Source: Halioglobus japonicus (GTDB lineage: Bacteria > Pseudomonadota > Gammaproteobacteria > Pseudomonadales > Halieaceae). Taken from it: 64,000 nucleotides of DNA. The position numbers and the translations under genes were made by a program. Positions 1-64,000 of the stretch are shown here, piece by piece. The DNA lies in the NCBI GenBank assembly GCA_902705825.1, contig CACSIL010000051.1, positions 279,675 to 343,674 of the forward strand. Reading direction: 5' to 3'. The notes beneath the pieces are model-generated. The model saw only the letters and a list, made by a program, of their open reading frames with translations, had not been told where the DNA came from and ran no database searches. Numbering within the stretch: the stretch's first letter is position 1; the number at the start of each line of letters is the position of its first letter.

Positions 1-399
1 GAATGCCTGTACAAGGCGATTGAGCTGGTAAAACCCGGCGCCACGCTGGGTGATATCGGGCATGTGATTCAGCAACATGCGGAGAAACACTATTACTCGG
101 TGGTCAGGGAATACTGCGGGCACGGCATCGGCAAGATATTTCACGAAGACCCACAGGTGTTGCACTATGGCAAGAAGGGTACCGGCATGGTGCTGGAGCC
201 CGGTATGACATTCACCATCGAGCCGATGATCAATGCGGGGCGACGCCATACGCGTTTGAACAAAGCAGACGGCTGGACCGTCACCACGCGCGACGGACGC
301 CTGTCGGCCCAGTGGGAACACACTATACTAGTGACTGAAGATGGCCATGAAGTCCTCACCCGCCGCAGCGACGAAACCCGCTTGGCCAAGAGTGCCTAA
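1..399 (+). CDS. map: Methionine aminopeptidase type I, C-terminal part
   Basis: This gene enters the window already open; the first codon seen is GAA and the TAA stop is at 397-399. It encodes the last 132 residues of a cytosolic M24A metallopeptidase that removes the initiator methionine from nascent proteins. Seen directly: the CGHGIG segment with the substrate-side His, then TIEPM with a metal-binding Glu, and WEHTILVT with the last metal-binding Glu, in the order known for type I Map. It precedes glnD, as in many gammaproteobacteria. The upstream rpsB/tsf region often found next to map lies outside the window. Identity is clear; only the N-terminus is missing. Confidence 0.96.
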   Translation, partial: ECLYKAIELVKPGATLGDIGHVIQQHAEKHYYSVVREYCGHGIGKIFHEDPQVLHYGKKGTGMVLEPGMTFTIEPMINAGRRHTRLNKADGWTVTTRDGRLSAQWEHTILVTEDGHEVLTRRSDETRLAKSA

Positions 400-406
400 A
401 CAAACA

Positions 407-3088
407 ATGATTGAAGAGACCATACAACTGCCGCCAGAACTGTTCGACGCAGCTGCGTTCGGAGCTCAGCTCGCAGACGCGAACGCGAACGACATTCAGA
501 GTTGCAAGGAGGCCATCGACAAGTCCACTGCCTACCTGCACGAGCAGTTCAACACAGGCGCACAAGCCAGGGATCTCATACGCCTGCGCGCCGTCTTCAT
601 GGATGAGTTCCTGGCCGCGCTGTGGGATCAGCAAAACTGGGGTTCCTCGGAACTTGCCCTCGTTGCAGTCGGCGGCTATGGGCGCGGAGAACTGCACCCT
701 CACTCAGATATAGACCTGCTCATTCTGCTCGGCGAGAACTGCGATGACAGCAACAGCGAGTTATCCGACTTCCTGACCCTGCTATGGGATACAGGCCTCA
801 ATATCGGCCCCAGCGTCCGCAACCTGGAAGAGTGTGTCGAGCGCGCCGCTGGCGATATCACAATACTCACCAGCCTCATGGAGGCACGGGTGATTCGCGG
901 CCCCGAACAGTTAATGCAACAGGTGCGCGAACGCACAGCGCCGGACAAGATGTGGTCCAGCCAGGATTTTTTCCAGGCCAAACTGGAAGAGCAACTGGCC
1001 AGGCACAACAAGTTTGCGGACACCGAGTATAACCTCGAACCCAATGTCAAAAAATCTCCCGGTGGCTTGCGCGATTTGCAGATCATCGGCTGGATAGCCG
1101 AACGTCATTTTGGTGTTGAATCCGTCGAGAAAATTACAGCCAAGGAGTTTCTCAACTCGGAAGAAATGGCGATCTTCACGAAAGGGCGGGACTTCATGTG
1201 GCAGGTGCGTTACGCACTGCATATGGTCGCTGATCGCGAGGAAGACAGGTTATTGTTCCACCATCAGCGCGAACTCGCCTCATTGTGGGGGTTCAAGGAC
1301 GGTGACAAGCTGGCGGTAGAGCAGTTCATGCAAACCTACTACCGCTGGGCACTGGCACTGGGGCAACTGAACGAGGTGCTCATCCAGAACTTCGATCAGG
1401 CGATACTACACCAGGACAAAGAGGATGAAATCAGCATCCTCAACGAGCGCTTTCAGGTACGCAATGGGTATATCGAAGCCCGCGATGATGCGCTTTTCAG
1501 CACCACACCCAACGCGCTGCTGGAGGTGTTTCTCCTGTGTGCCCAGCACAAGGAAATTCTCGGCATTGCAGCACCCACCACGCGCCTCATTCGCGACAAC
1601 CGGCATCAGATAGACGATGCATTCAGAGCTGACGAGCAGAACAAGCAAATGTTTTTGCAGATCATGCGCAGCCCAAACAAAATGACCCGACAACTGCGGC
1701 GCATGACAAGCTACGGCATCCTCGGTGACTACCTGCCGGAATTTGGCCGCATTATGGGGCAGATGCAACACGACTTGTTTCACACCTACACGGTGGATGC
1801 CCACACACTGGAAGTGATCAAAAATGCGCGGCGCTTTGCGGCGCACGACACCGAGGATAAATTCCCGGTCACCAGTCGGGTCGCGCGGCGGCTGCGTAAA
1901 ATTGAACTGCTGTATATCGCCGCGCTCTATCACGATATCGGCAAGGGCCGCGGCGGAGATCACTCAGAACTCGGCGCGGTGGATGCAGCGAAGTTCTGCG
2001 AGAACCACGGTCTGGATGAAAAAGACTCCGAACTGGTGGTATGGCTTGTGCGCAACCACCTGCTGATGTCGGCCGTGGCACAACGCAAAGACATTTCTGA
2101 CCCGGAAGTTATTCAGCAGTTTGCGGAACATATGGGCGACGAAGAACATCTGGACTATCTGCTGACGCTGACAGTTGCCGACATCAACGGCACCAACCCT
2201 ACGCTGTGGAACGCGTGGCGCGGCAGCTTGCTGCGCCAACTGTATACCGAGACGCGCCGGGCGCTGCGCCGGGGGCTGGATAACCCGATCGACAAGCAGG
2301 CCGTGGTAGAGCAGGTTCGGCGCGCTTCCAGCGATATTCTCGAAGGGCGGGGTTTCACGCTCGAAGAACTGGATGAGCTGTGGCAGAGCCGTGGCGAAGA
2401 TTACTTTTTGCGCGAGCGCACAGAAGATATCGCCTGGCATACCGAGGCGATCGCCGGACACATCCAACTCGACACACCACTGGTGCTGATTCGCCATGAC
2501 GCTGAATCAAGCGTTGCCAATACCACGCAGATTTTTATTCACGCGCGCAGTACAGCGCAGCTTTTTTCCCGCATTTGCACAGCGCTGGAACAGCTGGACC
2601 TGAACATACACGACGCCCGCATCTACGATGCCAATAACGGCATGAGTCTGGATACCTTCTTTGTGCTCGACTCAAGCGGTAAGCCGATAACCCACGATGC
2701 CGCGCGACAGGCACACATCAAGGAATACCTGAGCGAGGCGCTGGAAAGTGACAGCGCGAAAGTCGCGATACCGGAGTGGCGTACACCCCGAAAAATGAAG
2801 TCGTTTTCGGTGCCTACCGAAACGCGCATTTATCTGGACGAGATAAAGAATATGTCTGTACTGGAAGTCTCAACACCGGATCGCCCCGGTCTTCTGGCGC
2901 GACTCGGAAGAATATTTGTCTCCTTCAATATCGAGCTGCAGGCCGCAAAAATTCAAACGCTGGGGGAACGCGTGGAAGACGTTTTCTTTATTACCGATAG
3001 CGAGCAGCAACCCATTACCGATGCAAAAACGTGCAACGCACTGCAACGCATGATTTGCGACGAACTTGACGAACAGGCTGCAGCGTAG
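407..3088 (+). CDS. glnD: Bifunctional uridylyltransferase / uridylyl-removing enzyme GlnD
   Basis: The product (893 aa, close to the usual ~890) adds or removes UMP on PII proteins in response to glutamine and so sets nitrogen regulation. Visible are the nucleotidyltransferase motif GGYGRGE near residue 89 followed by an SDIDLL acidic pair, an HD phosphohydrolase motif (His509-Asp510) for UMP removal, and two C-terminal ACT domains starting near residues 707 and 818 for glutamine sensing. I chose ATG 407, seven bases after map. An in-frame ATG at 341 would overlap map by 59 nt and add a proline/alanine-rich stretch not expected in the family. The stop overlaps the dapC start by one base, suggesting coupled translation. 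Confidence 0.97.
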   Translation: MIEETIQLPPELFDAAAFGAQLADANANDIQSCKEAIDKSTAYLHEQFNTGAQARDLIRLRAVFMDEFLAALWDQQNWGSSELALVAVGGYGRGELHPHSDIDLLILLGENCDDSNSELSDFLTLLWDTGLNIGPSVRNLEECVERAAGDITILTSLMEARVIRGPEQLMQQVRERTAPDKMWSSQDFFQAKLEEQLARHNKFADTEYNLEPNVKKSPGGLRDLQIIGWIAERHFGVESVEKITAKEFLNSEEMAIFTKGRDFMWQVRYALHMVADREEDRLLFHHQRELASLWGFKDGDKLAVEQFMQTYYRWALALGQLNEVLIQNFDQAILHQDKEDEISILNERFQVRNGYIEARDDALFSTTPNALLEVFLLCAQHKEILGIAAPTTRLIRDNRHQIDDAFRADEQNKQMFLQIMRSPNKMTRQLRRMTSYGILGDYLPEFGRIMGQMQHDLFHTYTVDAHTLEVIKNARRFAAHDTEDKFPVTSRVARRLRKIELLYIAALYHDIGKGRGGDHSELGAVDAAKFCENHGLDEKDSELVVWLVRNHLLMSAVAQRKDISDPEVIQQFAEHMGDEEHLDYLLTLTVADINGTNPTLWNAWRGSLLRQLYTETRRALRRGLDNPIDKQAVVEQVRRASSDILEGRGFTLEELDELWQSRGEDYFLRERTEDIAWHTEAIAGHIQLDTPLVLIRHDAESSVANTTQIFIHARSTAQLFSRICTALEQLDLNIHDARIYDANNGMSLDTFFVLDSSGKPITHDAARQAHIKEYLSEALESDSAKVAIPEWRTPRKMKSFSVPTETRIYLDEIKNMSVLEVSTPDRPGLLARLGRIFVSFNIELQAAKIQTLGERVEDVFFITDSEQQPITDAKTCNALQRMICDELDEQAAA

Positions 3089-4278
3089 TGCATCCCAGCC
3101 TCAACCGTCTGGAGCCCTACCCGTTCACAAAACTGCAGCAGCTGTTCAGTGACCTGACGCCGGCGGCGGACAAATCACCGATTGCGCTGTCCATCGGCGA
3201 ACCCCAGCACCCCTCGCCGCAATTTGTGCTCGATGTCATTGCCGAGAATCTGCACCGTCTCGCCAACTACCCCACCACAGCGGGCCTGCCTGAACTGCGC
3301 AGCGCCATCGCCGGATGGCTGACACGCCGCTTCGCGCTGCCCGAGGTAGATGCTGACAATCAGGTTTTGCCGGTAAGCGGGACACGCGAAGCCCTGTTTT
3401 CGTTTGCCCAGGCCGTGGTAACGCCCGGGTCCGATGCGCTGGTGATGAGTCCGAACCCGTTTTACCAGATCTATGAGGGCGCGGCCTTACTGGCAGGAGC
3501 AAGCCCACACTTTATAAATTGCACGCAGGAATCGGCTCTGCTGCCGGACTTTTCGAGCGTAACCGCCGCCCAGTGGCAGCAGTGCCAGTTGTTATATCTC
3601 TGCAGCCCGGGCAATCCAACCGGTGCCGTTCTATCTATAGAGCAGCTGCAGGACCTTATCCGCCTGGCGCACGAGTTCGATTTTGTCATCGCCAGTGATG
3701 AGTGTTACTCGGAGATCTATTTCGACGAGGACGCGCCACCCCCGGGTTTGCTACAGGCCTGTGCCGCTATGGGAGACACCGACTATCGTCGCTGCGTGGT
3801 CTTTCACAGCCTGTCCAAACGCTCCAATCTGCCGGGCCTTCGCTCCGGTTTTGTGGCGGGAGATGCACAGATACTGCACGCGTTTTTGCAATACCGTACC
3901 TATCACGGCTGCGCCCTGCCGATTCATCACCAGTTGGGCAGTATCGCGGCGTGGAATGACGAGCAGCATGTCAAAATGAACAGGCAGCAGTACCGCGACA
4001 AGTTTAGCGCTGTACTGGCGGAGTTTGCCGGGCACCTGCCGGTGCGCGCCCCGGATGCAGGGTTTTACCTGTGGCCAGAAACTCCGGTGAGCGATACAGA
4101 GTTTGCCCGCCAACTCTATGCCGGTGAGAATGTTGTGGTGCTGCCGGGCCGCTTTCTGGCCCGCGAATCAAACGGCATAAACCCGGGTGAAAACCGGGTG
4201 CGCATGGCACTGGTGGCGAGCACAGAGAATTGTATAGAAGCAGCACAGCGCATTGTCCACCGACTGAACGCATTGTAG
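3088..4278 (+). CDS. dapC: Succinyldiaminopimelate transaminase DapC
   Basis: PLP-dependent fold-type I aminotransferase (396 aa) that makes N-succinyl-LL-2,6-diaminopimelate from the 6-oxo intermediate in the lysine/peptidoglycan pathway. Seen: the substrate-arm region NYPTTAG, the CSPGNPTG motif, SDECYSE with the PLP-contacting Asp and Tyr, and HSLSKRSNLPGLR carrying the Schiff-base Lys244. It starts with GTG, whose G is the last base of the glnD TAG, a stop/start overlap seen again elsewhere in this window. The neighbouring dapD and dapE support DapC over a generic aspartate aminotransferase. Confidence 0.93.
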   Translation: MHPSLNRLEPYPFTKLQQLFSDLTPAADKSPIALSIGEPQHPSPQFVLDVIAENLHRLANYPTTAGLPELRSAIAGWLTRRFALPEVDADNQVLPVSGTREALFSFAQAVVTPGSDALVMSPNPFYQIYEGAALLAGASPHFINCTQESALLPDFSSVTAAQWQQCQLLYLCSPGNPTGAVLSIEQLQDLIRLAHEFDFVIASDECYSEIYFDEDAPPPGLLQACAAMGDTDYRRCVVFHSLSKRSNLPGLRSGFVAGDAQILHAFLQYRTYHGCALPIHHQLGSIAAWNDEQHVKMNRQQYRDKFSAVLAEFAGHLPVRAPDAGFYLWPETPVSDTEFARQLYAGENVVVLPGRFLARESNGINPGENRVRMALVASTENCIEAAQRIVHRLNAL

Positions 4279-4288
4279 AGCCAACGTT

Positions 4289-4942
4289 ATGCTGATCGCT
4301 GAGCGCGCCGATTACATACTTCACCGGCTGCAGGAATTGTATCCAGAAACGCCGGTGCCACTGGATCACAGCGACCCCTTCACGCTCCTGATTGCCGTGC
4401 TGCTCAGCGCCCAGTGCACCGACGAGCGAGTCAATCAGGTGACCCCCGCACTGTTTGCGCTGGCCGACAACCCGGCAGACATGGCGGCGCTGGATGTCGA
4501 ACAAATCAGGGCCATTATTCGGCCCTGCGGCCTGTCGCCGCAGAAATCAAAGGCGATAAAACGCCTCAGTGAGATCCTCCTTGAAGAACACGGCGGCAGC
4601 GTACCCGCCGACATGGAGGCACTGGAGCGCCTGCCGGGCGTTGGCCACAAGACGGCCAGCGTGGTGATGTCACAGGCGTTTGGTGTACCCGCTTTCCCGG
4701 TGGACACCCATATCCATCGACTGGCTCAACGCTGGGGATTGACGCGCGGCAAGAGCGTGGTGCAGACGGAACGGGATCTGAAACGCCTGTTTCCCAAGGA
4801 ATACTGGAACAGGCTGCACCTGCAGATTATTTTCTACGGCCGCCAGTATTGCACGGCGCGCGGCTGTGACGGACGGGTCTGCGAGATTTGCCGCACGTGC
4901 TATCCCAACCGCAAACACCCGAAGAAATGCCATAAGGCCTGA
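4289..4942 (+). CDS. nth: Endonuclease III (DNA glycosylase/AP lyase)
   Basis: Base-excision repair enzyme (217 aa) that removes oxidised pyrimidines and cuts the abasic site. Seen: the helix-hairpin-helix LPGVGHKTA with its catalytic Lys, followed by FPVDTHIHR with the catalytic Asp, both as in the family. The C-terminal cysteines, which hold a [4Fe-4S] cluster in E. coli with C-x6-C-x2-C-x5-C spacing, are here spaced C-x4-C-x4-C-x2-C-x2-C, with one more Cys near the end. The cluster may be altered or lost. The gene sits ten bases after dapC, inside the dap cluster, and is probably cotranscribed. Confidence 0.93.
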   Translation: MLIAERADYILHRLQELYPETPVPLDHSDPFTLLIAVLLSAQCTDERVNQVTPALFALADNPADMAALDVEQIRAIIRPCGLSPQKSKAIKRLSEILLEEHGGSVPADMEALERLPGVGHKTASVVMSQAFGVPAFPVDTHIHRLAQRWGLTRGKSVVQTERDLKRLFPKEYWNRLHLQIIFYGRQYCTARGCDGRVCEICRTCYPNRKHPKKCHKA

Positions 4943-5015
4943 GCGCTACACCTACTGCCCCGGCTTTGCTATGCTACGCGCCCGTGGCGACCACACTACC
5001 CAATGGAAAATTGTT

Positions 5016-5372
5016 GTGATTACACTCTACGGTATCAAGAACTGCGACACGGTAAAAAAAGCGCGAAAGTGGCTCGATGTACACAACATCGATTACCAAT
5101 TTCACGATTTCAGGGAAGACGGCCTGGACAGTGACGCCGTCACCGCCTGGATAGATGAGTTGGGTTGGCAGAACCTGTTGAACCGGCGCAGCCAAAGCTG
5201 GAAGACGCTGGGCGAAGAAGCGCGCGAGTCCATGGACGACGCGGCTGCCCACAAAGCAGTGCTGGCCCATCCGACGCTGATCAAACGGCCACTACTGGAT
5301 ACCGGGGAGCAGCGTTATACCGGTTTTTCCGCAGCGAATTACGCAAAGATTTTTAACGCACACACGCTCTGA
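5016..5372 (+). CDS. ArsC/Spx-family protein (YffB-like)
   Basis: Thioredoxin-fold protein of the ArsC/Spx/YffB family, 118 aa from the chosen GTG start, equal to E. coli YffB. It starts with ITLYGIKNC, placing the single active-site-like Cys at residue 10, and lacks the CxxC of thioredoxins. A longer open frame from 4866 exists, but it overlaps nth and its extra residues do not resemble the family. YffB-type genes commonly sit just before dapE, and this one is just before dapD-dapE. Arsenate reductase activity is not implied; the physiological role of YffB-type proteins is not settled. Confidence 0.88.
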   Translation: MITLYGIKNCDTVKKARKWLDVHNIDYQFHDFREDGLDSDAVTAWIDELGWQNLLNRRSQSWKTLGEEARESMDDAAAHKAVLAHPTLIKRPLLDTGEQRYTGFSAANYAKIFNAHTL

Positions 5373-5400
5373 CGGGCGTGTCATTCACAATGGAGACAGC

Positions 5401-6420
5401 ATGACAGACGGCGTATTTGCCCTCGGCCTGGGCGTGGGCACCCGCAACGACAAAGGACAGTGGCTGGAAGTGTTTTTTCCTCAGCCTCTGCTAAACCCCT
5501 CGCAATCACTCGCGGCAGTACTTGCGAACTGCGATAACGACCACGCACTCAGCCATGATGAACTGGCTGCACTGCAAGCGGCACTCGTAGAAGCGGGTGA
5601 AAAAACGCAGGCACAGCTCGCGGGGCAGCTACTGGAAAGTGGGCGCCCTGTTGTGGCAGTGCTGCTTGAGGGTGACAAGCCACCGGGCAATGTACCGGAG
5701 GGTTACTTAAAACTGCACTTGCTTTCACACCGCCTGGTGAAACCCCACGGCACCAATCTGGAAGGGTTGTTTGGCGTGCTGCCCAATGTCGCCTGGACCA
5801 GCGAGGGCGCAATTGATCTCGCAGAATTACCCCAGCGCCAACTGGCTGCCAGACTTCGCGGTGAAGTGCTGGAAGTCAGCTGCGTGGACAAGTTCCCGAA
5901 AATGACAAATTACGTGGTGCCCGACGGGGTTCGTATCGCCCACACCGCGAGGGTGCGACTGGGTGCCCACCTGGGAGAAGGCACTACCATCATGCATGAG
6001 GGCTTCGTCAACTTTAACGCGGGTACCGAAGGTCCCGGCATGATTGAAGGGCGTATCTCAGCCGGTGTTATGGTCGGTAGCGGCTCCGATCTGGGTGGCG
6101 GTTGCTCAACCATAGGCACGCTGTCCGGCGGCGGGAATATTGTGATTTCAGTGGGCGAGAAATGCCTGATAGGTGCGAATGCCGGTATCGGCATCCCACT
6201 GGGCGACCGCTGCACAGTCGAGGCTGGCCTGTTTGTCACCGCTGGCACCAAGGTGACGCTGTTGGATGCCGATGGTATGCCGGCAGAGACCGCCAAAGCA
6301 CGCGATCTAGCGGGCAAGTCGGATCTGCTGTTCCGCCGCAATTCCAGCACCGGTGCGGTGGAGTGCCTGACCAATCGTACAGCCGTAGAGCTGAACGAAG
6401 AACTGCACGCTCACAACTGA
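5401..6420 (+). CDS. dapD: Tetrahydrodipicolinate N-succinyltransferase DapD (long type)
   Basis: Acyltransferase (339 aa) that succinylates tetrahydrodipicolinate from succinyl-CoA. It resembles the long, Pseudomonas-type DapD rather than the ~274-aa E. coli form. The C-terminal half has the hexapeptide-repeat pattern of a left-handed beta-helix, with glycine-rich runs such as LGGGCSTIG, LSGGGN and GANAGIGI, and a cis-acting GVRIAHTARVRLGA turn region. It is preceded by a good GGAGA ribosome site. With dapC upstream and dapE 24 bases downstream, it completes the succinylase branch apart from dapB and dapF, which are not in the window. Confidence 0.94.
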   Translation: MTDGVFALGLGVGTRNDKGQWLEVFFPQPLLNPSQSLAAVLANCDNDHALSHDELAALQAALVEAGEKTQAQLAGQLLESGRPVVAVLLEGDKPPGNVPEGYLKLHLLSHRLVKPHGTNLEGLFGVLPNVAWTSEGAIDLAELPQRQLAARLRGEVLEVSCVDKFPKMTNYVVPDGVRIAHTARVRLGAHLGEGTTIMHEGFVNFNAGTEGPGMIEGRISAGVMVGSGSDLGGGCSTIGTLSGGGNIVISVGEKCLIGANAGIGIPLGDRCTVEAGLFVTAGTKVTLLDADGMPAETAKARDLAGKSDLLFRRNSSTGAVECLTNRTAVELNEELHAHN

Positions 6421-8319
<1,899 letters not shown>

Positions 8320-8339
8320 GAATACTCCTGTTTATAGTG

Positions 8340-8353
8340 TAAACGTACGTATA
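8340..8353. promoter_or_regulatory. Candidate operator palindrome before the SDR gene
   Basis: The 14-base sequence centred on ACGTACGT is a palindrome broken by one mismatched pair. It lies 21 bases upstream of the SDR start codon, where a repressor would block transcription or initiation. TetR-family regulators often bind sites of this size and symmetry, but no regulator gene is adjacent, so the assignment is only a suggestion. Confidence 0.3.
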
Positions 8354-8374
8354 TTGATGGGCTAAAGGAGGAGA

Positions 8375-8393
8375 CGGCCTGCATACAAGGCCG
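8375..8393. terminator. Small hairpin downstream of rsmJ
   Basis: CGGCCT and AGGCCG form a 6-bp stem with a 7-base loop, 30 bases after the rsmJ stop (minus strand). On that strand it is followed by a pyrimidine-rich stretch rather than a clean U-run, so it is at best a weak intrinsic terminator separating rsmJ from the SDR gene. Confidence 0.3.
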
Positions 8394-8422
8394 GGACATC
8401 GTGTACTTTTGCAGTGACAAGA

Positions 8423-9214
8423 CTACAACAGCTTGCGGTGTACATAAACATCGTAGCGCACAGACTTGCCAACGATACGGTGAGATGGCTTCTGCCCCGC
8501 CAGGCTGGCCGCTTTTGCGGGACGCTTCACCACCACACGGGGCGTGTTCTGCCGCAGGGCCCACACCAGCAAATCATCGGCATCCTGCGGGTTGGTGGAA
8601 CGCTCCAACAGGGATTGGAACACCGCCATCTCTTTTTTAACTGCCGCACTCTTACGGCGAGTTGGAAACATCGGGTCGAGGTAGATAACGTCCACACTGG
8701 CCATTTTTGCAGGTACCAGCTCGCGGGCATCGCCGGGCGACAGATGCATGCGCTGCACAACCGCTGTCAACCAGGGGTCGTCACTGCCAGCGGCAGCCAG
8801 CAAACCGGAGCGCAGCAGTTCGACGATCACGGGGTCGCGCTCGCAGAGCACCACTTCGCAGCCCAGGTCGGCAAGTACAAACGCATCTCTGGCCAGCCCA
8901 GCCGTTGCATCCAGCACATTCAGCACCGGCTTCTTTCCGTGACCAACGGCCCTGCCCAGCAGTTCACGCGAACCGGAATTGCGGCGGTGGCGCATCCCCG
9001 CACTGCCGAAATCGACTAACACCGGCCCTGGCGCTGCGCGGCCCGTAGTTTGCAGCCGCAGCACACTGTCCTCGACAATCAAAAGCGCCGCAGCCGCATC
9101 ACAATGTGCCGGTTCAATGCCGGTTGCCAGCAGGGGCAGGCCGAGGTGCTGTGCAAGTCGTGCAGCGCTGGCGTAATCAGCCTCTGTGGCTGCCAGCAGC
9201 GCCAGCTCAGGCAT
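8423..9214 (-). CDS. rsmJ: 16S rRNA (guanine1516-N2)-methyltransferase RsmJ
   Basis: SAM-dependent rRNA methyltransferase of the YhiQ family, 263 aa from the chosen ATG. Seen: the SAM-binding motif VLDATAGLARDAF, the acidic end of strand 2 in VVLCERDP, and the family motif YLDPMFPTR with the DPM(F/Y)P signature, followed by a lysine-rich KKEMA segment and the C-terminal VVVKRPAKA. A TTG at 9232 would add six residues; ATG 9214 is more likely. It is the third gene of a minus-strand group after the cyclase and HD genes. Confidence 0.93.
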   Translation of the reverse strand: MPELALLAATEADYASAARLAQHLGLPLLATGIEPAHCDAAAALLIVEDSVLRLQTTGRAAPGPVLVDFGSAGMRHRRNSGSRELLGRAVGHGKKPVLNVLDATAGLARDAFVLADLGCEVVLCERDPVIVELLRSGLLAAAGSDDPWLTAVVQRMHLSPGDARELVPAKMASVDVIYLDPMFPTRRKSAAVKKEMAVFQSLLERSTNPQDADDLLVWALRQNTPRVVVKRPAKAASLAGQKPSHRIVGKSVRYDVYVHRKLL

Positions 9215-9247
9215 TCTGTGTGAGTCGGGCAATGGGAAGGACGCGGA

Positions 9248-10168
9248 TCAGCAGTGTTGACCACGCTCCAGCATCGCTACCAAATCACGGCAGTTTTCCT
9301 GGATTGCGTCCATGTAGAGGTGATCGCCACCGAAATGGTTGGCTGCATAGCGGTGAACGCCATTGAAATGGCCGTTCAGGCGCACTTCAATCGCATTGCG
9401 CATGAATTCGGGTGTCTGGTCCAGTAGCTGCTCGGGAGACCTGTACATAATGCCTTTGTAGCCGTCCTCACTGGCTTCGCCCGCCAGCCCGCCGGCAGCA
9501 AACTCCTCATAGAGATACTCGCGACACTTCTGCACGTACTCAAGATCGGCCATCTGTGCGATAAGATCTGCGGTGCCCAGCAATTTACCCAGCATATGCT
9601 CCCGCTCATTCGCCACCGGCACGTCCGCCAGATCAACCTCATAGCCAGTGAAGTGCATAATACGGGCACAGGGCTCTACCATGTGGCCCAGCCCTACGGT
9701 TGGCAGGTAGTCTGTGACAAAACGAATACCACGACTGACGTGTATCTTGGTGTAGGCCGCGCCATTTTTATGCCGACTATCTCGCGATTTCCTGATATAG
9801 CCGGAGTCGTGGAACAGTGCAGCAGCAATGCCTATCATCGCCCTTTCCGGGCCCAGTGCCTCTTCCGGCGCGCGACTGCGATCATGGCCGTCGAGCAGGC
9901 GCGCCATCGCCAGCGTTACATCGAGAACATGCTGTGCGTTGTGATAACGGACATCACAGGCCCGGTAACCTGGATAGGTGCCTGTGTATAGTCGATCAAA
10001 ATCGTAAAACAACACCGCCAGAGGAGCCAGATCAACGCCCGGATAGCACGCCGCCAGTATAGACGTGACTGTAGAGGCAACACTGGCGGTGTCCGACACG
10101 TCAACCGTGTTACTGACGTCCATGTGTCCGGCTCGCTCGAGTATCCCCATTACGAACTCAGTCCTCAT
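9248..10168 (-). CDS. HD-domain protein resembling class I cyclic-nucleotide phosphodiesterases
   Basis: A 306-aa soluble HD-superfamily hydrolase. The metal-binding pattern is unusually close to class I (animal-type) cyclic-nucleotide phosphodiesterases: YHNAQH at residues 75-80, His120-Asp121 in ALFHD, His172 in MHFTGY and Asp201 in GTADLIAQMAD. The second motif is HDSGYI rather than the full class I signature, so true phosphodiesterase activity is inference. The start codon lies inside the end of the cyclase gene (11-nt overlap), and an alternative ATG at 10150 has a better-spaced GAGGA. Pairing with a cyclase suggests it degrades the cyclase product. Confidence 0.72.
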   Translation of the reverse strand: MRTEFVMGILERAGHMDVSNTVDVSDTASVASTVTSILAACYPGVDLAPLAVLFYDFDRLYTGTYPGYRACDVRYHNAQHVLDVTLAMARLLDGHDRSRAPEEALGPERAMIGIAAALFHDSGYIRKSRDSRHKNGAAYTKIHVSRGIRFVTDYLPTVGLGHMVEPCARIMHFTGYEVDLADVPVANEREHMLGKLLGTADLIAQMADLEYVQKCREYLYEEFAAGGLAGEASEDGYKGIMYRSPEQLLDQTPEFMRNAIEVRLNGHFNGVHRYAANHFGGDHLYMDAIQENCRDLVAMLERGQHC

Positions 10169-11633
10169 TGATTTTGTTGGGTGATTTCTTCTTCAACAAA
10201 CCAGCCAGATCGTCAAACAGCGCTTCCGCACTGGGTGCGGCCTCTATGTGCTTGGCAGCAGCGGGTTCCAGATATTCATCCTCCGTGTAAACGGGCAGTC
10301 CGCGCTGATCTAACCCCAGGTCCAACTTTTTGCCCGCCAGATCTATTTCGATCTCCAGGTTGTAGGCAGAACGCGACAAACCGTGTTTGTCTACAATGCG
10401 AAAACGTCGTGGCCGCGACTCGCCATCCGAATCTTCACCCTCGGTGAGCCGGCAGGCGATGCTATCAATGCGTTTTCCCGAAAGCTGAATACCCTGAAGT
10501 GACGGCAACATGCGGCTGCATGCGTTGACAAAAGTGACAGCCGACACTGCGGTGATCGATTTGACGGTGCTTGACCCCCAGCGCGCCGGTTCGCAGTGAA
10601 AATCCCCGATCAAGATCTGATTGGCCTTGGCTAAATCCAGCATCCGCGCCAGATCGATGGTGACATCGCCGACGATATAACTGAACACCGAGGGGTTAAC
10701 GCCCTCCGCCTGATACAGCTCGTAGTGCCCCGCAATATGATAGCCACTGCGAATCACCGGCACTGTGTGCCCCTTGGAGGCGACCTGAGCCACCATGTTG
10801 TCCGCCACGACAAGCAGCATGAATACGAATAAATCCTGGTTGGCACTGGGACTGAAATCACGATTCCAGATGTAATAGCCATCACCTGTTGTGGTGCGCG
10901 CAAAGTTGATCTCGATGCCCTGGGCAAGCAGTTTGTTATAGGCGGAGTTGAGAGAGTAAGACAGGCTGTTCAACTGGCTCGCTTGCTCAAACGGTGTATA
11001 CAGCGAGAAATCGACAATATCGAACAGAATGACGGCCCGGTTCTCGACATAACTGAGGCCGTAGCGCTTGATAACCTGCTCCACCGCGTGCAAAACCTGG
11101 GGCTCCTCCGACAGCGCCGATTCGAGCTTTATGAAGGTCGGGGAGACATCCAGCCGCGCGCTGATTTCAAACAGCGCCTCCCGCGATTTGCGCCGTTCTC
11201 CCGAAATCAGCTGCCGGATAAACGCCTCGTTGTCGCGGCTTTGGTCTGTGGTGATATCCACATCGGCACAGTAGTTACCAAGAAAATAGTGAGGCACCAG
11301 AATAACCAGCACGCCGCGCTCATCAGAACTCCAGCAGAGCACGATATTCTGGCCCATACGCCACTGTTTTCGCAGCGTTTTCTCCAGCGACTTCAGATTG
11401 CCACGCTGAACGATACTGATCGCATTCAGTGAGTCATCGCCGTTTCCGTCTGCTTTACCTGCAGCACTCCCTTCGCCGAGCAGCGTGTGCCCTGCCCTGC
11501 CTTTGTCACTGGATGTTGGCATGTCGAAATAGGCCCCCATAGGCTCAAAGTTGTAGTGAAGTAACTCACGACTACTGGCATTATAGGTGTCTGTTGGCGT
11601 GCTAGCCACGTCTGAGCCGTTGGAACTTGTCAC
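10158..11633 (-). CDS. Class III adenylate/guanylate cyclase-like protein
   Basis: A 491-aa protein without obvious membrane segments. The first ~190 residues are of unknown type. The second half has cyclase catalytic features: ILFDIVDFS (residues 202-210) with a metal-binding Asp205, and TTTGDGYYIW (247-256) with the second metal Asp251, followed by YIVGDVTIDLARML. The position that usually carries the adenine-selecting Lys before GD is Thr here, so the base specificity (ATP or GTP) cannot be read from the sequence. It starts with GTG, only 36 bases from the divergent LRR gene. Its C-terminus overlaps the HD phosphodiesterase-like gene, suggesting a synthesis/breakdown pair. Confidence 0.7.
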   Translation of the reverse strand: MTSSNGSDVASTPTDTYNASSRELLHYNFEPMGAYFDMPTSSDKGRAGHTLLGEGSAAGKADGNGDDSLNAISIVQRGNLKSLEKTLRKQWRMGQNIVLCWSSDERGVLVILVPHYFLGNYCADVDITTDQSRDNEAFIRQLISGERRKSREALFEISARLDVSPTFIKLESALSEEPQVLHAVEQVIKRYGLSYVENRAVILFDIVDFSLYTPFEQASQLNSLSYSLNSAYNKLLAQGIEINFARTTTGDGYYIWNRDFSPSANQDLFVFMLLVVADNMVAQVASKGHTVPVIRSGYHIAGHYELYQAEGVNPSVFSYIVGDVTIDLARMLDLAKANQILIGDFHCEPARWGSSTVKSITAVSAVTFVNACSRMLPSLQGIQLSGKRIDSIACRLTEGEDSDGESRPRRFRIVDKHGLSRSAYNLEIEIDLAGKKLDLGLDQRGLPVYTEDEYLEPAAAKHIEAAPSAEALFDDLAGLLKKKSPNKINED

Positions 11634-11669
11634 ATTTCATTATTCCGTGAAGGGGAAGGAGCGCCTGCT

Positions 11670-12170
11670 ATGCTGCACCGTCTGGTTTATTTACTGATCG
11701 TTCCAACCTATATCCTGCTCAGCGCCTGCCAGGGCTACGATGTGACGGTAAACGACAAAGTGGTGTACGCGCCCAAACCCCTGTTCAAAGACTATGTCGT
11801 GCCCGACACGGGCTTGAACAATTGTCTCAAACAGACCATCAATGATGGTGTAATCACCAATGCGCAGCAGTTAACCACGCTTGATTGCAGCTTTGCAGGC
11901 ATCAGTAACCTGGAGGGCCTCTCTGTATTCACCGGCCTGACCATGCTACGCCTGTCCGACAATCAGGTACGCAACCTCCTGGAACTCACACAAATGACGT
12001 CGCTGGAAGCTTTGTATCTGGACGATAACAAGGTTGTCGACCCAGTACCGCTGGAGCAATTATCCGCCCTGCGGCACCTCGATCTGTCCGGCAACCCCAC
12101 ACTGCAGTGCCCCCGCCCTGGAACCCTGGCGCAGGTGACTACTATCGTCCTGCCAAAACACTGCCTCTGA
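11670..12170 (+). CDS. Leucine-rich-repeat lipoprotein
   Basis: A 166-aa protein with a lipoprotein signal peptide (hydrophobic run to residue 19, lipobox LLSAC). It is followed by about four leucine-rich repeats with the LxLxxNxL rhythm (LRLSDNQV, LYLDDNKV, LDLSGNP), capped by a Cys-containing segment, and ends in Cys-Leu. It resembles short internalin-type repeat proteins in layout. Periplasmic or outer-membrane location is inferred; no function is evident. The start is supported by a GGAAGGAG site. It is divergent from the cyclase gene. Confidence 0.75.
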   Translation: MLHRLVYLLIVPTYILLSACQGYDVTVNDKVVYAPKPLFKDYVVPDTGLNNCLKQTINDGVITNAQQLTTLDCSFAGISNLEGLSVFTGLTMLRLSDNQVRNLLELTQMTSLEALYLDDNKVVDPVPLEQLSALRHLDLSGNPTLQCPRPGTLAQVTTIVLPKHCL

Positions 12171-12175
12171 CCGCG

Positions 12176-12199
12176 CTGCAGGCCTTGTTGCGCCTGCAG
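12176..12199. terminator. Hairpin after the LRR gene
   Basis: A perfect 8-bp stem (CTGCAGGC / GCCTGCAG) with an 8-base loop starts six bases after the LRR stop. It lies between two convergent genes. No U-run follows, so it may serve as a barrier or RNA 3' end rather than a classical intrinsic terminator. I see nothing else in 12200-12332. Confidence 0.3.
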
Positions 12200-12332
12200 A
12201 TACACCCCAGGCTCAGGAAATCGCAGGCTATCTCAGGCATCGGCCCGGGAAAAGCCCGAGGCGGATTTCGACAGCAGGAACGGGAGGAAAATCACACTTC
12301 TTGAAAAAGTATTTAGCGCTGCGGCCGCTGTG

Positions 12333-13097
12333 TCACGCCCGGCTCAAATCCAGCCAGTCAAAACCAACCGACTGCTCGGCAAATACCACCTGATCGAGAG
12401 TATCCAGAACAGAGAGCAGTGCGCGCTCCGCTTGTGATCTGCTGTTATTTTTCTCACTGATATGGGCCACCACCAGGTGACGCAGCTGGGCGACATTGAT
12501 CTGCCGTAACAGATCGGCTGCCTGCTCGTTATTGAGGTGCCCCCAGTCGCCCCCAACACGGCGCTTCAGGTGCGGTGGGTATGCGCCGTCCAGCAGCATG
12601 GGGAGGTCGTGATTGAACTCCAGCAACAGGCCGTGGCAGGAGCGAAAGTTATCGAGGACATGCGGTGTGATACTGCCGAGGTCTGTGAGGACACCCAGTG
12701 TGTATTCGCCATGACTGAGCCGGTACTGACAGGGCTCAGCCGCGTCGTGGGGTACAGCCACTGCCTTGATCGACAGGCTGCCAATAGCCAGCGTGTCGCC
12801 ACAGTTAAACAGGCGCTGGTCATAGCCGCCATCACAGCGCCCGGTACTGGATGTTCCGTGCGTGAGATACATGGGAATCTGGAACTTTCGTGACAGCGCA
12901 GCGACGCCACTACTGTGATCAGAGTGCTCGTGAGTCACCAGAATCGCGTCCAGCTGCTGCGGCTCAACATTCAGCCGCGCCAGACGCCGCACGGTTTCTC
13001 TCAGGGAAAACCCACAGTCGATCATGACCAGGGTATCCCCTCCTCTCACCAGCGTAGCGTTACCCTTACTACCGGAGCCGAGAGACGCAAACTGCAC
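12333..13097 (-). CDS. Metallo-beta-lactamase-fold hydrolase (YycJ/WalJ-like)
   Basis: A 254-aa MBL-fold protein beginning FASLGSGSKGNAT, which is the hallmark start of the YycJ/WalJ-type single-domain family. Metal ligands are visible in THEHSDH (His56, His58, Asp60, His61), with later metal positions in VPHDA and at a C-terminal VVAHIS. Related proteins have been described as 5'-3' exonucleases linked to the mismatch response, so a nucleic-acid substrate is plausible but unproven. GTG start overlapping the bamC TAG by one base; translation is probably coupled to bamC. Confidence 0.88.
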   Translation of the reverse strand: MQFASLGSGSKGNATLVRGGDTLVMIDCGFSLRETVRRLARLNVEPQQLDAILVTHEHSDHSSGVAALSRKFQIPMYLTHGTSSTGRCDGGYDQRLFNCGDTLAIGSLSIKAVAVPHDAAEPCQYRLSHGEYTLGVLTDLGSITPHVLDNFRSCHGLLLEFNHDLPMLLDGAYPPHLKRRVGGDWGHLNNEQAADLLRQINVAQLRHLVVAHISEKNNSRSQAERALLSVLDTLDQVVFAEQSVGFDWLDLSRA

Positions 13098-14146
13098 TAA
13101 TCGATATTGCCCTTGATCACCGACAGCAGCTGCTGGCCATCGCGGTTATCAAACGGGAAGCTCGCATCCTGAGGGCGCAACTGTATGGTCACAGCCCTAT
13201 CTGAGATGGTTTGCACATTGATCACAAATGCCTCGCCAACCATCGGACGGTCATCATCGCTATTCCAAAGCGAACCCCACCAGCCCTCTTCCTGCGCCTC
13301 GGCCTCGCCGGTAAACAGCACATAGTAGACGCCGCTACTGCGATCCTTGTCCGTTATCTCGAAGGAGGCCTCCCCCAGAGCTCGCCCGAGCGATGCCCAG
13401 GCGCGATCAAACGGCAGATCAAGCTGCAGGTAACTGGAGCCATCCGGCCCTTCCAGCATCGCAATCCGACCGCCAGCGCTGATGCCCTGCTCGGCGATCA
13501 TCGAGACCGGCGCGGAGTCGGCACTGTCAGCGAGGTACTGTGAAACGGCCCGGAGCATTTCCTTGGCCTGACTGGGATCATCCGATTTGTCAGGCCACGT
13601 GGCATCACCGCCGGTCTGACGCATCTGCAGTACATGCAGCTCGCTGGTACCGCGCTGCACGCCCTGATCGATGCGGAACTGGAACCGGCTGGTCAGGTTT
13701 TCGCCCTCAACCGTCACCCAGTTGGTTTCCATGATGCCGGACTGGGCATCGGCGCGCGTGACCTGCATACCAGAGGCCGAGATGAAATTACGCACCTGTG
13801 GCCACACCTGTCCGGGGGCAACGCCAATCAGCGCCCAACTGGCATCGCCGAGTTTCTGTATGCGAACCACGTCTGAACCCGCTCCAGAAGACAGAGGTGC
13901 GGGCTTGGGGGCTTCAAACTTGCCCTGGGCCAGAAACTTGTCCTCTACAGGTGGGATCACATAAATTTCGCGCAGCGGCACACTCTCCATACCCGGGGGC
14001 ACTGTAATGGGTGGCAACTCCGGCGCTGCTTTGTAGTCTTGGGAACGGTCGCGAAAGATGCCTTCATCGCCAAAAATATAGCCGCAGCCCGTGCTCGAGA
14101 GCACCAGGGAGCCAACCAAAACAGATTGCACGACTCTAATCAGCAT
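13097..14146 (-). CDS. bamC: Outer-membrane assembly lipoprotein BamC
   Basis: Lipoprotein subunit of the BAM complex that inserts beta-barrel proteins. Seen: a signal peptide ending in a STGC lipobox, a long extended N-terminal region rich in proline (PPITVPPGMES), then two helix-grip-type domains separated near residue 215. Start: an in-frame GTG at 14155 would overlap the dapA stop by 4 nt, but ATG 14146 has AGGAG at proper spacing, giving 349 aa. dapA-bamC is the standard gammaproteobacterial arrangement. Confidence 0.9.
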   Translation of the reverse strand: MLIRVVQSVLVGSLVLSSTGCGYIFGDEGIFRDRSQDYKAAPELPPITVPPGMESVPLREIYVIPPVEDKFLAQGKFEAPKPAPLSSGAGSDVVRIQKLGDASWALIGVAPGQVWPQVRNFISASGMQVTRADAQSGIMETNWVTVEGENLTSRFQFRIDQGVQRGTSELHVLQMRQTGGDATWPDKSDDPSQAKEMLRAVSQYLADSADSAPVSMIAEQGISAGGRIAMLEGPDGSSYLQLDLPFDRAWASLGRALGEASFEITDKDRSSGVYYVLFTGEAEAQEEGWWGSLWNSDDDRPMVGEAFVINVQTISDRAVTIQLRPQDASFPFDNRDGQQLLSVIKGNID

Positions 14147-14151
14147 AACTA

Positions 14152-15024
14152 TCACACTCCTGCAGTATCAAGGGCATCAATAACCTGGGCGTGGTATCTC
14201 TCATCCAGGGTGGTCAGGGGCAGGCGTATCCCCTGGGCGATCAGGCCGCGGTGGAACAGGGCCCATTTAACGGGGATTGGGTTTGGCTCTAGAAACAGTG
14301 CTTTGTTCAGCGGTGCCAGACGCTCGTTTATCGCTTCTGCTTCAGCGCGGTTTCCGGCCAGGGCCTGCGTACAAAGCTGCGCCATAAGCGCGGGCGCTAC
14401 ATTGGCTGTCACGGAAATATTGCCATTGCCGCCGGCGAGCATCAGCTCCATCGCGGTTGCGTCATCGCCAGAGTAAACCGCTATCGAGCCGCCGCTGCGC
14501 TGAATTAAATCCTCAGCACGTGCGTGGTCACCGGTGGCGTCCTTGATGCCGACGATATGTTCCAGCTCGGCGAGGCGCATGACGGTATCGTTGCTCATAT
14601 CAACAGCGGTGCGAGCCGGCACGTTGTAGAGAATCTGGGGCACCGCTACGGCATCATTGATGGCCTTGAAATGCTCGTAGAGACCGCGCTGCGTCGGGCG
14701 ATTGTAATAGGGGGTCACCAACAGGCAGGCAGCGGCTCCGGCATCGGCGGCCGCTTTCGTTAACTCGATGGCTTCCCAGGTGGAGTTGGCACCGGTACCC
14801 GCCACCACAGGCATGCGCCCAGCAGTATGCTGGACACAGAACTTGATGACGTCACAGTGCTCACTGACATTCAGGGTGGCGCTTTCTCCCGTGGTGCCCA
14901 CCGCGCCAATGGCTGCGGTTCCCGCTTCCAGATGAATATCCAGAAGGCGTTCCAGCGCTTCCCAATCAACACTGCCATCAGCGCTCATTGGGGTAACCAG
15001 AGCGACAATACTGCCGGTAATCAT
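14152..15024 (-). CDS. dapA: 4-hydroxy-tetrahydrodipicolinate synthase DapA
   Basis: TIM-barrel aldolase (290 aa) condensing pyruvate with aspartate semialdehyde, the first committed step to diaminopimelate and lysine. Catalytic residues are visible: GTTGE at 43-47, Tyr133 in LYNVPART, and the Schiff-base Lys161 in GIKDATGD. Good GGAGAGAG site before the ATG. It heads the minus-strand dapA-bamC-MBL operon and belongs to the same pathway as the dapC/D/E genes 7-9 kb away on the other strand. Confidence 0.97.
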
Positions 15025-15189
15025 TTACTCTCTCCGCATCATGAGGATTGGGGTACGAGACAGGCACCCGCACTCGCCGGGGAAAGCCCGCCATTATCCA
15101 TGACAGCGTCAGGATAACAACCTTGTAGGTTAAAATGAACGAGTGGGAGTAACCTTCCCCAAATACAATGGCAACTGAGGAGAGAGACC

Positions 15190-15696
15190 ATGTTCATCAA
15201 AAATTCAATCCGTTTGGCAATACTCCTTTGCTGTTACTGGGTATCCAGCACAAGTCTGGCCGAGCAGACCGTGCGCATCAGCGAGCCATCCAGAGTGGAC
15301 TTGCAGTTCATGGAGGAGCAACGGCAGTCATTACAGGACCTGGCGGCAAGTAATCTGGGCCGGCAGTTCAGCGGGGACAAGGAGCGCGATCTCGCTCTGC
15401 TGCAGGCCCTGCTGGACGAACAACTGGTGCGCCCGGACCAGGTTCGAGAGCTGCAAGCCATGGGCGTGATAATGGGGGATCTATTGGCAGACGACCTGGG
15501 CATGCACTGGGTGATCTACGAGGATCGCCAGGGCCGCAGCCGCGCCCTGCGGTGGCAGGAGAGCGACAATTACCTGTTCCCGATCACAATGATCGCCAGG
15601 CGCCGTGAAGTGGGTAACACAACCCCCGTAGTGGAGATCTACCAAAAAGCCTACGACATCATTGACGAGAGTCGGCCCGCACTGCCATTTCAGTAG
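15190..15696 (+). CDS. DUF3806-family secreted protein
   Basis: A 168-aa protein with a clear signal peptide (cleavage likely after SLA, about residue 24) and a C-terminal domain matching the DUF3806 pattern: MGVIMGDLLADDLG followed by WVIYEDRQGRSRALR and LFPITMIARR. The function of the family is unknown; a periplasmic location is inferred. An AGGAGAGAG ribosome site precedes the ATG. It reads in the same direction as the lipid-transport operon, 63 bases before the STAS-MlaE gene, and could be its first gene. Confidence 0.83.
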   Translation: MFIKNSIRLAILLCCYWVSSTSLAEQTVRISEPSRVDLQFMEEQRQSLQDLAASNLGRQFSGDKERDLALLQALLDEQLVRPDQVRELQAMGVIMGDLLADDLGMHWVIYEDRQGRSRALRWQESDNYLFPITMIARRREVGNTTPVVEIYQKAYDIIDESRPALPFQ

Positions 15697-15759
15697 TGCA
15701 TGGTATTTATATTGAGCAGCCAGTAGACTAAGTGCTTCAGCAATGGCCAGCGATGCTGC

Positions 15760-16890
15760 ATGAGTTCACAAGCACCACAATACACAATTCAGGACGACCA
15801 ACAGGACACCGCGACGCTGGTGCTCTGTGGCGAGTGGCAACAGGGCCAGCACGCGGCGAGCTTCAGCAGCGTAAAATCCGAGCTGGCAAGCCGTCACTGC
15901 ACACACCTCTGTGTCGATGGCTCGGCACTGGGCGAATGGGATTCCCTGCTGATGGGCTTCCTGTTGCAGTGCCACGATTACTGCAGTGCGCAGGGTATCG
16001 CATTTGACACGCACAACATGCCCAACGGCGTCGACCAACTGCTCGCGGTTGCCACAGCGGTAGAAGCCCACCCCGAAGAAAAGCAGCTGCGGTCTTCCTG
16101 GCTGTCACGACTCGATCCCGGGCGACTGGCAAAAGAGCTGGTGGAACACCTGCAGGAATCGCTGGCCTTTACTGGCGAGGTGACCATCGCCCTGTTGCGC
16201 CTGGCGCGCGGCAAAGCCAACACGCGCTTTGTCGACTTTAAAAACTTTTGCTACCAGGCCGGCCCCCACGCATTTGCCATCATCAGCCTCACCAGTGTTC
16301 TGGTGGGCATGATTCTGGCCTACCTGGGAGCGGTGCAGTTAAAACAGTTCGGGGCCGAGGTCTACGTCGCAAACCTCGTCGTCATTGGTATGTTGCGGGA
16401 AATGGGCGTACTGATGACCGCTGTGGTGATGGCTGGCCGCACGGGCGCGGCCTACGCCGCCCAGCTCGGAACAATGCAGACCAACGAAGAGATCGACGCC
16501 ATCACGACTATGGGTATTTCACCTATCGAATTTCTGGTGCTGCCGCGCATGTTGGCACTGATCGTCATCATGCCCCTGCTGACACTGTATGCCGATCTGC
16601 TGGGCATTGTCGGCGGCGGCATTGTTGCGGGCGGCATGGGTATCACACCGATTCAATACATCACACAGGGCGAGACTGCGCTGAGCTTTGCCCATGTCGC
16701 GGTGGGCCTGCTGAAAGCGCTGGTGTTTGCGGTGCTCATCGCCGTTGCCGGCTGCCGGGCGGGAATCAATTCCGGCAGAAGTTCCGCAGCGGTAGGTCAG
16801 GCTGCAACCAACGCTGTGGTCACCGCGATCGTCTACCTGATCGTCGCCGACGCCGCGATCAATATTATTTTTCAACAGCTTAAAATATGA
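15760..16890 (+). CDS. STAS-MlaE fusion: ABC lipid-transport permease
   Basis: A 376-aa protein. Residues 1-~95 look like a STAS domain (the MlaB role in the Mla system), and the rest is a MlaE/YrbE permease with the family motifs FSLTSVLVGMILA, LVVIGMLREMGVL, GRTGAAYAAQLGTM and EEIDAITTMG. STAS fused to the permease is common in MlaE relatives that pair with PqiC-like lipoproteins. It should form the inner-membrane channel of a retrograde or anterograde phospholipid transporter. The end overlaps the ATPase gene by 4 nt (ATGA). Confidence 0.92.
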   Translation: MSSQAPQYTIQDDQQDTATLVLCGEWQQGQHAASFSSVKSELASRHCTHLCVDGSALGEWDSLLMGFLLQCHDYCSAQGIAFDTHNMPNGVDQLLAVATAVEAHPEEKQLRSSWLSRLDPGRLAKELVEHLQESLAFTGEVTIALLRLARGKANTRFVDFKNFCYQAGPHAFAIISLTSVLVGMILAYLGAVQLKQFGAEVYVANLVVIGMLREMGVLMTAVVMAGRTGAAYAAQLGTMQTNEEIDAITTMGISPIEFLVLPRMLALIVIMPLLTLYADLLGIVGGGIVAGGMGITPIQYITQGETALSFAHVAVGLLKALVFAVLIAVAGCRAGINSGRSSAAVGQAATNAVVTAIVYLIVADAAINIIFQQLKI

Positions 16891-17672
16891 CAGACGTCAA
16901 ACCACAGCCATCGGACATTGAAATACGCGACCTCACCATGGCGTATGGCTCCTCGGTGATCCAGCGCGACCTCAATTTCACCATCAACGAGGGTGATATT
17001 TTTGTCATCATGGGCGGCAGTGGCTGTGGTAAAAGTACACTGTTGAAGCATATGCTCGGACTCCTGCGACCCCATAGCGGGGATATCCTGTACAGCGGCA
17101 ACAGTTTTTTCCAGGCCAGCGAAAGCGAACAGGGTGCAATGCGCCAACGCTGGGGTATTACCTATCAATCCGGCGGCCTGTTCAGCGCAATGACACTGGC
17201 GGAAAACATCACCCTGCCACTGGAACTCTACACCCAATATACACGTGCTGAGATTGCCGATATCGTTGCCTACAAGCTGGCGTTGGTCGGCCTGGCCGGC
17301 TACCAGAAATACTACCCGTCTGAGATCAGCGGAGGCATGCAGAAACGGGCCGCCCTGGCCCGTGCTATCGCACTGGATCCAAAAATCCTGTTTTTCGATG
17401 AGCCCTCCGCTGGACTCGACCCAATCAGCTCGCGCCTGTTGGATGAGCTGATCGTACAAATCAAGGAATCCATGGGTGCCACCGTAGTGATCGTGACACA
17501 CGAGTTGCCTAGCATTTTCGCTATCGCAAACAACTCGGTGTATCTGGATAATATCAGCCATACGATGATCGCCTATGGCAACCCGTCTGATCTGCGCGAC
17601 CACAGTACCGAGCCGGTGGTGAGGCAATTTTTGACACGCAGTGCCGCAGCCGCCATTGAGGAAAAGTCATGA
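16887..17672 (+). CDS. MlaF-like ABC transporter ATPase
   Basis: A 261-aa ABC ATPase. Walker A is GGSGCGKST (near residue 49), the signature is SGGMQKRAALARA, Walker B is ILFFDEPSAGLDP and the switch His is in VTHELPS. The Met-Gln-Lys-Arg after SGG is typical of MlaF/MkL-type ATPases. It powers the STAS-MlaE permease just upstream. Four-base overlaps with both neighbours indicate one operon with coupled translation. Confidence 0.94.
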   Translation: MTDVKPQPSDIEIRDLTMAYGSSVIQRDLNFTINEGDIFVIMGGSGCGKSTLLKHMLGLLRPHSGDILYSGNSFFQASESEQGAMRQRWGITYQSGGLFSAMTLAENITLPLELYTQYTRAEIADIVAYKLALVGLAGYQKYYPSEISGGMQKRAALARAIALDPKILFFDEPSAGLDPISSRLLDELIVQIKESMGATVVIVTHELPSIFAIANNSVYLDNISHTMIAYGNPSDLRDHSTEPVVRQFLTRSAAAAIEEKS

Positions 17673-18634
17673 GTGAAAAACAACAAACTGTTGCCATTGG
17701 AGCCTTTGTTATCGGCGCCGGCCTGATAATCCTGCTCCTGATAATCTACCTGCTGGGATCCGGTTTCGGGAAAACCGAGAAGGTCGTTATGGTGTTCGAC
17801 GGCTCCGTCAAAGGGCTTAACATCGGCGCACCATTGGCCTTGCGTGGCGTAAAGGTTGGTGAAGTAACTGACATCGACCTGATTCTGGATTCGTCCAAAA
17901 CCAATGTGATTATGCAGATTGAAGCCAATTTTGATGCCGAGAACATTCACCGCAAAGGCATTACCGACACCAACCTCACTGAAGAACTGATCTCGCGGGG
18001 GCTGCGAGCCCAACTCAACAGCCAGAGCCTGTTGACCGGATTACTCTATGTCGAGCTGGATTTTCACCCCGAGAGCGCACTCAACCTGGTGGATATCGAC
18101 TCACCCTATCTACAGTTTCCGACCATACCAACCAACCTCGAGCGCATTACCAAGAAGCTGCAGGATCTCGACATATCCAAGCTTACCGATGAACTGGAAA
18201 GTATCAGCCATGGCGTGAATTCCCTTGTCAGCAGCAAGCACTTTCAACAACTCCCGGCCGATCTGGCCAGCACGCTCGAATCCGTGCGCGAGTTGACGAC
18301 ACAACTGCAGGCACAGCTCACTACCAGCGGCCCCAAACTGGACAATGTACTGGACGAGGCTGCCGTTACCGTCGCCAGCGCGAATGCACAGTTGCCAAAG
18401 ATTGCCACACTGGTTGAAACCAATCTGAAAACACTCAATGCTGCTATCGCCTCTTTCGAAAAAGGCATGAGCGGCATTGACGGACTGGTGTCCCCGGATT
18501 CAGCGACGCTGTATCAGTTGAACATGGCACTACAGGAAATGACCCGAGCCGGCAGATCATTACAATCACTGTCGAACACACTGGAAGCACAGCCCGAATC
18601 ACTGCTTCGGGGCAAGCGTGGAGACACACAATGA
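17669..18634 (+). CDS. MlaD/MCE-domain lipid-binding protein
   Basis: A 321-aa protein with one N-terminal membrane helix (about residues 9-32), then a single MCE domain (VFDGSVKGLNIGAPLALRGVKVGEV). The C-terminal half is an elongated helical region rich in coiled-coil-like leucines. The long C-terminus is more like PqiB/LetB-side proteins than the short MlaD, but only one MCE domain is present. It is expected to sit in the periplasm on the permease and carry lipids towards the outer membrane partner encoded next. Confidence 0.92.
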   Translation: MSEKQQTVAIGAFVIGAGLIILLLIIYLLGSGFGKTEKVVMVFDGSVKGLNIGAPLALRGVKVGEVTDIDLILDSSKTNVIMQIEANFDAENIHRKGITDTNLTEELISRGLRAQLNSQSLLTGLLYVELDFHPESALNLVDIDSPYLQFPTIPTNLERITKKLQDLDISKLTDELESISHGVNSLVSSKHFQQLPADLASTLESVRELTTQLQAQLTTSGPKLDNVLDEAAVTVASANAQLPKIATLVETNLKTLNAAIASFEKGMSGIDGLVSPDSATLYQLNMALQEMTRAGRSLQSLSNTLEAQPESLLRGKRGDTQ

Positions 18635-19236
18635 ATCAGAAAATCCTGTCACTGACGTCTGCGTTTGCGTTGGCACTGCTACTGGTTGGCTGCGGCAGCA
18701 GCCCACCTAACAACTACTATTTGCTGTCTGCGCATCAGTTCTCCACCGCTGGCGGTGAGACTCCCTCAGTCGGCGTTGGCCCGATTGAAATACCCGCCTA
18801 CCTGGACCGTAAGAGCATGGTCTACAATCGAGACGGAAATTCCCTGCAAGTCGCCAGTCTGGATCTGTGGGCAGAACCTCTGGTTAACGGAGTGGAGCGC
18901 GTAATAGTGCTCAATCTGGCGGGGCTGTTGAACACGCAGGATGTACAGTCATTTCCCTGGCACCCACAGCGCGCGCCGCAATACGGCGTGAAAGTGAATG
19001 TACTGCAACTGGAAGCCACTGCGCAGCAGGTGTCACTGACTGCTGAGTGGCTGGTTTATCGTCCGGGCAGTTCAGCACAAGTACAGCGCCGCATCAGTCA
19101 ATTGCAGGCACCTCTGGGCACCGGCACATCGGAGGCCGAGCAGGTAGCAGTGGCCTACAGCGAATTACTCTACCAACTCAGTGAGGTTATCGCTGCCGCG
19201 ATCACAGCAGACCGCAGTACTTCTGGCGATCAATAG
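18631..19236 (+). CDS. PqiC-like outer-membrane lipoprotein of the MCE system
   Basis: A 201-aa lipoprotein with lipobox LLVGC (Cys21), then the ABC-type transport auxiliary (PqiC/YmbA) fold: NNYYLLSA at the start, IEIPAYLDRKSMV, and LDLWAEPLVNGVERV. PqiC-type lipoproteins are the outer-membrane partner of MCE tunnels. Its start overlaps the MlaD-like gene by 4 nt, and it closes the operon. Confidence 0.9.
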   Translation: MNQKILSLTSAFALALLLVGCGSSPPNNYYLLSAHQFSTAGGETPSVGVGPIEIPAYLDRKSMVYNRDGNSLQVASLDLWAEPLVNGVERVIVLNLAGLLNTQDVQSFPWHPQRAPQYGVKVNVLQLEATAQQVSLTAEWLVYRPGSSAQVQRRISQLQAPLGTGTSEAEQVAVAYSELLYQLSEVIAAAITADRSTSGDQ

Positions 19237-19301
19237 CTACTCGCGACACCAAAGCGTCGCACTCCAATACCATGATGCACTTAGGAGGTAGATGAAATAC
19301 T

Positions 19302-19405
19302 TTAGGGGTGGGACTGTGCGAAGCAGGAGAGCCTGCCCCTCTTTATGGGCAAGCCGAGCTGAAGCCCCATGGAGGGGTTCACGGCGGGTCCCACTCCTAC
19401 AGGAT
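19302..19405. repeat. Palindromic REP-like intergenic element
   Basis: About 100 bases of structured intergenic DNA. The outer arms GTGGGAC (19308-19314) and GTCCCAC (19388-19394) are perfect inverted repeats. Inside are GCAGG/CCTGC with a 4-base loop and CCCC/GGGG around ATGGA. The segment CATGGAGGGGTTCACGGCG resembles a core I recall from dispersed short repeats of marine gammaproteobacteria. There is no coding potential. The remaining bases of 19237-19454 show nothing I can name. No second copy was seen in this window. Confidence 0.5.
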
Positions 19406-19454
19406 TTGCTCTACCGCCGTCTCGAAGCTTGAATAAGTCCCCTAAACTTGATGC

Positions 19455-20219
19455 CTAGAAATCATCCGGGCGCAACATGGCATCCGACCCACCATCGACG
19501 AACACCAGTGAGCCACACAGATAGCTCGATTCATCACTCAGCATAAACCGCATCACATTGGCGATATCGGCTGGCTGGGCAGTTCTGCCCACAGGCACAG
19601 AATCCCCAAACTCTTTCATTACGCTACCGAGTTCGGCATCAGCGTAGACGCGCTCTGTGAGTGGCGTCATGGTAATACCTGGTGCCACCGCGTTCAGGCG
19701 CACGCCGGACGCCGCCCACTCCACAACGTGGCGACGCATCCACATGGTAATCGCGCGCTTGGCGCCGGCGTAGGCTGTGTGCCCATCACGACCTTCGATT
19801 TCAGTGCAGGCCGCTTCTTCATCACCGGCCAGACAGGACTGGATATAGGAGTCATCACTGGGAATCATCGGCGCCGAGTTTGACGAGACAAACAGTACGC
19901 TACCTTTTTTCTTCTCCAGCAAGTCACGCAAGCCCTCCACTGTAGCAATAACGGCAAAATAGTTTACCTGCGTAATCAGAGATAAAGGTTTGGCCACTGG
20001 CGGCAAACCGGCACAGGGAATAAAACCGTCCAGGCCGTCCGGTGCCATAGCGCGCATGCCATCGATAGCCGCTGTCCGCCCGTCTGCCGTGGACAGATCT
20101 GCGAGGATATCGCCCTCTTTAATATCTACCGAAATTACCTTGTGTCCAGCATCCAGCAACTGCTGCTTCAATTGGGCGCCGATACCGGTTGCACCGCCTG
20201 TCATCGCATATGTACGCAT
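19455..20219 (-). CDS. SDR of the 3-alpha-hydroxysteroid dehydrogenase type
   Basis: A 254-aa SDR. The cofactor motif TGGATGIG is at residues 7-14, the catalytic Ser lies in FVSSNSAPM and the Tyr/Lys in TAYAGAKRA. Between them is a ~30-residue insertion, as in 3-alpha-hydroxysteroid dehydrogenase/carbonyl reductases. Start ATG 20219 is supported by GGAA nine bases upstream. A longer frame to 20378 would run over the SRAP stop and adds non-SDR sequence. A steroid or other hydrophobic ketone substrate is inferred and would fit the acyl-CoA/steroid-type genes at 31.8-36.7 kb. Confidence 0.85.
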   Translation of the reverse strand: MRTYAMTGGATGIGAQLKQQLLDAGHKVISVDIKEGDILADLSTADGRTAAIDGMRAMAPDGLDGFIPCAGLPPVAKPLSLITQVNYFAVIATVEGLRDLLEKKKGSVLFVSSNSAPMIPSDDSYIQSCLAGDEEAACTEIEGRDGHTAYAGAKRAITMWMRRHVVEWAASGVRLNAVAPGITMTPLTERVYADAELGSVMKEFGDSVPVGRTAQPADIANVMRFMLSDESSYLCGSLVFVDGGSDAMLRPDDF

Positions 20220-20282
20220 AGTTATTTCCATTGTTTTATTTGAGTGTTGATTCTGAACAGTCACGGCACTTTCTGCCAGTAG

Positions 20283-20347
20283 TCGCCCGGGCGAAATGTG
20301 CCCGACGGCCAATATGTAATACCGCCATACGCTACTTTCCCGGGAAA
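20283..20347. promoter_or_regulatory. Two 12-bp palindromes upstream of the SDR gene
   Basis: TCGCCCGGGCGA (20283-20294) and TTTCCCGGGAAA (20336-20347) are perfect 12-bp palindromes sharing a CCCGGG centre, 53 bases apart. They lie in the 155-base gap between the SDR and SRAP genes, in the region where the SDR promoter must be. Paired symmetric sites suggest a dimeric regulator, but no consensus is recognised. Confidence 0.3.
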
Positions 20348-20374
20348 ACGGTGAATAGCCTGCAGTGGCATCTT

Positions 20375-21061
20375 TCAAGACAATACGATCTCGTCCCCTA
20401 CCCCCGTCATTGCTTCTGGGTCTTTGTTGCGCGCATTGCTCACGCTCCGCGACAGCGGCATCAGGTGCAGAGGCATCTTCAACTCACTGCGAAATATTGC
20501 ATCATCCGGGGCAATCTGGCTGCTGTTATCCAGCCAGCGCTCGCATTCGTTTGCAGCCAGCAGCACCGGCATTCGCTTGTGCCAGGGTTTGAATGCGGGC
20601 GCGGCCGCAGTCGTCACCAGAGTGCAGGACAAAAGCGCAGAATCCCCCCCCTCCCACACATCCCACAGCGCCGCCACTGCCAGCGCCTGTTGCCCGGTGG
20701 AGATCAGCCAGGGTTGCTTGATACCGTCCTCGACACGCCATTCTATAAAGCTGCTCATCGGCACCAAACCGCGCTGACGCCGAAAGGGGCCACGAAAAGC
20801 CGGACTTTTGGCGAGTGTCTCGCTGCGGGCATTGAACATGGAATAGGCCTGGCTAACCTCCTTCGCCCACGATGGGGTCAACCACCAGCGAGCAGAGTCC
20901 ACGCGCGGCCCCTGCCCGTCGCCCGAATCGCCGTTACGCACCAGCGACACCTGCTCCGTGGGAGCCACGTTCACCGCCCGAGGCAAAGACAAATCAACTC
21001 CCAGATCCCGCAGCAGTTGCTGCAGGCCGGGGCTGTCGATCACATTAAAACGTCCGCACAT
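20375..21061 (-). CDS. SRAP-domain abasic-site DNA crosslinking protein (YedK/HMCES family)
   Basis: A 228-aa SRAP protein. The catalytic Cys2 follows the initiator Met (MCGRF), and the family motifs NVAPTEQV, MFNARSET, SSFIEW (catalytic Glu) and the WHKRMPVLL His are all present. Such proteins form a covalent link with abasic sites in single-stranded DNA and shield them from cleavage. The Met must be removed to expose Cys2. It is the last core gene before the AT-rich accessory region. Confidence 0.95.
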   Translation of the reverse strand: MCGRFNVIDSPGLQQLLRDLGVDLSLPRAVNVAPTEQVSLVRNGDSGDGQGPRVDSARWWLTPSWAKEVSQAYSMFNARSETLAKSPAFRGPFRRQRGLVPMSSFIEWRVEDGIKQPWLISTGQQALAVAALWDVWEGGDSALLSCTLVTTAAAPAFKPWHKRMPVLLAANECERWLDNSSQIAPDDAIFRSELKMPLHLMPLSRSVSNARNKDPEAMTGVGDEIVLS

Positions 21062-21097
21062 TGGCTTACTGTGCCCAAAGTTAGCGAGCGGGGCAAA

Positions 21098-21290
21098 CTA
21101 ATCCTCAGCGCTGAGCTTTTCAAGTCGCTCATCATCCAGAGCAAGGATAGCGAGTTGCTGCATCGCCAATGCCTCGTCAATGGCCAGGGACGCCTCGTAA
21201 TGAGTCAACGCTATATCTGTCTCCCCAGCCGCAGCCGGATGTTAGCGAGCCTGCTCTGAGAGACCGAGAGATTGCGCGGCATCCCTATCA
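21098..21290 (-). pseudogene. Frameshifted C-terminal remnant of a TPR protein
   Basis: Reading minus-strand codons back from the TAG at 21098-21100 gives a 46-residue fragment. Its core reads ETDIALTHYEASLAIDEAL, a good tetratricopeptide second helix, and it ends LEKLSAED. In the -1 frame just upstream the strand reads RLANIRLRLG, the first helix of the same repeat, so one indel near 21222-21226 joins them into a full TPR. The in-frame TAA upstream confirms decay. It lies 37 bases upstream of the SRAP start and looks like what is left of a larger gene at the edge of the accessory region. Confidence 0.5.
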
Positions 21291-21450
21291 GCTAAATATG
21301 CAATACAGAGAACCTGTACACAGCCCTAGCTTCATTTTGAGAAGCTGCAACGGATCTGAAGCAGGCTCTCTCACCGTGGTATTGGTAAAGACACCGGGGT
21401 TAGAGGGCGACTCAGGAAGAGCTAAGCCCCTTCTTTGCGTACCCACCAGT

Positions 21451-21479
21451 TTGATGGTAGCTTGATCGAGCCCATTATA
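21451..21479 (+). promoter_or_regulatory. Candidate promoter of the SIR2-TIR / nSTAND pair
   Basis: TTGATG (21451-21456), a 17-base spacer and ATTATA (21474-21479) form a sigma70-like pair 25 bases before the ATG at 21504. A second option uses TATAAG at 21476-21481. The rest of 21291-21450 contains no gene I can support; short frames there do not resemble proteins I know. Confidence 0.3.
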
Positions 21480-21503
21480 AGAAATGGAATTCAGCTGGAA
21501 TTT

Positions 21504-22910
21504 ATGGAAAGTATCGAAACAAGAAGGCAAGAAAAGTTTTGGAACCAACTGGTTAACATCATTTCCAGAAAAGATGTGGTGCCGGTGATTGGTGAAGACC
21601 TTTTAATTTTTGACGAGTCTTCAGGGGCGTTTGTGTACGATGAATTAGCCAAACGCTATGCCGAATTTGCCGAAATCACACTTTGCCTTGACCAAGACTG
21701 CGCACTGAGTGCCACTGTTCGAAATCATCCAGACTTCAATCTAAATCCACATGATATTTCACAAGAAATCGGTGAGGAATTTGAAGTCCTCAATCCGCCC
21801 ATTCCCAGTGCTATAAGACAACTCGCCAAAATTCGAGATTTCAATCTATTTGTCACAACGTCTTTCGATGACCTGCTAGAAAAAGCACTAAATGAAGAAC
21901 GATTCAACGGTGAAAAAAAGACACGTATCATTAGTTACTCGCCAAAAAAAATACCTTCAGATGATGAAATTGGTGATGCTCTTAGTAGTGGCTTCCCCGT
22001 TGTATTTCAATTATTTGGGAGCTATAAAAACCCCCTGAACTTTGCCCTGACCGAAGGAGACAAGCTGGAATACTTCCATGCACTACATTCCAGTGAGCAC
22101 AGCCCCAAAGCGATTTTAAATGAGCTATATAACCGTCCATTACTGCTCATTGGCAACAAGTTTCCCGATTGGTTGACCAGAACATTTTTGAGACTGACAA
22201 GAAAAACCTCGCTGGATAATCGCGAAGTGCCCAAACAGTACTTGTCCGGCTCTGAGGCTAAAAGCCCGACATTGAGCTATTTCCTAGAACACTTTACTGC
22301 GAACACCGAAGTTGTCAAAGACTACTCGCCGGCTGACTTTACTGAACGCTTGGCCGAGAAATGGCATTTAAAAACACAGCAATCAACTGAGCATCACGAC
22401 TCATCTCAGGTGTCCATTAAACATCGGGATGCACTGTATAAACCACCACCACCCAGCTCTGTTTTTATCAGCTATGCCGCCACCAAACTAGATGGCAGCG
22501 AGTCACCGGATAAAGCTATTGCTATTCAATTACGCAATCGATTGATGGACGCTGGCGTCAATGCCTGGATGGATATTGATGAATTGAACGCAGGCGATGA
22601 CTACGCCAGGAAAATTCACCGATTTATTAGCAACTGCGGTCTCTTTGTCCCTATCATCTCTCCCATAACCGATTCCAGAGAAGATGGCTTCTTTCGGCGA
22701 GAATGGCACTGGGCAACTGAGAGACTAATGAATTTTGCAGGCGCAAACAGACGCTTTATTGTTCCCATCATCGATGGCGGACTCGACCCATATGCATCCC
22801 TCGTACCTGAAGAATTCAAAAATTTGCACTTCTATAAATGGGATGAAGCCTCATTCGACAAACTCGTAAATGACATCGTTTCCATTTACCAGCGAGACGT
22901 AGCCCAATAA
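21504..22910 (+). CDS. SIR2-like / TIR two-domain conflict protein
   Basis: A 468-aa protein. Residues ~14-300 have the layout of a divergent SIR2-like Rossmann domain: VVPVIGEDL (25-33), LFVTTSFDDLLEKAL (115-129) and VFQLFGS (167-173). The usual TTN catalytic Asn is Ser120, and the usual LHG His is Phe171, so NADase activity of this half is doubtful. Residues ~319-450 are a TIR domain (VFISYA; FFRREWHWA), with the likely catalytic Glu at 400 kept, so the TIR could still cleave NAD or make a signal. An upstream TTG frame is rejected; ATG 21504 starts at a natural helix. Codon use is AT-richer than neighbours. The nSTAND gene follows after 22 bases. Confidence 0.82.
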   Translation: MESIETRRQEKFWNQLVNIISRKDVVPVIGEDLLIFDESSGAFVYDELAKRYAEFAEITLCLDQDCALSATVRNHPDFNLNPHDISQEIGEEFEVLNPPIPSAIRQLAKIRDFNLFVTTSFDDLLEKALNEERFNGEKKTRIISYSPKKIPSDDEIGDALSSGFPVVFQLFGSYKNPLNFALTEGDKLEYFHALHSSEHSPKAILNELYNRPLLLIGNKFPDWLTRTFLRLTRKTSLDNREVPKQYLSGSEAKSPTLSYFLEHFTANTEVVKDYSPADFTERLAEKWHLKTQQSTEHHDSSQVSIKHRDALYKPPPPSSVFISYAATKLDGSESPDKAIAIQLRNRLMDAGVNAWMDIDELNAGDDYARKIHRFISNCGLFVPIISPITDSREDGFFRREWHWATERLMNFAGANRRFIVPIIDGGLDPYASLVPEEFKNLHFYKWDEASFDKLVNDIVSIYQRDVAQ

Positions 22911-22932
22911 ATATAGTATTTGGAATATCTGC

Positions 22933-25900
22933 ATGGATGACACCGCCACTGACAAGTTGACTCTGGACGAAGAAAACCCCTGGCCAGGGATGACTGCTTT
23001 CTCAGAATCCAATTCAGCGTTTTTCTTTGGCCGATCCAAAGAAATTGACACCCTCTACAACAAGGTAGCCAGAAACGTCCTAACAGTTCTTTTTGGTAAA
23101 TCAGGACTTGGTAAAAGCTCGATACTACAGGCAGGACTATCTCCCACTTTACTTCAGAACCAATTTGTTCCAGTACATATCCGACTGAATCATTTTGAGG
23201 ATACTCTCCCGCTAGAAGACCAAGTAGAAGTATTTCTTGAAGACACAATCAAAAAATACGGGATTGATGCCCCAAAACCGATACGAGAAGAAACCTTATG
23301 GGAGTACTTCCACAAGATAGGGAACGATTGGTGGAGTACAAACAATGAGCTTCTTAAACCCGTTCTTATATTTGATCAGTTCGAAGAGATCATTACGGCA
23401 GGCCAAGAAAATGCCGTTCGTGCACAGCGTTGTGCACAGTTTCTCGAAGAACTGGAAGACCTCGTTGAAAACCGTCCTCCCGAAGCATTACTGAAACGAT
23501 TTAGTCAGGAGAAAGGTCTCGCAAAAAACTACTCTTTGGACAGAATTGATTATCGAATTGTCATCACCCTAAGAGAAGATTATCTGGCGGACCTGGAGAG
23601 TCTGCGAGAACGCTTGAGAACGATAATGTCAAATCGCGTCCGCATCTTACCTTTGACTGAAAACCAGGCGCTCGAAGTTGTTCTAAAGCCAGGCAAAAAC
23701 ATTGTTGACGTGAACGTTGCCAAAGAGCTCGTAAACTTTGTGGCGGGACAATCCGCTGCCAATTTTGTTGCAAGAGACGGCACACAAAACAAGTATGTTG
23801 AACCAGCCTTACTATGCGTGATTCTAAGGGAGCTAAATAATCAGAGACTGGCGGCTGGTGAAGAAAAAATCTCTTCTCAATTGATAGCAAAAAAACAACC
23901 CGAAGCAATAATGTTCGAGTTCTATAAGAATGGGTTAGAAGGGCTGTCCAGAGAAGTAAGAGATTTTATCGAGGAACAGCTATTAACTGCATCGGGAAGC
24001 AGAAACCGAGTCTCTGAAGACGACGCCATTCAGAGATTCAAGATTACTGAGAAAGATATAGCAACCCTAGTAGACCGGCGCATCATTCAAAGGGAGCGAG
24101 TAGGTAATAGTACTTGGCTGGAATTAAGCCATGATACGTTAACACCTGTTGTGAAATCGTTCGCTGAAACCAGTGTTCGTCGCCGCAAGATAAAAACTCG
24201 TGTTGCGCGAGCAACTATTGCTGCGGGTTTTATCCTGGTGATGCTGGCTGGATCACTGTACGTTCAGTTAGAAATCAGAGAACAGCAAACCCTGGAAGCC
24301 GCCGGATTGGCCGTCAACTTGGCGAATCAAATCAGCGAAAGCCAAACGATATCAACCCAAGTCAGACAAGAATTGACCGATACACTTGAACGCAATCTTC
24401 AGAATCACATCGAAAAGGCACCAGACTCAAATCTAGTTCGTATCAAATATATTCGATTTCAACTACTATTATCTGAATTCTTCTATGATAGGCAGCTTTA
24501 TGGCGAGTTCGAAAAAGTGCTCGAAAAAGCTGAAAGATCCTATAAGGAAATTCATCCAAGAAAAACGCCCGAAGCTGAAATCACTGAATTGTCAATTCTT
24601 TTTAGTCTCGGAAGTACTAAGAGAGCGATATTGCGGGAACAATTTGATCTAGCGGAGCGCACAATTGCGACAGCGAAGACAGCTATTAGAAATTCTGGAC
24701 AACGCGATACAAATATTCAGTACCAAATCCTGGATTTAGAGTTCGACTATTTATTCGCCAGCATCTTGGCCCATCGCTACAACATGACAGATGCAAGATC
24801 TGCTTATGACCTGTTGGAAAATCGTATTTCCGATACGATAGAAAGCTACTCTACTCGTTTCAAAGATTCCAATATTGATATCGACAAGAAAACACTCAGC
24901 AGAACAATAAGAACGCTCTATCAATTACTGTTTTCAACTATAGAGGGGATTAACTCAACCGCAGATTTCGTATCAACCAATAAAGTCGAGCTAGCATCTC
25001 GCTATCGGAAATTTTTGGACAATGCAAAGCCCTACTTTGAAGCTGAACATCAACCGATTTGGATTTCATTTTCAGCCAACCTTGATCTCATGACAGCGCA
25101 TAAGGCATTAAAGGAACATCAAGTGACCAGTGCTCGTTCGTCGTATGATTCAAGTGTGCAAAAAATGGTCAGGCTCGTCAAAGAATACCCAGACCGAATT
25201 AGTTTCCAACGTAGATTAATGGACAGTCTCCACTCTCGCATGGACCTTACTTTGGAGCGGGATGAGAAGCAAGCTGATGAAGACCTTATAACCATTCAAA
25301 AGCTAGCCAAAAGCGTTTTAGAGCAGGCTGACCACCCTAATACATATTGTCGATCGGTAATGTATTCCGGAATGATGGCCATGCGTTTTGAAAGCATAAA
25401 AGACGAGCCTCACATAGACAAGTTATATGAAGAAGTTCAGATACTAGCTGATCATTGTAAAAACAAATTGCAGCTGCCATTGCTAACAAACAACTTCAAC
25501 TTCTGGAACCATTTTTACAAAGTCAAGGCAGAACTAGAAAGCGACAATATCACCGAATCAATGCAAAGCATCCAAGAGACCCTTGCCGAAATTGATAAGA
25601 GCATAGAGATTTATGCCCAAAATGGTGCATCTAGAGATTTTCTCCTCAACAGAAAGAACACCAGATATATGACCTCCAGTAGTTTCGTAGAATCTTTGGA
25701 AGATGTTGAAGCACTGAACTATATAAACGAGGCGATAGCGGTACAAGAATCCCTCGACGATCAATCGTTCCATCGCGAGTCTGGAAACTATACTTGGTTG
25801 TTGACCAACAAATCGAAGCTTTTCGAAAGGCAAGGAAATACAGAGGAAGCGATCAACAGCTATAGCGATACGGTCCGTTTTGTCCTAGAGAACTTTGACG

Positions 25901-27573
25901 AGAATAGTAAAACCCTTCTTACTAATGCAATATGGGCACTTTCTCAACAAGCTAGACTCACTTTGTCCGAAGCAAATATCACGCAACTTCAGGAACTAGC
26001 TGAGCACACGGATTTGTTGAACCAACGTCTTAGGAAAATCGAACTAGCTAAAAAAAGTGAGATACGGGCTGGTTTGGATCAATTCTGGAAGTACTTTCAA
26101 AATCAGTTTAGATTGGCTTCAAACAACACTCAACCAAATGGTGAAGAGAAACTCGTTATCGAAAGAATTGATACAAGTATCAACGATTTCATGACATTTA
26201 TCACGCAGACAGCTCAGTCATCTCAAAGTGACTTCATATCGGTTGACCTTCATAGCCTTACATTACCCGAAGTTACGAAGAATGAAGAAGGGCTGTATTC
26301 ATCCAAGTACTCAGTTGGATGGGTTACCAACTCTGTCTACCCACTTGCCAATTCGATAACAGTGATGGGGCGGGATCAAAAAGTAAATCCGCATTTACGA
26401 CTTCCCAGTCTAGCTTTGCAAAGAGCAAGGTATAGCAGGCTACCGTTCTATGCTCACTGCTCATACGTTGTAACCGAACACTTAAGTCAAAATGGAGAAA
26501 CCATTCAGCGATATGTATTGGAGAATAATCAGGATGAAAAACTGTTCCAATTGGATGGCAAATCTGACCCAATCCATAAGGCTAACAAAGCCTGTGGATT
26601 TGACTTAACTACAATTGAGAATGCTGCTGCATACCTACGCTTTTTCGGCACATTTGTCCATGCTAGTGCAGGGGCTTTCAAACTGGTTGAGTCAATTGAT
26701 GAACTTGATTGGCTGGAGGGGGCGACGCAGAGTGACAAGGCTCCAGTTCAGAATTTGATACGTCCTGTTTATTTGTGGAAGCACGACAAAAGTAACAACT
26801 GGCATGCAACGGGCACAGTTCAGTATGGAGACAACTTATTTTACGCAAAATTTATCATCCAAAGGGATGGCATGGTATCGATGGATGACGCCCTTCCAAT
26901 TGCAGAAAACTTACTGATTAACAGTTTTTCTATTGCACTAAACAGTGGAAGAACGTCTAATTTTTTGAATGGCATAGCGCTGCCCTCACTGCGTAAATAC
27001 AGCGGCGAATTTGACGTTACTACCTATTTTCCTGGTTTTAATCAGCCCGGCTTCTCGTTACAGAATTTCAGCCACAATGAATTTTTGCTCGCCAGTGATA
27101 TATACAAAGTACGACCGGATTTACCTGATCGCTTCAACGACTATTTGGAACTGTTTTCTAGCTGGCTGGCAAGCGCCAAGCCTCAGGACACGTCAGATAT
27201 ATTGCAAAGGCGCAGGGAGTCTTTTATAGCTCTCTCTGAGCATATCAGCGAACAAAGCACTGTAAATTATGTCTCTCTGTCATTTTACCAATTGTTTTCA
27301 GAGCAGTATGAGGCCGCTCTAGACAGCGCTCAAAGTGCCATTGCTATAGATGACACTGAGTATCCTGCACACATGAATATGGCTCATGCGCTAATGTTGT
27401 TAGATCGGACTGTAGAGGCTCGAGAAATATACGAGCGCTTTAATGGTCAAGAAATTCATACTGAAGATTGGGGTTATTACGTCAACGACGACTTTGACAA
27501 ACTAGAGAGTGTCGGCATTACTCACCCCTTAATGAGAGAAGTCCGGGGGCTTTTAAACACAAGCACGGAATGA
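22933..27573 (+). CDS. Giant nSTAND1-type NTPase with membrane helix and TPR-like C-terminus
   Basis: A 1546-aa protein. It opens with the nSTAND1 signature NPWPGMTAF...FFFGRSKEI, then Walker A GKSGLGKSS (55-63), Walker B VLIFDQFEE (~144), and a winged-helix segment ending LSHDTLTPVV. A single membrane helix follows at ~428-447 (AAGFILVMLAGSLYV). About 1100 residues of mostly helical sequence come next, with a TPR-like pair near the end (SEQYEAALDSAQSAIAI, ~1455-1490). Between 1110 and 1400 is a more beta-rich segment with several Trp/Tyr. Known role of STAND NTPases: sensor-triggered oligomeric switches. Here the C-terminus would be the sensor and the partner SIR2-TIR the effector; this is inference. 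It is probably cotranscribed with that gene. Confidence 0.83.
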   Translation: MDDTATDKLTLDEENPWPGMTAFSESNSAFFFGRSKEIDTLYNKVARNVLTVLFGKSGLGKSSILQAGLSPTLLQNQFVPVHIRLNHFEDTLPLEDQVEVFLEDTIKKYGIDAPKPIREETLWEYFHKIGNDWWSTNNELLKPVLIFDQFEEIITAGQENAVRAQRCAQFLEELEDLVENRPPEALLKRFSQEKGLAKNYSLDRIDYRIVITLREDYLADLESLRERLRTIMSNRVRILPLTENQALEVVLKPGKNIVDVNVAKELVNFVAGQSAANFVARDGTQNKYVEPALLCVILRELNNQRLAAGEEKISSQLIAKKQPEAIMFEFYKNGLEGLSREVRDFIEEQLLTASGSRNRVSEDDAIQRFKITEKDIATLVDRRIIQRERVGNSTWLELSHDTLTPVVKSFAETSVRRRKIKTRVARATIAAGFILVMLAGSLYVQLEIREQQTLEAAGLAVNLANQISESQTISTQVRQELTDTLERNLQNHIEKAPDSNLVRIKYIRFQLLLSEFFYDRQLYGEFEKVLEKAERSYKEIHPRKTPEAEITELSILFSLGSTKRAILREQFDLAERTIATAKTAIRNSGQRDTNIQYQILDLEFDYLFASILAHRYNMTDARSAYDLLENRISDTIESYSTRFKDSNIDIDKKTLSRTIRTLYQLLFSTIEGINSTADFVSTNKVELASRYRKFLDNAKPYFEAEHQPIWISFSANLDLMTAHKALKEHQVTSARSSYDSSVQKMVRLVKEYPDRISFQRRLMDSLHSRMDLTLERDEKQADEDLITIQKLAKSVLEQADHPNTYCRSVMYSGMMAMRFESIKDEPHIDKLYEEVQILADHCKNKLQLPLLTNNFNFWNHFYKVKAELESDNITESMQSIQETLAEIDKSIEIYAQNGASRDFLLNRKNTRYMTSSSFVESLEDVEALNYINEAIAVQESLDDQSFHRESGNYTWLLTNKSKLFERQGNTEEAINSYSDTVRFVLENFDENSKTLLTNAIWALSQQARLTLSEANITQLQELAEHTDLLNQRLRKIELAKKSEIRAGLDQFWKYFQNQFRLASNNTQPNGEEKLVIERIDTSINDFMTFITQTAQSSQSDFISVDLHSLTLPEVTKNEEGLYSSKYSVGWVTNSVYPLANSITVMGRDQKVNPHLRLPSLALQRARYSRLPFYAHCSYVVTEHLSQNGETIQRYVLENNQDEKLFQLDGKSDPIHKANKACGFDLTTIENAAAYLRFFGTFVHASAGAFKLVESIDELDWLEGATQSDKAPVQNLIRPVYLWKHDKSNNWHATGTVQYGDNLFYAKFIIQRDGMVSMDDALPIAENLLINSFSIALNSGRTSNFLNGIALPSLRKYSGEFDVTTYFPGFNQPGFSLQNFSHNEFLLASDIYKVRPDLPDRFNDYLELFSSWLASAKPQDTSDILQRRRESFIALSEHISEQSTVNYVSLSFYQLFSEQYEAALDSAQSAIAIDDTEYPAHMNMAHALMLLDRTVEAREIYERFNGQEIHTEDWGYYVNDDFDKLESVGITHPLMREVRGLLNTSTE

Positions 27574-27806
27574 TCCCGGCGCGAAATTCGCTCGCTCTTT
27601 ACGCAATTTTGTGCAACTTACAGGGTTAAAGGCGACCCACATGGAGATCTTTAAAAATATACTGGTCTTTTTTGTGCCAACGTCCACGCGTTGTCTTCCG
27701 CCACCTCCTGGACGATTACAAAATGGCCTTAAGACGCTGGAAATAGAGGAGCCAACTCTAACTGCGAAGTCATGGGAACAAAAAAGCGTTTTCCAATGGG
27801 AACCAG
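27574..27806. other. 233-base gap between the two convergent gene pairs
   Basis: This gap lies between the ends of the nSTAND gene (+) and the SLOG gene (-). No intact gene is supported. One + frame after a TAA reads ~38 codons ending DDYKMALRRWK at a TAG near 27750, rich in Arg and Trp. It could be the tail of a lost gene or chance. No intrinsic terminator with a U-run was seen for either neighbour. Confidence 0.35.
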
Positions 27807-29783
27807 CTATGCAGGCTCTGCCTCTTTGACTTCGTAAATCTCCAGCCAGTCTGCCACTTCTTTAGTTGTCATTGAGGCGACTTCATGTAGCTGATCAGAC
27901 AATTGTTGCGATGAAAGACTTCCTGGATTCTCTCGCAACCGTTGCGCTTGCATAGACAAATAAGAACCCATGGTTAGTGATCGCTGTGATGAGATATCGA
28001 ACTCGGCATGATTGCTCACAACAAAGCTTGCAGTTGCAAGAATCGGAAATACGGCAGCCAAGACACCCAGGATAGTGGATACATCAATGAGATCAAGATG
28101 GATAGAAAATGCAATTTTCACCAGCTTTAGCAGTACAACAATCACCGTCGCGTAAAATAGATACAAGCTCCAGTTCGCCAATCGCTCTCCAATTCGTTTC
28201 ATTCTCAGCGTATTCTTCTGGTGGTACTTTAATTGACCATTAATCCAGGTCTTTGCTGCAAATTCACTCACTTGGATAATTTCACTTTGCGATAGTACGC
28301 AGTAATTGAAACCAACATGCCTGATCAATATTTCACTATATATATAGAGCCAAGCACGACCAACGCCATTGTGGCCAATTATGTCTCTGCCCAAATACTC
28401 CTTGGTATCTCGCAAGTTCACCAAAGAATAGGTTTTTCCTAGCCCTATCAAGTAAAACATAGGGCGCAGGGATTCACTTAGAAATCGATATTCTAACCAG
28501 CGGCCATGGTAGTCATATTTATGATCCCTCCAATACAGCCAGTAAATACAAGCCAGAAAGACAAGCTTTACAGAGACCAGTGCTGTCAGAATACTTGGGG
28601 GGATACCCTTCCACAATGACAGTACTGCCAGAATCAGTGCGGCTGTTCCCAAAAAAAAGATTGATAAGAAAGTACTACGGTGCAGATCGCTGTAATAGTT
28701 GGCCAATCTATCCGCTCTCAGATAGGCCGCATAAAAATTATGTGTACTGGGGTTTTCTATCTTCGTATCGACAGACACCTCGTCGTTATCGTTAGATTTT
28801 TTTGGTGCCAAAAACTCTTTGAATCGACCAAAAAAGCTACTCAATATTCCTATATTCTGCGGATCCAGCTCGATCGGGCCGGAGTTATCAAAATCTATAA
28901 CACTTTCGTTATATCTCAGCTTTGAGCTGTCTCCATAACGCTCAAACCGTTCAGAGACAATCTCCCTTCGGGCTTCAACACTAGCAGAGTCAGCTTTATC
29001 CTGACCTGAAAATACGTCGTCAAACAACAGTAAACGACTTAGTTCGCTTTCAAGTCTCGTTTGTGAAAAATCACTCTTTGTAACAAGACGACCAAATTTT
29101 CCAGAGGTGAATATAGAGGTAGTTTGGTCAGTTGTAGAGATGTGAATCACCGGAACACCATTACTTATGGCGGCATTCACAGTTCCAGATGTCCCTTCCT
29201 GTGAATCATTTATCCCATTATAGACCGCAATCAGGATATCGCTGTGATCTACTAAAACGCTTCCGCACCTTCGATAGGCATCGTCTCTTTTCTCCGGATG
29301 CCCATCGAGCTCTAGAACGCGACATTCTGAGGAGCCATAGTTTCCTCGGCTTAGCACCTCATCAAACTCGTCGATCGTTCCATGCGAAGCATCTACAATA
29401 CTCCTAGTCGGAGCAAAGTCTTTGGCATATTCCTCTTTGGAAAAGGGCAATATAAAAGCTAGCTGGTAATCATCAAAATCGATCAACTCTTTGGCGATGC
29501 AGAGCCTATCAGCGCCCTCTGCAAGAGAGCTGGTAAAACGTATAACCGGCCCACAGCCCTTTCTATATAACATCGTCGCTTCAGGAGATGCAGAAAGACA
29601 AGAAGTAAAGCTATATATATTCTGATACAACGCTTTTAGCTGGGATTTTATCCACTGCAGTTGCTCAGGGTTTTCCGGCAAGCTCCTATGCCCTGCAACG
29701 CCTATGCGCAGTGTCATTGGCATTGAAGGGTCTGTAATGATGTCCTTGTAAATATCATTAACCAGATTCGAGTATTCGTTCAT
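27807..29783 (-). CDS. SLOG-domain protein with four C-terminal membrane helices (SLATT-like)
   Basis: A 658-aa protein. Residues ~24-210 match the SLOG nucleotide-binding Rossmann pattern: RIGVAGHRSL (26-35), FTSSLAEGADRL, LAFILPFSKEEYAKDF, and HSDILIAVYNG followed by EGTSGTV and GVPVIHIS. The C-terminal half has two hydrophobic helix pairs (FLSIFFLGTAALILAVLSLW with ILTALVSVKLVFLACIYW; then LYLFYATVIVVLLKLVK with LGVLAAVFPILATASFVV), each flanked by amphipathic helices (RWLEYRFLSESLR), like SLATT 2TM effectors. SLOG domains are proposed to bind or process nucleotide signals, and SLATT to act on the membrane. The RyR gene lies 52 bases upstream, probably in the same transcript. Confidence 0.82.
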   Translation of the reverse strand: MNEYSNLVNDIYKDIITDPSMPMTLRIGVAGHRSLPENPEQLQWIKSQLKALYQNIYSFTSCLSASPEATMLYRKGCGPVIRFTSSLAEGADRLCIAKELIDFDDYQLAFILPFSKEEYAKDFAPTRSIVDASHGTIDEFDEVLSRGNYGSSECRVLELDGHPEKRDDAYRRCGSVLVDHSDILIAVYNGINDSQEGTSGTVNAAISNGVPVIHISTTDQTTSIFTSGKFGRLVTKSDFSQTRLESELSRLLLFDDVFSGQDKADSASVEARREIVSERFERYGDSSKLRYNESVIDFDNSGPIELDPQNIGILSSFFGRFKEFLAPKKSNDNDEVSVDTKIENPSTHNFYAAYLRADRLANYYSDLHRSTFLSIFFLGTAALILAVLSLWKGIPPSILTALVSVKLVFLACIYWLYWRDHKYDYHGRWLEYRFLSESLRPMFYLIGLGKTYSLVNLRDTKEYLGRDIIGHNGVGRAWLYIYSEILIRHVGFNYCVLSQSEIIQVSEFAAKTWINGQLKYHQKNTLRMKRIGERLANWSLYLFYATVIVVLLKLVKIAFSIHLDLIDVSTILGVLAAVFPILATASFVVSNHAEFDISSQRSLTMGSYLSMQAQRLRENPGSLSSQQLSDQLHEVASMTTKEVADWLEIYEVKEAEPA

Positions 29784-29835
29784 ATCTCTCTTCTGCCAAC
29801 CCTCTCGCTTTTGACATTAAGCCCGTTAATCGATA

Positions 29836-31551
29836 CTAGGCCAGCTGCTTCAGTAGATTAACCAATTCTGGCAGGTGCCGAACGGCATCACGGTCTTTCT
29901 GTTTTTCAGCTTCGGAAAGCTGCTCCCAGGCAACAAGACTGGGCGAAAGCCTTCTCTCATTGTCCTTTTCTCCTTGTTGCAAGCGCCATCCATTTAACTC
30001 TTTCTCTGCCTTCCAGCGGGCGTGCTCCATACTGGCCACTCTCTCTATGCTTGCATCGTTTAGCGCTTCCTCAACCTCAGTTACGGTAGGAAACCTTTTT
30101 CCGGTTAATGATTGGCACTTTATGTACAAATGGTCTGCCTGATTGCGATTGGCATCCTTCAGATTTTCTGGCAACACGCTCCAATCGACCAAGGAACTAT
30201 TGGATAGCTGTGTATCACCCATTGCACGTTGCGAGTTCACATAGTTTTTGTGTATAGCGATGGCGAGAGAGTCCTGTTGTGAGTCAAAAACAGTATCGAA
30301 ACGGCAACTGTCACGCATTACTCTCACACAATGGATATTTGCACTGCTGCCGAACTGTTGTTCCAGCATACCAGGAATGACACTCTCTCCAGATTCACAA
30401 ACTATAATCGGACATTTCAGCTTTAGGTTTTCCAGCGCCTGGGTCCACGTGAGAATCTGCTCAGTACTTTCTGCATGGACATAAACCAGGTCGGGCTTTA
30501 CTTCGTGTAAAACCTCGTGAGAATGAGATGAATCGAGGATTCCCAGACTGGTATCGTAGGCAGATAACTCAAGGATGTTTGCTAGCGCAGGCTGCACACT
30601 GAGCAATCCTTCTAAATGCTTTGTAGCATCTGGCGAAACAAGTTTAACGTTAAGCGGGGCTGGCTGCCCATAATGGCCTATACAAGCAACGCGCAGGAGA
30701 ATTTCTTCAATGAGGCGACTATCCCCGACCAAAGCTATAGTAAACAATCTCGAACCCATAGCGTCTTGATCAAGCAGTTTATCGGGACCATAGTTATTTA
30801 AAAGCCAACGCGCTGCTAGCTGCTCATAGTTAATAATGCGGGCAGAGTAATTACTCGCATCAGTGGCAAATACCGGCTGTTGATACAAGACCGCTCCGAA
30901 CTCCCTATTAGCTATATGCACTGCGCAGTTTAGCATCGGCAATGACGTCTGTTTTTCTCGCTGCCTATAGCTGTAGTATGCAACTTCCAGATTTACGTGA
31001 TCGTAGCCTGTGACTGCTAAAAGGAAAGCCGCCTTTTTGAGATTGGCTTGATTTAGCCATGTACTGTCGCTGGAGTTGCCGATCAGAATATAGGCACCCA
31101 GGTTTTTTGCTCTACCAATAAATTTGTTCTGGGGGTTCGCTTCGATAACCACAACCGACGTTCCCGCCGCAATTATCGCCTCCAGTATTCGAATATTCAC
31201 TGAATCTAAACCGCAGATGATTGCGTGTCCTTGCAACCAGGAAATCCTCAGCCGGTGAAAATGGCCGCGCATAATGGCGGCAAAAGCTCTGAAAGCGGCA
31301 TAACTCAGACTGGCGGGTGCAAGCCATCTTGCGATTTCAAGTGTGACAGGTGCTCGGCCTGGATCAATGCTCGTTTCAAGGATGAAGAGCCCCACCGAGT
31401 TATAGAGCAGGTCAAATATGCTTGCTGGCTCAGCCAGATATTGGTAGTACTGGCTATAGCCTATAACGCCTAGCACCATAGCCATGACGATGCTAAAACC
31501 TATAAGAGTCCGTTCCAGTTTCGAGAAAATATTGACCTGTGAGTCCGACAT
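29836..31551 (-). CDS. Membrane-RCK-RyR domain protein
   Basis: A 571-aa protein. It has an N-terminal membrane helix (~13-35), a possible re-entrant pore-like segment (FDLLYNSVGLFILETS) and a further hydrophobic stretch. Next is a TrkA-N/RCK Rossmann domain starting GHAIICGLDSVN (~108) with VVVIEANPQ and IGNSSD, and a second Rossmann-like part (FTIALVGDSRLIEEIL). The last ~65 residues form an RyR domain (MEHARWKAEKELNGW; LSPSLVAWEQLSEAEKQKDR). The layout recalls a K+ channel with an RCK regulator, but no TVGYG filter is present and the NAD-binding GxGxxG is degenerate. RyR and RCK both suggest ligand sensing. AGGA precedes the ATG. Confidence 0.8.
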   Translation of the reverse strand: MSDSQVNIFSKLERTLIGFSIVMAMVLGVIGYSQYYQYLAEPASIFDLLYNSVGLFILETSIDPGRAPVTLEIARWLAPASLSYAAFRAFAAIMRGHFHRLRISWLQGHAIICGLDSVNIRILEAIIAAGTSVVVIEANPQNKFIGRAKNLGAYILIGNSSDSTWLNQANLKKAAFLLAVTGYDHVNLEVAYYSYRQREKQTSLPMLNCAVHIANREFGAVLYQQPVFATDASNYSARIINYEQLAARWLLNNYGPDKLLDQDAMGSRLFTIALVGDSRLIEEILLRVACIGHYGQPAPLNVKLVSPDATKHLEGLLSVQPALANILELSAYDTSLGILDSSHSHEVLHEVKPDLVYVHAESTEQILTWTQALENLKLKCPIIVCESGESVIPGMLEQQFGSSANIHCVRVMRDSCRFDTVFDSQQDSLAIAIHKNYVNSQRAMGDTQLSNSSLVDWSVLPENLKDANRNQADHLYIKCQSLTGKRFPTVTEVEEALNDASIERVASMEHARWKAEKELNGWRLQQGEKDNERRLSPSLVAWEQLSEAEKQKDRDAVRHLPELVNLLKQLA

Positions 31552-31842
31552 TGGATCCTATGTCTTTCTTATGATTGTGATTCTAGCGCCAGTTAATATC
31601 ATGATTGTTGCCCATTTTGCCCCTTGCATACAAGCTGGCTAGAACCTAGTCAGGGAGAATCGCCAATCCTTACAATACTGGATCAAAATGATACCGAACC
31701 GTATTACTCACTTTTTTCACGATGCAAGTCGAGGTCTGCCATAGTAGACCGAATACAGCTAGGGTGAACCAGCAAGAATGTATCCTTGCCTGTATCGGAC
31801 AAGCAGTAGTACCCTGTTTGATGTTTTTTCCGGGAGTTAACC
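31552..31842. other. Divergent intergenic region at the right edge of the accessory region
   Basis: The 291 bases between the RyR gene (-) and the DUF35 gene (+) must hold both promoters. No strong -35/-10 pair stands out. The segment is AT-rich on the RyR side and changes to core-like composition around 31700-31750. No tRNA, integrase or clear attachment repeat was found. An 8-base match (GTTTGATG) to the left edge is too short to count. Confidence 0.4.
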
Positions 31843-32277
31843 ATGAGCCAAAAACCACAGGTCCCCGCCATCGAAGGCTGGCACACCATGGCGGCGCAAC
31901 CACATTTGATTGGCACACAGTGCGAAAGTTGCGGCACCTACTTTTTTCCAAAGCAAAGCGACTACTGCCGTAATCCAAAGTGTGACAGCACCGAATTCCG
32001 CGAGGTGGAGTTGAGCCGTACTGGAAAGATATGGAGTTACACCAACGCCTGCTACAAGCCGCCGGCACCCTTTGTCGCCCACGAACCTTTTGAACCGTAC
32101 GCGATTGCCGCAGTGCAGTTGGAGAAAGAACAAATGGTCGTGCTCGGACAGGTGATCGAAGGTGTATCCGTAGAAGACCTGAAAGTCGGGATGCCGATGG
32201 AACTGGTGCTGGAAGCCCTGCACGAGACCGACGACGACATCAAAGTCACCTGGAAGTGGCAACCCGCCGCGCAGTAG
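31843..32277 (+). CDS. Zinc-ribbon/OB-fold DUF35 protein, acyl-CoA associated
   Basis: A 144-aa protein. The N-terminal zinc ribbon has Cys27, Cys30, Cys42 and Cys47, followed by an OB-fold with GKIWSYTNACYKPPAPF and EPYAIAAVQLE, the DUF35 pattern. DUF35 proteins usually form complexes with thiolase-like or MaoC-like enzymes in acyl-CoA and steroid side-chain metabolism. The thiolase-like partner is the next gene, 28 bases on. GGGAG precedes the ATG. Confidence 0.9.
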   Translation: MSQKPQVPAIEGWHTMAAQPHLIGTQCESCGTYFFPKQSDYCRNPKCDSTEFREVELSRTGKIWSYTNACYKPPAPFVAHEPFEPYAIAAVQLEKEQMVVLGQVIEGVSVEDLKVGMPMELVLEALHETDDDIKVTWKWQPAAQ

Positions 32278-32305
32278 ACGCCAACTGAATCTGGAGTAGA
32301 ACTCA

Positions 32306-33493
32306 ATGTCCAACGAAATTGCCATTCTCGGCGTCGGTATGCACCCCTGGGGTAAATGGGGTCACAACTTTGTTCAATACGGCGTTGCCGCAGCTCGCGA
32401 AGCACTGGCGGATGCAGGTGTGCCCTGGCAGGACATCTCGTTTGTGTCCGGCGGTGCCACCATACGCTGCGGCTACCCCGGTTACGTTGCCGGCGCCACC
32501 TTTGCACAGGCTCTGGGCTGGCAGGGGGCGGAGGTAAATACCTCCTATGCGGCGTGTGCATCGGGCTCACAGGCACTGGCCGCTGCACGCAATAAAATTC
32601 TCTCCGGTGAATCCGAGGTCGCACTAGTGGTTGGCGCAGATACCACCCCCAAGGGCTTTCTCGCACCCGCCGGTGGCTATCGCCCGGAAGACCCGGACTG
32701 GGTGCGTTTCTATCTCGGGATCACCAATCCGACGTATTTCGCGCTGTACGCCAGGCGCCGCATGGATCTCTACGGCGACACACTGGAGGATTTCGCTGCG
32801 GTCAAGGTGAAGAACTCACTGGTCGGCAGCAAGAACCCGCGTGCACGTTATCGCAAATGCTTCAGTGCCGAGGACGTCGCGGCATCTGCCATGGTCGCCG
32901 ACCCGCTGCGCTTAATGGATATCTGCGCCACCAGCGACGGCGGTGCAGCCATCATCGTATCCAGCCTGGAATACGCGCGTAGAATCGGCAAAGCCGATGC
33001 TCCGCGCGTGGCGGCAATTTCCACAGTGACACCAACGTTCGCCAGCAGCGTGGTGGAAATGCCCGATATCGCCACGGATTCAGCGGCAGCGGCAGGCGTT
33101 GAGGCACAGGCTTATCGCGCCAGCCTGCCGGTGAAGGCCTATGAGGAAGCGGGCCTTGGCCCGTCCGATGTGGATCTGGCCGAGGTCTACGACCTGTCAA
33201 CCGCACTGGAGCTGGACTGGATTGAAGATTTACAACTGGCTCCCAGGGGCGAGGCAGCGGCACTGCTGCGCGCTGGCGACACCGCACTGGGCGGCAAGAT
33301 ACCGGTGAATGTGTCAGGAGGCCTGGCCTGCTTCGGTGAGGCAGTGCCCGCTCAGGCGCTGTCTCAGGTCTGCGAGTTGACATGGCAGTTGCGCGGCCAG
33401 GCCGGTGACCGGCAGGTGCAGGGCGCAAAAGTCGGGATTACCGCAAACCAGGGTTTGTTTGGCCACGGCAGCTCAGTCATCGTCAAAAAGTAG
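32306..33493 (+). CDS. Thiolase-like (lipid-transfer/SCP2-thiolase type) enzyme
   Basis: A 395-aa thiolase-fold protein of the nondecarboxylating lipid-transfer/SCPx type. The nucleophilic Cys is Cys84 in SYAACASGSQ, and later positions match HxxP-type and CxG loops only loosely (DLAEVYDLSTALE; NVSGGLACFGEAV). In the SCPx/Ltp group, DUF35 next door is required for activity and substrates are branched or steroid side-chain acyl-CoAs. Thiolysis or retro-aldol cleavage cannot be told apart from sequence. Good GGAG site. Confidence 0.88.
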   Translation: MSNEIAILGVGMHPWGKWGHNFVQYGVAAAREALADAGVPWQDISFVSGGATIRCGYPGYVAGATFAQALGWQGAEVNTSYAACASGSQALAAARNKILSGESEVALVVGADTTPKGFLAPAGGYRPEDPDWVRFYLGITNPTYFALYARRRMDLYGDTLEDFAAVKVKNSLVGSKNPRARYRKCFSAEDVAASAMVADPLRLMDICATSDGGAAIIVSSLEYARRIGKADAPRVAAISTVTPTFASSVVEMPDIATDSAAAAGVEAQAYRASLPVKAYEEAGLGPSDVDLAEVYDLSTALELDWIEDLQLAPRGEAAALLRAGDTALGGKIPVNVSGGLACFGEAVPAQALSQVCELTWQLRGQAGDRQVQGAKVGITANQGLFGHGSSVIVKK

Positions 33494-33513
33494 ACGGGAG
33501 CGCGCGGGCTCAA

Positions 33514-33918
33514 TCAGGGCTCGCGCACTGAAGCCTGTTTCAAATAGGCTATCAGGTCTGCTCGCTGCTGGGCATCGGGTACACCGAGGCTCATCATGGA
33601 TGTCCCGGGAAACATCGCCATAGGGTTTTCCAGCCACACGAACATCAACTCAGGTGTCCAGACAAACCGGGCATTTTTGAATTCTTCTGAGTAATACTCA
33701 AAACTGGGCTGCTCGCCCACCACCTTGCCGAAGATACGGTGCAGATTCGGGCCATTGTTGTGCCCCATTGCCGCCTCAGGATAATGACAGGTGCGACAGG
33801 GGCCAAATACCAATCGGCCTTTGGCCGGATCCCCCGCTGGCATCACCTGCTGTGCCTGCAGCGACCCTGCCGCCAGAAGAAGGGCCAAAAACAGGGCTGA
33901 AACCAGCGAGCGCATCAT
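33514..33918 (-). CDS. Class I c-type cytochrome
   Basis: A 134-aa secreted cytochrome c. The signal peptide covers residues 1-~23, heme attachment is C41-R-T-C44-H45, and an axial Met lies in FPGTSMMS. One heme is expected. Its ATG overlaps the stop of the flavoprotein gene (ATGA), with a strong GGAGG upstream. The longer frame to 33978 would start inside the flavoprotein gene and lacks a signal peptide at its start. Likely electron acceptor or carrier for that Tat-exported flavoprotein in the periplasm. Confidence 0.9.
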   Translation of the reverse strand: MMRSLVSALFLALLLAAGSLQAQQVMPAGDPAKGRLVFGPCRTCHYPEAAMGHNNGPNLHRIFGKVVGEQPSFEYYSEEFKNARFVWTPELMFVWLENPMAMFPGTSMMSLGVPDAQQRADLIAYLKQASVREP

Positions 33919-35453
33919 CCGGCCACCCTCCTCTGTGCCGCTGCGGCACGACCCGCGCGGCGGCCAAAAAAAGTGCAATCTCCCACCGATATGCCACTGG
34001 CAATATACGGCGCTGTCGGTATCCCGGCGGTGTTGCGGCCAGCGGCGTACAAGCCCGGAATCTCTTCCCCGAAACTGCTGAGCACCTGCCCATCAGAGGT
34101 GGTATGCAAGCCGCCAAAGGTATGTGCGGGAAAGAACGCCTGCGACGTCGACAGATCCCAGGCGGTATACGGCGGCCCCTGCAGCGGCCTCAAGTACGTC
34201 TGGCTTTTACGGAACATCGGGTCTTCACCATTGGCCGCGTGCAGATTGTAATAGGCCACGGTCTGCTGCAGAGCGCCTTTGGGAAATTCCAGCTGTGCCG
34301 CGATATCGCCAATGGTGCTGGCCTTTGCCACCGGCAGAAAGTTGTCCTGATGGAAGGCATAGCTACTGTCGCGATCAGTGATCAGCCAGGCGCGCCCACG
34401 CTGGTGGTAGGCGATCGCATCCCCGAGCACACCGTGATAGGACTCCTCGGATATAAACCGCTGTCCCGACGTATTTACGATGATGCCAGACAGCACAGAT
34501 TCCGGGGGATAGATGGGCGCTATAGCAAAACCTTCGTTCATTCGCAGCGCTGCCGCGCCAACAGCAATCCCCATATTGATACCCGCACCCAGGTCTGCGG
34601 CATTGCCCCACGGTACGGAGCACTCGTACAAATGCGGCGCATACGCGCGCAGCATGTCACGGTTATGGATAAAACCGCCGCAGGCCAGCACCACACCACG
34701 CTGCACAGCAATGGCGCGCTGCTCACCATCGACAGTAGCAATCACGCCGACAATGCGACCGTCGCTCTCGGTGACCAGACGGTGGGCGTCCACCTGGGCG
34801 TGCATTTTTACGCCCAGTGCATCGGCCTGCGAGAGCAAAGCCTCCATCAGGCGCCTGCCGCCATTCATGCCGGGCACACCGGGCACATGGCCACGGGGGG
34901 CCGGCACCGCCAGATCGCGCGCCGGCCATGCCAGTTCTGTACCGGAGAAATAGAGTGACGCATCGCCCATCGGCAAGCCTTTGGCGAGCGTGAGTTTGTC
35001 GGTGTAGGGAATGCCCTGCTCTACCAACCAGTCGAAATGCTCGGCACTGCCCTCACAATACAGCTGGATCTTGTCCAGTGGTGGGTGCAAGGCGCCGGCC
35101 AGCGTGAGGAAGCGGTACATCTGCTCTGGGCTGTCCTCCACCTTGAGCGCTTTCTGCAGGGCGGTACCGCCACCGGCGTATACCACGCCACCGGACATGG
35201 CTGAGGAGCCGCCAAACCGGGGCAGGGATTCAATCAGCAGCACATGTGCACCGGCCCGGCGCGCCTCTATAGCGGCACTGACGCCGGCCGCGCCGGAGCC
35301 AATGACCAGCACAGCCGTGCGCATATCCCAGGATTTAACCTCTGATCGCGGCACGGCGGCAGCGCCAGCTGCCAGCGTCGCAGCTGCGGTGGCGGTGAGG
35401 CCGCCCAGCAACTGGCGGCGTGTTACTGTGGAATCACCTGCGGTTTTAGTCAC
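33915..35453 (-). CDS. Tat-exported FAD oxidoreductase (fumarate reductase / ketosteroid dehydrogenase type)
   Basis: A 512-aa flavoprotein. The Tat signal peptide carries TRRQLLGG (Arg12-Arg13) and an Ala-rich stretch; the FAD-binding motif is VLVIGSGAAG (near 50), with FGGSSAMSGG and a C-terminal GLYAAGRNTAG. This layout fits the FAD_binding_2 group (fumarate reductase flavoprotein, 3-ketosteroid dehydrogenase). The substrate is not identifiable. Export and the overlapping cytochrome c gene argue for a periplasmic dehydrogenase feeding electrons to heme, unlike cytosolic KstD enzymes. GTG start. Confidence 0.85.
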   Translation of the reverse strand: MTKTAGDSTVTRRQLLGGLTATAAATLAAGAAAVPRSEVKSWDMRTAVLVIGSGAAGVSAAIEARRAGAHVLLIESLPRFGGSSAMSGGVVYAGGGTALQKALKVEDSPEQMYRFLTLAGALHPPLDKIQLYCEGSAEHFDWLVEQGIPYTDKLTLAKGLPMGDASLYFSGTELAWPARDLAVPAPRGHVPGVPGMNGGRRLMEALLSQADALGVKMHAQVDAHRLVTESDGRIVGVIATVDGEQRAIAVQRGVVLACGGFIHNRDMLRAYAPHLYECSVPWGNAADLGAGINMGIAVGAAALRMNEGFAIAPIYPPESVLSGIIVNTSGQRFISEESYHGVLGDAIAYHQRGRAWLITDRDSSYAFHQDNFLPVAKASTIGDIAAQLEFPKGALQQTVAYYNLHAANGEDPMFRKSQTYLRPLQGPPYTAWDLSTSQAFFPAHTFGGLHTTSDGQVLSSFGEEIPGLYAAGRNTAGIPTAPYIASGISVGDCTFFGRRAGRAAAAQRRVAG

Positions 35454-35474
35454 ACTATTTCTCTAGAGCGGGCA

Positions 35475-36167
35475 TCAGTTGCGTCGAATATATTCCAGGC
35501 GGTTATCGATCATGTACAGGCGATGACGCTCACCTTCTGCATCAACCACGACATCGTCATAGCCGGCATCGCCCTCGTACAGAAAGCAGATGCCATCGTC
35601 CACGCCCACCATACGCGGCTCATACATCACGGCCTCCCGATCCCCCATGCGCTCCCGCGCCTCGACGCAACTTTTGCAGTCTGCAATGTCGGCCAGGCTG
35701 ACGTAGGTCGGCGGCATCAGGCGCAGTGCGTGGGTGTCGTCCGCGCACTCGGCAAGGGCCGTCTCGGGGCTCACCCATCGGTGCCGCGCGATCTCACCAC
35801 CGTCGACGACAACCTCCTGTCCGTCCTCCAGTATGGTGAGGAAAAACCAGGTCGAAAAACGCCTTTTGGCACCTTCAGGGGTTGTCCAGTGCGACAGGTA
35901 GACGAGTTGCTCTGCGGAGACTTTCAAGCCCGCCTCCTCCTGCGTCTCGCGGATGGCAGCATTGACTGCCGCCCGGTATTCGTCGCGATCACCGGGGTAA
36001 TCCGCCTCGTCTACCTTACCGCCGGGAAACACCCACATGCCCCCCATGTGTTGCACCGTCTTGTTACGCTGCACCAGCAGAGCCTCCAGACCGGCATCGC
36101 CATCGCGCACCAGCACGACGGTGGCCGCAGGGTAGACGGGCTCTACAATATCACTGGTTTCCAGCAC
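35475..36167 (-). CDS. Nudix hydrolase (NUDT19-like, expanded Nudix box)
   Basis: A 230-aa Nudix protein. The Nudix box starts GGKVDEAD (about residue 49) and resumes at AAIRETQEEAGL (70-81), so the G-x5-E and REx2EE parts are separated by an insertion. This is seen in NUDT19-like hydrolases that act on CoA and other nucleotide diphosphates. The setting among acyl-CoA enzymes would fit a CoA-type substrate, but this is inference. GTG start with AAGGAG upstream. Confidence 0.85.
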   Translation of the reverse strand: MLETSDIVEPVYPAATVVLVRDGDAGLEALLVQRNKTVQHMGGMWVFPGGKVDEADYPGDRDEYRAAVNAAIRETQEEAGLKVSAEQLVYLSHWTTPEGAKRRFSTWFFLTILEDGQEVVVDGGEIARHRWVSPETALAECADDTHALRLMPPTYVSLADIADCKSCVEARERMGDREAVMYEPRMVGVDDGICFLYEGDAGYDDVVVDAEGERHRLYMIDNRLEYIRRN

Positions 36168-36218
36168 GAATACTCTCCTTTTCCCGGACTAGGGCAGTCT
36201 ACACCAACGCGGAAACTG

Positions 36219-36674
36219 TCAGGGGAAAAAACGACTGATGGTATCGATTACACACGCTGGGCGCTCACTGCCCTCAATTTCAATGGTCATACGCACCACG
36301 ACCTGCACCCCGCCTTTAACCTCCTCGGCACTGACGATTTCGCCGCCACCGCGAACGCGGCTACCGACAGGTACCGCTGCCGGAAAGCGCACTTTCTCGC
36401 AGCCGTAGTTGACGCCCATAGAGGTGTTTTCGACAGACATGATTTCCGGCAAAAACAGGTTGGCCATCGACAAGGTGAGATACCCGTGAGCAATAGTGGA
36501 GCCAAACGGCCCGGTTGCGGCCTTTTCGGGGTCGACGTGAATCCACTGGTGGTCCCCGGTGGCGTCGGCAAAGAGGTCTATCCGCTGCTGGTCTATCTCC
36601 ACCCAATCGCTGTATCCCAGATGTTGTCCCACTGCGCCCAGCAGCGCCGCCGGATTCTCAAAAGTAGTTGTCAT
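36219..36674 (-). CDS. MaoC-like (R)-specific enoyl-CoA hydratase
   Basis: A 151-aa hot-dog-fold protein. The hydratase catalytic pair lies in ADATGDHQWIHVD (Asp41 and His46), and FGSTIAHGYLTLS is the conserved second motif. It hydrates 2-enoyl-CoA to (R)-3-hydroxyacyl-CoA. The start at ATG 36674 has a GGGAGAG site; the longer frame to 36746 adds non-family sequence. It ends the metabolic group on this strand. Confidence 0.9.
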   Translation of the reverse strand: MTTTFENPAALLGAVGQHLGYSDWVEIDQQRIDLFADATGDHQWIHVDPEKAATGPFGSTIAHGYLTLSMANLFLPEIMSVENTSMGVNYGCEKVRFPAAVPVGSRVRGGGEIVSAEEVKGGVQVVVRMTIEIEGSERPACVIDTISRFFP

Positions 36675-36891
36675 GATTTGTCGCTCTCCCGCTTGAAAAT
36701 GACCCGCACTATATACCATTGTGCCGCCAAACTTTAACCGCTGCATCCCAGGTCAGGCCCACTGTTCATTACCAGTATTTAACAGATTTGCAGGGTTGTA
36801 ATGTGATATAAATGCGCCCCTTGTAGATTGGTAACCTGCCCTATCCTTGGCCACGGCGACCAGTTTCCTCGCATTCGTACTGGTAGCTATT

Positions 36892-38172
36892 GTGGCCTCA
36901 AGAAAAAAACAAATTTTTGTCTCAGTTGCGCTGCTAGCGATCTCTACGGCTATCACCTTTACGCTGTATTTGAACCGCCCCCCTGCCAAAATCGCCGAAC
37001 CGGAGTACCAACCGGTGACAGTGGATGTCGCAGTGGCGGTCAAAGAGCGACTGCGAATAGAAGTGCAGGCCCAGGGAACGGTTACCCCGATGCAGGAGAC
37101 TTCCCTGCTGTCGGAGGTCAATGGGCGCATCATCGAGGCATCCCCGTCATTTGCTGTTGGTGGTTTTGTCAGTAAAGGCGAAATTCTGGTGCGAATTGAT
37201 CCCCGGGATTACGAGACTAACCTGCTCCGCGCCGAGGCGGCGCTGAAATCTGCCCAAAGTAATCTGGCACAGGAAAAAGGCAGGGCCCAGGTGGCCGAAA
37301 GGGAGTGGCAGCGATTACCCAAAGGCAGTCAGCGCAGTCAGGAGGCAAAGGATCTCTATCTGCGCAAGCCGCAACTCGATCAGGCCCAGGCACAGATGCT
37401 GGCAGCGCAAGCAGATCTCAACACCGCCCGGGATAATCTTGAGCGAACTAATATCAGGGCACCGTACGATGCGTTGATTCGAGCTAAACATGTCGAGCTG
37501 GGACAGTTTGTCGCCGCGGGCAGCCCGCTGGCTGATATCTTTTCAGTGGATTACGCTGAAATCAGATTGCCCATCCCGCAGAGCAAGCTCGCGTATCTGG
37601 AATTACCGGGCTTGAACGGCACAGGCAATGGCTCCCCCATCGATGTCTACACCGATGTCGGTGGCGAAATAAAACATTGGACGGCGCAGTTGCACCGCAC
37701 AGAGGGCGTATTCGATGAACGTTCCCGTGTGCTCTACGCAGTAGCCCGCATCAAAGATCCCTACGCCGTGCACCATCCCGATAAAACACCCCTGCGTATC
37801 GGCACCTTCGTTAACGCGAATATCCAGGGGAAGGAATTTGACGGTATCGTGACACTGCCCCGCTTCGTCATGCGCGCAGGGAATAACCTGTGGGTGATCG
37901 ATGACAGCGGCCACCTGCACAATCGGCAGGTAACCTTATTGCGCACCGGGGGCGACCTCGTCTATATCAGCGAAGGCCTGGACGAGGGCGACCGCGTATC
38001 GCTGACGACTCTGGATAGCTCGTTTGACAGCTCGGAAGTTATCATTGAGTCCTCCACACCCAGCAATAAGCTGAATCAGCAGGGCCGACCGATCGAGCAA
38101 CCCGGTGCCAAAGACGCGGGTAAAGTCACAGCCTCTGTGGAGCCCTCGGCTGACGACAGCGAGGGAGGCTGA
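36892..38172 (+). CDS. RND efflux periplasmic adaptor (membrane fusion protein)
   Basis: A HlyD/AcrA-type adaptor (426 aa from GTG 36892). It has an N-terminal membrane anchor after Arg-Lys-Lys (QIFVSVALLAISTAITF), a first lipoyl half (VQAQGTVTPMQETSLLSEV), an alpha-hairpin with repeated Gln/Ala-rich helices, then TNIRAPYDALI and beta-barrel sequence. A TTG at 36847 would extend it by 15 residues; the charged-then-hydrophobic start favours 36892, but the choice is uncertain. Its TGA overlaps the pump gene ATG by one base. The 217 bases upstream, divergent from maoC, hold the promoter; no clear site was recognised. Confidence 0.9.
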   Translation: MASRKKQIFVSVALLAISTAITFTLYLNRPPAKIAEPEYQPVTVDVAVAVKERLRIEVQAQGTVTPMQETSLLSEVNGRIIEASPSFAVGGFVSKGEILVRIDPRDYETNLLRAEAALKSAQSNLAQEKGRAQVAEREWQRLPKGSQRSQEAKDLYLRKPQLDQAQAQMLAAQADLNTARDNLERTNIRAPYDALIRAKHVELGQFVAAGSPLADIFSVDYAEIRLPIPQSKLAYLELPGLNGTGNGSPIDVYTDVGGEIKHWTAQLHRTEGVFDERSRVLYAVARIKDPYAVHHPDKTPLRIGTFVNANIQGKEFDGIVTLPRFVMRAGNNLWVIDDSGHLHNRQVTLLRTGGDLVYISEGLDEGDRVSLTTLDSSFDSSEVIIESSTPSNKLNQQGRPIEQPGAKDAGKVTASVEPSADDSEGG

Positions 38173-41100
38173 TGCAAACGCCTGCCAAAAAGGGAATTAT
38201 CGCCTGGTTCGCCCATAACCCGGTCGCTGCCAACCTGTTGATGTTAATCATTATTGTGGTGGGCCTGGGCTCGGCGTTTACCATCCAGCGCGCAATGTTT
38301 CCCGCGATTGAAATTGAGGCGATCTATATCAACCTGACCTACCCCGGCGCGGCGCCTGAAGAGGTCGAACAAGGTGTCGTACTGAAGGTTGAGGAGGCGA
38401 TCAACGATGTCGAGGGCATCAAGCGCGTCGAGTCCGACTCCTTTCAATCCGGTGCCAGAATGTGGATAGACCCTCAGGACGGTGTGGATCTGAGCAAGTT
38501 AATGGCGGATATTCGCAATCGAATCGATGCGATACAGCACTTCCCAAAGGAGGCTGAAAAGCCCATCGTCAGCCAGCCGGAGGTCATGTTCCCGGCACTC
38601 ACTCTACAACTGTCCGGCAACATAGACGAGCGCAGCCTGAAATCCCTGGCCGACGATATGCGCCGCGAATTGCTCACCTATCCGGCGATCTCCGCCGCCA
38701 CAGTGGTTGGCGCACGCGACTATGAAATTGCTATCGAGATTTCAGAGCAACTGCTGCGCGAATACCACCTGACACTGGGTGATGTGGCCAATATTATTTC
38801 AGCCTCATCGCTGGACCTGCCAGCGGGCTCAGTGCGCACAGAAAATGGCGAAATCATGCTGCGCACCACCGGCCAGGCCTATGTGCAGCAAGATTTTGAA
38901 AACATTGTGCTCAAGACCTGGCCCGATGGCACGCGCCTGCTGCTCAGGGATATTGCCACCGTAGCAGACGGTTTCGTCGACGCTGCGGGGTTCGCGGCAT
39001 TCAACGGCGTCTACTCACTGGGTATCAACGTGTTCGCCATGGGCAGGCAGGACATTATCGAAACCGCTGACGCAGCCAAAGCCTTTGTGGCAGAGCGCAC
39101 GGGCAACCTACCCCAGGGCGTGACACTGGATGTCTGGAATGACGCCACCTATTACCTCAACGGCCGGCTCAGCATGATGCTGAAAAATCTGGCGATGGGT
39201 GCATTGCTGGTATTTATCATCCTGGCGTTGTTTCTTGAGATCAAGCTGGCCTTCTGGGTGATGATGGGCATACCCGTGTGCTTCCTCGGCGCGATGGCGA
39301 TGATCAACACCCCCTATATCCACGCCAGCCTCGACATGATCAGTATCTTCGGCTTCATTCTGGTTCTGGGTATCGTGGTGGACGATGCGATCATAATGGG
39401 AGAGAGCGCCTACTCCGAACAGGAAAAGCACGGCCACAGCGTGGAAAGTGTTGTGACCGGTGTATACCGCGTATCCACCCCCGCCACTTTCGGCGTGCTT
39501 ACCACTATTATGGCCTTTCTTCCCACACTGTTTGTGCAGGGCGTTTTTGGCGCTTTCCCCGCCGCCTGCGGCTGGGTAGTAATCCTCTGCCTGTGCTTTT
39601 CCCTGGTAGAGTCAAAGTGGATTCTTCCCGCTCACCTGGCGCACAGCAAGCCCACTAAAAATCGCCTGCTACTGCGCATTGACCGCGTACAGGAAGAAGT
39701 GAACTGGCTGCTCTACCATTTTGTGCAGTACCGTTATAAACCTTTCATGTTGAAATGCGTCAATAACCGCTATGTGACACTCGCATTTTTCATGTCCCTG
39801 TTGATTCTGTCCTGCGGATTGTTGGCCGGCGGTACCGTGCGCACCGTGCTGTCCCCGGACACACCCGGTGAATTCCTGCAGGTAGAATTGCGCATGGCCG
39901 AGGGTATGGCGGAAGAGCGAACCCTGGAGGCTGTGGCACGGATTGCAAACGCCTTTCATACCATGGAGGAGAACTACCGCAAGGAAAGTGGAACCGATGA
40001 ACGCCTGCTGAACCATATGGCAACATACGGCTACGATCGCATCAACGGTCGTATTGATGTGGAGCTGACCAAGGAAGACGAGCGCACCATCAACACCAGA
40101 GATGTGCAGGAACGCTGGCGCAAAGCGGTGGGCAGAGTTCACGGCGCAGAAGTGTTTGCCATCCGCAGCGCCGATGGCCCGCAGATGGGGCCAGCCATCG
40201 CGTTTGACCTGATGCACAGCAATATTGACACCCTGCGCGAGGCCGCCACGGAGCTGGAAGAGGCGATGGGGCACTACACAGGTATCTTCGATATCCGCAA
40301 CGGTGTCAGCGATACTGCCGACGAATTCCATCTCGAGCTACTGCCCGAGGCCGAATCGCTGGGCATCACGCGCTATGACCTGGGAAGCCAGGTTCGACAC
40401 GCGTTCTACGGCGCAGAAGCTCAACGTGTCCAACGCGGCATCGACGAGATCAAGGTTATGGTTCGCTACCCGAAAGCGGATCGCGAGAACGTCAGCAGCC
40501 TGAACAATATGTTTATTCGAACGCCGTCGGGTGATGAAGTGCCGTTTGAGACTGTCGCACGCCTGGAGGTCAAACAGGGGCTTCTTAAAGCAACGCGAAT
40601 AAACTACCAGCGCGCTGCGGAGATCACCGCAGAAGCCAACAAAAGAGAAGTCGAGCCCGACAAGGTAATTGCGGATATCGAAGCCAATGTCCTGCCCAGG
40701 CTGCAGAAGAAGTACCCGGGGCTGCGTTACGCCATATCCGGCATGGCCGAAGAAGAGTCCAAAATGGCTATCAGTATGATGGTGGGCTTCCCGCTCGCGC
40801 TCTTTGGCATCTATGCCCTGCTCGCTGTCCCGACAAAATCGTATCTACAACCGATGATAATCATGGGGGTCATACCGTTTGGCATGATCGGCGCTATTTT
40901 TGGTCACTGGGTATCCGGATACCCACTGAGCATGATGTCACTGATGGGGGTAATCGCACTCAGCGGTGTTGTCGTCAATGACAGCCTGATACTGGTGGAT
41001 TTCGTGAACAGATCCATCGCCGATGGCGTAGACCGCCTTACCGCGGTAGTGGATGCTGGAACGAGGCGTTTTAGGGCCATACTGCTAACGTCTCTGACGA

Positions 41101-41309
41101 CGTTTTTCGGCTTGATCCCGATGCTCTCCGAGCGCACAGCGCAAGCCGAGATGCTGGTGCCGATGGCGATTTCACTGGCTTATGGCATCGTGTTCGCCAC
41201 AGTGATCACCCTGCTGCTAATTCCCTGCCTTTACATGATATTGGAGGATTTGGCGCAGTGGCGGGCCAACAGAGCTGACGCCGGCCACCACGCAGTGGGA
41301 CAGAGCTGA
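38172..41309 (+). CDS. RND-family efflux pump, inner-membrane component
   Basis: A 1045-aa AcrB/MdtB-fold transporter with 12 expected membrane segments in two halves, two large periplasmic loops, and the proton-relay pair Asp404-Asp405 in GIVVDDAIIMGE. The C-terminal half shows MGVIALSGVVVNDSLILVDF. Short loops and sequence style (VEQGVVLKVEEAINDVEGI) place it with RND pumps of unknown drug range rather than AcrB itself. No outer-membrane channel gene is adjacent, so it would use a shared TolC-type protein. Confidence 0.93.
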   Translation: MQTPAKKGIIAWFAHNPVAANLLMLIIIVVGLGSAFTIQRAMFPAIEIEAIYINLTYPGAAPEEVEQGVVLKVEEAINDVEGIKRVESDSFQSGARMWIDPQDGVDLSKLMADIRNRIDAIQHFPKEAEKPIVSQPEVMFPALTLQLSGNIDERSLKSLADDMRRELLTYPAISAATVVGARDYEIAIEISEQLLREYHLTLGDVANIISASSLDLPAGSVRTENGEIMLRTTGQAYVQQDFENIVLKTWPDGTRLLLRDIATVADGFVDAAGFAAFNGVYSLGINVFAMGRQDIIETADAAKAFVAERTGNLPQGVTLDVWNDATYYLNGRLSMMLKNLAMGALLVFIILALFLEIKLAFWVMMGIPVCFLGAMAMINTPYIHASLDMISIFGFILVLGIVVDDAIIMGESAYSEQEKHGHSVESVVTGVYRVSTPATFGVLTTIMAFLPTLFVQGVFGAFPAACGWVVILCLCFSLVESKWILPAHLAHSKPTKNRLLLRIDRVQEEVNWLLYHFVQYRYKPFMLKCVNNRYVTLAFFMSLLILSCGLLAGGTVRTVLSPDTPGEFLQVELRMAEGMAEERTLEAVARIANAFHTMEENYRKESGTDERLLNHMATYGYDRINGRIDVELTKEDERTINTRDVQERWRKAVGRVHGAEVFAIRSADGPQMGPAIAFDLMHSNIDTLREAATELEEAMGHYTGIFDIRNGVSDTADEFHLELLPEAESLGITRYDLGSQVRHAFYGAEAQRVQRGIDEIKVMVRYPKADRENVSSLNNMFIRTPSGDEVPFETVARLEVKQGLLKATRINYQRAAEITAEANKREVEPDKVIADIEANVLPRLQKKYPGLRYAISGMAEEESKMAISMMVGFPLALFGIYALLAVPTKSYLQPMIIMGVIPFGMIGAIFGHWVSGYPLSMMSLMGVIALSGVVVNDSLILVDFVNRSIADGVDRLTAVVDAGTRRFRAILLTSLTTFFGLIPMLSERTAQAEMLVPMAISLAYGIVFATVITLLLIPCLYMILEDLAQWRANRADAGHHAVGQS

Positions 41310-41324
41310 GAGTGTCAGACACTC
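41310..41324. terminator. Palindrome between convergent RND and sppA genes
   Basis: GAGTGTC-A-GACACTC is a perfect inverted repeat filling almost the whole 16-base gap between two convergent stop codons. As RNA it would form a 5-bp stem with a 5-base loop. There is no U-run, so it is a poor intrinsic terminator. Confidence 0.25.
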
Positions 41325-41325
41325 A

Positions 41326-43173
41326 CTAGCGAACAGCACCGCAGCTGAGACACCGCATATACAGGTGTGCCGGGTCCTGTAGACTACCCAGTTCCTCTAC
41401 CGCGTTGCGCACGGGTTGCAACAATGTGGCCAGCGCAGCGCCAGCATTAGAGACGCCGGACATATTGAGACTGCCGATGCTCTTGGCCAGTTGCTTCATC
41501 AACATATCCCGGGGTGACAGCGGCTGCTCAACATACTCCACTTCGTAATCGCTGATGCCGGCGATCTCTGCAGCTGAGGCAATCGCATCGTGCAGGCTGC
41601 CGACTTTATCGACGAGGCCGAACTTCAATGCATCCTCGGCACACCAGACCCGACCCTCGGCCAGAGGATCAACCTCTGCTATGCTCATGTCCCGCCCCTG
41701 TGAAACGATTTCCAGGAAGCTGGCGTAGGCAAAATCCACACTGCTGTTTAGCACCGTGACCAATTCCGGGCTCAGCGAACGGTCGTAGCGCATGGAGCCA
41801 GCCATTGGCGTCGTGCCCACACCGTCCGTGTAAACACCTACACGGCGCAGCAGTTCCTCAAAGGTGGGGAATACCGCAAATACACCAATACTCCCGGTGA
41901 TGGTAGTGGGCGTCGCCCAGATTTCATCCGCATCGGCCGCTATATAATAGCCACCTGAGGCGGCAACTGTACCCATGGATACAACAACAGGAATGCCCTG
42001 GTTTTTAGCGTGAAGCAATTGCTGGCGGATAATTTCGGAGGCGAACATACTGCCACCGCCGCTGTTTACCCGCAGGACGATTGCTTTAACGCCGTCGGCC
42101 TCGGCCGCGCCGTGAATCATACGCGCCAGAGTATCACCGCCGATCGTTCCGGGAGGTTGATCACCGGGCACAATACTCCCCTGTGCGGTGATAACCGCTA
42201 CGCGATCTGCCTCGGTGCCGCCCAGGTGCAGAGGCTTTTTACGCGACAGATAGCGCTCGAACTCCACCGCCTCGTACAGACCGTCCTCATTACTGGCTCC
42301 CACTAACTCCACTAGGTACTCATTGCCCTCAATGCGCCCCAGCAATTTGTCTATCAGCCCCGCTTGCACCGCTGCCTGTGCTGCATCGCCACCCTCGGCC
42401 AGCATGTGTTCGGTAAAATTGTTCACAAAGTCGCCGACTGCGCCGGATGGCAGATCGCGCTGGGACTCCACCATTTGGGTGTACTGCCCCCACAAATTGC
42501 CCAGCCAACGACGGGTTACTTTTTTCTCACCGGGTGACATATTGTCGCGCACGAAAGGTTCTACCGCCGATTTATGATCACCGGCACGAAAGATATGCAC
42601 ATTCACCGACACTTTTTCCAGCGCGTCACTGAAGTAGTTGTTGTAGTTGCTGTACCCCTCCAGCGACACGCCACCCATGGGATGTGCGATTACCGTGTCG
42701 GCGTAACTGGCCAACAGGTATTGATCCTGGGTGTAGTAATCCCCGATCGCAACGATGGGCTTGCCGGTTTCGCGGAACCTGTCGAGTGCCGGAATGATCT
42801 CCTGGGTTTTACTGATGCCGACACTGACAAGGTTATCGAGCTCCATCACCAGCGAGTTAATTGCTGGATCTTCGGCCGCATAATCTATCGCCTCGATGAT
42901 ATCGCGCAACAACACCTCGTGATCAGAGGGAGATGCCGCCCCCATCAGCGGCGACAGTGGATTAATCTCGGATTTCTGGTCCACCACCTTGCCACTCACA
43001 TTCAGCAGCAGAGCGGCTTTGTCGGGCAAAGGCTCCGGCGACCCACCTATATAGACAAAGTAAATAAACGCGATCATCACCAGGAACAGGATATTGGACA
43101 TCGCCAACCTGATACGTGTGATGACACCCCATATACCCGAGAAGATACGACGCAATAGCGACGGTTTACTCAT
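41326..43173 (-). CDS. sppA: Signal peptide peptidase SppA, 67K type
   Basis: A 615-aa membrane serine protease that degrades cleaved signal peptides. It has one N-terminal membrane helix (~26-43) and two tandem peptidase S49 domains. The catalytic Lys lies in FRAGDHKSAVEPF (first domain) and the nucleophilic Ser in VAASGGYYIA (second domain), as in the E. coli enzyme. The DUF2069 gene ends three bases upstream and is probably cotranscribed. Confidence 0.95.
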   Translation of the reverse strand: MSKPSLLRRIFSGIWGVITRIRLAMSNILFLVMIAFIYFVYIGGSPEPLPDKAALLLNVSGKVVDQKSEINPLSPLMGAASPSDHEVLLRDIIEAIDYAAEDPAINSLVMELDNLVSVGISKTQEIIPALDRFRETGKPIVAIGDYYTQDQYLLASYADTVIAHPMGGVSLEGYSNYNNYFSDALEKVSVNVHIFRAGDHKSAVEPFVRDNMSPGEKKVTRRWLGNLWGQYTQMVESQRDLPSGAVGDFVNNFTEHMLAEGGDAAQAAVQAGLIDKLLGRIEGNEYLVELVGASNEDGLYEAVEFERYLSRKKPLHLGGTEADRVAVITAQGSIVPGDQPPGTIGGDTLARMIHGAAEADGVKAIVLRVNSGGGSMFASEIIRQQLLHAKNQGIPVVVSMGTVAASGGYYIAADADEIWATPTTITGSIGVFAVFPTFEELLRRVGVYTDGVGTTPMAGSMRYDRSLSPELVTVLNSSVDFAYASFLEIVSQGRDMSIAEVDPLAEGRVWCAEDALKFGLVDKVGSLHDAIASAAEIAGISDYEVEYVEQPLSPRDMLMKQLAKSIGSLNMSGVSNAGAALATLLQPVRNAVEELGSLQDPAHLYMRCLSCGAVR

Positions 43174-43176
43174 ACA

Positions 43177-44497
<1,321 letters not shown>

Positions 44498-44667
44498 AAA
44501 CAAATTCCGGAGTATATTAAGGATGACAATAACTCGCGGCAGAGTATAACAAACCTTTGGCTGTGTCTCGTAGCGCCAATATCGGCTGTTGACGCCCTTG
44601 GAACGGCCCTCATAGGACAGGAATCTCGCCGACTGCCACGCTCGTGCAACACAATAAGCGATCATGC

Positions 44668-44673
44668 CATAAT
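44668..44673 (+). promoter_or_regulatory. -10-like element adjacent to the YihY-family start codon
   Basis: CATAAT lies six bases before the ATG at 44680. A start site seven bases downstream would fall on the A of that ATG and give a leaderless message. The -35 region is poor and no ribosome site exists upstream of the ATG, so this is tentative. Confidence 0.3.
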
Positions 44674-44679
44674 GCCCCC

Positions 44680-45909
44680 ATGAATTTTCCCAAACTCACA
44701 TTCAGCGAAATATCACATAGAGTGCGGTATCTGGTCGATCGCTTTCTCTCCGATCGCTGTTCAGAAAACGCCCAGGCGCTGACGTATATGAGCCTGTTCG
44801 CTCTGGTGCCCCTATTAACAGTGCTGTATACGATCGCCTCCGCCGTTCCCGCCTTTCAGGGGGCGGAAGAACAAATGCAGGAACTGCTATTCAAGCACAT
44901 CGTCCCGCAGAGCAGCGCGAGCATAGAACAATACCTCAACGAGTTTTCCCAGCAGGCTAAAAACCTCACCGGGCCCGGCATCGGCTTTCTGTTGGTGACG
45001 TCCATCATCATGCTGCGCAATATAGAACACGCCTTGAACAATATCTGGCGCTCGCGGGAAAACCGCAGTGCACTATCGAGCTTTATGCTGTACTGGGTGG
45101 TACTGACGCTGACACCAGTGACCATTGGCGTGGCACTGGGCCTGAGCACCTATCTGGCGTCAGCCGCAGATGTCCTGGAGAGCCTCGACATTCTGGGGCT
45201 CAAGGCCTTCCTGGTGCATGCCACGCCGCTGTTGCTGAGCCTGCTGGGGTTCAGTTTGATCTATGCCGCCGTCCCCAACTGTCCGGTGCCGTTCAAGCAT
45301 GCACTTGTCGGCGGCCTGTTCACAACCGTGGCCTTTCACGCAGCTCGCAGTCTCTTCACCAAACTGATGGTCGGCTCCAATTACACCTTCATCTACGGTG
45401 CTTTTGCCGCCGTCCCCCTATTCCTGCTGTGGGTCTACCTGTCCTGGAATATCGTCCTGATCGGAGGCGTACTGGTACACAGCCTGACGGCATACGAAAG
45501 TGATGAACAGTCCAAGCGCCCAATCGTACTCAAAGCGCTCAACGTGCTGTATGTCTTCTGGGAAAAACAACAATCCGGCGAGACGGTACGCGAGATGGAA
45601 CTGCTCAAGCGCAGGCACGACTTTATTCGCGGCCTCGACAGCGTGACCTGGGGTTACCTGCGTGATATTTTTCTACGAGAAAATGTCATTACCGAAAACA
45701 GCAAGGGCCACTACCTGCTTGCTCGGGATCTCCACACCGTACCGTTCTGGCAGTTGAAAGAATGGATCGAAAATGAACTCTCACTCGAAGGGCAGGACCT
45801 GGCGCTCAACAGCGATTGGCAACGCAATGCATATCAATTGTTGCTCGACCAGCGCAAGGACCAGAGAGAGCTATTAAACATCAATCTTGCGGAGTTATTC
45901 AGCCAGTGA
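44680..45909 (+). CDS. YihY/BrkB-family inner-membrane protein
   Basis: A 409-aa protein. The first ~270 residues have six hydrophobic segments and the YihY pattern (LTYMSLFALVPLLTVLYT; NIWRSRENRS; FIYGAFAAVPLFLLWVYLSW), followed by a ~140-residue soluble C-terminal domain. The family was once misassigned as RNase BN; its real function is unknown. The start at ATG 44680 fits the family; an upstream ATG at 44644 lacks support. It overlaps the next gene by four bases (GTGA). Confidence 0.88.
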   Translation: MNFPKLTFSEISHRVRYLVDRFLSDRCSENAQALTYMSLFALVPLLTVLYTIASAVPAFQGAEEQMQELLFKHIVPQSSASIEQYLNEFSQQAKNLTGPGIGFLLVTSIIMLRNIEHALNNIWRSRENRSALSSFMLYWVVLTLTPVTIGVALGLSTYLASAADVLESLDILGLKAFLVHATPLLLSLLGFSLIYAAVPNCPVPFKHALVGGLFTTVAFHAARSLFTKLMVGSNYTFIYGAFAAVPLFLLWVYLSWNIVLIGGVLVHSLTAYESDEQSKRPIVLKALNVLYVFWEKQQSGETVREMELLKRRHDFIRGLDSVTWGYLRDIFLRENVITENSKGHYLLARDLHTVPFWQLKEWIENELSLEGQDLALNSDWQRNAYQLLLDQRKDQRELLNINLAELFSQ

Positions 45910-46376
45910 AATACCTGATTCTTTTCAGCACCCTACTCTCGCTGCTGGCTTGCGGACAACCGCAGGGCACGGTGACAGGCCCGGCGATTGCAGACCTTCG
46001 CGGCCAGTGGGTGGTAATCAACTACTGGGCACAGTGGTGCAAGCCCTGTATCGAGGAGATACCGGAACTCAATGCGCTCGACCGGGATTATCCCCAGGTG
46101 ACTGTTCTCGGCGTGAACTACGATGGTGCCAGCGGCGAGGAACTCGAATCGCAGCGCGAGCAACTGGGCGTGACCTTTACCAGCTTGATCGAGGACCCCG
46201 CAGAACAACTGGGTAAATCGCGACCCGTTGTGCTGCCAACCACATTTATCGTGAACCCCGAAGGTAAACTCGCTGCCGAACTGATGGGGCCACAAACGCT
46301 GGAATCCCTGCTACAGGCCACTGAGCAGACACCGAAAGAGGCCGCAGAAGAGACTGCACCTCAGGTCAAAAATTGA
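45906..46376 (+). CDS. TlpA-like thioredoxin-fold lipoprotein
   Basis: A 156-aa protein with a short lipoprotein signal (lipobox LLAC, Cys16) and a thioredoxin domain with WCKPC (Cys45, Cys48) and a cis-Pro in VVLPTTFIV. Expected to be a membrane-anchored periplasmic thiol-disulfide reductase. The chosen GTG overlaps the stop of the YihY-family gene by four bases. A basic/acidic tail ends the protein. Confidence 0.87.
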   Translation: MKYLILFSTLLSLLACGQPQGTVTGPAIADLRGQWVVINYWAQWCKPCIEEIPELNALDRDYPQVTVLGVNYDGASGEELESQREQLGVTFTSLIEDPAEQLGKSRPVVLPTTFIVNPEGKLAAELMGPQTLESLLQATEQTPKEAAEETAPQVKN

Positions 46377-46385
46377 ACAAAAAAA

Positions 46386-46404
46386 ACCGGCCCAGAGGGC
46401 CGGT
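46386..46404. terminator. GC-rich intrinsic terminator
   Basis: An 8-bp stem (ACCGGCCC / GGGCCGGT) with a 3-base AGA loop lies 10 bases after the thioredoxin-like gene. A run of eight A bases precedes it, giving a strong U-run on the minus strand. The + strand has only a broken T-rich stretch after it (TTAGCGTGCTTT), so it should act for + transcripts but looks optimised for the reverse direction. Confidence 0.7.
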
Positions 46405-46678
46405 TAGCGTGCTTTCTCAACCACGCGGGAAGTATGAGACCTGGATGGAATCCAGCAGTTCAGCAACTGTGCTTGATATGACTATGCACTTCGGCTTTGG
46501 TTCCCAGTGCTGAAAAATAATTTTACGTGGCGGCCTGATCACGCGCTTGTCATCCGCAAATTGTCGATTGAACTGCCGCCCTCGCACAGCCGCTACCTCC
46601 GGTTGGACAGCGAGACGTCACGATACTACTCTAGTACCCAATGCAACATCCGCCCCCTCAAACGCGAAGGTATCCAAT

Positions 46679-47659
46679 ATGAGCAAACTGTACAGTGACA
46701 ATGCCGAAACAATCGGCGGCACTCCACTGGTAAAGATCAATCACATCAGCGATGGCAATATTTATGCCAAGCTGGAGAATCGCAATCCGGCGATGTCCGT
46801 AAAATGTCGTATAGGCGCTAGCATGGTGAGCGCCGCTGAGCGCGACGGCAGCCTCAAACCCGGCATGTGTATCGTTGAACCCACCAGTGGCAACACCGGG
46901 ATCGCACTGGCGTTTGTCGCCGCGGCCAAGGGCTACGGTTGTATCCTGACCATGCCCAACTCGATGAGTCTGGAGCGGCGCATGCTGATGAAATCACTGG
47001 GCGCACAAGTCATCCTGACAGACGGCGCCAAGGGAATCGCCGCCGCAATCGCCAAAGCAGAAGACATCATTGCCTCTGACCCGCAAAAATACTGGGGCCC
47101 CCACCAGTTCGAGAATCCGGCCAACCCCGGCGTACATGAACAGACTACCGGACCGGAAATATGGAATGACACCGATGGTGCAATCGATATTGTAGTCTCC
47201 GGTGTAGGTACCGGCGGCACCATCACAGGTGTTTCACGTTACCTGAAAAACACGTGCGGAAAGAATGTACTGAGCGTCGCAGTGGAGCCCGACACCACTA
47301 CCATGATCACAGCGGCAAAGGCCGGTGAAGAGCCGCGCCATGCACCGCACAAAATTCAGGGCATCGGAGCGGGTTTTGTTCCCAAGAATCTGGATTTATC
47401 CATGGTCGATCAGGTTGAGCAGGTCACCAGCGATGAAGCAATCGCATGGGCCCACAAGCTGATGCAACAAGAAGGCATTCTGGCGGGCATTTCATCGGGG
47501 GCCGCTATGGTCGTGGCTCACCGGCTGTCGCAACAGGAAGAACACCGCGGCAAGATGATTGTTGCGATACTGCCGGATTCCGGCGAGCGCTATCTGACCT
47601 CTGCGCTGTTCGCCGATAGCTTCACTGACAACGAGACTGTACAGGCGACGGTAACCTGA
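46679..47659 (+). CDS. cysK: Cysteine synthase A
   Basis: A 326-aa PLP enzyme making cysteine from O-acetylserine and sulfide. PLP Lys42 lies in [11 protein letters not shown], the substrate loop is TSGNTG (69-74), and GTGGTITG binds the phosphate. MSVKCRIG is the CysK rather than CysM version. ATG 46679 has GAAGG nine bases upstream; a longer frame to 46547 is not coding-like. The 270-base upstream region after the terminator holds its promoter; no clear CysB site was recognised. Its TGA abuts the TCA (stop) of the convergent GNAT gene. Confidence 0.95.
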
Positions 47660-48259
47660 TCAGCCAGTTGGCGCAGCGCGTCCGATAAGATCTTCCAGAC
47701 GCGCTTTCACCTCGGGCCACTCGGCTTCAATAACGCTGAAGTAGACCGAGTCGCGCAGATAGTTATTCTGCGCAATCATATGGTTGCGCAATACGCCTTC
47801 ACGGGTGGCGCCAATTCGCAGCAAGGCCTGCTGCGAACGCTGGTTGCGGCTGTCCGTCTTGAACTCCACGCGCGCACACCCGAGGCGCTCGAAGGCATGT
47901 GACAACAACAACAGTTTCGTCTGCGTATTAATAGCAGTGCGCTGCCACTCTTGCCCGAGCCAGGTCCACCCAATCTCAAGTGAACGGTGTTCAGGGTGGA
48001 TGGCCAGGTAGCGGGTGCTGCCAACCACTCTCTCCCTGGCAGTCTCGACGATCGCGAACGGCAGTTGACCAGGTGTAGCCAGGGCCTCATCTATCCAGTG
48101 GCGCGTATCCGCCATATCGACAAAACAACCGCGAGGCAGATAGGCCCAATCAGCTTTGACCCGACCCCGGTTGTAAAGCCCCTGTGCATGTTCTGCAGCA
48201 AGTGGCTCCAGGCGTACCGCGTCGCCTTTGAGGACAACGGGGGCTATACGTAGCGACAC
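47660..48259 (-). CDS. GNAT acetyltransferase (RimJ/RimL-like)
   Basis: A 199-aa GNAT-fold protein. It starts VRLEPLAAEHAQGLY, then has FAIVETARERVVGSTRY, EIGWTWLGQEWQRTAINTQTK (acetyl-CoA-binding part) and AIEFKTDSRNQRSQ-like sequence with a C-terminal LRNHMIAQNNYLRDSV. This matches the RimJ/RimL subgroup. Substrate unknown. It ends exactly next to the cysK stop. Confidence 0.86.
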   Translation of the reverse strand: MSLRIAPVVLKGDAVRLEPLAAEHAQGLYNRGRVKADWAYLPRGCFVDMADTRHWIDEALATPGQLPFAIVETARERVVGSTRYLAIHPEHRSLEIGWTWLGQEWQRTAINTQTKLLLLSHAFERLGCARVEFKTDSRNQRSQQALLRIGATREGVLRNHMIAQNNYLRDSVYFSVIEAEWPEVKARLEDLIGRAAPTG

Positions 48260-48273
48260 GTGGTGTTCTCCTG

Positions 48274-49245
48274 TCAGGGTATCAGCACTGTCGAACCGGT
48301 GGTTTTGCGACCTTCGAGATCCCGATGCGCCTGTTGTACATCCGCCAGTGCATAGCGTTGATTGATTTCGATACGCACGGCGCCGCTGAGTACACGCTCA
48401 AAAAGATCGTCTGAGGATTGCTGTAACTCTTCCGTGGTCAGGGTATAGGTGAGCATGGTTGGCCGCGTGATAAACAGTGAGCCCTTATTCGCCAGCGTTT
48501 GCAGATCGAGGGGCTCAGGTGCTCCCGAGGCATTACCAAAGCTGACCATCAGCCCGCGCGGCGCCAGGCAATCGAGTGACATCTCAAACGTATCCTTACC
48601 CACGCCGTCATACACTACAGGTACTTTCTGACCATTGGTGATCTCCAGCACACGCTGCACCACGTCCTCAGTGCGGTAGTTGATAATGTGGGTAAAGCCG
48701 TGGGCAAGCGCCTGTTCGGCCTTTTCCTGCGAGCCGACGGTTCCGATAACAGTAGCGCCGATGCTCTTTGCCCATTGCCCGAAGAGTGTTCCGACACCGC
48801 CGGCGGCAGCGTGGAAAAGACAGGTGTCACCCGCTTTCAAGGTATACGTCCTCTGCAACAGGTACTCTGTGGTCTGCCCCTTCAACAGACAGGCCGCGGC
48901 CTGTTCAAAATCGATGCCATCGGGTATTTTCACCAGACGGGACGCCGGCAGATTGAGTGCCTGGGCATAGGCGCCGAACCCGGCGGAGCAATAGGCCACG
49001 CGGTCACCGACCTGCAGACCAGCGCCCTCGCCCACCGCCTGCACTTCGCCGGCGCCCTCCAGACCAATACCGGTAGGCAGGGGCAGTGGGTATAAACCGC
49101 TGCGGTGGTAGGTATCGATATAGTTGAGCCCGATGGCCCTGTTCGCCACGGTCACCATGCCCGGCGCAGGTGGCTCGAGATCGATCTCTTCCAGCTGCAT
49201 CACCTCGGGGCCACCTGTTTTATGTATTCTTACCGCCTGTACCAT
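48274..49245 (-). CDS. Quinone oxidoreductase, zeta-crystallin type
   Basis: A 324-aa zinc-free medium-chain reductase, matching E. coli QorA in length and motifs: GLNYIDTYHRSGLYP, GIGLEGAGEVQAVG, HAAAGGVGTLFGQWAK (NADPH-binding) and VPVVYDGVGKDTFE. One-electron reduction of quinones is known for the family. ATG 49245 follows AAGGAGAG; an upstream extension to 49356 is not supported. Confidence 0.92.
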   Translation of the reverse strand: MVQAVRIHKTGGPEVMQLEEIDLEPPAPGMVTVANRAIGLNYIDTYHRSGLYPLPLPTGIGLEGAGEVQAVGEGAGLQVGDRVAYCSAGFGAYAQALNLPASRLVKIPDGIDFEQAAACLLKGQTTEYLLQRTYTLKAGDTCLFHAAAGGVGTLFGQWAKSIGATVIGTVGSQEKAEQALAHGFTHIINYRTEDVVQRVLEITNGQKVPVVYDGVGKDTFEMSLDCLAPRGLMVSFGNASGAPEPLDLQTLANKGSLFITRPTMLTYTLTTEELQQSSDDLFERVLSGAVRIEINQRYALADVQQAHRDLEGRKTTGSTVLIP

Positions 49246-49331
49246 GCCACTCTCTCCTTTTGTCCACATCCGCTTGCTGCCTCTGGCGCACTCATTACCA
49301 GCTAATATACCCGCTGCACGCAATCCGAGGA

Positions 49332-49337
49332 TATAAT
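49332..49337. promoter_or_regulatory. Consensus -10 hexamer in the divergent gap before the helicase gene
   Basis: A perfect TATAAT lies in the 243-base region between the quinone oxidoreductase (-) and the helicase (+). The + strand -35 candidate at 17 bases is weak. It could drive the helicase from ~150 bases upstream, leaving a long leader as is common for cold-induced RNA helicases; this is inference. Confidence 0.35.
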
Positions 49338-49488
49338 AGCGCGGAACTTGCACCACCGCAGTTACAAGGTGACGCTCAGCGCTGTAGCCTGCGCGACTGT
49401 TTCACCAATAATTACCTCGCCGGGCGTGTTAGCAGCAGCGTGAAAAAGCGAAAAGCCCGGCACAATCAACCAGTTTGCAGCGGAGCGC

Positions 49489-50829
49489 ATGAACGTGTTC
49501 GAAGAACTAGAGCTTGATCGTCAACTGCGCCTCGGTATCGATGCGCTTGAACTCACGACGGCCACAGAAGTCCAGCAACTCGCTGTACCACCGGCTCTTG
49601 AGGGAAAAGACCTGCTGGTGAGCGCCGAAACCGGCAGCGGAAAAACACTGGCCTACCTGATTCCCCTGTCACAGAAGATTCTCGCGGCGGAAACTACCAC
49701 GAGAACGGGCACACTGGCGCTGATACTGGTTCCCACCCGCGAACTGGCGCGTCAGGTGCTGAAACAGTGTCGCGAGTTACTGGCGCAATCGCCGCTCAAA
49801 GCTCAGGCCATCACCGGCGGCGCTGACTTCAAATACCAGAAAGCCCAACTGCGCAAAGATCCGGAAATTGTCGTGGCAACGCCGGGACGTCTGCTGGAGC
49901 ACTGCCAGAAGCGCAGCGCCGACCTAGGCAGCTTACAGACCCTGGTGCTGGACGAAGCGGACCGCATGCTCGACATGGGTTTTCGCGAGGATGTCTTGAA
50001 GATCGCCGAGTTTGCTCCGGCGAGTAAACAGGTGCTGCTGCTCTCGGCAACACTTTCACACCGCGGCGTGGGCGCCATCTCGACAACACTGCTGCAATCG
50101 CCGCAAACCATTACCGTGGGCCAGGTGCGTCAGGCCCACAGCAGCATCGACCACCAACTGATTCTCGCAGACAGCCAGGAACACAAAGACAAACTCCTGT
50201 TCGCACTGCTGGAGCAAGGCGGTTTTCATCGCGCCCTGGTGTTTGCCAACAAACGCAACACCGCAACGCGTCTGGCCAATCTCCTCAGGTACCAGAAACT
50301 GCGCTGCGCCGCACTGCACGGCGAGATGAGCACCGAGGAACGCAAGCAGGTGATGCACCAGTTTCACGAGGGCAAGGTCACCACGGTTTGTGCCAGCGAC
50401 TTGGCCGCGCGCGGCATTGATGTCAGTGGTGTCGACCTGGTAGTGAACTACGACATACCTTACAGCGGTGACAACTATCTGCATCGCACCGGTCGCACCG
50501 GCCGCGCCGGTGAACGCGGGTTAGCAGTTTCACTGGCTAGCGCCTCGGAATGGAACCTGATGGTCAGTATTGAGCGCTACCTCGCGATGCGCTTTGAGCG
50601 GCGCACCCTGCCCGGGCTGAAAGCGAAGTACAACGGGCCGAAAAAAGTGAAGTCGTCCGGCAAGGCGGTAGGAACCAAGAAGAAGACACAGAAAAGCGCC
50701 ACCGATAAAAAGAAGACGCGGGCACGCAACCAGAAAAATGTCGGCAAACGGCGGGCAAAATCTACCGATGACTCGTCCGGGACCAATGACGGCTTCGCAC
50801 CGCTGAAAAAGAAGAAGCCCAGTAACTGA
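49489..50829 (+). CDS. DEAD-box RNA helicase (SrmB-like)
   Basis: A 446-aa helicase with all core motifs: Q-motif region (ATEVQQLAVPPAL), AETGSGKT (46-53), PTRELA, TPGRLLEH, DEAD, SAT, ARGIDV and HRTGRTGRAG. The last ~80 residues are a Lys/Arg-rich low-complexity tail, likely binding RNA. It is SrmB-like rather than DbpA-like, since no RNA-binding domain follows the core. The TGA overlaps the thpR start by one base (TGATG), suggesting coupling. Confidence 0.93.
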   Translation: MNVFEELELDRQLRLGIDALELTTATEVQQLAVPPALEGKDLLVSAETGSGKTLAYLIPLSQKILAAETTTRTGTLALILVPTRELARQVLKQCRELLAQSPLKAQAITGGADFKYQKAQLRKDPEIVVATPGRLLEHCQKRSADLGSLQTLVLDEADRMLDMGFREDVLKIAEFAPASKQVLLLSATLSHRGVGAISTTLLQSPQTITVGQVRQAHSSIDHQLILADSQEHKDKLLFALLEQGGFHRALVFANKRNTATRLANLLRYQKLRCAALHGEMSTEERKQVMHQFHEGKVTTVCASDLAARGIDVSGVDLVVNYDIPYSGDNYLHRTGRTGRAGERGLAVSLASASEWNLMVSIERYLAMRFERRTLPGLKAKYNGPKKVKSSGKAVGTKKKTQKSATDKKKTRARNQKNVGKRRAKSTDDSSGTNDGFAPLKKKKPSN

Positions 50830-51378
50830 TGCGCGTGTTCTTTGGCCTGTCACCCGACCCCGGCACATCGATGAACATCGCCGACTGGCGCGACCGGCAA
50901 CTGGCCTGTGCGGGAACACCGGTACCTGTCACCAATTTCCATATCACACTGGCGTTCATAGGGGCACTGGAGGACTCCGCCATTGAGCGCCTGTGCCTGT
51001 CCGTGGACCACTGGCTGACTCACAATGCGATGTCCGGCGCGACACTGCAACTTGATAGCACCGGGTATTGGCACAAGCCGGGTATCTACTGGCTGGGGCC
51101 TGAGAACTGGCCCGGGCAACTCTCACGACTGGCGCAAAAGCTGAATAGCCTCGGCAGCGCAGCAGAAGCCAAAAGGGACAGAAACGCCTTCCGACCGCAT
51201 ATCACACTGTATCGCCAATGCTATGACGCGCCGCCGGCAGCGTTGCAAGCGCCCTCTATCCCCATGACCTATACACGCGTCGCGCTGTTTGAATCGCGAC
51301 AGGGAAAAAGCGGCGTCAGTTATCACATACTGCAGGACTGGGCACTGCAGAGCACCGCAGTTCAGGAGAGTTGCCAAG

Positions 51379-51386
<8 letters not shown>
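50829..51386 (+). CDS. thpR: RNA 2',3'-cyclic phosphodiesterase ThpR
   Basis: A 185-aa 2H phosphoesterase with both catalytic motifs HITL: one in NFHITLAFIG (His38) and one in FRPHITLYR. Known activity: hydrolysis of RNA 2',3'-cyclic phosphates (once called 2'-5' RNA ligase). Placement directly after an RNA helicase suggests a role in RNA processing, by inference. It overlaps the antiporter gene by eight bases. Confidence 0.92.
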
Positions 51387-52626
<1,240 letters not shown>

Positions 52627-52700
52627 TTCAATACCCGGATATTTTCAAACGATGGATTGGGGTAAGATCGCCCTCTATCATCAAAAAGGAACCCGGTACC

Positions 52701-54734
52701 ATGTCCAACCCCCTGCTCGAACCACACACGCTGCCCCCCTTCTCCCGCATTGAACCGGCGCATGTGGAACCCGCTATCGGGCAACTTATCGAGCGCAACA
52801 AACAGCGTATTGAGGAGTTGCTGGCCAGCACCGACACCTACAGCTGGGACAATCTTCTACAGCCCATTGAGGAACTGGATGACGAGCTGTCCAGCGCCTG
52901 GTCGCCCGTTTCACACCTTAACAGCGTGTGCAACAGTGATGCGCTGCGCGAGGCGTACAACGCCTGCCTTCCCCTACTTTCGGAATACGGCACCTGGACA
53001 GGTCAGCACAGTGGCTTGTACGCCGCTTACCAACAGATCGCCGATAGTGATGGCTTTGACAAACTGGACACGGCACAACGTAAATCGGTAGAACACGCAC
53101 TGCGCGATTTCCGCCTGGCCGGTGTGGCGCTGCCAAAAGCCAAAAAGAAACAGTACGGTGAATTGCGCCAGCGCCTGTCAAAACTTGGCAGCACCTTCGG
53201 GGAAAATGTACTGGATGCTACCAATGCGTGGTCCAAACAGGTGTCACGTGAAGATCTGGCAGGCTTGCCGGAGACGGCACTTGCCAGCGCCCAGCAAGCT
53301 GCGAAACAAGCGGGACTGGAGGGCTATCTTATCAATCTTGAGTTTCCCTCCCTGTCACCGGTACTGAACTACTGTGACAACCGTGAACTGCGCGAAGAAG
53401 TGTATACCGCCAATTGCACAAGAGCCTCGGAACAAGGCCCTCATGCTGGCCAGTGGGACAACTCCAGTCTTATTGTAGAAATTCTTGAGCTGCGTACAGA
53501 GTTGGCAAAACTACTGGGGTTCGACAACTATGCAGAACTCTCACTTGCCACAAAAATGGCAGACAGCGCGGACACCGTGATGGAATTTCTGCAGCAACTG
53601 GCGGCGCAGTCGCTGCCACAGGCGGAAGCCGAGTTCCGTGAACTGGTCGCCTTTGCCAGCGCGCAGAGCGAGCTCACTACACTGGAAGCCTGGGACGTGA
53701 GTTACTACAGTGAAAAACTGCGCCAGAGCCGCTACCAGGTATCCCAGGAGGACATCCGTCCTTATTTGCCAGCTGACAAAGTACTACTCGGCCTGTTTGA
53801 AGTCGTAAGACGGCTGTATGGCGTTGATATCAGGGAAGTAGAGGCCTTCGATAACTATCACCCCAGCGTCAAACTCTTTGAATTGCTGCGCGGCGAGGAT
53901 GTTATCGCCCATTTCTACCTCGATCTCTACGCCAGGGCAAACAAACGTGGTGGCGCCTGGATGGACAACTGTCGGGTGCGACGCCTGACGAATGAGGGCC
54001 TGCAGATTCCCGTGGCGTATCTGGTGTGCAATTTCACCCCTCCGGTAGAAGACAAACCTGCGCTGCTTACCCACACCGAGCTCACGACGCTGTTCCATGA
54101 GTTCGGCCACGGACTGCACCATATGTTAACCCGCCAAACTGTAGCCGCTGTCTCCGGCATCAATGGCGTGGCCTGGGACGCCGTAGAACTACCCAGTCAG
54201 TTTCTCGAAAACTGGTGTTGGGAGCGCGAGGCACTGGCGTTTATTTCCGGGCACTGGGAAACCGGGGAGCCGTTGCCGGAGGAATTACTGGACAAACTTC
54301 TGGCGGCGCGAAACTTCCAGTCCGGCATGATGATGGTCAGACAGCTGGAGTTTTCCCTGTTTGATTTCCGCCTGCACCGTGAGTGGGGCAGCGGCAGTTT
54401 CGACTCGGTACAAAGCCTGCTCGATGAGGTACGCCAGTTAGTCGGGGTGATCACCCCACCGGCGTTCAACCGCTTCCAGAATGCCTTCTCACATATCTTC
54501 GCCGGCGGCTATGCAGCGGGTTACTACAGTTACAAATGGGCAGAGGTGTTATCAGCTGACGCCTTCTCCCGTTTCGAGGAAGAAGGCATCTTCAATGAAG
54601 CTACCGGCACCGACTTCAGGACACAGGTGCTGGAAGTCGGCGGCTCAAGAGAGCCAATGGAGGTATTTGTCGCCTTCCGTGGTCGCGAGCCCAGCATCAA
54701 TGCGCTGCTGCGCCACAGTGGAATAACCGGCTGA
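52701..54734 (+). CDS. prlC: Oligopeptidase A
   Basis: A 677-aa M3 metallopeptidase, the usual length. The zinc motif is HEFGH at 466-470 (LFHEFGHGLHHML), with the third ligand in the expected downstream ELPSQFLENW segment. Cytosolic enzyme that clears short peptides, including degraded signal peptides, which links it functionally with sppA at 41-43 kb. AAGGAACC precedes the ATG. Confidence 0.95.
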   Translation: MSNPLLEPHTLPPFSRIEPAHVEPAIGQLIERNKQRIEELLASTDTYSWDNLLQPIEELDDELSSAWSPVSHLNSVCNSDALREAYNACLPLLSEYGTWTGQHSGLYAAYQQIADSDGFDKLDTAQRKSVEHALRDFRLAGVALPKAKKKQYGELRQRLSKLGSTFGENVLDATNAWSKQVSREDLAGLPETALASAQQAAKQAGLEGYLINLEFPSLSPVLNYCDNRELREEVYTANCTRASEQGPHAGQWDNSSLIVEILELRTELAKLLGFDNYAELSLATKMADSADTVMEFLQQLAAQSLPQAEAEFRELVAFASAQSELTTLEAWDVSYYSEKLRQSRYQVSQEDIRPYLPADKVLLGLFEVVRRLYGVDIREVEAFDNYHPSVKLFELLRGEDVIAHFYLDLYARANKRGGAWMDNCRVRRLTNEGLQIPVAYLVCNFTPPVEDKPALLTHTELTTLFHEFGHGLHHMLTRQTVAAVSGINGVAWDAVELPSQFLENWCWEREALAFISGHWETGEPLPEELLDKLLAARNFQSGMMMVRQLEFSLFDFRLHREWGSGSFDSVQSLLDEVRQLVGVITPPAFNRFQNAFSHIFAGGYAAGYYSYKWAEVLSADAFSRFEEEGIFNEATGTDFRTQVLEVGGSREPMEVFVAFRGREPSINALLRHSGITG

Positions 54735-54741
54735 CTAGCCG

Positions 54742-55434
54742 TCAGTCCTCACTGCCGAGCCAGTTATAGACCAAACCGGCCAGCGCGGCGCCGACGAGGG
54801 GTGCAATCCAGAACAACCACAACTGGGAGATCGCCCAACCACCCTCAAACACTGCCACGGCGGTGCTGCGCGCCGGATTGACGGAGGCGTTGGTCACCGG
54901 AATGCTGATCAGGTGGACCAGCGTCAGGCACAGCCCTATGGCAATTGGGGCGAGGCCGGCAGGGGCGCGCTTGTCAGTAGCGCCCAAAATTACGATCAGG
55001 AACATAAAGGTCACCACCACTTCAGTAACCAGCGCCGCGGTCAGGCTGTAGCCACCAGGCGAGTGTTCACCATAGCCGTTGGAGGCAAAACCGCCCATCT
55101 CAAAACCGGGTGCACCTGTAGCAATCACATAGAGGATACCCGCTCCGGCAATACCACCGAGTACCTGCACAACAACATAGGGTATAAGCTCAGATGTCGG
55201 AAAGCGTCCACCTACCCACAGGCCCACAGATACAGCGGGGTTGATATGACAGCCCGATATATGGCCGATAGCAAACGCCATGGTCAACAGGGTGAGGCCG
55301 AATGCGAGAGCCACACCCAGAAAGCCAATACCCAGGCCCGGAAAGCCCGCCGCTAACACGGCGCTACCGCAACCACCCAACACCAACCAGAATGTACCGA
55401 TAAACTCTGCACCCAGTTTTTTGCTCATGCTCAT
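54742..55434 (-). CDS. aqpZ: Aquaporin Z
   Basis: A 230-aa water channel strongly resembling E. coli AqpZ. NPA boxes occur at 65-67 (HINPAVSVG) and in [10 protein letters not shown], with six hydrophobic segments and the ALVTEVV region. ATG 55434 has GGAG at eight bases; the in-frame ATG at 55440 is too close to it. Convergent with prlC, with seven bases between stops. The 215 bases upstream (55441-55655) are divergent promoter DNA without recognisable sites. Confidence 0.96.
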
Positions 55435-55655
55435 TGCCATATCTCCGATGATTTTTTTGTTTATTTTTCCTTGTGCAACCGCCCAAGCCTAGCATAGCCG
55501 CGTGCAGACGCCAGCGAAAAAACATACCCGATCAGGTAACACCGGCTGCTGTGAGGACATGCGCAAGATGTAAAGAATATCCAAAAATTCCCTATTTTCT
55601 CCACAGGAATTGGAACTAGAATCATCGCTGTCCCGGCACCGACCGCAGTCGGAGA

Positions 55656-57014
55656 GTGACGGCCTACTTTTATCCTTCTGGAGCGCATCACTTGCCTACA
55701 CTCGCTGATATCTGGCCCACCTCAGTGCGGCCACCAAACCTTGGTTCCGCTGTCCAACTGGCGGCATTCTTGTTGGGTGCGGTGCTCCCTACAATGGCCT
55801 TATGTGCAGAGCCAGGGACTTCACCTGTTCACCAGGCGGCGCCAACGGCAGGCACACTACTTCTGGGCGCCAGGACTGCGCGGGACAACTTCAACGTCAC
55901 TACCGGGTTTCGCCTTGTCCAGAACACCATCCAGTTGGATGCGCTGTTCGCTAACACAGCAGCACAAAAGGCCTTTATTCTTGATTCCGGGGCACCGATG
56001 ACCATCGCCTCAACACTGACACAAACACTGGGCCTTAAGCCTCTGGCGAGCGCCGCACTGGCCGGGCCAGAGGGCGGTCACCGTGAGGTGCCCGTGGTTC
56101 GTATACCTGAAATCTCGATCGCCGGACTGGCGTTTCAGGACGTGGGCACGGTGGTGGACTGGGTTCAACCGCCCGATGTACTCGCCTGCCTTTCCACTGC
56201 AGGACTGATGGGTGCCAGCCTGTTACAGGCAGCAATCTGGCAGATCGACTTCCAGACAAAACAAATCACCATCAGCAGTTCTCTGGATGAATTATCCGGG
56301 CTCAAGGATGCCAGCAAAATTCCGTTCAAGCGTTCAGATGCAGCGGGGTCTCCACGGATTGCAGTCGGGGTGAGCAGTTCCGATAATGTTTCCCTGCTGA
56401 TCGATCTCGGTTTCAACGGCTCTATCGCCATACCTACTGCGCTACTGGAAGCTGCGGGCGACAAGATCGCCGACACCGCGCCCACCGAAATAGGTCAGGC
56501 ATCTTCAACCGTCTTTGGCAGCGCACCGTCAACCGTTCAAATTGCGCAGGTGCAGGAACTTCGCCTGGGCGGACTGCGACTAAAGAACTTTCCCGTGGTT
56601 ACCGGTACGTCTGTTTCGGATTTCCATGTCGGGATTGAGTTCCTGCGGCACTTCCGGGTGACGCTCGACTGGGTGAACAATGATCTCTACCTCGAGCTGC
56701 GCGAGCCCCAGAGTGCGCTCTATGATGATTTCGCCACCTATGGTTTCGCGCCTCAGGCGCACGACGAGGGGCTGGTTGTCGGTGCGCTCTGGCGCGAAGG
56801 GGCGGCTGCGCGAGCAGGGCTCAAACTGGGAGACCAGCTGATCAAGATTGATCACAGGGACACTACGGCACCCGATTTCGAGTCCGTGTGTACCCTGCTT
56901 GACGAGATCGGACTCTACGGCTCAAGCGATGCGACTATCTCCGTCACGCTCAAGCGCAACGGTGTGCAAAAAACGGTCGAGGTTGCAAGAACCCCCCTAC
57001 TCTCTGACAACTGA
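55656..57014 (+). CDS. Retropepsin-like aspartyl protease with PDZ domain
   Basis: A 452-aa secreted or membrane-anchored protein. A signal-like segment (AVQLAAFLLGAVLPTMALC) follows a ~30-residue lead, so the true start may be a later GTG (55725); this is uncertain. Two clan-AA lobes are visible: FILDSGAPMTI with a normal DSG, and LLIDLGFNGSIAI, where the second motif is DLG. A PDZ domain follows (DEGLVVGALWREGAAARAGLKLGDQLIKI). DLG in lobe two may reduce or change catalysis. No substrate is known. Confidence 0.78.
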   Translation: MTAYFYPSGAHHLPTLADIWPTSVRPPNLGSAVQLAAFLLGAVLPTMALCAEPGTSPVHQAAPTAGTLLLGARTARDNFNVTTGFRLVQNTIQLDALFANTAAQKAFILDSGAPMTIASTLTQTLGLKPLASAALAGPEGGHREVPVVRIPEISIAGLAFQDVGTVVDWVQPPDVLACLSTAGLMGASLLQAAIWQIDFQTKQITISSSLDELSGLKDASKIPFKRSDAAGSPRIAVGVSSSDNVSLLIDLGFNGSIAIPTALLEAAGDKIADTAPTEIGQASSTVFGSAPSTVQIAQVQELRLGGLRLKNFPVVTGTSVSDFHVGIEFLRHFRVTLDWVNNDLYLELREPQSALYDDFATYGFAPQAHDEGLVVGALWREGAAARAGLKLGDQLIKIDHRDTTAPDFESVCTLLDEIGLYGSSDATISVTLKRNGVQKTVEVARTPLLSDN

Positions 57015-57034
57015 GCGAGAGTAACGCGTTCGAC

Positions 57035-57517
57035 TCAGTCGCAACGCCAGGTAGCGCAGCCTTTCTGCCCGGGACCGGAGGCAACGCACAGCTCGATTTC
57101 TCGAAGATCGTCTGCTGCGCTGTCCTCCAGTAGCTGCTGCATGAGGTAGGATGAAAACTCCTCAACGGTAGCATTGCGGATGGGCAGTACCAGAGTATCG
57201 CTGCGCAGGAACAGCATCTGTTCGCCAGCAAAGCTGACACGAAAACAGGCACCCTCCTCGCTCACCGTCTGATAGGGCGAATCACCGGCGAGCAACATAT
57301 ACTCATCCAATGCATCACAGAGCGCGGCCAGCCTGTTTTTATACACGTTGTAATCGGCAGAGAAACCATTGTGGCCCATCGGGGCGACAATTTTGGCCGA
57401 CACGGAATAGTTATGCCCGTGCAACCGCTCTCGCTCAGTGGCGGAAAAGATCGTGTAATGGGCGGCGGAAAACTTGTGGCTTTCCTTGTCGATATACAGC
57501 GTAGTCAATTGTTCCAT
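57035..57517 (-). CDS. 6-pyruvoyl-tetrahydropterin synthase / QueD-family protein, variant active site
   Basis: A 160-aa pterin-synthase-fold protein. Zinc ligands His20 (FSAAH) and His33, His35 (LHGHNY) are present. The catalytic Cys seen four residues before HGH in QueD (CGRLHGH) is absent here (RERLHGH), and the usual LDH dyad reads LDE. It therefore belongs to a variant group, and a standard QueD reaction should not be assumed. Starts: GTG 57523 or ATG 57517; the ATG is chosen. Convergent with the PDZ protein. Confidence 0.75.
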   Translation of the reverse strand: MEQLTTLYIDKESHKFSAAHYTIFSATERERLHGHNYSVSAKIVAPMGHNGFSADYNVYKNRLAALCDALDEYMLLAGDSPYQTVSEEGACFRVSFAGEQMLFLRSDTLVLPIRNATVEEFSSYLMQQLLEDSAADDLREIELCVASGPGQKGCATWRCD

Positions 57518-57633
57518 CACCACAGTTTAACCAAGGCGCACCTTGACGTCACTGCAGAAATCGCGGAGCCTCATAAGCTGTGATACCCATACCGCCCGGC
57601 ATTAACGCCGCTGCGGCAGACAGGACGTTTTAT

Positions 57634-58335
57634 ATGAAAGCAGCCATCATAACCGGTGCCAGTGTCGGCATCGGACGCGCCACCGCCCAGGCCTTCCTAG
57701 ACGAGGGCTTTAACGTGTTCAATCTGGCCCGACGTGAATGCCCGATCGCAGCCGTGACCAATCTGGCGTGTGATCTGGCAAATGTGCAGGCGATCGCACG
57801 CTGCGCAGAAAAGCTGACAGCTACTCTTGCCAACTGCACCGAAGTTGCGCTGGTGCACAACGCCAGCCAGATGCGTAAGGACAGTGCCAACGACTGCGCC
57901 AGCGATAGCCTGGAGGCCGTTCTGGCAACCAACGTCATCGCCATAAACAGCCTCAATCAACTGTTGTTACCGGCGATGCCTTCATCCTCCAGCCTGCTCT
58001 ATGTCGGCTCGACACTGGCCGAAAAAGCGGTGGCCAATTCTTTCAGCTATGTGGTGAGCAAGCACGCGCAGTTGGGCATGATGCGAGCTAGTTGTCAGGA
58101 CCTGATGGGGAGCGGTATTCATACTGCGATGATCTGCCCCGGATTCACTGACACGGAAATGCTGCGCGCTCATCTGGGAAATGACCCGGAGGTGGCGCAG
58201 GCCATCGCGGGCATGAACAGTTTCGCCCGCTTCATCGAGCCGGAGGAAATTGCCGAGCTGATCCGCTGGGCACATCACAACCCGGTGATCAACGGTGCAG
58301 TACTGCACGCCAATCTGGGCCAGAAGGAGAGCTGA
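57634..58335 (+). CDS. Short-chain dehydrogenase/reductase
   Basis: A 233-aa SDR with cofactor motif TGASVGIG near residue 7, VHNASQM in place of NNAG, a Ser in YVGSTLAEK and the Tyr/Lys pair in SYVVSKHAQ. It lacks the helix after strand 4 seen in longer SDRs, giving a short protein. Substrate unknown. ATG 57634 is preceded by AGGA; the longer frame to 57580 is not supported. It runs in the same direction as the aminotransferase-amidase pair, 89 bases upstream of it. Confidence 0.87.
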   Translation: MKAAIITGASVGIGRATAQAFLDEGFNVFNLARRECPIAAVTNLACDLANVQAIARCAEKLTATLANCTEVALVHNASQMRKDSANDCASDSLEAVLATNVIAINSLNQLLLPAMPSSSSLLYVGSTLAEKAVANSFSYVVSKHAQLGMMRASCQDLMGSGIHTAMICPGFTDTEMLRAHLGNDPEVAQAIAGMNSFARFIEPEEIAELIRWAHHNPVINGAVLHANLGQKES

Positions 58336-58424
58336 TTCGCGATGTTCGATACCGCGACAAGCACACAAAACAGCAGCGGAGCACTGCGCAGGCGGGCACC
58401 CGTGCACGCGGTGCAGGCCGTCAT

Positions 58425-59567
58425 ATGATCAACTCCAAACTGCCCGCCATCGGCACCACGATTTTCACCAAAATGTCTGCCCTGGCGTCTGAGTGTCAAG
58501 CCCTTAATCTGTCACAGGGCTTTCCCGATTTCGAAGCGCCACAAGCACTGCTGGAGGCGATGGCCAGGCATGTTATGGCTGGGCACAACCAATACGCTCC
58601 GATGGCAGGGCTGCCCTGTCTGCGCGAGCAGATTGCCGCCCAGCTGTTGCGACACCTGGGTGTGAGCTGTGACCCTGACAGCGAAATCACCGTGGTTCCA
58701 GGCGCCACCGAAGGCATATACTGCGCGGTGATGGCCTGTGTTCGCAGCGGCGATGAGGTGATAGTTCTCGACCCCTGCTACGACAGCTATGAACCTGCCA
58801 TCGCGCTGGCCGGCGGTCGCGCGATTCATATACCGCTTGAATCAGACAGCTTCGCAGTCGATTGGCAGACCGTGGCAGCGGCCATCACGCCCCGCACCCG
58901 GTTGATCATGGTGAATTCGCCACACAACCCCTGTGGTGCAACGCTCTCAGCAGACGATATGCTGCAGCTACAGGCCCTGGTAGAGGAGTACGATCTGCTG
59001 GTGGTCAGCGACGAAGTTTACGAACACCTGGTATTCGACGGTCAACAGCATCACAGTGCACTGCAGTTCCAGGCACTGCGCCAACGCAGCTTTGCACTGT
59101 TCTCCTTCGGCAAGACTTTCAGCGTCACGGGCTGGAAGACGGGCTACTGCGTTGCGCCGCCGGCCCTGACCGCAGAATTGCGCAAAGTGCACCAGTTCGT
59201 CTGTTTTGTCGCCGTGACGCCTGTGCAACTGGCGCTGGCCGACTTCATGGCCGCCGAACCGGATTTCCCGGCCACGCTGGCCGCCTTCTACCAGCGCAAG
59301 CGGGACCTCTTCTGCCACGCTCTGCAGGAATCCCGTTTCAAGATCACCCCCAGCGCCGGGACATATTTTCAACTGCTGGACTACAGCGCGATTACCCGCA
59401 CGCCAGACCGACAACTGGCCGTGGACTGGACGCACCAGCACGGTATCGCATCCATACCCATCTCTGTTTTCTATGAGGAGCCGCACGACCAACACTATCT
59501 GCGTTTTTGCTTTGCAAAGACGGATGAAGTGCTGCTGGAGGCGGCAGAGCGACTATGCAAAATTTAG
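58425..59567 (+). CDS. Methionine aminotransferase (YbdL-like, MtnE role)
   Basis: A 380-aa fold-type I aminotransferase. PLP Lys230 lies in FGKTFSVTGWK, the conserved NSPHNPCG loop is present and the N-terminus reads NLSQGFPDFEAP, which identifies the YbdL/kynurenine-aminotransferase branch. Known for this branch: transfer of an amino group from glutamine-type donors to 4-methylthio-2-oxobutanoate. Its end overlaps the omega-amidase gene by 13 bases, supporting a joint role in methionine salvage. Confidence 0.88.
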   Translation: MINSKLPAIGTTIFTKMSALASECQALNLSQGFPDFEAPQALLEAMARHVMAGHNQYAPMAGLPCLREQIAAQLLRHLGVSCDPDSEITVVPGATEGIYCAVMACVRSGDEVIVLDPCYDSYEPAIALAGGRAIHIPLESDSFAVDWQTVAAAITPRTRLIMVNSPHNPCGATLSADDMLQLQALVEEYDLLVVSDEVYEHLVFDGQQHHSALQFQALRQRSFALFSFGKTFSVTGWKTGYCVAPPALTAELRKVHQFVCFVAVTPVQLALADFMAAEPDFPATLAAFYQRKRDLFCHALQESRFKITPSAGTYFQLLDYSAITRTPDRQLAVDWTHQHGIASIPISVFYEEPHDQHYLRFCFAKTDEVLLEAAERLCKI

Positions 59568-60325
59568 ACGTCACCCTGGTGCAGTGTGAACTGGCCTGGG
59601 AACAACCCGAGGACAACCGGCGGCAGATTGACGAAATCCTCGCCAACTCGACAGCCGACACAGATCTGGTGGTATTACCAGAGATGTTCACCACCGGGTT
59701 CTCCATGAACGCCCTGGCTAATGCAGAAGAGCCAGGCGGTGCAACCGAGGCCTGGATGACAGGCCTGGCGAAGCAGTATGACTGTGCAGTGACGGGCAGT
59801 ATCGCGGTGCGTGTCGAGCAGGGCGTGTACAACCGCATGCTCTTTGCCACCCCCGATGGCGTGCAGCACTACGACAAGCGTCATCTGTTTCGTATGGCGG
59901 GTGAACACAAGCGGTATCAGGCCGGCGAACAGCGTGTGATTGTAAAATGGCGCGACTGGCGCATTCTACTTCAGGTCTGTTATGACCTGCGCTTTCCGGT
60001 ATTCAGCCGCAACCGCGAGGATTACGACCTCGCGCTCTATGTTGCCAACTGGCCGGCGCCGCGACGCCATCACTGGCGGCAGTTACTGATCGCGCGGGCT
60101 ATTGAAAACCTGTGTTGCGTGGTTGGTGTGAATCGCATCGGCGCAGATGCCAGAGGCCTTGAATACAGTGGCGACAGCCTGGTGGTCGCGGCCGATGGCA
60201 GCCTGCTTGAAGATGCGCTGAACAATAGTGTCGCCACCACCGTTGAGCTCGATGCCGACACTTTACAAAAGTATCGCGAGGGATTTCCCTGTCACTTGGA
60301 TGCAGATCGCTTCCAATTGGAATGA
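59555..60325 (+). CDS. Omega-amidase (YafV-like nitrilase-superfamily protein)
   Basis: A 256-aa nitrilase-fold amidase. The catalytic triad is visible as Glu43 in VLPEMFTTGFS, Lys in HYDKRHLF and Cys in LQVCYDLRFP. YafV/omega-amidases hydrolyse 2-oxoglutaramate, the keto-acid left when glutamine donates its amino group, and so pull the upstream aminotransferase forward. The 13-base overlap of the two genes supports this coupling. Confidence 0.9.
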   Translation: MQNLDVTLVQCELAWEQPEDNRRQIDEILANSTADTDLVVLPEMFTTGFSMNALANAEEPGGATEAWMTGLAKQYDCAVTGSIAVRVEQGVYNRMLFATPDGVQHYDKRHLFRMAGEHKRYQAGEQRVIVKWRDWRILLQVCYDLRFPVFSRNREDYDLALYVANWPAPRRHHWRQLLIARAIENLCCVVGVNRIGADARGLEYSGDSLVVAADGSLLEDALNNSVATTVELDADTLQKYREGFPCHLDADRFQLE

Positions 60326-60391
60326 GTATAACGGCGTTGCGACTTTAGCGGCCTGCAGCGTGCAACAGCCTTGTTCTCACTAACCCGGTTC

Positions 60392-61123
60392 TCACCAACC
60401 CAATGCGTGCTTTACAAAAGGGATTGAAAGCGCGCGCTGCTCGGCCAGGGACGCCTCATCTAAGGTATCCAGCACTGCCAGTAACTGCTCCATCGCACGC
60501 GGCGCACGACTAACGATAAAGCTGGCAACTCCCGGAGAGAGAGACAAGCCCCGACGCATCGCACGAAATTGCAGAATGGCGGACTTGTCATCGTCATCCC
60601 CCTCCAGCAGTTGGTAGACGATACCCCAGGAGAGGCGCGAACGCAGATCAGCCAGCGCTACCGGCAGTGCGCGCGGCGGCGCATCGGCAGCCAGCAACAG
60701 GCGGCTGCCGCGTTGCTGGGCGCTGTTATAGAGATTAAACAATGCCATCTCCCAATCGGGATCGCCCAGCACCGTATGAATATCGTCCAGGCACACGCGA
60801 TCCAGGCGCTCCACCCCCTGCAATACCTCCGACGGCGGATATTCGCGCAACTGCGCTAACGGCAGATATAACGTCTCTGCCCCTGCCACATGGCAGCACG
60901 CCTGTAGCAAATGCGATTTTCCAGTACCGGGAGGGCCGTACAAATAGATAACGGCTTCGCCGTCTGGCTGCATCTGCAATTGCAGCGCATCCAGCAACGG
61001 CTGCGCTTGTGGTAGCGCCAGAAAATTATCCATCGTGGCATCATCGCGCAAGTGCACGGCCAGCGAGAGTTGGCGCTGACGGGGAGCCACTGTGGTTTTA
61101 GACCTGGACTCTATCACCGCCAC
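60392..61123 (-). CDS. hda: DnaA regulatory inactivator Hda
   Basis: A 243-aa DnaA-family AAA+ protein that, with the beta clamp, stimulates DnaA ATP hydrolysis after initiation. It has an N-terminal clamp-binding motif QLSLAV (18-23), Walker A GPPGTGKS (63-70), a sensor-1 region and box VII arginine (LRSRLSWG), and lacks the DNA-binding domain IV of DnaA. Its start overlaps the DUF2066 gene by 10 bases. The DUF2066-hda order divergent from purM is standard in many gammaproteobacteria. Confidence 0.94.
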   Translation of the reverse strand: MAVIESRSKTTVAPRQRQLSLAVHLRDDATMDNFLALPQAQPLLDALQLQMQPDGEAVIYLYGPPGTGKSHLLQACCHVAGAETLYLPLAQLREYPPSEVLQGVERLDRVCLDDIHTVLGDPDWEMALFNLYNSAQQRGSRLLLAADAPPRALPVALADLRSRLSWGIVYQLLEGDDDDKSAILQFRAMRRGLSLSPGVASFIVSRAPRAMEQLLAVLDTLDEASLAEQRALSIPFVKHALGW

Positions 61124-62205
61124 TGATAATTCAGTTGTGTGTCATCGCCCAGTGTGGGGATGGCGGTGAGACGGTCGTTCAGCTCAATGATACTGGCCAG
61201 GCGCGCGGCATCGGTTTTAGCCAGCAAACGAAATTCAACGCGCTCGCCCTGCACCACTTCCAGATTGGCGTATTCAACCAGTTCCAGTCTTTCCAGCCAG
61301 TTGGCGATAGCAGCGTAATCGCTGTAGTTAGAAATGCCGGTGATGGTGAGCCGTAAGCCGCCATCTGTACTGGTGGTTGGAGCAACGGCATAACGCGACG
61401 CCATGTCTGCGGCAACAATATTCACGCCGCTATCCAGAAATGCTTTTAAATCGGGCACGGTCACTGAGCGGTTGATGCGCTCATCGTCACGAAAGTAACT
61501 CCAGTCTCCCACCGATTTACCATCGGTAGTCACTGCCAGACGCCCCGCCACCACTTCCTGCGCATTGTATCTGGCCGAGGCCCGCTGTATGGAATCTGCA
61601 TCCAGTGACCAGACGTCGGCAGTACTGACAGTTGCGGTATCGGCGAGATCAAAAATCGGGATCTGCACCGGTACACCCCGACGCAAAAACTCCTCTACCA
61701 CCAACTGGGCCTCTTCCGGTGCCGTTTCCTCGTTGATGAAGTGCCTGCCCTGCTCATCTTCGACCACTATCCAGGCAAGTACCGCAGGACGATTGGCCGA
61801 CCACAACGGCGCACCGGACTCTGTCACGAGATCGGTGATATATCTGCCATCGAACTCAAAGCGCAGCGACAGCGCAGGGGCTGGCGGTGTGCCGCGCACG
61901 TAAGAGTATTGTTGAACGTGGCTGCGAGCATCCTTCAGCGCGGCCGCGATACCGGGGTACTGCAGTACCCGTTTGGAACCTGAAACCTTCACCAGCACGT
62001 CTGCCATCGCCTCTTTTGAGGCTGATTCCAGTGCTTTGGAGCTCTGTTCAGACACAGGCACACTCGCCGCGTAAAGATCGGCGACCACTTCGGCCAGGGC
62101 GCTCTGCGCTGAAGTCAGGGCCAGCCATGCCCACAGACCTGTCAACAACGACACCACGCTCGCTTTTTTCACAGCCTTCTCCCACAGGGTTTGACAAGCG
62201 CGCAT
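61114..62205 (-). CDS. DUF2066-family exported protein
   Basis: A 363-aa protein with a signal peptide (VVSLLTGLWAWLALTSAQSALA; cleavage near residue 38) and a DUF2066 body beginning VADLYAASVPVSEQS. The function is unknown; a periplasmic location is inferred. Later sequence (GRLAVTTDGKSVGDW; LRLTITGISNYSDYAAIANWL) matches the family's second domain. It shares the minus-strand unit with hda and is divergent from purM. Confidence 0.87.
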   Translation of the reverse strand: MRACQTLWEKAVKKASVVSLLTGLWAWLALTSAQSALAEVVADLYAASVPVSEQSSKALESASKEAMADVLVKVSGSKRVLQYPGIAAALKDARSHVQQYSYVRGTPPAPALSLRFEFDGRYITDLVTESGAPLWSANRPAVLAWIVVEDEQGRHFINEETAPEEAQLVVEEFLRRGVPVQIPIFDLADTATVSTADVWSLDADSIQRASARYNAQEVVAGRLAVTTDGKSVGDWSYFRDDERINRSVTVPDLKAFLDSGVNIVAADMASRYAVAPTTSTDGGLRLTITGISNYSDYAAIANWLERLELVEYANLEVVQGERVEFRLLAKTDAARLASIIELNDRLTAIPTLGDDTQLNYQWR

Positions 62206-62337
62206 TGTAGCAGCACTGGGCGCAACTGCGCATAGTCAGTAAACAGGCTCTGGGCTAAATTGAGAGTGCGCTTGTCCCGCATGCACGATAAAATACCTGC
62301 CCTCAACCCCCACCAAATATTGACTGGACTCCACGCA

Positions 62338-63378
62338 ATGAGCGATGACAACGGCAAAACTTCCCTGAGCTACAAAGATGCAGGCGTGAATATTGACGCC
62401 GGCAATGCACTGATCGAACGGATCAAGGGTGTTTCCGGCCGTACAACACGACCCGAGGTATTGGGCGGACTAGGCGGATTCGGCGCGCTCTGTGAGATTC
62501 CCGCTGGTTATACCCAGCCGGTTCTGGTCTCTGGTACCGACGGTGTCGGCACCAAACTACGCCTGGCCATGGACATGGGTATCCACGACACCATTGGCAT
62601 CGATCTGGTCGCCATGTGTGTGAACGATCTGGTGGTGGCTGGAGCAGAACCCCTGTTCTTCCTCGACTACTACGCTACCGGCGCACTCAACGTCGATACC
62701 GCCGCTGATGTGGTCGCCGGAATTGGCGCAGGCTGCGAACTCGCCGGCTGCGCATTGGTCGGCGGCGAAACGGCCGAAATGCCCGGCATGTATCACGGCG
62801 AGGACTACGATCTGGCCGGGTTCTGCGTCGGCGTGGTGGAAAAATCCAAGATTATCGATGGCAGCACTGTCGTCGCCGGCGATGTATTGCTCGGTATCGC
62901 CAGCAGCGGCCCCCACTCCAATGGCTACTCACTGATTCGCAAGATTCTCGAGGTGAATGTGGCCGATCTGCAACAACCTTTGGGCGACACAACACTTGGA
63001 CAGGCACTGCTGACGCCTACCACGATATACGTGAAGGCACTGCTGTCCCTGTTTAGCGAAGTGAAAGTGAAGGCCCTGTCTCATATCACCGGCGGTGGTT
63101 TGCTGGAAAACCTGCCGCGTGTTCTGCCGGCAGACTGCAATGCCCAGATCGACACCACCAGCTGGCAGTGGCCGGCCATCTTCGAGTGGCTGCAAAGCTA
63201 CGGCAATGTCGAAACCACCGAGATGTACCGCACCTTTAACTGCGGTGTGGGTATGGTGTTGTGCCTGGCACCCGAGGACGCCGCTAAAGCGCTGGACTTG
63301 CTAAGCAAAGAAGGGCATCAGGCCTGGGAAATCGGCCGTATCACAGCCGGCGACAACAAGGTTGATCTGCTGCCGTGA
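62338..63378 (+). CDS. purM: Phosphoribosylformylglycinamidine cyclo-ligase
   Basis: A 346-aa ATP-grasp-like PurM-fold enzyme making AIR in purine synthesis. It starts [20 protein letters not shown] and shows the family motifs [38 protein letters not shown] and [13 protein letters not shown] 62338 gives the normal length; an upstream start at 62260 is not family-like. A -10-like TAAAAT lies at 62289-62294. It overlaps purN by four bases. Confidence 0.97.
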
Positions 63379-64000
63379 GCGCACCATCGCTCCCCCGCCT
63401 GGCCGTATTAATCTCCGGCCGCGGCACCAACCTGCAAGCGTTTATCGACGCCTGCGACAACGGCACGCTGCCCGCGCGCATCAGTCTGGTCATCAGCAAT
63501 AATCCCGACGCGGCCGGCCTGCAGCGGGCTGAAGTCGCCGGGATTACGGCAAAATGTATCAACCACCGCGATTTCACCAGCCGTGAAGCATTCGACGAGG
63601 CACTGGTGCAGGAACTGCGCGCCCACGCCGTCGATCTGGTAATACTGGCGGGCTTCATGCGCATCCTGACACCCGTACTGATCGAGCCCTTCCTCGGGCG
63701 GTTGTTGAATATACATCCCTCGCTACTGCCCAGGTATCCGGGGCTGAACACGCATCAACGCGCGTTGGATGCAGGCGATACCGAAGCGGGCGCCACCGTA
63801 CACTTTGTCACCCAGGAACTGGACGGTGGCCCGCCTATCATCCAGGCGCGGGTGCCCATCCAGCCCGGTGATACAGCTGACAGCCTCGCCGAGCGTGTGG
63901 CAATTCAGGAACACATGATCTATCCGATCGCAGCGCGCTGGTTTGTAGAGGGAAGATTGAGGCTGTCCGAGCACAGGGCGCTACTCGATGGCGAGCCCAT
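63375..64000 (+). CDS. purN: Phosphoribosylglycinamide formyltransferase 1, 5' part
   Basis: The gene runs off the right end; 208 codons are visible from a GTG that overlaps the purM TGA (GTGA). It adds formyl from 10-formyl-tetrahydrofolate to GAR. Seen: the phosphate-binding [11 protein letters not shown] near the start, the catalytic region [12 protein letters not shown] (Asn and His), and the later Asp in ELDGGPPII. The usual total length is ~210-215 residues, so almost all of it is present. Confidence 0.95.

Follow-up and report, generated by a model that had tools for sequence, protein, structure and literature searches.

Whether animal ryanodine receptors (RyR) respond directly to cADPR is a long-standing question. 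It was reopened by the 2026 RyDEP preprint, in which phage RyR domains bind or cut 2'/3'cADPR, the cADPR isomers made as signals by TIR proteins; RyDEP hydrolyses these signals, and among the other phage RyR homologues tested none degraded them and 6/8 bound them (PMC13232231). In Thoeris (PMC11204291, PMC12948488), types I and II pair the TIR protein ThsB with the effector ThsA, whose architecture is either SIR2-SLOG or TM-macro. In addition, Burroughs and Aravind described TIR genes beside 2TM SLATT proteins, predicted to be nucleotide-gated membrane effectors (PMC7159879, PMC9503650); a word search of these two papers found no mention of RyR.

Here we describe a four-gene block within 64,000 nucleotides of Halioglobus japonicus DNA (the window, meaning the whole stretch analyzed). 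All four genes, designated A to D, are intact and form two convergent pairs with intergenic gaps of 22, 233 and 52 bp. Analysis of open reading frames bore out the gene number, coordinates, strands and arrangement given in an earlier note made from the DNA alone. The features are as follows.

21097..31723, no strand: whole insert, about 10,627 bp, comprising genes A to D plus about 400 bp
21504..22910, + strand: gene A, degenerate SIR2 plus TIR, 468 aa
aa 115-251 of A, + strand: degenerate SIR2 (Pfam)
22461..22868 (aa 320-455), + strand: TIR domain of A (Pfam), Glu E400 kept
22933..27573, + strand: gene B, nSTAND1, TM and TPR-like C-terminal half
24202..24258 (aa 424-442), + strand: predicted TM of B (hydropathy)
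27807..29783, - strand: gene C, SLOG-like domain plus four TM segments
29004..29717 (about aa 23-260), - strand: SLOG-like domain of C (motif by eye; weak YpsA/SLOG matches in family rows)
29836..31551, - strand: gene D, 2TM, RCK/TrkA_N Rossmann region and C-terminal RyR, 571 aa
29842..30168, - strand: RyR domain of D (alignment with phage DyoEdafos gp78)
31270..31518 (aa 12-94), - strand: 2TM pore-like region of D (alignment, hydropathy and model)

The block lies between SRAP and DUF35-thiolase genes, and the AT-richness noticed earlier was evident in its GC content (44.1%, versus 56.7% and 57.9% in the flanking 10 kb on either side). When the flanks were compared with 10 relatives by blastn, the boundaries were clean: in the nearest two (L076 and L084) the match ended at 21081 and 21096 and restarted at 31724. 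The SRAP and DUF35 neighbours were side by side in 6/10 of the relatives examined, and genes A to D were present at this site in 0/10. The block was probably acquired horizontally as one cassette. No integrase or transposase was found among the open reading frames of the insert and no tRNA within the 64-kb window. No convincing repeat was detected at the insert ends; a 27-nt inverted pair (21141-21167 and 31763-31789) was 70% complementary and lay partly beyond the insert, and was set aside as chance-like.

Pfam assigned the TIR, SIR2, nSTAND1, TrkA_N and RyR domains above curated cut-offs, in agreement with what had been read from the letters. In gene A these were TIR_2 (6e-14) and SIR2_2 (7e-13). 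The column of E400, which we take to hold the catalytic Glu, was conserved in 10/10 aligned TIR rows. In the SIR2 half, alignment placed S120 and F171 at the positions that, by analogy with ThsA, we assume to be those of the catalytic Asn and His. By this comparison the SIR2 half is degenerate, its catalytic residues lost, as previously suspected, and a role for A as a ThsA-like SIR2 NADase was dropped.

Gene C itself gave no Pfam match above cut-off, and the SLOG and SLATT profiles were sub-threshold. Pfam matches were accepted to E 1 in an 11-row alignment of its family (A1): DUF4231 was found in 11/11 rows (best 4e-7, in the L014 row, over cut-off), YpsA, a SLOG family, in 5/11 (weak, best 0.002) and SLATT_1 in 4/11 (best 0.008). 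SLATT_1 exceeded its cut-off in the C protein of L048, SLOG models were sub-threshold in L048 and L062, and the SLOG domain looks degraded in Kangiellaceae. The earlier label SLOG-4TM is sound for the family and weak for this C. Four TM segments were predicted, and a tail (E-ADWLEIYEVKE) is near-invariant at the C-terminus in alignments A1 and A4. An AlphaFold model of C had a pLDDT of 79.7. In the fold search nothing reached E 0.001; TRPM channels came first, weakly (E of at least 0.025, TM-scores of at most 0.18), and ABC transporters followed with similar E values. A profile search against PDB reached a best E of 0.19, mainly to antibody chains.

We lean toward the view that A to D make up a TIR signalling system centred on the membrane and similar to Thoeris, probably acquired horizontally as a single cassette. 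This view draws on the gene content, on the clean insert that holds these four genes alone, on recurrence with TIR genes and on residue conservation. B, anchored to the inner membrane, would serve as a STAND switch that detects an insult and switches on A. Judging from its domain and the kept Glu, the TIR of A would then make an ADP-ribose-type signal from NAD+, and the SIR2 half, with its catalytic residues lost, probably binds NAD/ADPR or acts as a scaffold. The signal would be read at the membrane, by C via its SLOG-like domain and by D via its RyR and RCK domains; C and D may then depolarise or permeabilise the membrane, leading to growth stop or death. The sub-threshold SLOG of C weakens this reading.

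Recurrence in other genomes bears on whether the block is one system. In a blind search, the C-family genes of 8/18 other genomes had a TIR domain no more than 5 kb away, against 0.17 expected (exact tail 3e-13; TIR densities were derived from the same genomes, genome sizes were rounded and genomes were treated as independent). The remaining 10/18 had no TIR within 5 kb, which counts against the preferred reading; in 3 of the 19 C genomes (G391, G445 and G684) C lies on a contig under 7 kb, which truncates its neighbourhood, and was counted as lacking TIR. Weak family members L062 and L063 (E 2e-7 and 1e-10) were kept in the counts; of the weak C loci in the TIR tally, that of G479 was scored without a TIR neighbour and that of G813 with one.

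A blind RyR search gave hits in 8/398 and 3/274 genomes. In 4/4 other genomes, the RCK-RyR genes found via RyR alone had a TIR, STAND or C gene close by. A TIR gene lies about 0.2 kb upstream on the same strand in G320; a TIR-nSTAND1-WD40 gene is 2.2 kb away in G567, its TIR domain being 6.7 kb away; an nSTAND1-FGE gene is 3.2 kb away in G518; and C and a patatin gene are adjacent in G710. Counted by gene, a TIR was therefore near in 2/4 genomes (G320 and G567); counted by domain, in 1/4 within 5 kb (chance 0.037) and 2/4 within 7 kb (chance 9e-4). Because all seven RCK-RyR genomes checked have TIRs (up to ten), TIR presence alone says little. RyR and C overlapped in genomes with p 0.0011 uncollapsed and p 0.045 collapsed to genera (G463 and G508 are one genus), on the assumption that both searches covered the same 398 genomes.

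The four families reappear together in Nitrosomonas (L004), where both their layout and their relatedness differ. A, B and C occur together in G415 (L046), and TIR, nSTAND1-WD40 and C on a Caballeronia plasmid. Elsewhere C is accompanied by other TIR proteins. Among the stretches fetched, the co-occurrence looked for was also broken up: A-B without C or D (L086, L087), D-C without A-B (L002, L003), and TIR plus RCK-RyR without C (L092, L073). Three further full-length A loci from a blind A search had C in 1/3 and D in 0/3. Since L004 and L046 were located through C, only the blind RyR and A searches are unbiased with respect to the other genes. Genes A to D are not an obligate unit, and the occurrence of the modules apart weakens the preferred reading. 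The nearest relatives also differ: those of A (52% identity, compared with 30% to the A of L004) and B (a full-length homologue, 34% identity over 1,618 columns) are in L046, those of C and D in Nitrosomonas, which suggests that the set was probably assembled more than once.

Separate modules with separate relatives are consistent with two independent systems sharing one insertion, A-B being a TIR-STAND suicide module that depletes NAD and D-C a membrane module for another signal. We consider this unlikely: the families meet again in L004, A is the single TIR_2 match in the source genome (93% complete), and blind searches tied C and RCK-RyR each to TIR or STAND genes.

Within the one-system reading, D is the candidate channel-like receptor. 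Its Pfam matches were TrkA_N (2e-10) and RyR (PF02026; 5e-9, 36.6 bits versus a cut-off of 27.4). Its second TM fell under the hydropathy threshold and was read from the alignment and model. A K+ selectivity filter (TVGYG-type) was absent from all eight aligned 2TM members, D included; D as an ordinary K+ channel was dropped, and the missing filter weakens the preferred reading, as does the poor model (pLDDT 63, built from 4 sequences). A fold search with this low-confidence model placed GsuK at the top, with TrkA and MthK among the matches; likeness to GsuK and TrkA, ligand-gated RCK proteins, supports a reader role. So does the RyR alignment, given the binding or cleavage of 2'/3'cADPR by phage RyR domains: three of the four RyDEP ligand residues compared (H75, W78, H100 and D117) are kept in D, as H510, W513 and D553, with S536 at H100. 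Ser occupies this last position in D and in L002, L003 and L004, and His in the other 13/17 rows, RyDEP included. The neighbourhoods in unrelated genomes, the ligand residues and the phage biochemistry favour the earlier proposal that the SLOG and/or RCK-RyR proteins read the TIR product; activation of TIR by the nSTAND protein, also proposed there, is plausible.

H510 and D553 correspond to the catalytic pair of RyDEP (H75 and D117), an enzyme that destroys the signals. D might then be an off-switch that removes or buffers the TIR signal, guarding the host from a leaky A, with C as sole effector. This is rather improbable. D and its three close relatives have Ser in place of the phosphate-binding His of RyDEP, a change that also tells against D as reader; most of the other phage homologues tested bind the signals and none degrades them; fusion of RyR to 2TM-RCK suggests gating; and within a 19.9-kb stretch of G320 the profiles used detected no partner of the TIR gene other than the RCK-RyR gene.

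Full-length C and D had no match among phage records at E 1e-5, and a pattern-limited scan of viral contigs found no relatives of C. A viral origin of the block was dropped, although the RyR domain alone is common in phage records.

For B as the membrane-anchored switch of the preferred system, nSTAND1 was matched at aa 16-273 (E 1.5e-29, 104 bits versus a cut-off of 27.1), with a P-loop reading GKSGLGKSS. The C-terminal half (1,100 aa) is TPR-like, TPR models being sub-threshold in Pfam. K/R residues number 6 before and 1 after the TM, and from this bias the large C-terminal half may lie outside the cytoplasm, a topology guessed from hydropathy and not anticipated in the earlier note. A DUF4062 domain in the N-terminal 190 aa of Alteromonas STAND proteins (L005-L008) was rejected: Pfam did not list it at E 0.1, and profile comparison with two Pfam-supported DUF4062 proteins gave a probability of 0.6%.

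In 17/20 TIR/STAND partner proteins examined, a TM follows the TIR/STAND module and K/R residues are more numerous on its N side. This, CHASE2 in L004 and PG_binding_1 in L092 suit envelope-stress or developmental signalling, with periplasm-facing sensors and a regulated membrane-potential change as output; we regard this as rather improbable, since a sporadic, insertion-borne distribution and effector-like neighbours (patatin) suit conflict systems, 3/20 partners lack a TM and the topology is guessed from hydropathy. The idea that unrelated genes had clustered by chance was rejected on the clean insert and the TIR distance test.

A more specific possibility, which we put forward tentatively, is that bacteria have TIR-gated RyR channels, in which a cADPR-type messenger made by a TIR enzyme opens a 2TM-RCK-RyR membrane protein (D in this block) and SLOG-4TM is a second receptor. 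The minimal form would be the bare pair of TIR and 2TM-RCK-RyR genes in L092, and a two-gene pair of this kind is a small, cheap test system. If true, bacteria would have their own parallel to the action of cADPR on RyR and of ADPR on TRPM2, and the RyR sponges of phages would serve as counter-measures that may descend from receptors of this kind. In the loci described here the RyR domain belongs to the cell: it is part of a channel-like membrane protein whose gene lies beside TIR genes. Relative to the Thoeris effectors described in PMC11204291 and PMC12948488, TIR immunity would extend from SIR2-SLOG and TM-macro effectors to RCK-RyR and SLOG-4TM membrane effectors.

No named system in PADLOC 2.0 (2023 library) matches the block, in line with the earlier note, which did not recognise this exact combination as a named defence system. 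C and D had no profile match, B matched only mad8 (0.009), and the ThsA profile matched A alone, weakly (3e-6, aa 6-223). Compared with animal RyR (Repeat12) and TRPM2, the block has an RyR domain and a SLOG-like domain on a membrane protein (the TRPM fold matches being weak and non-significant); it shows no sign of a Ca2+ pore, and whole-protein homology is not claimed. D shares the 2TM plus RCK layout of GsuK and MthK, whose gating is by RCK, and the titles of GsuK entries in its fold-match list name ADP or NAD as the bound ligand; unlike these K+ channels, D lacks the selectivity filter and has an added RyR domain. With phage RyDEP it shares the PF02026/Repeat12 domain and the ligand His, Trp and Asp, and differs at the phosphate His. 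The phage RyR proteins shut signalling off, acting as sponges or as a glycosidase (PMC13232231), whereas D is an RCK protein of the membrane whose gene accompanies that of a TIR. In contrast to the predicted SLATT/SLOG effectors, C fuses SLOG to two 2TM units. Like Thoeris, the block has TIR, SIR2 and SLOG domains, and the TIR of A, with its kept Glu, would correspond to ThsB. The proposed reading of a TIR product by a nucleotide-binding domain on the effector, and an effector that is a membrane protein as in type II, extend the likeness. However, the SIR2 shares a polypeptide with the TIR and its active site is lost, the SLOG is carried by a 4TM protein, the block also encodes a STAND protein and a 2TM-RCK-RyR protein, and neither a SIR2-SLOG nor a TM-macro effector is present among A to D. 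The block is not Thoeris by membership; it is Thoeris-like in logic.

Two convergent gene pairs occupy an AT-richer block between the core genes SRAP and DUF35-thiolase, as the earlier note had described; the coordinates agree, and all four genes are intact in the ORF list.

Features of the insert (positions within the window; genes from ORFs)
21097-31723: insert of ~10.6 kb, filled by A-D; GC 44.1% versus 56.7% and 57.9% in the flanking regions
21504-22910, plus strand: gene A, degenerate SIR2-TIR
22933-27573, plus strand: gene B, nSTAND1-TM-TPR-like
27807-29783, minus strand: gene C, SLOG-4TM
29836-31551, minus strand: gene D, 2TM-RCK-RyR

The insertion site was compared in 10 same-genus genomes, taken from 15 others matching the flanking thiolase. 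A-D were present at the site in none of the 10; SRAP directly adjoined DUF35 in six, and the remaining four gave no match to SRAP. Alignment with the closest relatives (L076 and L084) ended at 21081 and 21096 and restarted at 31724. Of 96 relatives searched with C, two matched: the genome of the window itself and a second, marginally (E 9.5e-4). No integrase or transposase gene was detected among the insert's ORFs. At the left edge (21097-21250, minus strand), a frame interrupted by stops resembles, on visual reading, the end of a TPR-containing gene and may be left over from previous cargo.

Profile searches recovered the TIR and SIR2 domains that had been read in A and the nSTAND1 domain of B. 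Both domains of A exceeded the Pfam cut-off, SIR2_2 over aa 115-251 and TIR_2 over aa 320-455. The SIR2 domain is degenerate, as proposed, with S120 and F171 at what we take, from ThsA, to be the catalytic Asn and His positions; Ser/Thr and Phe at these positions were common to all three A-type rows. E400, presumably the catalytic Glu of TIR, is kept, and Glu was present in 10/10 aligned TIR rows. A is the sole TIR_2 match in the window's genome, which is 93% complete. B matched nSTAND1 (E 1.5e-29, Pfam) and has one predicted TM segment (aa 424-442) and a C-terminal half of ~1,100 aa, with sub-threshold TPR matches in Pfam.

The assignment of C to SLOG with SLATT-like helices held in part. C has a SLOG-like domain by motif, four predicted TM segments and a near-invariant tail, but its own Pfam matches were sub-threshold; family-wide matches were weak (11 rows, E up to 1: DUF4231 in 11, YpsA (SLOG) in five, SLATT_1 in four). 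With a fair AlphaFold model (pLDDT 79.7, pTM 0.84), Foldseek gave no significant fold match; TRPM5 and TRPM2 ranked at the top (E 0.025-0.05, TM-scores ≤0.18), closely followed by ABC transporters. The SLOG domain of ThsA, from the Thoeris defence system, is described as binding 3'cADPR (PMC11204291); in TRPM channels, the SLOG-like domains are described as binding ADPR derivatives (PMC11025887). In Kangiellaceae loci (L009-L011), C relatives retain the 4TM part, and their SLOG part seems degraded, with a weak match in L009 and none in L010 and L011 in the first search; TPR-S (L009) and TPR-kinase genes (L009, L011) are nearby.

D consists of 2TM, TrkA_N/RCK and RyR parts, and both Pfam profiles and a fold search found the expected RCK and RyR. 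Its model was poor (pLDDT 63.2, 4 sequences), with GsuK (5.5e-5), RyR3 848-1055 (2.5e-4) and TrkA (4.8e-4) among the top folds. A K+ filter between the two TMs was absent in all eight members aligned. As RyR reference we used gp78 of phage DyoEdafos (RyDEP), which acts on the TIR signals 2'/3'cADPR and whose residue numbers agree with PMC13232231. H510, W513 and D553 of D correspond to H75, W78 and D117, with S536 in place of H100. Among 17 RyR rows including RyDEP, H75 and W78 were kept in all and D117 was kept in 16. H100 was kept in 13, and the rows departing there were the four window-type D. Adenine nucleotides are described as stacking on a Trp in the Repeat12 cleft of RyR3 (PMC12627627).

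Co-occurrence of the four genes elsewhere was partial. The first genome scan with C gave 10 relatives. All four families were present in Nitrosomonas L004, with A + B divergent from D + C and B spread over two frames with a C-terminal CHASE2 domain; Nitrosomonas L002 and L003 contained D-C without A-B, and L046 (genome G415, from the profile searches below) contained A, B and C, with C adjoining full-length A (52% identity) and B (34% over 1,618 columns). A TIR-Sel1 gene was located ~4.5 kb from D in L002, and no TIR was found in the stretch of L003 examined. In 4/4 Alteromonas/Salinimonas loci (L005-L008), C was divergently beside an nSTAND1-TPR gene, without D; the N-terminal 190 aa of the nSTAND1-TPR protein look DUF4062-like by eye, which tests did not confirm, and stay unassigned. 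A Caballeronia plasmid carried C with an annotated TIR gene and an nSTAND1-WD40 gene.

Profile searches with C identified 7/369 class and 15/398 phylum genomes, 19 in total including the window. A TIR domain was present within 5 kb of C in 9/19, or 8/18 without the window (expected 0.17, exact tail 3e-13), one of the eight (G814) having a TIR below the Pfam cut-off. The other ten included three with RyR in the cluster (G463, G508, G710), one with a Pfam-supported DUF4062 gene (G758), one with a patatin gene (G445), three with no RyR, DUF4062 or patatin gene near C (G479, G588, G689), and two scored as without TIR although their C stretches are cut short (G391, G684). A patatin-like phospholipase was beside C in L053, L056, L057 and L048, three of which also had an RyR gene; these loci are a possible lipase effector branch. 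In L059, a C relative has beside it a DUF4062-biotinyl/lipoyl fusion (5083-8073), and a gene for a glycine cleavage P-protein is close by.

RyR alone as query detected 8/398 phylum and 3/274 class genomes (10 in total including the window). C was in the RyR gene cluster in 4/8 phylum genomes, 3/7 without the window (hypergeometric for co-presence 0.0011; 0.045 collapsed to genera). RCK and RyR were fused in five of the 10: the window, G320, G567 (RCK by local profile only), G518 and G710. In G320 (L092), the fused gene follows a TIR-TM-PG_binding_1 gene of the same orientation at ~0.2 kb. In G567 (L073), its neighbour at 2.2 kb is a TIR-nSTAND1-WD40 gene, whose TIR domain is at 6.7 kb; in G518 (L074, at a contig end), an nSTAND1-FGE gene lies 3.2 kb upstream; and in G710 (L053), the neighbours are C and patatin. 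Outside the window, a TIR domain was near RCK-RyR in 1/4 within 5 kb (chance 0.037) and 2/4 within 7 kb (9e-4). TIRs were present in 7/7 genomes checked with RCK-RyR genes. RyR without fused RCK occurred with patatin and C (G463, G508), in a RelA/SpoT-RyR protein (G625) and as short genes (G492, G168). In L072 (7041-9560), a RelA/SpoT-type domain and RyR share one protein, suggesting that RyR may pair with other nucleotide signals too.

With A alone (398 genomes, E 1e-15), three further full-length loci were found, two in G415 and one in G459, and a TIR-only match in G546. An nSTAND1 gene adjoined A in 3/3 of the full-length loci, and C was present in 1/3; D was absent from all three 20-kb stretches. 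In G546 (L088), a channel-like RCK gene without RyR is ~3.8 kb from the TIR gene.

Co-occurrence, residues and folds are consistent with the model that we find most probable, in which B would sense and then activate A, A would make an ADPR-type signal, and C and D would read it in the membrane; the order of action, chemistry, pore opening and defence role are what we infer. That A-B and D-C are instead two independent systems has perhaps a one-in-five claim. The halves do have different histories, since window C is nearest Nitrosomonas (grouping with three Nitrosomonas C, support 99/98; 44% identity to L004 C versus 25% to L046 C) and window A is nearest L046 (52% versus 30% to L004 A). Layout also differs between the window's set of four and that of L004. 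From these comparisons, the set appears to have been assembled repeatedly, or at least the A-B half swapped, a pattern difficult to account for if the parts did not function jointly.

Under a joint A-D pathway, D would be a reader of the signal; that it is an off-switch seems unlikely to us. A stand-alone 122-aa RyR protein in G168 (L093), with a TIR-2TM gene ~3 kb away, might be the phage sponge in a host or prophage form. At E up to 1, the RyR part of a short protein (L075) matched 297/50,697 phage records, many of them hypothetical by annotation; these may form a wide pool of TIR-signal sponges.

In 17/20 TIR or STAND partners examined, a subset of those found, the TIR/STAND module is followed by a predicted TM segment that has more K/R before it than after it; none was predicted in both L047 TIR proteins or in the one of L049. 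Domains behind this TM include CHASE2 (L004) and PG_binding_1 (L092). Judged from hydropathy, many of these sensors may face the periplasm. An envelope-stress system is slightly less probable still than an off-switch, and we favour signalling from A to C and D.

The combination is not a named defence system as far as PADLOC shows, in agreement with the earlier note: neither C nor D was matched, and B gave no useful match. TIR-SLATT links are described as predictions (PMC7159879, PMC9503650). In our literature search, which did not take in a 2015 nucleotide-systems paper and a 2025 TIR-systems preprint, no paper described a bacterial operon that combines TIR with a protein carrying RyR. We rate the block as a variant of TIR-based immunity, with the RCK-RyR half as its surprising part.
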